DNA from: a virus
Virus record (IMG/VR): IMGVR_UViG_3300005513_000324
Location: 1-24,755 of that record
Strand: one strand, 5' to 3'
Length of the DNA: 24,755 nucleotides
In this document: piece by piece, positions 1-24,755 of the stretch
How positions within the stretch are numbered: the stretch's first letter is position 1
Layout of the letters: the number at the start of each line of letters is the position of its first letter
Translations under genes and position numbers: made by a program
The notes under the pieces: model-generated
What the model saw: only the letters and a program-made list of their open reading frames with translations
What the model was told of the DNA's origin: nothing
The model's database searches: none

Positions 1-1413
1 TTGAAACTGATCGGATTTTTCACCTCGCCTAGCGTTGCCGCTCGCAGCTTCGCCTGGTTTGTCGCATTTTTGCTGCTGACGATACTCTGGATTGTGTTAT
101 TGCCGCTGTTGTCGCTTGACGGCCCGTTTCAGCGTCTCGGCAACATCGGTATGACTGGCACGCAGAGCGTCGCAGCAATCACGCTGGTGCCGCCGCTAGT
201 GCTGTCTCTTTTGGGCTGGATCAGCGTACAAGTGCTTACACCTCCTGCGGCGCCAGCGATATCACCACCTAACTCGGCGCCTGTACAGTCGGCGCCAGCG
301 GTTGCCGCCACACTGTCGGCCGAGATGCTGCGTATAGCGGCATGGGGCACGGTGACACCTTTCGGCGACGCCAGCGCAACCGTGGCAAGCAGCCAGGAAC
401 AAGAAAAGATCTTTCGTCCCGACAGCGCAATACGCAACGCGGAGGGCCATCCAGTCCATGCCGGAACGGTCGAAGAATTACCCCTGGAAATGCTCAATTA
501 TCCAGCTGAGACCCGCTCTCGCGCCATGCGCGTGTCAGCAATGCTAGTGCCTGTGCTGAATGCATTGTTCAATCAGCAAGTGGAGCTGGCGCGTTCTGCT
601 GCGTCGACTACGGTCTATTGGCTGGTCCCGGAGGCGCTACCATTGGATAACGAGGCACGTCTCAATTTCTCGATGGCTTGGACGCATTCATTCTGGCGCA
701 ATGTGGATTATGATTTACATTTGCTGCCTGCAGCTACCGAGAGCGCTTACGGTGTCGTGAATGCCTTGCAGCAGCACATGAGCCCCAGCAAAATGCCGTT
801 CGTTCTGCTGCTGGCAGCCGATAGCCTCGTGGATCCCGATGAATTGCTTGCGCCGCTGGCGCTGGAGCAAGTGTTTTCCAACAAAATACCGAACGGTTTT
901 GTTCCAGCCGAAGGTGCGGCCGGCCTGTTGCTTGTAGATGCTGCTTACGCCAGGGCCTCGGATCTTATCGGTCTTTACACGCTTGGTACAGTCCAACAAG
1001 GACAACGGGCCACGGATCGCGGCGCTAAGGGAAAAATTGACTCCAGCACGCTGACTACCTGTATCACTGAAGCGATGGCCGCAGCACATACTACGGCAGA
1101 CCAGATAGGCGCCGTCATTAGCGACACCGACCACCGCCTGCCGCGCAGCCAGGAAGTCATACACGCCATGGAACAAGCACTACCCGAACTGGACCCGCTG
1201 TCCGGGCGGATCGCCCCAATGACACTTGCAGGATCCTTCGGCGCGGCCTCGGATCTGATTCATATCGCGCTAGCCGTCGAGATGGTGGCGGCCACTGAGC
1301 AAGCGGCACTGGCGGTCGGTGTTATTCATGCACGACAAACCGCCGCTGTGGTGATTATGCAGGATACTGTATATAAAATTTATTACTTACGAAGCGGCGA
1401 TAGCGCAAGATAG
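1..1413 (+). CDS. Membrane-anchored thiolase/KAS-fold-like protein (possibly DUF2875 type)
   Basis: The reading frame is open from the first base, where it begins with TTG, so the true start may lie upstream of the window. Two hydrophobic segments (about residues 15-41 and 58-80) are followed by a Pro/Ala-rich linker (80-105) and a soluble domain. That domain resembles beta-ketoacyl synthases: a TVTPFG start near 117, an AADSLVDPDELL stretch, PAEGAAGLLLVDAAYA, and a C-terminal TLAGSFGAASDL segment. I do not see the catalytic Cys block of true condensing enzymes, so it is probably non-catalytic. Similar two-TM/KAS-like proteins, which I recall as DUF2875, occur near type VI secretion genes in Burkholderiales; that link is recollection, not sequence evidence. 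The gene ends 2 nt before the next start, so the two are likely co-transcribed. Whether it is host or phage cargo is unresolved. Confidence 0.5.
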   Translation: MKLIGFFTSPSVAARSFAWFVAFLLLTILWIVLLPLLSLDGPFQRLGNIGMTGTQSVAAITLVPPLVLSLLGWISVQVLTPPAAPAISPPNSAPVQSAPAVAATLSAEMLRIAAWGTVTPFGDASATVASSQEQEKIFRPDSAIRNAEGHPVHAGTVEELPLEMLNYPAETRSRAMRVSAMLVPVLNALFNQQVELARSAASTTVYWLVPEALPLDNEARLNFSMAWTHSFWRNVDYDLHLLPAATESAYGVVNALQQHMSPSKMPFVLLLAADSLVDPDELLAPLALEQVFSNKIPNGFVPAEGAAGLLLVDAAYARASDLIGLYTLGTVQQGQRATDRGAKGKIDSSTLTTCITEAMAAAHTTADQIGAVISDTDHRLPRSQEVIHAMEQALPELDPLSGRIAPMTLAGSFGAASDLIHIALAVEMVAATEQAALAVGVIHARQTAAVVIMQDTVYKIYYLRSGDSAR

Positions 1414-1415
1414 AG

Positions 1416-2603
1416 ATGGTTTCAGCAGTTCGACATACACCTGATCAGATCGGCATTTTCCGAATGTATGATCCTCTGGTAAAAAGCTATTACCAGGCGG
1501 TCGTGATCAGACGCAGCAAAAAAACCTACCAAAGGCGTTTTTATGAAAGCCGTTGTGGTGGTGAACAGGCTGCACTGAAAATGGCGCAAGCCTGGCGTGA
1601 CACCATCATTGCCAAGTATCCGGCAATGACTACCGCACAATTTTGTGCAATAGTGCGCGCCAATAATACCTCGGGTATTCCTGGTGTCTACCTTAAGACA
1701 AAAGCTAATGGTCGCGGAGCCGTGGAGTCTTACGCTTGGGTCGCTCGTATCCCTTTGGGCACTGGTAAAACTCGTCTTCAAAATTTTTCAATAAAAACCT
1801 ATGGCGAAGACGGCGCCAGACAGCGCGCTATTGATGCCCGCGAAGAGGGACTAGCGTCTCTTGGCAATGCGGTCTACAAACCGGATCAGCAGCCAATGCC
1901 GGTGAGTTCGACAATGGATGTTGAGCAGCTTCATGCAATGTTGCGTTTACCTGAAGAGCGGCGCAAAGAACAGGCCGCGCGACGGAATGCCAAGGCCCAG
2001 CGCAATGTGCAACTGGCGGCAAAAAAGCAGACGGCGGCAGAGGTCGCAGCACAGCAAGCGCTCCAGAAAGCCACAAGCAGTGGGGAACCCTATATTAGCC
2101 GTTACATCGGTGCGGTTGAACGAAGCGGTTTTCGTGTCAGCATCGTGCGAAACGGTCGCAGCTACAGAAAATCCTTTGCCGATGGCATCTATGGCGGCGC
2201 GACGGCTGCACTGGAAGCGGCCAAGATCTGGCGCGATCAGACTTTTTTTGCGTTACCGGCCATCAGTAAGGCCCAGGCCGTTACACGCATCCCGGCAGCG
2301 AATACCAGCGGCGTGGCCGGCGTTTATCTTCGACGTGAGATGGTAGACGGCAAGCGGCGCGAAGCCTGGGTGGCCTACGCACCCAAACAGGCTGGAAAAC
2401 TAAACCGCACCAAGGGGTTTTCTATTGCAAAATATGGTGAAAAGCAGGCGTTTGCACTGGCGGTCCGTGCCAGGCGAGAATTCGTTGCTGAGCTGGGCGA
2501 TGTTCCTCACTTACCTAAACACGCGGCCAGACAGATGTTATTTGCCGCCCAAAAGGCAGCATCGGGATCAGCTAATGCCAACCAGGACGATGATGCCGGC
2601 TAG
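1416..2603 (+). CDS. Protein with two long AP2-type repeat units (putative DNA-binding)
   Basis: This 395-residue protein is built as a tandem duplication. Unit 1 (about residues 25-150) and unit 2 (about 228-362) share the same order of blocks. First comes a basic Tyr-rich strand region ending in GG..AAL..A..WRD (49-62 and 260-274). Then comes N-T-S-G-(I/V)-(P/A)-G-V-Y (84-92, 296-304), then W-V-A (108-110, 318-320), and FSI-K-YGE followed by A-x-AR (124-143, 335-353). This strand-strand-helix pattern with NTSG.xGVY matches bacterial and phage AP2 DNA-binding domains, giving about four AP2-like subdomains. An Ala/Arg/Lys/Gln-rich, probably helical linker (170-222) joins the units. It starts 2 nt after the upstream stop; a second possible start is Met17 (1464). 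DNA binding is inferred from the family and no target is evident. Confidence 0.6.
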   Translation: MVSAVRHTPDQIGIFRMYDPLVKSYYQAVVIRRSKKTYQRRFYESRCGGEQAALKMAQAWRDTIIAKYPAMTTAQFCAIVRANNTSGIPGVYLKTKANGRGAVESYAWVARIPLGTGKTRLQNFSIKTYGEDGARQRAIDAREEGLASLGNAVYKPDQQPMPVSSTMDVEQLHAMLRLPEERRKEQAARRNAKAQRNVQLAAKKQTAAEVAAQQALQKATSSGEPYISRYIGAVERSGFRVSIVRNGRSYRKSFADGIYGGATAALEAAKIWRDQTFFALPAISKAQAVTRIPAANTSGVAGVYLRREMVDGKRREAWVAYAPKQAGKLNRTKGFSIAKYGEKQAFALAVRARREFVAELGDVPHLPKHAARQMLFAAQKAASGSANANQDDDAG

Positions 2604-2758
2604 TTTGCATGCAGTACCTACGTAAATACGATTCAAAAAACGCGTTATTTTGCGTCACGCTAATGCAGCCAGTTTTCCTGCGAGCCCCACGTCACCTGGA
2701 ACGCTGGCGCATTTTCGAACTGCGTTAAAAGCAGATCCGTTAGCACAGTTTGATGATG
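2604..2758. other. Junction between AP2 gene and phage packaging operon
   Basis: This 155-base stretch separates the rightward AP2 gene from the leftward packaging operon, where P2 has its cos end next to gene Q. I recognise no cos sequence, att core or tRNA. On the minus strand, 2746-2660 encodes a 28-codon GTG-initiated frame (ends ...QENWLH) without a ribosome-binding site. It could be a remnant or chance. This stretch could be the cos region or a prophage/host boundary, but nothing visible decides it. Confidence 0.3.
2635..2655 (-). terminator. Weak possible terminator of the leftward P-Q operon
   Basis: Read on the minus strand, an ACGC/GCGT stem (2655-2652 with 2643-2640, 8-nt loop) is followed directly by six T residues (2640-2635). 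The stem is only 4 bp, so this is a weak candidate, but position and T-run fit the end of the leftward operon. Confidence 0.25.
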
Positions 2759-2971
2759 TCAGGCCATACCAGCGCGGCGTAACGCAGCCTGTTCCTTATC
2801 GTAATCATCCCGGCAATCCACATTGCAAAACAACCTCCCATGTGCAACCCGTTCGTCACAAAAGTGGCAGCGGCCGTCACTGTCGAGGGCGATCTGTTTG
2901 CCGACATACGCTCTCGCATTTTGCAGGTCGTGTTCGATACGCCAGTCGGCGCGGTCTGCGATGTCGCTCAT
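2759..2971 (-). CDS. Small zinc-finger protein, third gene of the packaging operon
   Basis: This 70-residue acidic/basic protein has one predicted zinc-binding module in its second half: CHFC, about ten residues, then CNVDC (a CxxC-x10-CxxxC arrangement), followed by a charged helix. The pattern resembles the small Zn-ribbon proteins (DUF2116/TraR-DksA-like) found in P2-like prophages; the exact family is uncertain. Its ATG (2971-2969) overlaps the TGA of portal gene Q as ATGA, so it is translationally coupled to the P-Q operon. P2 itself has no gene here. Possible roles are a transcription or packaging accessory factor, but there is no direct evidence for either. Confidence 0.65.
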   Translation of the reverse strand: MSDIADRADWRIEHDLQNARAYVGKQIALDSDGRCHFCDERVAHGRLFCNVDCRDDYDKEQAALRRAGMA

Positions 2972-4041
2972 TTCTTGTTTCCTTCCCCTGTCAGTAATTC
3001 GTATTCATTAAATTTCACCACCTCCATCCCTAACCAGTCGTTGAGGGTCATGAATTGCGATTGCAGCGGCACCAGCTCGTTGCGGGCAAATACCCTGGCG
3101 GCCGGTTCGATGGCGCCGAAGCCGCCCGTATTGTTCGGCATGATTCCCATTAGCTGGGGCGGCACGCGATGGCCGGCCAGCACATCGTCGCGGGTGACCC
3201 CTTTGATATTGAAGAACTCATCTTTTGCGGCCACATCCGACACGGGCAGGATCTGGATCCCGTCTTTATGGCCGTTTGGCGCGTACATGAACAGGTTTCG
3301 GAAATTGCCAGGTCCTTTGCTGTTGCGCATCGCTTCGCGCAGGTTGTCGACATCCTTGATATCGGCCGCGGCGTCGGTCATGTAGAACACGAAGCCGGCG
3401 TGAGAGCCGTTCTTGTAATACTTGCGTCGAAATAGGGTCGCGGCCTCGTTGAGCCAGGCCGACTGCAGGGCGCTCAAGTATTGAGGCACGCCGTACACCT
3501 CCTGGTTCAGATCCGGGTCCATCAAATGGAAAATGCTCCCCTTCTCGAAGGCATATTCCTGCTGCCAGCCCGCCACAAAAAAGTAGCTATCGAGATCCTT
3601 GCCGCGCCGCATATACTTCGCCAGGGAGTGGTTCAGCTGCAGGAGCAGGCCGCTGCGACTGGCGCGCTTTTCCAGATACCCGTTGCCGAAGGTCAGAAAG
3701 TCCAGCACCAGGCGTTTAAAGGCATCCCGCGACAGGTACTTATTTGGGATAAAAGTCGAGGCCAGGATGTTGGTTTTAAAGTAAATGGCGCTGCTGTGAT
3801 GGACGCTGGCATGAAACGATTTCGCCAGGCCCGCCAGGCTGACAGGCGGCTCATACCACTTGCCGTTCAACCAGCACTCGAAACAATCGAGCACCTCGCT
3901 CTGGTCGAGTACCGGCGTCGGATCGCCGAAGGTGAACGCTTCGATGCCGCCGCCGGCACTGGGGGCGGTTGCCGGCACGGCTGGCGCCGGCGTGGTGGTC
4001 GCGGTACGTTGTGCGGCGTGCCGATGCTGCTTTCTGCTCAT
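2968..4041 (-). CDS. Q: Portal protein (P2 gpQ-like)
   Basis: Portal proteins form the dodecameric ring at the capsid vertex through which DNA is packaged and to which the tail attaches. This 357-residue protein has typical PBSX/P2 portal features: a disordered Ala/Pro-rich N-terminus (residues 1-35), then WYEPPVSLAGLAKSF, a stretch with GNGYLEKR, LMDPDLNQEVYGVPQYLSAL in the middle, and VTRDDVLAGHRVPPQLMGI near residue 300. Its length is close to P2 gpQ (about 344). Its ATG overlaps the TGA of P (ATGA at 4041-4038), and its own TGA overlaps the start of the zinc-finger gene. Order P-Q reading away from the O-N-M-L block is exactly as in P2. Confidence 0.93.
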   Translation of the reverse strand: MSRKQHRHAAQRTATTTPAPAVPATAPSAGGGIEAFTFGDPTPVLDQSEVLDCFECWLNGKWYEPPVSLAGLAKSFHASVHHSSAIYFKTNILASTFIPNKYLSRDAFKRLVLDFLTFGNGYLEKRASRSGLLLQLNHSLAKYMRRGKDLDSYFFVAGWQQEYAFEKGSIFHLMDPDLNQEVYGVPQYLSALQSAWLNEAATLFRRKYYKNGSHAGFVFYMTDAAADIKDVDNLREAMRNSKGPGNFRNLFMYAPNGHKDGIQILPVSDVAAKDEFFNIKGVTRDDVLAGHRVPPQLMGIMPNNTGGFGAIEPAARVFARNELVPLQSQFMTLNDWLGMEVVKFNEYELLTGEGNKK

Positions 4042-5825
4042 GTTGTATACAGCTCCATAAAGGATTTCGTGTTTTCGGTGGCGCCCTCGAAGGGTTCATG
4101 ATCGAGGGCGTGCATACAGGCCCACGCCAGGTCAGCGTGGCCGGTTTCATCGGTGCGGCCGGCGTCATAGGTCACTTGCCGCCCGCTGGTGGTGAGGGTT
4201 TTACGGATGGTCATGAACGATTGCGCAATGTCGGTCCAGCCGGCATCGAATTCCAACCGGGCCTTGTTGACGATGTTTTGCGCTTTGAGCACCATGCGGG
4301 TTTTAACTTCCGGCGAATAGTTGATCGCCGTCACCAGCGGAAAAAACTGTTTTACTAGCGGATACACACCGATCCCCATGCCGGTGGTATCGATGCCGAT
4401 ATAGGCGACGTTATAGCGGGTCGTCATCTCCTTGATGGCCTTGGCCTGGGCCTCGAAGTCGATGCCGCGCCACTGAAAGCGCTCCAGGATGCGGAACTTG
4501 CCGCCGGCAACCAGGGGCGGCGCGATCACCACGCAGCCGGCGCTGTCCCCGGTCAATGATGGGTCGTAACCGATCCAGACCGGCCGGTCGCCGAAGGGGC
4601 GCTTGGCGAACGGCTTATAGTCGTCCCAGCTGACCCACGAATCGATCATGCAGCGCTGCAGCGCCATCAACGGGAACACGGATTGCGTGTCGTCGATGAA
4701 GTTGCACATCAATAAATTTTCGAACTGGTCGGGGCTATATTCGAAATTGCGCAGCTCATCGATGTCGAACAGGTTGCAGCCGCCTCGCTCGGCATCCAGG
4801 ATCGTGACGATCTGGCGCCACATCTTGTCCTCGCCCGTAAAACCGCTCGACAGTTTTAAGTGGCTGATATCGATGTCGACCTGGTCAGCTTTCGCCCGGC
4901 GCTTGTTGAACAGTTCTCCGGTCCAGAACGGATATGCCTGGTGTGTGATCGAGGAGGGCGTCGAAAAATAGGTTTTGCGCCACTGCTTGTGCAGCGCCAT
5001 GCCGGAAGCGACCTTATTCAGCTCCTGGAAATTGTGGGTCCAGAAGAATTCGTCAAAGTAGAAATTGCCGTGATAGCCCTGGGCCGTTCTCGCATTGGTG
5101 CCGAGGAAATACAGGTGGGCGCCGTTCGGCAGCACAATCGGGTCGCCAGCCAGCTCGATGCCGGCCGCTTCCTTGGCGAACTGGATGATGTACTGCTTAA
5201 AAACGTGCGCTTGCGCCTTGGAGGCCGACAGAAAGATCTGATTGCGGCCGGTTTGCATGGCATCGGCCAGCGCCTCCCGTGCGAAGTACCAGGTTGCCCC
5301 GATCTGACGCGATTTCAGGATAACCCGTGTTCTCTGGTCGCCGTTGCGATGCCATACCTTTTGGTATTCGAATAGGGAATCCCTGAATGCATCCAGCAGC
5401 TTGTCTTTTTGTTCTTCGCTGAAATCGTTGCGGGTCGGTTTCTTCTTGGGTTCGGCGTTGCGATTCGCCAGCTTCGGATTGAGGTCGACCTCGTTGCCGC
5501 CCGGCGCCTCATAGCGGCGCACGCGGGCGGTCTGCACCACCTGGCGCATCAGCAGGTCGATTTCCTTGAAATCTCCGCCGGTTTTACTGTCCTTGCAGAT
5601 CAGTTGCACCAGGCGCGATTCCAGCGTCGCTTCGATCTTTTCCAGCGGCGTGGCTTTGTCCCATTCGTCGCGGGTCTTCCAGCTTTCAATCGTTGTTCTC
5701 GCCTGCTGCAGATGTTTGGCAATGGACGTGACGCGCCAGCCTTGCCAGTACAGGTGTTTGGCAATGCGGCGGGGATCGACTTCAGGTTCGATTTCGGCGG
5801 GGCGTTCAACGATCAGTTCAGACAT
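4038..5825 (-). CDS. P: Terminase ATPase/large subunit (P2 gpP-like)
   Basis: The large terminase cuts concatemeric or circular DNA at cos and powers DNA translocation through the portal. The 595-residue protein starts with a helix-turn-helix-like segment (about 18-50, DPRRIAKHLYWQGWRVTSIA). A Walker A-like loop follows at 171-178 (KSRQIGAT), with a Walker B at 255-259 (FYFDE). A C-terminal nuclease domain has candidate metal-binding aspartates D421 (GYDPSLTGDSAG) and D479 (GIDTTG). Length matches P2 gpP (590). The ATG at 5825-5823 has no recognisable Shine-Dalgarno sequence and lies 56 nt from the centre of the late-promoter dyad (5881). It is the first gene of the leftward operon, coupled to Q by ATGA. 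Confidence 0.95.
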   Translation of the reverse strand: MSELIVERPAEIEPEVDPRRIAKHLYWQGWRVTSIAKHLQQARTTIESWKTRDEWDKATPLEKIEATLESRLVQLICKDSKTGGDFKEIDLLMRQVVQTARVRRYEAPGGNEVDLNPKLANRNAEPKKKPTRNDFSEEQKDKLLDAFRDSLFEYQKVWHRNGDQRTRVILKSRQIGATWYFAREALADAMQTGRNQIFLSASKAQAHVFKQYIIQFAKEAAGIELAGDPIVLPNGAHLYFLGTNARTAQGYHGNFYFDEFFWTHNFQELNKVASGMALHKQWRKTYFSTPSSITHQAYPFWTGELFNKRRAKADQVDIDISHLKLSSGFTGEDKMWRQIVTILDAERGGCNLFDIDELRNFEYSPDQFENLLMCNFIDDTQSVFPLMALQRCMIDSWVSWDDYKPFAKRPFGDRPVWIGYDPSLTGDSAGCVVIAPPLVAGGKFRILERFQWRGIDFEAQAKAIKEMTTRYNVAYIGIDTTGMGIGVYPLVKQFFPLVTAINYSPEVKTRMVLKAQNIVNKARLEFDAGWTDIAQSFMTIRKTLTTSGRQVTYDAGRTDETGHADLAWACMHALDHEPFEGATENTKSFMELYTT

Positions 5826-5864
5826 GCCGCAAGCGTATGCGTCGCGCGCGCGTAGCGGGGAAAG

Positions 5865-5897
5865 CAGAGGGTTGATATACAGCTTATCAACCCTCTG
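5865..5897. promoter_or_regulatory. Dyad in the divergent P/O control region (putative Ogr-type activator site)
   Basis: A perfect 13-bp inverted repeat (5865-5877 and 5885-5897) surrounds a 7-nt spacer. Its inner core is GGGTTGATA-N7-TATCAACCC, repeated in front of gene V at 14687-14711. P2 places Ogr-activated late promoters at exactly these two sites, and its published Ogr site, TGTTGT-N12-ACAACA, shares the GTTG...CAAC half-sites (13 nt between them here, 14 in P2). The centre is 90 nt from the O start and 56 nt from the P start. A -10-like GACTAT at 5925-5930 would fit a rightward promoter activated from about -55. The operator role is inference. Confidence 0.65.
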
Positions 5898-5970
5898 GTG
5901 ATTGAGTCAGCACGCGCCAAGGCCGACTATGGAGTCCTGATTCTTGTACCCAAAATTTGTCGAGACCATC

Positions 5971-6822
5971 ATGTCAAAAAACACGCCTGCCACTTCCACC
6001 AAGTCCAAATTTTTCCGGGTCGCCGTCGAAGGTGCTACCACTGACGGTCGCGTGATTGACCGCTCTTTTATTGCACAGATGGCCGCCAATTTCGACCCGC
6101 AGGTTTATGGCGCCCGGATCTGGATGGAACATCTACGCAGCACCTGGTCGAACGGCGAATTTAAAGCCTATGGCGATGTCACCGCAGTGAAGGCTGAGGA
6201 GGTGACTATCGGCGGCGCCAAGAAGCTGGCCCTGTTTGCACAGATCTCGCCCACGCCTGAGCTGGTGGCGATGAACAAGGCGCGTCAGAAGATTTATACC
6301 AGTATCGAGATCAATCCGAAATTTGCCGATACCGGCGAGGCTTACCTGGTCGGCCTGGCCGTGACCGACAGTCCGGCCAGCCTCGGCACCGAAGTGCTGT
6401 CGTTCGCCGCGCAGCACCCCGACAGCAACCCTTTTACTAGTCGCAAGCAAGATCCCGACAACCTGTTTACGGCGGCGGTCGAAACCGCGCTGGAATTCGA
6501 AGACCCCATTACCGAACCCGAAGGAATCAAATTGTCCGACACCATCAAAAATCTGTTGAAACGTTTTTCTACCAAGACCACCAGCGACGATGCGCGTTTT
6601 ACTGAACTGGTCGATGCCGTCGAGACCCTGGCAACGCATGCGAATCTCTCCGCCGACGAATTTGCGGACGAAAAGAGGCGCGTCGATACGCTGGAAGCAG
6701 CCTTGCAAAAGACCAACGACGAATTCGCGGCATTCAAGCAACAAGTCGAATCGACCGATGCGAACTCGTCACAGCGGCCCGCGGCCACCGGCGGCGCCGG
6801 CGTGCTGCAAGCCGAATTCTAA
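5971..6822 (+). CDS. O: Capsid scaffolding protein with internal serine protease (P2 gpO-like)
   Basis: gpO scaffolds procapsid assembly and cleaves itself and the capsid protein. With the ATG at 5971 the protein has 283 residues (P2 gpO has 284). Its N-terminal protease domain aligns with P2 gpO: SKFFRVAVEG, DGRVI (D25), WMEHLR (H54), IYTSIEINP (S111), then AVTDSPASLGTE. D25/H54/S111 correspond to the P2 triad D19/H48/S107. The C-terminal third is charged and helical (about 210-265), as expected for the scaffold part. A TTG at 5944, with GGAG 9 nt upstream, could add nine residues. I prefer 5971 because it matches the P2 N-terminus and because a promoter starting near 5936 would leave that GGAG out of the message. 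Confidence 0.92.
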   Translation: MSKNTPATSTKSKFFRVAVEGATTDGRVIDRSFIAQMAANFDPQVYGARIWMEHLRSTWSNGEFKAYGDVTAVKAEEVTIGGAKKLALFAQISPTPELVAMNKARQKIYTSIEINPKFADTGEAYLVGLAVTDSPASLGTEVLSFAAQHPDSNPFTSRKQDPDNLFTAAVETALEFEDPITEPEGIKLSDTIKNLLKRFSTKTTSDDARFTELVDAVETLATHANLSADEFADEKRRVDTLEAALQKTNDEFAAFKQQVESTDANSSQRPAATGGAGVLQAEF

Positions 6823-6884
6823 GCGACCATCCGCGACTTTCCAGATTCCCATTTTGACCCCATTCCCGACAGGAGCATGACCGC

Positions 6885-7889
6885 ATGAGAAAAGATACCC
6901 GCATTGCCTATAACAACTACACGCAACGCCTGGCGCAATTGAGCGGCGCCGGCAGCGCTGCAGAGACGTTTAGCGTCGATCCCAGCATCCAGCAAAAACT
7001 GGAAACCCGCATGCAGGAGTCCAGCGAGTTCCTGAGTAAAATCAACATCATTGGTGTGACCGAGCTGGAAGGCGAGAAGCTGGGCCTGGGCATTTCCGGC
7101 CCGATTGCCGGCCGCACCAACACCGACAAGGCCGACCGCAAGACCCGTGACCTGACGAACCTGGACGATCACCGTTACCGCTGCGAAAAAACGAACTTCG
7201 ATACCCACGTCGGCTACGCCAAACTGGATGCCTGGGCCAAATTCCCCGACTTCCAGCAGCGTATTGCCAGCGTCATCCTGCAGCGCCAGGCGCTGGACCG
7301 GATGGTGATCGGTTTTAACGGCACCAGCGTGGCGGCCGATACGGATCTGGCTAAAAATCCGATGCTACAGGATGTCAATAAGGGCTGGCTGCAACACTAC
7401 CGCGAACAAGCGCCCCAGCGCGTGCTGCACGAGGGTAAAACGCCTGGCAAGGTCGTCATCGGCGCCGGCGGCGACTATGCCAACCTCGACGCCGCTGTGT
7501 ACGACGCGATGACTCTTCTGGATCCCTGGTATCAGCAAGATAGCGGCCTGGTTGCCATCGTCGGCCGTGCCCTGCTGCACGACAAATATTTCCCTCTGGT
7601 GAACACGAAGCAGGCGCCGACTGAGACCCTGGCGGCCGACATCGTCATCAGCCAGAAGAGAATAGGCGCGCTGCAGGCGGCAACCGTCCCGTATTTCCCG
7701 GAACGCGCCATCCTGATCACCCGTTTCGACAATCTCTCCATTTACTGGCAAGAGGGCGGTCGCCGGCGCCGGGTGGAAGATGTTGCCAAGCGCGACCGCA
7801 TCGAGAACTACGAATCGTCCAATGACGCGTATGTAGTCGAAGATTTCGGCCTGGGCGCTTTCATCGAAAACATCGAGCTGGTGGCCTGA
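6885..7889 (+). CDS. N: Major capsid protein precursor (P2 gpN-like)
   Basis: This is the main head shell protein. The 334-residue sequence follows P2 gpN throughout: MRKDTRIAYNNY at the start, QESSEFLSKINIIGV near residue 47, GEKLGLGISGPIA, NPMLQDVNKGWLQ, GGDYANLDA, DSGLVAIVGRALL, ADIVISQKRIGALQA, and ENYESSNDAYVVEDF near the end. It is slightly shorter than P2 gpN (357). AGGAG at 6871-6875 lies 9 nt upstream of the ATG. An out-of-frame ATG at 6877 between them is unlikely to be used. It ends 1 nt before gene M. The N-terminal region is expected to be removed by the gpO protease (family knowledge). Confidence 0.95.
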   Translation: MRKDTRIAYNNYTQRLAQLSGAGSAAETFSVDPSIQQKLETRMQESSEFLSKINIIGVTELEGEKLGLGISGPIAGRTNTDKADRKTRDLTNLDDHRYRCEKTNFDTHVGYAKLDAWAKFPDFQQRIASVILQRQALDRMVIGFNGTSVAADTDLAKNPMLQDVNKGWLQHYREQAPQRVLHEGKTPGKVVIGAGGDYANLDAAVYDAMTLLDPWYQQDSGLVAIVGRALLHDKYFPLVNTKQAPTETLAADIVISQKRIGALQAATVPYFPERAILITRFDNLSIYWQEGGRRRRVEDVAKRDRIENYESSNDAYVVEDFGLGAFIENIELVA

Positions 7890-7890
7890 G

Positions 7891-8607
7891 ATGCGTGAAT
7901 TGTCTCCCGCCCAGCGCCATAAAGCCCGCGTGCTGGCCGAGCAGGCTGCGGCCAGCGCGGAACCAGGTAGCCCGACCACCGGTTCGCAGTACGAGCTGCA
8001 GCTGTACCAGCTGGCCGAAGATCGCCGGCGCCTGCATGCGTTGCAGTCCGTTAAAAGCAAAATCGCCTTGAAGGCGCAACTATTGCCGAACTATCACGCC
8101 TGGGTCGATGGCGTGCTGGCGGCAGGGAAAGGCGGCCAGGACGATGTGTTTGCCACCGTCCTGGTCTGGTCTATCGATGCCGGCGAGTATGAGCGGGCCG
8201 TGCAGATGGCGCATTACGCGGTCACGCACAAGATGACCCTGCCGGACCAGTACAAGCGGGATATTCCGACCATGCTGGTCGACGAGTTCTCCGTCGCCTA
8301 TCTGCATGGGACATTGGCCGAGGATCCGGCGCTGGCGATCAAGGTGCTGGCCCTGATCGGCAATCTGACCGATAGCAGCGACGTGCCGGACCAGGCCCGC
8401 GCCAAGCTGTACAAGGCGCTGGGTTATGCGCAGCTGGTGCTGGCCGATGGCGACGACAACAAACGCGACCTGGCAGGTCAGGCGCGGGTCTACGCTCTGG
8501 CTGCCCATAGTTCCCTGCAGCACGCTTTGTCCCTGTTTCAAGGCGTGGGCGTCAAGAAAGATATTGAGATCCTTGAACGCCGCTTGAAGAAAGCGGAACA
8601 AGGTTAA
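7891..8607 (+). CDS. M: Terminase small/endonuclease subunit (P2 gpM-like)
   Basis: gpM works with gpP to recognise and cut cos DNA. The 238-residue protein begins with the family-typical LSPAQRHKARVLA segment and has the LPNYHAWVDGVL and DDVFATVLVWSIDAGEY blocks (about residues 66-105). It ends in a helical, Lys-rich tail. Length is close to P2 gpM (247). The ATG follows the N stop after one base, so translation is probably coupled. About 98 nt without a recognised gene separate it from L. Confidence 0.92.
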   Translation: MRELSPAQRHKARVLAEQAAASAEPGSPTTGSQYELQLYQLAEDRRRLHALQSVKSKIALKAQLLPNYHAWVDGVLAAGKGGQDDVFATVLVWSIDAGEYERAVQMAHYAVTHKMTLPDQYKRDIPTMLVDEFSVAYLHGTLAEDPALAIKVLALIGNLTDSSDVPDQARAKLYKALGYAQLVLADGDDNKRDLAGQARVYALAAHSSLQHALSLFQGVGVKKDIEILERRLKKAEQG

Positions 8608-8705
8608 ACGAGCACCCCCTGGCGCACGGCGGCGCGGGTCGATTACCAGTGCATTTGTCATCAAGGTATGACGCCCGCCCACCGCCGTTTTTTAAGAAAA
8701 TACTT

Positions 8706-9197
8706 ATGAGCTTTCTTGCTGTTGAACCTGCGACATCCATCCGTACAGAGCTGCCAGCTTCTTTCGTAGTGGAAAACGATAGTTTCTATGTCGATATCGA
8801 CTTGTCCCACTTGCGCGACGCGATGCGCCTGGATGGCACGGTGACCGATGTACGACTGCGGCAGGCGGTCATTGCCGCCATCCTGCATGTCAATAACGAG
8901 CTGGGCGACTGGAAATCTCAACGGGTCGCTGCGGGCTACGCGTCGCTGGCGGCAGTGCCGGCGGCACGCATCGACCGTGAAAGTATTCTCATTGCCCACT
9001 ACCGGCGCGCCGTCTACTGCACGGCGAAGGCGGATCTGATCGAGCGCTACCGGGACTACGACAGCACCGCGTCGTCGCTATCCGACAGGAAGATGATGGA
9101 AGCGCTGAATGCCGCACCCGGTGAGCAGCGGCGTAACGCCCATTGGGCCATTGCCGACATCATCGGCCGCACGCACCTGACCGTCGAGCTGATCTGA
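8706..9197 (+). CDS. L: Head completion protein (P2 gpL-like)
   Basis: gpL caps the portal after packaging and links the head to the tail. The 163-residue product (P2 gpL has 169) contains the family pattern DIDLSHLRDAMRLDGTVTD..LRQAVIAAILHVNNEL..W, and YRRAVYCTAKADLIERYRDYDST. The frame is open upstream to 8649, but the ATG at 8706 gives the normal N-terminus. Only a weak purine stretch precedes it, and a 13-codon frame at 8668-8709 overlaps the start as ATGA. Its TGA overlaps the ATG of X. Confidence 0.88.
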   Translation: MSFLAVEPATSIRTELPASFVVENDSFYVDIDLSHLRDAMRLDGTVTDVRLRQAVIAAILHVNNELGDWKSQRVAAGYASLAAVPAARIDRESILIAHYRRAVYCTAKADLIERYRDYDSTASSLSDRKMMEALNAAPGEQRRNAHWAIADIIGRTHLTVELI

Positions 9198-9406
9198 TGT
9201 TAGTGCGTGCCCAACAGCACGACACGGTCGATCTGCTGTGTTGGCGGCACCTGGGCGCCACCGCCAATGTGGTCGAAGCGGCGCTGGAAATGAATCCCGG
9301 CCTGGCCGACTATGGGCCGGTCCTGCCGCACGGCCTCCTTGTAAAACTGCCGGAACCTACTGCAACCCCCACTAAAACCGCCCAGGTCGTGAACCTCTGG
9401 GACTGA
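9197..9406 (+). CDS. X: Tail protein X (P2 gpX-like, LysM-type)
   Basis: This small tail protein has 69 residues; P2 gpX has 67. It has the LysM-like pattern of the family: an RAQQHDTVDLLCWRHLG opening, NVVEAALEMNPGLADYGPVLPHGLLVKLP, and a short tail ending NLWD. It is needed for tail assembly, acting near the baseplate (family knowledge). The ATG at 9197 shares its first base with the L stop codon. The open frame upstream to 9143 is read-through over L and is not used. Confidence 0.9.
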   Translation: MLVRAQQHDTVDLLCWRHLGATANVVEAALEMNPGLADYGPVLPHGLLVKLPEPTATPTKTAQVVNLWD

Positions 9407-9424
9407 AATCGGAGTATCCATTTT

Positions 9425-9781
9425 ATGGCAGAACCCAGCACCGCTACTCTTGTTGTTACCGCCGCCGCCGGCGTCGGGCTATCGTCCCTGTTTCCCGGGA
9501 TCGATGGCAATGCGCTGATCGGCGCTTTCGCCGGCGCCACGCTGGTGGCGATTTCCAGCAAAAATTTGCCTGTCCTGCAGCGCCTGGCCTATATGGTCAT
9601 CTCCCTGGCCATCGGCTACCTGGCCGCGCCCGAGGTAATCAACAATACGCCCTTGAAACAGTCGGGCGTGGCCGCCTTTGTAGCGTCAGCCGCGGCTATT
9701 GCGCTGACCCTGCACGGCATTGAGCTGATTCGGACCATCGAGCTGCCCGCCTGGATCCGCAAGGGAGGCGACCATGACTAA
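9425..9781 (+). CDS. Putative holin-type membrane protein
   Basis: This 118-residue protein sits at the first lysis position, between tail X and the endolysin. Hydrophobic segments lie at about residues 5-22 (TLVVTAAAGVGLSSLF), 30-45 (LIGAFAGATLVAI), 55-70 (YMVISLAIGYLAA) and 80-103, with a charged C-terminal tail. The sequence resembles the putative phage holins of betaproteobacterial P2-like phages. It probably permeabilises or depolarises the inner membrane at lysis onset. It occupies the place of P2 gpY but is not obviously homologous to it. GGAG upstream at about 10 nt serves as ribosome-binding site. The end overlaps the next gene by 8 nt. Confidence 0.7.
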   Translation: MAEPSTATLVVTAAAGVGLSSLFPGIDGNALIGAFAGATLVAISSKNLPVLQRLAYMVISLAIGYLAAPEVINNTPLKQSGVAAFVASAAAIALTLHGIELIRTIELPAWIRKGGDHD

Positions 9782-10043
9782 ATTCCTGACCATGCTGGCG
9801 CTGCTCTCCTATGCCAGCACCTGCATCCGGTTGCTGTGCTATCGACGCGGCCTGGCAAACCACCGCCTGCACATTTCCCTGGTGGCCTGGTTCCTGATTG
9901 TGGCAACCGGCACTTGCGCCCTGGAGATCCTGCTCGGTCACGGCCATCCCTCTTTCGGGCAGGCCGGCATTGCCTTGACGTTGTGCCTCCTGGTCTATCG
10001 CGCCCAGGGCAACGTTGCCAACATCATCAGGGGGATCCAATGA
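9774..10043 (+). CDS. Putative 3-TM holin/antiholin-type membrane protein
   Basis: This 89-residue protein has three hydrophobic stretches (about residues 3-20, 33-52 and 62-75), split by a basic loop (CYRRGLANHRLH). It matches the size and layout of the 3-TM phage holin family (Phage_holin_3_7-like). A strong AGGGAGG lies at 9762-9768. The start overlaps the end of the upstream membrane protein, and the stop overlaps the endolysin ATG by 4 nt. Paired small membrane proteins upstream of an endolysin usually act as holin and antiholin. Which is which cannot be read from sequence. Confidence 0.7.
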   Translation: MTKFLTMLALLSYASTCIRLLCYRRGLANHRLHISLVAWFLIVATGTCALEILLGHGHPSFGQAGIALTLCLLVYRAQGNVANIIRGIQ

Positions 10044-10495
10044 CGCCCATTACCGAGCATTTCACATTGGAAGAATTCACCCGTAGCGACACCGCCCGGA
10101 TCCTGGGCATCGTGAACGCCCCCAATTCGGCAATTGCCGCCAACCTGCGGCGCCTGGCGCGCTTTAATGAACTGGTGCGCCTGGAGCTGGGCGGCGCGGC
10201 GATGGTCATTTCCAGCGGCTATCGCTGCCCGGCCCTGAACCGGGCGGTCGGCGGCGCCGGCAACAGCGCGCACCTGGATGGCCTGGCCTGCGACTTTACG
10301 GCGCCGGCATTCGGCACACCGATGGAGATCTGCGAGAAGCTGGATAAATCCTATCTGCAGTTCGATCAGCTGATCTATGAGCGTTCCGGTTCTGCCATAT
10401 GGGTCCACCTGGGCATTGCGACAGAGGGTAAAACCCCGCGCCGCCAGGTGCTGACGATCGACAGCCGCGGGACACGGATCGGCTTATGGAAATGA
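10040..10495 (+). CDS. Endolysin, M15-family zinc peptidase (P2 gpK position)
   Basis: This enzyme cleaves peptidoglycan peptide cross-links for lysis. The 151-residue protein is a Peptidase_M15 (D-Ala-D-Ala carboxypeptidase-like) domain. It opens with ITEHFTLEEFTRSDTA, then SSGYRCPALNRAVGG (about 58-72). Predicted zinc ligands and catalytic residues are H78 (SAHLDG), D85 (ACDF), E114 (LIYE) and H123 (WVHLG). No signal peptide is visible, so export depends on the holin. It stands where P2 has the glycosidase-type gpK, so the same lysis slot is filled by a different enzyme class. The ATG overlaps the upstream gene, and its end overlaps lysB by 10 nt. Confidence 0.88.
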   Translation: MTPITEHFTLEEFTRSDTARILGIVNAPNSAIAANLRRLARFNELVRLELGGAAMVISSGYRCPALNRAVGGAGNSAHLDGLACDFTAPAFGTPMEICEKLDKSYLQFDQLIYERSGSAIWVHLGIATEGKTPRRQVLTIDSRGTRIGLWK

Positions 10496-10908
10496 TCGTT
10501 AAAAGCCTGATATCAGCCTTGCTCGTCGGCGCCGTGGGCCTGGTGATTTATGTTCAGTATAACGGCCTGAAAGTGGCACAAGACCGGATCCGACAGGTAG
10601 AACAAGAGTCACGCGACCGCGCCGACACCATCAAGACCTTGATGGAAACGGCGACCAGGAACAGACGAGCCGCGGCCAGGCTGCAGGGCGACCGCAACAG
10701 CATTGCCGCTACACTTACCGAACGGGAGAACCTGATTGCAAACCTTTTACAAGATAACCCCCAGGTACGTACTTGGTTTGACGCTCCTTTGCCTGACGCT
10801 ATTGCCCGGTTGCGCGAGCGTCCCGCCGCCACCGGCGCCTCAGCTTACGCTGAACGCCTGCCCGGCGGTGACGCGCTGCCAGCTACCGGCAGCGGCACCC
10901 AGGACTAA
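10486..10908 (+). CDS. lysB: LysB / Rz-like inner-membrane spanin
   Basis: i-spanins bridge to an outer-membrane lipoprotein to complete lysis. The 140-residue protein has one N-terminal membrane anchor (about 7-24, LISALLVGAVGLVIYVQY), then a long charged helix likely to form a coiled coil (28-85), then the QDNPQVRTWFDAPLPDAIARL segment typical of LysB. It ends in a low-complexity tail. Starts at 10486 or at 10492 (Met3, overlapping the endolysin TGA as ATGA) are both possible. Its second half overlaps the lysC frame, the usual Rz/Rz1 nesting. Confidence 0.85.
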   Translation: MEMIVKSLISALLVGAVGLVIYVQYNGLKVAQDRIRQVEQESRDRADTIKTLMETATRNRRAAARLQGDRNSIAATLTERENLIANLLQDNPQVRTWFDAPLPDAIARLRERPAATGASAYAERLPGGDALPATGSGTQD

Positions 10909-11026
10909 CGGCGCCTTGAATCTCGCCCTGGAGCGTGCAGAAGCGGCGTGGGCGGTGTGCGCCGCCGAGGTCGATATGGTCTACTTTTGCCAACAGGAAG
11001 CCGATGTACAAGCCCCAAAGCCTTAG
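10736..11026 (+). CDS. lysC: LysC / Rz1-like outer-membrane lipoprotein, nested in lysB
   Basis: This is a lipoprotein in another frame, starting inside lysB. From the TTG at 10736 the product has 96 residues: a basic n-region (K6, R10), a hydrophobic core LGLTLLCLTLL, and a lipobox LPGC with Cys26. A proline-rich stretch (SVPPPPAP) follows, typical of o-spanins. A second TTG at 10778 would remove the positive charges, so 10736 is preferred. There is no ATG or GTG start in front of the lipobox. The gene runs past the end of lysB and overlaps R by 23 nt. It should pair with LysB across the periplasm. Confidence 0.78.
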   Translation: MQTFYKITPRYVLGLTLLCLTLLPGCASVPPPPAPQLTLNACPAVTRCQLPAAAPRTNGALNLALERAEAAWAVCAAEVDMVYFCQQEADVQAPKP

Positions 11027-11492
11027 AGCGCATTTGAAGGCGGCGATTGCCGACCTGACGCGCAACCCCGACAAGCTGCTGATATTTGCCGATGAGGGCA
11101 ATACTGTGGCGACCGGCACCAACTCGTTGTCGTTTGAGTACCGCTACAAGCTCGATATCATCATTACCGACTACAGCGGCGACGCCGATGCCGTCATGGT
11201 GGCGCTGCTGGCGTGGGTCCAGATCCATCAGCGCGATCTGCTGGACAATGCGGAACTGCGCAAGACCGGCATCGGTTTTAATGTCGATTTCAACAATCAC
11301 GAAACGATTGATCTGTCGATCAAGCTGGCGCTCACTGAGCGTGTCGTGGTGAAACAGGCCGGCGCCGGCCGGCTGGAGGTGCGGCATCTGGCAGAACCGC
11401 AGCTGACCCCAGCCTATGCCGACGCGTTCTGGCAGGCTTACGCGGGGGAGTCTCTCATTGCTGAGTGGCACATGCCGGCCGATCCAGCATGA
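11004..11492 (+). CDS. R: Tail completion protein (P2 gpR-like)
   Basis: gpR finishes the tail so that heads can be joined. The 162-residue protein (P2 gpR has 155) starts MYKPQSLRAHL and continues with FEYRYKLDIIITDYSGDADAVMVALLAWVQIHQRDLL, a block characteristic of the family. AGGAAG at 10995-11000 is a good ribosome-binding site for the ATG at 11004. The open frame extends upstream to 10935 inside lysC, but that part is not needed. Its stop overlaps the S start as ATGA. Confidence 0.9.
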   Translation: MYKPQSLRAHLKAAIADLTRNPDKLLIFADEGNTVATGTNSLSFEYRYKLDIIITDYSGDADAVMVALLAWVQIHQRDLLDNAELRKTGIGFNVDFNNHETIDLSIKLALTERVVVKQAGAGRLEVRHLAEPQLTPAYADAFWQAYAGESLIAEWHMPADPA

Positions 11493-11956
11493 CGGACGAT
11501 CTGCGCGCCATCGAGCAATGGGCCGGCGCACTGCTGGCAAAGCTGCAGCCTGGTCAGCGCCGGGTTGTTACGCGCAAGATCGCCCAGGAGTTGCGCCGCA
11601 GCCAGGCGCAGCGTATCGCGAACCAGCAGGCGCCGGACGGTGCACCCTATACGGCCAGAAAGCAGCGCAAGGATCTGCGCGGCAAAAAGGGGAGAATCAA
11701 ACGGCAGAAGGCGGCGATGTTCAATAAGGTGCGCACCACCAAATTTCTTAGAACCACGCAGGACGAAAACCAGCTTTCGGTCGGTTTCTTTGGGCGCGTG
11801 GCGCGGATCGCCCGCGTGCACCAGGATGGTCTCACCGACAAGGTCGCAAAGAAAGGACCGGAATATCGCTATCCGGCCCGGCCCTTACTTGGTTTTAGTG
11901 CTGGCGACCAGGCGTTGATTCGTGACGCATTGCTGCGTCATATAGGATCATTTTGA
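11489..11956 (+). CDS. S: Tail completion protein (P2 gpS-like)
   Basis: This tail completion protein has 155 residues (P2 gpS has 150). Family features are the N-terminal DDLRAIEQWAGALLAKL helix, RIANQQAPDGAPYTARKQRK, the basic GKKGRIK segment, and the C-terminal YPARPLLGFSAGDQALIRD. The start at 11489 is chosen for the ATGA overlap with R. Its last 19 nt overlap, tail to tail, the 3' end of the leftward HEPN gene. S is therefore intact at the left edge of the inserted cargo. Confidence 0.92.
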   Translation: MTDDLRAIEQWAGALLAKLQPGQRRVVTRKIAQELRRSQAQRIANQQAPDGAPYTARKQRKDLRGKKGRIKRQKAAMFNKVRTTKFLRTTQDENQLSVGFFGRVARIARVHQDGLTDKVAKKGPEYRYPARPLLGFSAGDQALIRDALLRHIGSF

Positions 11957-12534
11957 ATAGCTATTCTCTCTCGGTATGCGTATTCGATGAGATCCCGCAG
12001 CAACTCCAACAGCCCCGACCATGGAAACCCATCGAAGGGCTTGCCGTGCGCGAGATCATTTCTAATACTGGCTAGGCTTGGATGCCTCTTACCTAATATT
12101 GTCGGTACTGCTGCACCGCCAACGCGCCGAATCATCGCAATCTTGTCGTCGGTCAGATTATCTTTATCGACCATATATTTCAATAAATCATTGAAGTGTA
12201 TGGAATCGTTTTTGCGTTTAACCTCGTTGCCATAACAATCCCTTAGTGCCATTTCCAGCGCTGAAAATGCCACGAGTTCACCGGCTTTGATGAGGTCTGC
12301 ATCGAACCAGGAAAGAATATGTAATTTCTGTGCACGCTCAAATTTACCAGTTACGATCAATGGTACATTCGGGTGTAAACTGAATTGAATAAAGAATGCG
12401 CGCCATTCGGCGAAATTGCTAAAGGACAAAAACGCGACGGGATTTCCTGGTGTTGGCCAAATCAACATGTGCGAATCCGCAATGTGATCGGCAATTTCAT
12501 CTATGGAAGCTAAAAAACTTTCATCAAGGGCCAT
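11938..12534 (-). CDS. HEPN-domain protein (putative RNase), prophage cargo
   Basis: I do not recognise the whole protein, but its C-terminal half looks like a HEPN domain. A helix ELVAFSALEMALRDCYG (about 86-102) is followed by FNDLLKYMV, a helix after K131, and SIRNDLAHG with R158-NDLA-H163. This is the Rx4-6H (RNxxxH) motif that forms the metal-independent RNase site in HEPN toxins and abortive-infection proteins. Residues 1-80 are a separate alpha/beta-looking domain of unknown function. The gene is visibly AT-richer than the structural genes, lies antisense to the late operon, and overlaps the 3' end of S by 19 nt. No clear ribosome-binding site is seen. Transcription opposite to late genes suggests expression in the lysogen. 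RNase activity and a defence role are inferred. Confidence 0.65.
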   Translation of the reverse strand: MALDESFLASIDEIADHIADSHMLIWPTPGNPVAFLSFSNFAEWRAFFIQFSLHPNVPLIVTGKFERAQKLHILSWFDADLIKAGELVAFSALEMALRDCYGNEVKRKNDSIHFNDLLKYMVDKDNLTDDKIAMIRRVGGAAVPTILGKRHPSLASIRNDLAHGKPFDGFPWSGLLELLRDLIEYAYRERIAIQNDPI

Positions 12535-12679
12535 ATAGGATTAGATCGCGATATGTATGGGAAAGAGCTTAGGATGTTTTTGCACCTGAAGCCAACTACG
12601 CCAGAAAAACTTAATTACGCACATTGTAGTTGAATGTAATTTAAACTAAAGACCCACTCACTGCTAGCAGGGGCAACCT
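12535..12679. promoter_or_regulatory. Divergent AT-rich control region of the HEPN and TraB genes
   Basis: This 145-base AT-rich gap lies between two divergent cargo genes, so it should carry promoters for both. The best rightward candidate is a TTAATT -35-like box near 12609 with a TGTAAT -10-like box 18 nt further on. AGGGG just upstream of 12680 can serve the TraB-family gene. No operator repeat is obvious. Confidence 0.35.
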
Positions 12680-13417
12680 ATGTATTTTCATTTCACGGGC
12701 ACAAATGTCCGGTTGCTTGGTTCTTTGCATGGGTTTCCCCTGGCTAAACCAGATTTGCCAACTTGGGTATCAGATGCGTATGAATGGTCTGAGTCTGTTG
12801 TTTTTGAATCAGATCCCCCGACATTGCTGGACTTCTGTAGGGCTCAAGATGGCATTGGTCTACAGAATAAGATATCCGCAGACATTTACGCTGAGCTTGA
12901 GAAATTCTGGCCATCTTCCGGTCCGGTTTCGCCTCTTAGCGAACTACATCCTTGGGCCGCAAGATTGTTCGCACCGGCGTTTCTTGTGCAGAAAGTTGAC
13001 GGTGTGGAGGCTCGTTTTCTTCGATCGGCAATCGAACATTCAAAGGCAATTCAATTCTTGGAAACAGCACAAGATGTGGCGCGAGCATTCGACTCAATCC
13101 CCTTGGCCGAGATACAAGCAGATCTGAAAAATCTCGTTTCGGATTTGTCCGGACCTCAGCGAGTGTTAACTCAAATGCACAGTGCTTGGCTAACTCGAGA
13201 TCTGGAAGCCTTTTGGCTTGTTGCAAGCAAATTGCCGATGATGAAGTTTCCTGGAGCTCGAAACGCTGTGCTTGATTCTCGAAATCTTGCGTGGGTTCCT
13301 CCAATTCGTCAGATACTTGGAAGTACCAAGCGGACACTCATTGTTGTAGGGGCCTTGCATCTTTGTGGTCCTGGTAATCTCATTGACCTGCTTGCTTGCA
13401 ATTTAGAACAGATTTAA
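12680..13417 (+). CDS. TraB/GumN (TIKI-like) family protein, prophage cargo
   Basis: This 245-residue protein begins with a strand followed by GSLHGFP (G14-x-x-H17), and ends with IVVGALHLCGPGNLIDLL (G224-x-x-H227). These two GX2H motifs, with a conserved acidic residue after the first (E43 in VVFESD) and an Arg-Asn pair (RNLAW) in between, define the TraB/GumN/TIKI clan, whose animal members are metalloproteases. No signal peptide or membrane anchor is seen, unlike many GumN relatives, so it is probably cytoplasmic. The gene is AT-rich like its divergent HEPN neighbour and unlike the phage structural genes, indicating separate acquisition. A strong terminator follows. The function in this phage is unknown; protease activity is inferred from the motif residues only. 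Confidence 0.72.
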   Translation: MYFHFTGTNVRLLGSLHGFPLAKPDLPTWVSDAYEWSESVVFESDPPTLLDFCRAQDGIGLQNKISADIYAELEKFWPSSGPVSPLSELHPWAARLFAPAFLVQKVDGVEARFLRSAIEHSKAIQFLETAQDVARAFDSIPLAEIQADLKNLVSDLSGPQRVLTQMHSAWLTRDLEAFWLVASKLPMMKFPGARNAVLDSRNLAWVPPIRQILGSTKRTLIVVGALHLCGPGNLIDLLACNLEQI

Positions 13418-13437
13418 GCAGGTGACCAACCCTATCG

Positions 13438-13460
13438 TATTGTCGTATTAATCGACAATA
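13438..13460. repeat. 8-bp inverted repeat abutting the terminator
   Basis: TATTGTCG (13438-13445) and CGACAATA (13453-13460) form a perfect 8-bp stem with a 7-nt AT-rich loop. It ends one base before the terminator hairpin. It may reinforce termination or be an operator; no other copy was noticed in the window. Confidence 0.5.
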
Positions 13461-13486
13461 AAAAAGGCACTGTCCAGTGCCTTTTT
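13461..13486. terminator. Bidirectional rho-independent terminator
   Basis: AAAAAGGCACTG and CAGTGCCTTTTT form a 12-bp perfect palindromic stem around a 2-base centre, with T-runs on both strands. It lies between convergent genes (TraB-family on plus, ending 13417; methyltransferase on minus, ending 13503), so it can stop transcription from both sides. Confidence 0.9.
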
Positions 13487-13502
13487 AGTTAAAACAGTGA
13501 GC

Positions 13503-14345
13503 CTATATTGATCTGATTAGATGTCTTGCGATCCACTGCGCGACTTGCGGCACAACGGCATTTCCGGCAGCATGAGTTTCCGCAAAGTTGGCCGCATCCA
13601 GTCCCCTGCAAAGCCCATGATCGTCAACCGTTCGCTGCCGATTAACCATCTGATTCCAGCCGTCGCCGGCAGCGACGAGGCCCGAACCGCTGATATCAAT
13701 CTGTCCGGCAGAACTCCCTGATAGAAGGGTAGGATGTGCCCATGCGGTGATTTCGACGGGGTATTCTGTCGGGCGCGGCGGGCCTGAAAACGTTCCCACT
13801 GGAGCGGTGTCAGCCAGCAGCTCAAGGGGAGGGTGTTTGCCAAGACCTGCGACCATGAAAACTCTTCTGCGACGCGTGGGGACTCCGAAATATTGAGCAT
13901 TAAGCACTCGCCAGCATCCCAGATACCCGCATTCGGCAAGGGCAGCGATGACTGTCTGGAAGTCTTCGCCATGGTTGCTATTGAGGAGCCCCGTGACGTT
14001 CTCAAGCACCAGCCATTGGGGCCGAAGCTCGTTGATGATGCGGATGACTTCGAAGAAAAGGCCAGTGCGACTGCCGGCGAGTCCGCGCCGCTTGCCCATG
14101 GCGCTAACGTCCTGGCAGGGGAAGCCGCCGGTGATGACGTCGACGCGGCTGAGGTTGCTTGCGCCGCAGAGGCGGACATCGTCGTATTGCGCGGCTTGTG
14201 GAAAGCGGTCCCTGAGGACCGCCCGGCAGATGGGATCGATTTCGACTTGCCATGCGGTGGTAAAACCGGCGTTTTCGAATCCGAGATCGAAGCCGCCGAT
14301 GCCGGCGAACAGACTACCGATGGTTGGTTTTTGCTTGACATACAT
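13503..14345 (-). CDS. C5-cytosine DNA methyltransferase
   Basis: This enzyme transfers a methyl group from SAM to cytosine in DNA. Motifs in order are: I, SLFAGIGGFDLGFE (11-24); IV, GGFPCQDVS with catalytic Cys77; VI, LVLENV (113-118, ENV); VIII, RRRRVFMV (158-165); and X, GNAVVPQVA (261-269). The region between VIII and X (about 166-255) must hold the target-recognition domain and is short. The usual motif IX pattern is not obvious. At 280 residues it is smaller than Dcm (about 470). No restriction endonuclease gene lies nearby, so it is an orphan that may protect phage DNA or alter regulation. Its ATG lies inside com (32-nt overlap) without a clear Shine-Dalgarno sequence, suggesting Com-dependent translation. 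Confidence 0.92.
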   Translation of the reverse strand: MYVKQKPTIGSLFAGIGGFDLGFENAGFTTAWQVEIDPICRAVLRDRFPQAAQYDDVRLCGASNLSRVDVITGGFPCQDVSAMGKRRGLAGSRTGLFFEVIRIINELRPQWLVLENVTGLLNSNHGEDFQTVIAALAECGYLGCWRVLNAQYFGVPTRRRRVFMVAGLGKHPPLELLADTAPVGTFSGPPRPTEYPVEITAWAHPTLLSGSSAGQIDISGSGLVAAGDGWNQMVNRQRTVDDHGLCRGLDAANFAETHAAGNAVVPQVAQWIARHLIRSI

Positions 14346-14502
14346 GAGAGCCCACTGGATCAGATGCTCGGGGGCATACTGGTGCGGGGCGCGCGGCCCT
14401 CAGTTGATTTAAGGTTTTGCAGCGGGGGCATTTGAGAGCGAGGGAGATGTATTCGCCCTCGCCGAGTTTCTTGGAACAATTGCCACAACGGATTTCTTGC
14501 AT
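14314..14502 (-). CDS. com: Com-family zinc-finger translational regulator
   Basis: This 62-residue protein resembles phage Mu Com: MQEIRCGNCSKKLGEG, then LALKCPRCKTLNQLRA. It has four Cys (C6, C9, C25, C28) in a CxxC-x15-CxxC zinc site. Mu Com binds the com-mom mRNA and opens a stem that hides the mom start. Here com overlaps the start of a C5 methyltransferase gene by 32 nt, mirroring com-mom. The C-terminal part (after residue 40) is Pro/Arg-rich and lies in the overlap, so it is probably unconstrained. AGG precedes the ATG. Regulation of the methyltransferase is inferred from this layout. Confidence 0.85.
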   Translation of the reverse strand: MQEIRCGNCSKKLGEGEYISLALKCPRCKTLNQLRAARPAPVCPRASDPVGSHVCQAKTNHR

Positions 14503-14755
14503 CTAGGTATACCTGCATAAAAATGCTAAGCTTCGGGCCGCCTGTGCACAGGTGGCGCGGCCCTGGGCCTTGCTTGCAGCCGTATTCTGCAGGCACGGTG
14601 GCGTGGTCGGTGTTCGAAGCACTGACCGCGTCGCCGCGTCTTAACCCGAACTTTCTCACGCGCACGCGGCCTGCGAAACCGCGACGGGGTTGATAAGCCG
14701 TATATCAACCCTCTGCCTGATGCGCGCCGAGCGGCAACCCGGCAACATGCAGAGC
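14503..14755. promoter_or_regulatory. Divergent region between com and V, rich in palindromes
   Basis: This region holds no convincing gene. It contains a 10-bp palindrome AGGTATACCT (14505-14514) just upstream of com, a GCAT/ATGC hairpin close by, and a 12-bp palindrome CCTGTGCACAGG (14541-14552) set in longer GC-rich inverted sequence. The late dyad lies at 14687-14711. The first elements could control com, the dyad controls V. The exact com promoter is not evident. Confidence 0.45.
14687..14711. promoter_or_regulatory. Late-promoter dyad upstream of V (putative Ogr-type activator site)
   Basis: GGGTTGATA (14687-14695) and TATCAACCC (14703-14711) flank a 7-nt spacer, the same core as at 5869-5893 but with a different spacer sequence. 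The flanking CTCTG to the right is also shared. It occupies the place of the P2 V promoter. Its centre (14699) is 57 nt from the V ATG at 14756. Confidence 0.65.
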
Positions 14756-15400
14756 ATGAACGCCGAACTGCTCGAACTCACCCGCCTGCTGCACAACATG
14801 ATCCGTCTCGGCACCATTGCCGAAGTGGCTAACGGTCGCGCCCGTGTGCGTCTGAGCCCAAAGCTGACGACAACCTGGTTGCGCTGGGCGGCATTGCGCG
14901 CAGGCGACGCCCGCAGCTGGTGGGCGCCTTCGGTCGGGGAACAAGTCGTCCTGTTGTCGCCCGGTGGCGACCTCACTGCTGGCGCCATCCTGCCGGCGAT
15001 CTATTCCGATGCTTTCCCCGCGCCGTCCGACAATCCTGCCCTGCATGCCACGTATTACCCGGATGGTGCGGTTGTCCAATACGACTCGCAGGCGCACACT
15101 CTGGTCGCCACGCTGCCGGACGGTACCAGCGTCGCCGCGGCTCCTGGCAAAGTCACCTCTAACGCCGAGGATACGGAATGCACGGGCAATCTGCTGGTGC
15201 AAAAGAACCTGACCGTCAACGGTTTTGCGGCCCTGAATGCCGGCATGAACGTCCAGGCCGGCAAGGAAGGCGGTCCGGCTGCGGTGATCGATGGCAGCAT
15301 GCACGCAACGGTCGACGTGACCGCCGCCGGCATCAGCCTGGTGAAACACCCACACGGTGGGATAAAAAAGGGCGATGAAGATTCAGGGGCGCCGAAATGA
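14756..15400 (+). CDS. V: Baseplate spike protein (P2 gpV-like)
   Basis: gpV is the membrane-piercing needle at the tail tip. The 214-residue protein (P2 gpV has 211) starts with the ELLELTRLLHNMIRLGTI helix, followed by an OB-fold region (GRARVRLSPKLTTTWLRWAA, VGEQVVLLSPGGDL). A beta-helix-like repeat region follows (LLVQKNLTVNGFAALNAGMNVQAG). The tip carries the H-x-H iron-binding motif HPH (198-200) in VKHPHGG. ATGs at 14756, 14747 and 14690 are in frame; 14756 fits the P2 N-terminus best. No Shine-Dalgarno is evident. The stop overlaps W. Confidence 0.93.
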   Translation: MNAELLELTRLLHNMIRLGTIAEVANGRARVRLSPKLTTTWLRWAALRAGDARSWWAPSVGEQVVLLSPGGDLTAGAILPAIYSDAFPAPSDNPALHATYYPDGAVVQYDSQAHTLVATLPDGTSVAAAPGKVTSNAEDTECTGNLLVQKNLTVNGFAALNAGMNVQAGKEGGPAAVIDGSMHATVDVTAAGISLVKHPHGGIKKGDEDSGAPK

Positions 15401-15735
15401 TGGACGCCCGCACCGGCCGCGCCTTATCTCGCCTGGCCCATATCCAGCAATCCCTGGCCGACATTCTGACCACGCCTATCGGTTCCCGTGTCATGCGCCG
15501 CGAATATGGCTCCGAAGTCCCGGAGCTGATCGACCAGCCTCTACATGGGGCGACGGTCCTGCGCATCTATGCCGCCACCGCCCACGCGGTGTTGCGCTGG
15601 GAGCATCGCATTGCACTGACCGGCGTGCAACTTGAGCGCGGCCAGGATGGACAGGCCACACTGATCCTGGTTGGTGTGACCAGTGAACAAGGTATTCAGT
15701 TGACCGTGCCTGTCGGCCAGGGGGTACGCCTGTGA
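15397..15735 (+). CDS. W: Baseplate wedge protein (P2 gpW-like, gp25 family)
   Basis: This 112-residue protein (P2 gpW has 115) belongs to the gp25/lysozyme-like baseplate family. It carries the typical ALSRLAHIQQSLADILTTPIGSRVMRREYGSEVPELID motif region, including the conserved R-x-Y-G. It forms part of the baseplate wedge around the V spike. Two adjacent ATGs (15397 and 15400) overlap the V stop. Its last bases overlap the GTG of J. Confidence 0.95.
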   Translation: MMDARTGRALSRLAHIQQSLADILTTPIGSRVMRREYGSEVPELIDQPLHGATVLRIYAATAHAVLRWEHRIALTGVQLERGQDGQATLILVGVTSEQGIQLTVPVGQGVRL

Positions 15736-16622
15736 GCGCCGCTATCGACCTGTCGCAACTACCGGCGCCCAATGTCATCGAGCCATTAGATTTTGAGACT
15801 ATCCTGGCCCAGTACCTGGCCGATCTGGAGGCGCAAGGCACCGATCTGGACGAGCTGACGGAATCCGACCCCGCCATCAAAGTGGTGCAACTGAGCGCCT
15901 ATCGTGAATTAAAACTGCGCCAGCGGATCAATGAGGCCGCCCGCGCCCTGATGCTGGCCTATGCCGTTAAAACGGATCTTGACCAGATTGGCGCCAACAT
16001 GGACGTCCCGCGCCTGCAGATCTGGCCGGCGGATCCGGACAAGGGCATTGCGGCCGTCATGGAAGAGGACGACGATTTCCGCCGCCGCATCCAGCTGGCG
16101 CCGCAAGGCATGTCTGTCGCAGGGCCGGAAGGCGCTTATATTTTCCACGCCTTAAGCAGCGACGGCCGTGTGCGCAATGCCACCGCCACCAGCCCTTCGC
16201 CTGGTCAGGTGGTGATCACGGTTCTGTCGCATGAAGGGGACGGTACACCCTCGCAGGAGCTGCTGGACGTTGTCGCCGCCCGCATGCTGGATGATGGTGT
16301 GCGGCCTTTGACCGATTACGTACAGGTGCGCGGTGCGCAAATCGTCCGCTATCAGGTACACGCCAAGCTTTACAGCTTCACGGGGCCGGATCCGACCGTT
16401 GTTCTGGCGGAAGCCGTCAAACGCATGCAGAAGTATGCCAAGGAAGCGCACCAGCTGGGCCGCGTGCCGACCCATTCCGGCATTGACGCGGCGGTCCACG
16501 TTGCCGGCGTCGAGCGCGTCATCCTGTTGTCGCCGACCGCAGATCCAGAAATATCGAAGCTGGTGGCGTATTACTGCGACAACCTGCAGGTCGAATATGC
16601 CGGCATTTGGGGCGCTGCATGA
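15732..16622 (+). CDS. J: Baseplate protein (P2 gpJ-like)
   Basis: gpJ is a baseplate arm or edge component of the Mu gp47/P2 J family. The 296-residue protein (P2 gpJ has 302) begins SAAIDLSQLPAPNVIEPLDFETILAQYLADL and contains the conserved region LDQIGANMDVPRL, DDDFRRRIQLAP, and GPEGAYIFHALSSDGRVRNATATSPSPGQVVITVL. It starts at GTG 15732, which overlaps the W stop (GTGA). Its stop overlaps the I start (ATGA). Confidence 0.94.
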   Translation: MSAAIDLSQLPAPNVIEPLDFETILAQYLADLEAQGTDLDELTESDPAIKVVQLSAYRELKLRQRINEAARALMLAYAVKTDLDQIGANMDVPRLQIWPADPDKGIAAVMEEDDDFRRRIQLAPQGMSVAGPEGAYIFHALSSDGRVRNATATSPSPGQVVITVLSHEGDGTPSQELLDVVAARMLDDGVRPLTDYVQVRGAQIVRYQVHAKLYSFTGPDPTVVLAEAVKRMQKYAKEAHQLGRVPTHSGIDAAVHVAGVERVILLSPTADPEISKLVAYYCDNLQVEYAGIWGAA

Positions 16623-17176
16623 GCAAGAAAAAAATCCACTCTTTGCTGCCGCCCAATGCCACGCCCCTGGAACGGGCGCTGGAAGCGACGACTTCCCGGA
16701 TCTCCGATGTGCCGGTCCCGCTTCGGACCTTGCACAACCCGGACAAGATCGATATCAACCTGCTGCCCTGGTTAGCCTGGCATTGGTCGGTCGATAGCTG
16801 GAAATCCTACTGGACGGAAGAGGTACGGCGCGCCCGTGTGCGCAACGCCATGAAGATCCACCGCCAGAAGGGCACAGCCAAGGCCGTCAAGGACGTGGTG
16901 GCCGCTTTCGGCGGCGCCATCCTGTTGCGCGAGTGGTGGCAAACGACGCCGATGGGTGAGCCGTTTACGTTCGAGCTGGTGCTGATCTTATCCGGTGCCG
17001 GCGGCCAGTCGGCGACCGCCGCATTTGTGGACGATGTGATTGCCGAGGTCCACCGCACCAAGTCCATCCGTAGCCATTTTACGTTTACCCAGGGCGTCGA
17101 GACGCAAGCCGCCATTGCCGTGGTAGCGACTGCTCGCCCTGTGATCTCTGCCCGTTTGAATTTGACTGAAGCCTGA
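16619..17176 (+). CDS. I: Tail/baseplate protein (P2 gpI-like)
   Basis: This 185-residue protein (P2 gpI has 176) carries the family sequence LLPPNATPLERALEATTSRI, PVPLRTLHNPDKIDINLLPWLAWHWSVDSW near residues 35-65, and RARVRNAMKIHRQKGTAKAVKDVVAAFGG. It links baseplate and tail fibre. The ATG at 16619 overlaps the J stop; the frame's earlier codons from 16607 are inside J. Fibre gene H begins 4 nt after its stop. Confidence 0.94.
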   Translation: MSKKKIHSLLPPNATPLERALEATTSRISDVPVPLRTLHNPDKIDINLLPWLAWHWSVDSWKSYWTEEVRRARVRNAMKIHRQKGTAKAVKDVVAAFGGAILLREWWQTTPMGEPFTFELVLILSGAGGQSATAAFVDDVIAEVHRTKSIRSHFTFTQGVETQAAIAVVATARPVISARLNLTEA

Positions 17177-17180
17177 CCCT

Positions 17181-19019
17181 ATGCCTGGACTACAAATCAT
17201 CATCACCAAGGCCGGCCGTGCCGCCCTGGTCAACGCCGAACATAACGGCACTGCGCCGCTCAAAATTACGGAGATCGGCATTACTGCTGCGGTCTTTACC
17301 GCGAATGACGACGCTACCACCTTGCCTGGCGAGATCAAGCGCTTGTCGACCATTTCCGGCGAGGTGGTGGCACCCGATACGATGCACGTCACCATCCGCG
17401 ACGATGGCAGCGACACCTATATTGTGCGCGGTATCGGCTATTGGCTCAGCAACGGCGTGCTGCTGGGCGTCTATAGCCAGCCGGATCCCATTCTGCAAAA
17501 GTCGACACAGTCGATGATGCTGCTGGCCGCCGATGCCGTGTTCACCACCATCAAGGCCACGGCGCTGGCGTTCGGCGACGCCAATTTTACTAACCCGCCG
17601 GCCACCGTTGAACGCCAGGGCGTGGTCGAGCTGGCGACCGCAGCCGAGACAATCTCAGGCAAGGATGCCACCCGCGCAGTGACCCCCGCCGGATTGACAT
17701 CCGCCGTGGCTAAGGCGATGACCGACCACCGGGCCGAAGCAGACCCGCACCAGGCGTATCTGACTGCCGACCGCGCTAACTCTCTGTATTTTCGCAAGCT
17801 GCAGGCGGTCACCAGCAGCGATACCGATTGCGATACCTTGTTAGACACCGGCGTGCGCGATGTCTCGGTTGCTAATGATCGCGGCGTGATCGCCGCTACC
17901 AGGTTGCCGGCTGGCGCCGATGGTTACGGCAGCTTGACCACTGTGAACGGCGGCCAGTTCGTGCACCAGGTCTATACCGAGGCGACCATTGCGCACCGCA
18001 CCTGGCAGCGGACCGGGTATCTCGGGACAAATAAACCGTTTGAGGGCCACGACTGGAAGTTACTCTGGGATTCCCGCACGTTCGACCCAGCCGCCAAGCA
18101 GGACAAGCTCAATTACACGCCTGTGCAGCAAGGCACCGGCATCGGGCAATCGCCCAATACCGTCAAGATCGGCGCGGCTGGCGATCAGTTGAAGGCGACA
18201 GTCGACAAATTGGATCTGGGCAGCTTCGTGTTTCAGAGTGGCCTGGACGCCGTTCTTAAAAGTTATCTGTCTCTGGCCGGCGGCAGTGTCTCAGGGCAGT
18301 TGCAGGTTTCCGGCTCTATCGGCGCCATTGGCAGCGACGGCCCAGGCAGGCCGACTATTGAGGTCATGAGCAAGGACAAGACCGACCATGCCTACATGAC
18401 GTTCCACCGCCCTGGCATGTTTGCCACGCATTTCGGGCTGGATGGCAATAACGACCTCGCTGTCGGCGGTTATTCGATGGGAGCGAACGCCTATAAGTTG
18501 TGGCATGCGGGGAATTTCAATCCTGGCGCCAAACAAGACATGCTCGGTTATAACCCGGTACAGCAAGGCACCGGCATCGGGCAAACCTCCAATGCTATCA
18601 AAATCGGCTGGAGCAACGGCAGCGGCGTGAAGGTCACGGTGGATGCCACCGATATGGGGTCGGTCGTTTTTGGTTCACACCGCACTAGATTAAATTGGAA
18701 CGGTATCGGCGGCCAACCTACTTGGATGTTTGGCGGAAATACGCCCGATGACGTCAACGTCTACAACCCGTCGAATTTCAATGTCAATTACGCCAATAGC
18801 GCCAACTATGCCTCCAATGCTGGCACCGCCAGCTATGCCACGCAACTGACCGGCCAGGGGCTGGTGCATGGCGGCATTGGGGGATATCACCTGAACAAGA
18901 ACCATACGAACTCAGAGGTTGGCGGTGCCTGGGAATTGCGCGGTTATGCGTATGACTTCGGGTCCGGCGGCGATGGCGGCATGGGCACACGAACAGCTTT
19001 ATGGCAAAGGGTAGCGTAA
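17181..19019 (+). CDS. H: Tail fibre protein (P2 gpH-like)
   Basis: The fibre binds the host receptor. Of 612 residues, the first 150 form the conserved baseplate-attachment part (GLQIIITKAGRAALVNAEHNG, IGYWLSNGVLLGVYSQ, a phage-fibre N-terminal domain). A linker follows with VELATAAETISGKDATRAVTPAGL and DRANSLYFRK. Two copies of a shaft module follow (about residues 303-355 and 448-500), each with AKQD.L.Y.PVQQGTGIGQ. The receptor end is Gly/Asn/Tyr-rich and closes with GTRTALWQRVA, a common fibre ending. Length is near P2 gpH (669), but the distal half is not P2-like, so host range should differ. Its TAA overlaps the G start. Confidence 0.9.
   Translation: MPGLQIIITKAGRAALVNAEHNGTAPLKITEIGITAAVFTANDDATTLPGEIKRLSTISGEVVAPDTMHVTIRDDGSDTYIVRGIGYWLSNGVLLGVYSQPDPILQKSTQSMMLLAADAVFTTIKATALAFGDANFTNPPATVERQGVVELATAAETISGKDATRAVTPAGLTSAVAKAMTDHRAEADPHQAYLTADRANSLYFRKLQAVTSSDTDCDTLLDTGVRDVSVANDRGVIAATRLPAGADGYGSLTTVNGGQFVHQVYTEATIAHRTWQRTGYLGTNKPFEGHDWKLLWDSRTFDPAAKQDKLNYTPVQQGTGIGQSPNTVKIGAAGDQLKATVDKLDLGSFVFQSGLDAVLKSYLSLAGGSVSGQLQVSGSIGAIGSDGPGRPTIEVMSKDKTDHAYMTFHRPGMFATHFGLDGNNDLAVGGYSMGANAYKLWHAGNFNPGAKQDMLGYNPVQQGTGIGQTSNAIKIGWSNGSGVKVTVDATDMGSVVFGSHRTRLNWNGIGGQPTWMFGGNTPDDVNVYNPSNFNVNYANSANYASNAGTASYATQLTGQGLVHGGIGGYHLNKNHTNSEVGGAWELRGYAYDFGSGGDGGMGTRTALWQRVA
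18126..18149 (+). repeat. Exact 24-bp repeat in fibre gene, copy 1
   Basis: This segment encodes QQGTGIGQ in the first shaft module of the fibre. It is identical to 18561-18584, 435 nt (145 codons) downstream and in the same frame. Recombination between copies would delete one module cleanly. Confidence 0.85.
18561..18584 (+). repeat. Exact 24-bp repeat in fibre gene, copy 2
   Basis: Second copy of the repeat at 18126-18149. Flanking codons are similar in protein but diverged in DNA, so identity over 24 bases points to recent exchange or selection. Confidence 0.85.
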
Positions 19020-19495
19020 TGACAAAGACCGATAGCAATGCAACAAACGACCAGGCGCCGCAGGCCAGCGTCAACCCATTCTCCTATACCGACATCCGGG
19101 ACATCGTGCGCGTGCCGGCCGGTTTTACCTGTTCGGTCAAATTCGTCAGCCGTGACGATTACTTGTCGTACATGGCGTGCGCCGACGATGTGGAAGCGCA
19201 TGGTCGCGCTATCCACGCCGACTGCGTCGCACGCCAGGCGGACGGCGTGCCGGACTATTTTCCGAGCGACGCCGAGCTGGTGGAAGCGGTACAGGAGCGC
19301 ATGGCGCGGGAGCTGCGCCGCGCCAACAGCGAGGTAACGAAATACCAGGACCGTGTCGACGTGGACGACGCCAGCGCCGCCGATGTTGCGCTGCTGCGCG
19401 CCTGGAAGATCTATCGGGTCGGCCTCAATCGCCTGGTCGACCAGGAGAGCTACCCGCATGGCCTCACCTGGCCTGTCGCGCCCATCACCGCTTAA
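19019..19495 (+). CDS. G: Tail fibre assembly protein (gpG/Tfa-like)
   Basis: This protein helps fold and attach the fibre. It has 158 residues from the ATG at 19019, which overlaps the H stop (TAATG). The N-terminus is poorly conserved. The middle is helical and charged (ELVEAVQERMARELRRANSEVTKYQDRVD), and the C-terminus ALLRAWKIYRVGLNRLVDQESYPHGLTWPVAP matches the end common to caudoviral fibre assembly proteins. It normally co-varies with the fibre tip. No cargo gene lies between G and FI, where P2 carries Z/fun. Confidence 0.85.
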   Translation: MTKTDSNATNDQAPQASVNPFSYTDIRDIVRVPAGFTCSVKFVSRDDYLSYMACADDVEAHGRAIHADCVARQADGVPDYFPSDAELVEAVQERMARELRRANSEVTKYQDRVDVDDASAADVALLRAWKIYRVGLNRLVDQESYPHGLTWPVAPITA

Positions 19496-19532
19496 TTCTT
19501 CTTCAACCTCATTTACCCCAGGAGTTTTACTT

Positions 19533-20708
19533 ATGCCTACCGATTACCACCATGGCGTGCGCGTCATCGAAAAGAACGAGGGTACGCGCCCGATCCGTAC
19601 CGTTAGCACCGCCGTCATCGGCCTGATCGCCACCGCCGAAGATGCCGACCCGGCTGTCTTTCCGCTCGATACGCCGGTCCTGCTGACCAATGTGATTGCA
19701 GCGCAAGGCAAGGCCGGCGTCAAAGGGACGTTGCGCCGCTGCCTGGAAGCCATTGCCCTGCAAACCAAGCCCATGACCATCGTGGTGCGCGTGGCCGAAG
19801 GCAAGGACGAAGCCGAGACGACCTCCAATGTCATCGGCACCACCACCGCCGCCGGAAAATACACGGGGATCAAAGCGCTGCTGGCGGCCCAGGCCCGGCT
19901 CGGTGTTAAGCCGCGGATCCTGGGCGCACCTGGTCTGGACACCAAGGCGGTCGCCAATGCGCTGGCAAGCGTCGGGCAGCAACTGCGCGCTTTCGCGTAT
20001 GTGTCGGCGCATGGTTGCCTGACTAAGGAAGAAGCGACCGCCTACCGCAAGGATTTCGGTCAGCGCGAACTGATGGTGATCTGGCCCGATTTCGTGAACT
20101 GGGATACCGCGACTAACGCGGATGCCAGCATGGCGGCGACCGCTTACGCGCTGGGCATGCGTGCCAAGATCGACGAAGAGATCGGCTGGCATAAAACGCT
20201 CTCCAATATGGTGGTCAACGGCCCGACCGGCATTTCCTCGGACGTGTTCTGGGATCTGCAAGACCCGGCCACCGATGCCGGTTACCTGAACAGCAAGGAA
20301 GTCACGACCCTGATCAACAGCAACGGCTTTCGCTTCTGGGGTTCACGCACCTGCGAAGTCGGCGGTTATTTTTACTTTGAGAACTATACCCGCACCGCCC
20401 AGGTGGTGGCCGACACCATCGCCGAAGCGCATATGGCCTATGTCGACGTGCCCATGCATCCGGCCCTGGTCAAAGACCTGATCGAGAGCATCAACGCGAA
20501 ATTCCGCGACCTGATCCGTGGCGGCTATCTGCTGGGCGGCAACGCCTGGTTCGATGCTGAATACAACAGCAAGGAAAATTTGAAGGATGGCAAGCTGGCG
20601 ATTGATTACGACTACACGCCGGTCCCGCCTCTGGAAAACCTGATGTTCCAGCAGCGCATCACCGACCGCTACCTGGCCGATTTCGCCGCCGCTGTGGCCG
20701 CCGCTTAA
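19533..20708 (+). CDS. FI: Contractile tail sheath protein (P2 gpFI-like)
   Basis: The sheath contracts to drive the tube into the cell. From the ATG at 19533 the protein has 391 residues (P2 gpFI has 396). It starts PTDYHHGVRVIEKNEGTRPIRTVSTAVIGLIATA and has LIRGGYLLGGNAWFDAEYN near the C-terminus, ending YDYTPVPPLENLMFQQRITDRYL, all typical of P2-type sheaths. AGGAG at 19520-19524 is a strong ribosome-binding site, consistent with high expression. The open frame upstream to 19353 runs through G and is not used. Confidence 0.95.
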   Translation: MPTDYHHGVRVIEKNEGTRPIRTVSTAVIGLIATAEDADPAVFPLDTPVLLTNVIAAQGKAGVKGTLRRCLEAIALQTKPMTIVVRVAEGKDEAETTSNVIGTTTAAGKYTGIKALLAAQARLGVKPRILGAPGLDTKAVANALASVGQQLRAFAYVSAHGCLTKEEATAYRKDFGQRELMVIWPDFVNWDTATNADASMAATAYALGMRAKIDEEIGWHKTLSNMVVNGPTGISSDVFWDLQDPATDAGYLNSKEVTTLINSNGFRFWGSRTCEVGGYFYFENYTRTAQVVADTIAEAHMAYVDVPMHPALVKDLIESINAKFRDLIRGGYLLGGNAWFDAEYNSKENLKDGKLAIDYDYTPVPPLENLMFQQRITDRYLADFAAAVAAA

Positions 20709-20740
20709 CCGTTTCACTTACATAGAAAGCAGACCACCCT

Positions 20741-21250
20741 ATGGGCATGCCTAAAAAACTCAAAGATTTTATTTTGTTCGATAGCGGTAACTCCTATCGC
20801 GGCCAGGTGACAGAGATTACCCTCCCGAAACTCTCTCGCAAGATGGAAGAGTACCGTGCCGGCGGCATGAGCGGTCCGGTATCGGTTGACCTGGGCAATG
20901 AAGCCATTACGCTGGAATGGACTGCCGGCGGTCTCATCCTGGAAGCCCTGTTGCAGTATGGCGCCCGCAGCCATAACGCGACGCAACTGCGCTTTGCTGG
21001 CGCGTACGAGAATGACGACGATGGTGGCATGTCGGCGGTCGAGATCGTGGTACGCGGGCGGCACAAGGAAATCGATATGGGTAACGCCAAGTCCGCCGAG
21101 GATACCAACCAGAAATATACGACCGCCTGCAGCTATTACAAGCTGACCATCGATAACCGGCCGATCTTCGAATTCGATTTTATCAATGCCATCGAGAAGA
21201 TCGACGGCAAGGACCGCAACGCCGATATCCGGCGCGCTATCGGGCTGTAA
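20741..21250 (+). CDS. FII: Tail tube protein (P2 gpFII-like)
   Basis: Major subunit of the inner tail tube. It has 169 residues (P2 gpFII has 172) with the family start PKKLKDFILFDSGNSYRGQVTEITLPKLSRKMEEYRAGGMSGPV. The middle has SAVEIVVRGRHKEIDMGNAKSAED, and the end is IEKIDGKDRNADIRRAIGL. It lies 32 nt after FI, with only a weak purine-rich leader before its ATG. It is followed by an unusual 111-nt gap with a dyad. Confidence 0.95.
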   Translation: MGMPKKLKDFILFDSGNSYRGQVTEITLPKLSRKMEEYRAGGMSGPVSVDLGNEAITLEWTAGGLILEALLQYGARSHNATQLRFAGAYENDDDGGMSAVEIVVRGRHKEIDMGNAKSAEDTNQKYTTACSYYKLTIDNRPIFEFDFINAIEKIDGKDRNADIRRAIGL

Positions 21251-21265
21251 GTCCGACGACCACTA

Positions 21266-21293
21266 ACGTTGATATCAGCAGCGATATCAACGT
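21266..21293. promoter_or_regulatory. Third dyad, between FII and E
   Basis: ACGTTGATATC (21266-21276) and GATATCAACGT (21283-21293) form a perfect 11-bp inverted repeat with a 6-nt spacer. It shares the GTTGATA/TATCAAC halves of the late dyads at 5865 and 14687, but these are 10 nt apart instead of 7. It is not followed directly by a T-run, so it is not a standard terminator. It may be a late activator site for E-T-U or an RNA hairpin affecting E translation. Confidence 0.45.
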
Positions 21294-21361
21294 CAGTATC
21301 AGCAACAACATCGACAGCAGCACCCATTTCTTTTTTTTATTCACTATTAAAGGCTCCCCGT

Positions 21362-21712
21362 ATGAAAAATTCTACCCCTGTCACCACCAACGCTGCCGAC
21401 GCCGACATCGCCGCTACCGGTCTGTATAAAACGGTCACCCTGGAAGAACCGTTGACCCGTGGCGATACCCTGATCACCAGCGTGCAGATCCGCAAGCCCA
21501 TGGCCGGTGAGCTGCGCGGCGTCTCGCTGGTGGATCTGAGCAATCTGGATGTGCTATCCCTGCAGCGTGTGCTGCCGCGTGTCACCGTGCCGACCTTGGC
21601 GCCGCATGACGTGGCAAAGCTGGATCTGGCGGATCTGATGGCCTTGGGTTCCGAGGTGGCTGTTTTTTTGCTGAAGAAAGCAGATCGTCCGGTGGTCTAC
21701 CCGAATTCGTAG
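21362..21712 (+). CDS. E: Tail protein E (P2 gpE-like), pre-tape-measure chaperone
   Basis: This is the first of the two overlapping chaperone frames ahead of the tape measure. From the ATG at 21362 it has 116 residues (P2 gpE has 91). It contains VTLEEPLTRGDTLITSVQIRKPMAGELRGVSLVDL and LDVLSLQRVLPRVTVPTLAPHDVAKLDLADLMALGSEVAVFLL, the gpE/gp41-like family pattern. A slippery T-run near its end allows a -1 shift into E'. The open frame back to 21269 covers the dyad region and lacks an ATG start; AAAGG upstream of 21362 supports that start. Confidence 0.9.
   Translation: MKNSTPVTTNAADADIAATGLYKTVTLEEPLTRGDTLITSVQIRKPMAGELRGVSLVDLSNLDVLSLQRVLPRVTVPTLAPHDVAKLDLADLMALGSEVAVFLLKKADRPVVYPNS
21664..21670 (+). 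promoter_or_regulatory. Programmed -1 frameshift site (T TTT TTG)
   Basis: In the E frame the codons are GTT TTT TTG, giving the X-XXY-YYZ heptamer T-TTT-TTG used by P2 gene E. After a -1 shift, reading resumes at 21670 and stays open for 17 codons up to the ATG of E' (21721), in the same frame. The fused E+E' product would be 158 residues. Confidence 0.85.
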
Positions 21713-21720
21713 AAGATCCC

Positions 21721-21837
21721 ATGGCCGATATTGCGACGGTGTTTCACTGGCCGCCGCAGGCCATGGACGAATTGGATTTAACGGACTTGATGGCCTGGCG
21801 CGAACGCGCCAGGGTGCGCAGCGGCGCGGATGATTAG
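21721..21837 (+). CDS. E': GpE' family tail protein (P2 E' frame)
   Basis: This short 38-codon frame starts MADIATVFHWPPQAMDELDLTDLMAWRERA in three consecutive blocks: ADIA.VFHW, ELDLTDLM and AWRERA. That is the hallmark of the P2 GpE' family. It is mainly expected as the C-terminal part of E+E', made by -1 frameshifting at 21664-21670. An ATG at 21721 also exists, without a clear ribosome-binding site. Its TAG forms part of the AGGAAG that serves gene T. Confidence 0.88.
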   Translation: MADIATVFHWPPQAMDELDLTDLMAWRERARVRSGADD

Positions 21838-21847
21838 GAAGCATTGA

Positions 21848-24568
21848 ATGAATGACAAGCAACTGCGGTTACAGGTGGTCTTTGCGGCGCTGGATAAATT
21901 GACCGCGCCGCTAAAGAAGATCACCGGCGAATCGTCCGTTCTGGGAAAGGCCATCAAGGCCAATAGCGACCGCTTGAAGGAATTGAACGCCCTGCAGAAG
22001 GATGTCGGGCGTTTCCGTGAGCTGCATGCCGGTCTGGATTCCAGTACGAATAAATTGCGCGAGGTCCAGCAGCATGTCGCCGGCCTGGCAAATAGGATGC
22101 AGCAAACGGCTCAGCCGACGCGGGCCATGACCCGCGAATTTAACGCCGCCGTAAAGTCGGCCGGTGCCTTGAAACATGAAAGTCAGCAGCACAGTGCGCA
22201 ATTGCAGGTGTTACGGGACCGCCTGTCCGGTGCCGGCATCGGCACTAGCCGCCTGGCGCAGCATGAGCGCAGTTTACGGGGAGACATTGCCGCCACGAAT
22301 ACCCAGCTGGCCGAACAGCAAAAGCGATTATCCGCGATTGCCGGCCATCAGCAGAAAGTAGGCAGCGCCCGCCAGCATGCCGACAAGTTGCGTTCCACCG
22401 CGGGCAATGTCGCCGCCGCTGGCGTCGGCGCGACGGTGGCCGGCAGCGCGGTCGGTGTGCCCCTGGTCAACGGATTAAAAGACGCGAAACATTATCAGAC
22501 TGAGAAGGCGCGCATTACCGCCTTGGGCCTTGGTCCCAAGGTCAGCTTTGATGCCGAGCGCTATGCCCGCGGCATGAAGACCTACGGCACCAGCCATGCC
22601 GAGAACCTGGAGCTGGTTCGCGACAGTATGTCCGTGTTCGGCGATCTGCCGCACGCGCAAATGGTCGCGCCCATGCTGGCGAAAATGAAATTTGCCAACA
22701 AGGCATTCTATGGTGAAGAGGCCGGCGGCGAGAATGAACGCAAGTTCATGGACATGTTGAAGGTTATCGAGGTGCGCGGCGGCACCGCCAGCGCCGCGAA
22801 ATTCAACGAGCAGGCCAATATGGTGCAGAAAGTCATTTCTGCGACCGGCGGCCGGGTCGGCCCTACCGAGTGGTTGAACCTCATTAAAACCGGCGGCATT
22901 GCCGCCAAGGGCATGGACGAAAAGTCCTTTTACTACGAGCTGGAGCCGCTAGTCCAAGAGCTGGGCGGCTTCGGCGTCGGTAACGGCCTGATGTCGAGCT
23001 ATAACAATCTGTACCAGGGCAGGACCAGCAAGCGCGCCGCGATGAACCTGGACAAGCTGGGCCTGATTGGGGATCACACCAAAGTCAAACATGACAAGGT
23101 GGGGCAGAGCGCCCAACTGGATCCTGGCGCACTGCTGGGCGCTGACCTCTTCAAGAAAAGCCAGTTCGAGTGGATGGAGCAGGTGCTGTTGCCGCAGCTG
23201 GCAAAACACGGCATTACCAAGAAATCGCAGGTGCTGGACACCATCGGCAGCCTGTACACCAACCGCAAGGCCGGCGACCTGATGGCGAACATGTATCTAC
23301 AGCGCGCCCAGATCCACAAGAACCGGAAGCTGAACGAGGGGGCCTACGACGTCGACCAGCTGGAACCGCTGGCGCGGGAGCAGGCCGGCGGCAAGGAAAT
23401 GGAAACCTTGGCTAAGCTGGCCGACTTAAAACTGAGCATGGGCGAGAAGATCCTGCCGCTGTATTCCCGCGCCATCGATAGCGCGACCGCTGCCCTGGAC
23501 GGCCTGAATGGATTTATGGAGAAAAATCCGACCTTGTCCAAGGTCATGATTGTGGGCTTTGGCAGCCTAGCGGCCATCCTGGTGGTGTTGGGGCCGCTGA
23601 TGCTGGGCCTGGCCGCCTTGATCGGTCCCTATGCGATGCTGCATGTGCTGTTCGCCAAGATGGGCGTCTCCGGCGGCGTGCTGACGCCGATCTTGCGCGG
23701 CATCGGGTCGGCTTTTCTGTGGTTGGGTCGCGCCTTGTTATTTGTCGGTCGGGCTTTCCTGATGAATCCGATTGGCCTGGTGATTACCGCCATTGCCCTG
23801 GCGGCTTACCTGATCTATCAGTATTGGGAGCCCATTAAAGGATTTTTTACTGACCTATGGGATACCGCCGGTAATGCGTTTTATCGTGCCTGGGCCAGCA
23901 TCAAGGCGTTTGCGGGCGGGTTGTGGGCCGATGTGCAGCAAGCGTTCGCCGGCGGCATCGGTGGCGTGTCCGCCCTGGTGCTGAATTGGTCGCCTTTGGG
24001 GCTGTTTTACCAGGCGTTCGCTGGCGTGTTGCGCTGGTTCGGCATCGACATGCCGGCGAAATTTAGCGACTTCGGCCTGAACATCATGCAGGGGCTGGCG
24101 AACGGCATTACCGGCGCCCTGGGGTTCGTTCGCACAGCGATTGCCGGCGCCAGCGACAGCGTCGTCGGTTGGTTTAAGGAAAAACTGGGTATTCACAGTC
24201 CTAGCCGGGTATTTGCCGAGCTGGGCGATTTCACGATGCAGGGGCTGGCGGTCGGGCTGCAGCGCAGCCAGGGAGATCCGCTCAACCAGGTCGGCGGCCT
24301 CGCCAAACGGCTGACTCAGCTGGGCGCCGGGATTGCCATCGGCGCAGCATCGATGCCGGCGCTAGCCTTCGATACACGGCCGCCGCTGGCGCCGCGCACA
24401 CCTGGCGCCGGCATGGTGATCCAGGGTGACACGATCACGATCAGCATTGCCGCTGCACCGGGCATGGATGAACAGGCGATTGCCCGGGCTGTGGCGCAGG
24501 CGCTGGAACAGCGAGATAGGCAGAAGGCGGCGCGGATCCGTTCCAGCCTGTCCGATTACGATAATTGA
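21848..24568 (+). CDS. T: Tail tape measure protein (P2 gpT-like)
   Basis: This protein sets tail length and is ejected with DNA. It has 906 residues (P2 gpT has 815). The N-terminal 180 residues are helical and Gln/Leu/Arg-rich, probably coiled coil. A Gly/Ala segment (183-210), a globular middle, and two hydrophobic stretches (about 561-597 and 615-658) follow. The C-terminal motif NIMQGLANGITGALG...GIHSPSRVFAELGDFTMQGLAVGL (about 740-815) is typical of tape measures of this group. AGGA at 21836-21839 precedes the ATG at normal distance. A tape measure longer than in P2 predicts a correspondingly longer tail. Confidence 0.94.
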   Translation: MNDKQLRLQVVFAALDKLTAPLKKITGESSVLGKAIKANSDRLKELNALQKDVGRFRELHAGLDSSTNKLREVQQHVAGLANRMQQTAQPTRAMTREFNAAVKSAGALKHESQQHSAQLQVLRDRLSGAGIGTSRLAQHERSLRGDIAATNTQLAEQQKRLSAIAGHQQKVGSARQHADKLRSTAGNVAAAGVGATVAGSAVGVPLVNGLKDAKHYQTEKARITALGLGPKVSFDAERYARGMKTYGTSHAENLELVRDSMSVFGDLPHAQMVAPMLAKMKFANKAFYGEEAGGENERKFMDMLKVIEVRGGTASAAKFNEQANMVQKVISATGGRVGPTEWLNLIKTGGIAAKGMDEKSFYYELEPLVQELGGFGVGNGLMSSYNNLYQGRTSKRAAMNLDKLGLIGDHTKVKHDKVGQSAQLDPGALLGADLFKKSQFEWMEQVLLPQLAKHGITKKSQVLDTIGSLYTNRKAGDLMANMYLQRAQIHKNRKLNEGAYDVDQLEPLAREQAGGKEMETLAKLADLKLSMGEKILPLYSRAIDSATAALDGLNGFMEKNPTLSKVMIVGFGSLAAILVVLGPLMLGLAALIGPYAMLHVLFAKMGVSGGVLTPILRGIGSAFLWLGRALLFVGRAFLMNPIGLVITAIALAAYLIYQYWEPIKGFFTDLWDTAGNAFYRAWASIKAFAGGLWADVQQAFAGGIGGVSALVLNWSPLGLFYQAFAGVLRWFGIDMPAKFSDFGLNIMQGLANGITGALGFVRTAIAGASDSVVGWFKEKLGIHSPSRVFAELGDFTMQGLAVGLQRSQGDPLNQVGGLAKRLTQLGAGIAIGAASMPALAFDTRPPLAPRTPGAGMVIQGDTITISIAAAPGMDEQAIARAVAQALEQRDRQKAARIRSSLSDYDN

Positions 24569-24581
24569 GAGGAGCAATAGG

Positions 24582-24755
24582 ATGATGATGGCCCTGGGCA
24601 TGTTTGTTTTTAGTTTGCCGACCCTGGCCTACCAGGAGCTGCAGCGCAAAACCGACTGGAAGCACCCGAGCACTTCCCGTGTCGGCGCCCGCAACGCCCG
24701 GCAGTTCACCGGCAAGGGTGAGGACACCATTACCCTGTCCGGCTGGATAGCGCCG
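24582..24755 (+). CDS. U: Tail protein U (P2 gpU-like), cut by window end
   Basis: The first 58 codons are present: MMMALGMFVFSLPTLAYQ, then ELQRKTDWKHPSTSRVG and FTGKGEDTITLSGWIAP. They match the P2 gpU start, a tail terminator/chaperone-like protein of about 160 residues. Three consecutive ATGs (24582, 24585, 24588) are available; GAGGAG at 24569-24574 fits the first. The frame is still open at the window edge, so the gene is truncated by the window, not broken. Confidence 0.92.
   Translation, partial: MMMALGMFVFSLPTLAYQELQRKTDWKHPSTSRVGARNARQFTGKGEDTITLSGWIAP

Follow-up and report, generated by a model that had tools for sequence, protein, structure and literature searches.

Introduction

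The com-mom operon has so far been regarded as a peculiarity of phage Mu. By SELEX and SHAPE, the target of Com is a hairpin loop carrying CC(N)2-3GAG, together with a bipartite motif, GAG(N)2CC (PMC6483171). The SELEX motif was obtained with the Com of H. sputorum (Haemophilus), not with the Com studied here. In Mu a hairpin of the form AUG-CC-NNN-GAG-CAU lies just 5' of the downstream start (PMC6483171), and the occluding helix is a separate CCCAC/GUGGG stem.

Genes other than mom are also found next to com. The Mu-like prophages FluMu, Pnme1 and Hia5 carry adenine methylases in the mom slot, and Drozdz et al. 2012 reportedly treated methylases in this position. To our knowledge the regulatory RNA of such prophages has not been examined. 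In the P2-like Burkholderia phages KS5 (gp21/gp20; PMC3091744) and AP3 (L263), com overlaps a gene for an N4/N6 methylase. No RNA element or regulation of the KS5 pair is described in the relevant sections of PMC3091744. E. coli phage Chuche (L264) also has a com-methylase pair that was annotated earlier.

The window examined in this study is the whole stretch of DNA analysed (24,755 nucleotides), a 24.7-kb P2-like phage fragment from an IMG/VR record, whose capsid, tail and baseplate genes are of P2 type. An initial annotation, made from the sequence alone, described com overlapping a C5-cytosine methyltransferase gene and suggested that Com control is a portable switch for DNA-modification genes.

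Results and Discussion

The com-methyltransferase cassette

A two-gene com-methyltransferase cassette is located between S (tail completion, 11465-11956) and V (baseplate, 14690-15400), in the orientation opposite to the structural genes.

14314..14502 (-), com, encoding a 62-aa Com zinc-ribbon protein (PF10122 Zn_ribbon_Com, 1.4e-12; PHROG 6417, 3.1e-17)
13503..14345 (-), C5-cytosine DNA methyltransferase gene, 280 aa, ATG start (PF00145, 2.1e-57; NCBIfam TIGR00675, 1.8e-51)
14314..14345 (-), 32-nt overlap of the com 3' end and the methyltransferase start in a different frame, from ORF coordinates
13460..13481 (-), possible intrinsic terminator GGCACTGGACAGTGCC-TTTTTT just 3' of the methyltransferase gene, found by eye

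The com product scored 47.3 bits against PF10122 (cut-off 22.9), and the PHROG that it matches is annotated 'translational regulator'. The zinc-binding cysteines Cys6, Cys9, Cys25 and Cys28 (CGNC...CPRC) are all invariant in the Com alignment. Profile and cysteines together place the protein in the PF10122 zinc-ribbon family; mRNA binding and translational activation by it are inferred. The gene 3' of com encodes a C5-cytosine DNA methyltransferase as judged by the PF00145 match and the motifs PCQ, ENV and GNAVVP. By eye the set of C5 motifs in its translation is complete (FAGIGG, GFPCQ, ENV, RRRRV and GNAVVP). A promoter scan found no promoter, and a consensus terminator scan of the window did not report the GC stem and T-run at 13460..13481.

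Both gene identities and the 32-nt overlap given in the initial annotation held. Its statement that the methyltransferase gene lacks an evident Shine-Dalgarno sequence was fair, as only a weak one is present (-3.4 kcal/mol against the anti-SD). Median Shine-Dalgarno energies were -6.0 kcal/mol for com-linked N4/N6 genes and -3.2 kcal/mol for com-linked C5 genes. Its placement of a C5 methyltransferase in the mom slot was also correct. The cassette has two traits of the com-mom type, com upstream and overlapping and a CC(N)2-3GAG hairpin before the start, and lacks Mom itself, which a strict com-mom operon would have to contain.

The window shares with Mu the Com family and the overlapping gene order, and differs in that its downstream gene encodes a C5 methyltransferase (PF00145), not Mom. 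It resembles FluMu, Pnme1 and Hia5 in having an unrelated methylase at the mom position, although theirs are N6-adenine enzymes. KS5 and AP3 have the same gene overlap, with an N4/N6 instead of a C5 methylase. With these phages and the Mu-like prophages already annotated, the com-methylase gene pair itself is not new.

Two other genes in the window were noted. A TraB/PrgY/gumN-family protein (12680-13417, (+); PF01963, 3.3e-34) adjoins the methylase cassette and is unusual cargo between P2-like S and V genes. The other, at 1416-2603 (+), lies 5' of the portal/terminase genes and encodes a protein of 395 aa in which two stretches match an AP2 domain (PF00847).

com precedes unrelated modification genes

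When related C5 loci were collected using the methylase sequence alone, com was directly upstream in 78/80. Given this frequency and a near-universal overlap, the arrangement is not due to chance. In the two com-less C5 relatives (L031 and L073, ~2700-3060) another gene reaches the methylase start, and the Com element described below is absent too.

Com searches of viral contigs and genomes generated 233 distinct com loci, a sample that leans to Burkholderiales phages. The gene after com was a C5 methylase in 82 loci, a D12 N6-adenine methylase in at least 66 and an N4/N6 methylase in 52; Mom-like genes followed in 2 and a small ORF plus ABC-ATPase module in 14. A look for com beside other methyltransferases had been proposed in the initial annotation, and C5, D12 and N4/N6 partners were all found. 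com overlapped the next gene in 82/82 C5, 64/66 D12 and 49/51 N4/N6 pairs, and the methylase start was ~157-161 nt 3' of the com start in all three classes alike.

The overlaps raise the possibility of plain translational coupling, in which ribosomes ending com open the overlap and re-initiate, and the Com protein has no part. The 32-nt overlap and weak Shine-Dalgarno sequence in the window are in its favor, as is overlap in nearly all pairs. We consider coupling unlikely as the explanation. Mu Com acts by binding mRNA (PMC6483171), and coupling leaves unexplained both the covariation of hairpins that carry the Com target in their loops and the stand-alone elements before second methylases, where no com overlaps. 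Control by Com through an RNA element is the reading that we prefer.

A two-hairpin Com element in the 3' end of com

The 3' ends of com genes, compared side by side, contain GAG-NN-CC words and a pair of hairpins, spaced 22 nt from each other, that follow the pattern NNN-CC-N2/3-GAG-N'N'N'. In the window the element falls within the last third of com, at codons 34-49.

14357..14402 (-), two-hairpin Com element (model R1), 58.6 bits, E 8e-18, the single strong match in the window
14387..14399 (-), hairpin 1, GGG-CC-GC-GCG-CCC, columns 4-16 of alignment A2, with a stem that covaries in relatives
14364..14377 (-), hairpin 2, AUG-CC-CCC-GAG-CAU, also AUG-CCCCCGAG-CAU, with a loop that fits CC(N)2-3GAG (PMC6483171)

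The stem of hairpin 2 is identical to that of the Mu Com site AUG-CC-UGC-GAG-CAU. The loop of hairpin 1 has GCG in the window where most relatives carry GAG. The window has two hairpins in tandem, unlike Mu. AP3 has the same Com element (58.7 bits). Loops of the family hairpins match the published in-vitro Com target, and binding by the window Com is inferred from this match. A search of 14200-14560 against Rfam gave no matches up to E = 5.

Since the element lies within codons of com, the hairpin pattern could be a mere coding constraint on the Com tail. This explanation was rejected and is all but excluded. With the protein held fixed and synonymous codons drawn at random (300 trials), at least one perfect hairpin was expected in 3.5/98 genes, with a maximum of 9. 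Perfect hairpins were observed in 79/98 non-redundant com genes, across all classes. Codon choice also argues against it: AGG encodes Arg35 of com in 33/42 cases, compared with 82/1521 Arg codons of the downstream genes. The Com tail is reported to be dispensable for RNA binding (PMC6483171), and copies of the element without com are a further objection.

Covariation was examined in an ungapped alignment (A2) of 46 non-redundant sequences chosen on the hairpin 2 loop only. All six stem pairs covary. Cells were paired in 98.2% of cases, compared with 82.8% in shuffled alignments and at most 59% in slid controls. Double changes in the stems numbered 39, compared with 4.6 in shuffles (0/500 shuffles). 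RNAalifold, run unaided, recovers the same two hairpins.

These data bear on two other explanations. In the first, Com would act by binding DNA, with the repeats serving as its operator. In favor of it, the stems form inverted repeats, and some genome annotations label Com a DNA-binding regulator. This is very unlikely, in that the stem arms vary freely provided they pair and the loop CC..GAG is constant on one strand, as in RNA hairpins; moreover, the element is inside a transcribed gene, near a start codon. In the second, the conserved com 3' end is a recombination junction for methylase swapping with no regulatory role. The same com is indeed joined to many unrelated genes. A junction would preserve sequence, however, not compensatory base changes, and the stand-alone copies are likewise just 5' of gene starts. 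We regard this explanation as very improbable too, and an RNA site for Com remains the favored reading.

The covariance model matched 78/78 com-bearing C5 loci and 0/2 com-less ones; most of these C5 loci were outside its training set. Used without protein information, a 37-base DNA pattern derived from the element occurred at 19 places in viral contigs, and 19/19 were com 3' ends before a methylase or ABC-type module. The Chuche region gave no covariance-model match; by eye it has a CC-ATC-GAG word with a poor flanking stem.

Stand-alone copies without com

A second copy of the element was found directly 5' of a second methylase gene, with no com sequence upstream, in five contexts. The carriers are L002 and L182 (Collimonas-type), L187 and L024 (Glaciimonas), L009, L190 and L152. 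The second methylase is N4/N6 in most and C5 in L152.

L002 4010-4056, stand-alone Com element
L182 4010-4056, stand-alone Com element
L187 4010-4055, stand-alone Com element
L009 4035-4079, stand-alone Com element
L190 3263-3307, stand-alone Com element
L152 3554-3599, stand-alone Com element

With scoring limited to the 150 top candidates of each genome, model matches in records searched whole were confined to these sites and the copies within com; a 5-Mb genome, for instance, gave two. A pattern search aimed at the stand-alone variant gave no record beyond one already known. As these copies have no com, neither coding constraint nor translational coupling to com can explain them. One Com that serves two genes can account for them.

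The proposal that Com control is a portable switch is therefore supported by comparison, on the basis of a covarying Com element that precedes modification genes of five unrelated kinds, stand-alone copies included. There is no bench or reporter evidence.

Possible occlusion of the methylase start

The initial annotation had also suggested that a stem hides the methyltransferase start, to be sought by folding the mRNA around 14345. Folds of the window junction were no more stable than shuffles (z 0.19 and -0.40). Since they are unusual in neither direction, our argument does not rest on global stability. One pairing partner of the start was found in hairpin 1.

14345..14355 (-), start region GUGGGCUCUCA, complementary to CUGAGGGCC(G)CGC on the 5' side of hairpin 1 (14403-14391)

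The start thus pairs with hairpin 1 rather than hairpin 2 (CUGAGGGCC with GGGCUCUCA). The duplex has an energy of -17.9 kcal/mol and p = 0.07 against shuffled start regions, so that a hidden start in the window is suggestive only. This helix is a possible candidate for inhibiting translation, without expression data. A relative (L024) makes the same contact with different bases, UGAGGGCC with GGCCCUCA. Textbook switches are found at some loci; in L151, hairpin 2 sequence GAGCGUCC is perfectly complementary to GGACGCUC 5' of the ATG. In the window the candidate occluding helix uses segments of the hairpins, as opposed to the separate stem of Mu. In Chuche a CCCCAC...GTGGGG repeat (L264 2106-2160) surrounds the start of the D12-type methylase, resembling the inhibitory stem that covers the GUG of mom in Mu.

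For the family as a whole, start regions (-16 to +3) scored -9.69 in pairing with their own upstream com segment and -8.61 +/- 0.23 with those of other loci (0/300 permutations). A downstream-sequence control went in the opposite direction. Start-region pairing in the C5 class alone was not significant (100/300 permutations). When both hairpins were forced, the cost of opening the start fell by 3.18 kcal/mol family-wide, compared with 1.66 +/- 0.23 when start regions were exchanged (20 permutations). In the window the relief was just 0.7 kcal/mol, with 2.6-7 in relatives, and forcing hairpin 2 alone gave no relief. Permutation counts were modest and secondary-structure energies are rough. The folding predictions point, family-wide, to a methylase start that is masked in free RNA and becomes accessible when the Com hairpins form; for the window by itself they are only suggestive.

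The whole locus is probably best explained as a Com-controlled, portable DNA-modification cassette of a P2-like phage, again with no expression data. The data demonstrate that the two genes overlap, that the association holds family-wide, that the hairpins exist, covary and match the published Com target, and that stand-alone copies occur. In the proposed mechanism, the mRNA in the last third of com would present two short hairpins with CC-N2/3-GAG loops as Com sites. In the free RNA the methyltransferase start would pair with hairpin segments (here UGAGGGCC with GGGCUCUCA) and translation would be low. Once Com has accumulated, it would bind and stabilise the hairpins and free the start. The methyltransferase would then be made late, so that phage DNA is protected and the cell is spared earlier. 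Re-use of the same element before unrelated modification genes would make it a portable switch. Binding of the hairpins by the window Com, translational activation, its timing and the protective role are all inferred.

Com elements beyond com-mom

The com-methylase pairs of KS5, AP3 and Chuche were already known. In the literature searched, which included few subscription journals, we found no earlier report that such an element is conserved, that it covaries or that it occurs without com, and priority is uncertain. A covarying, strand-specific element that does not differ between five unrelated modification genes, and that is present also without com, would mean that Com activates DNA modification in phages generally. 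The element supplies a search model for Com-controlled genes and a route to new modification enzymes. Together with Com it makes a compact protein-RNA switch, and base-pair swaps offer a test of the binding site.

A bolder reading, toward which we lean only slightly, is that Coms of phages and prophages run small regulons via a transferable two-hairpin element. A single Com, acting on separate copies of the element, would drive two different methylases, and further Com elements would control uncharacterised ABC-GNAT/formyltransferase modules, maybe new DNA-modification systems.

In L240 (3001-5039), L130, L295, L297, L298, L301 and L306, com is followed by an overlapping small ORF of ~55 aa. 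L240 and L130 additionally carry an ABC-ATPase-GNAT acetyltransferase fusion (PF00005 + PF00583) and a formyltransferase (PF00551). The small-ORF, ABC-GNAT and formyltransferase genes could conceivably be an uncharacterised DNA-modification module under Com control.
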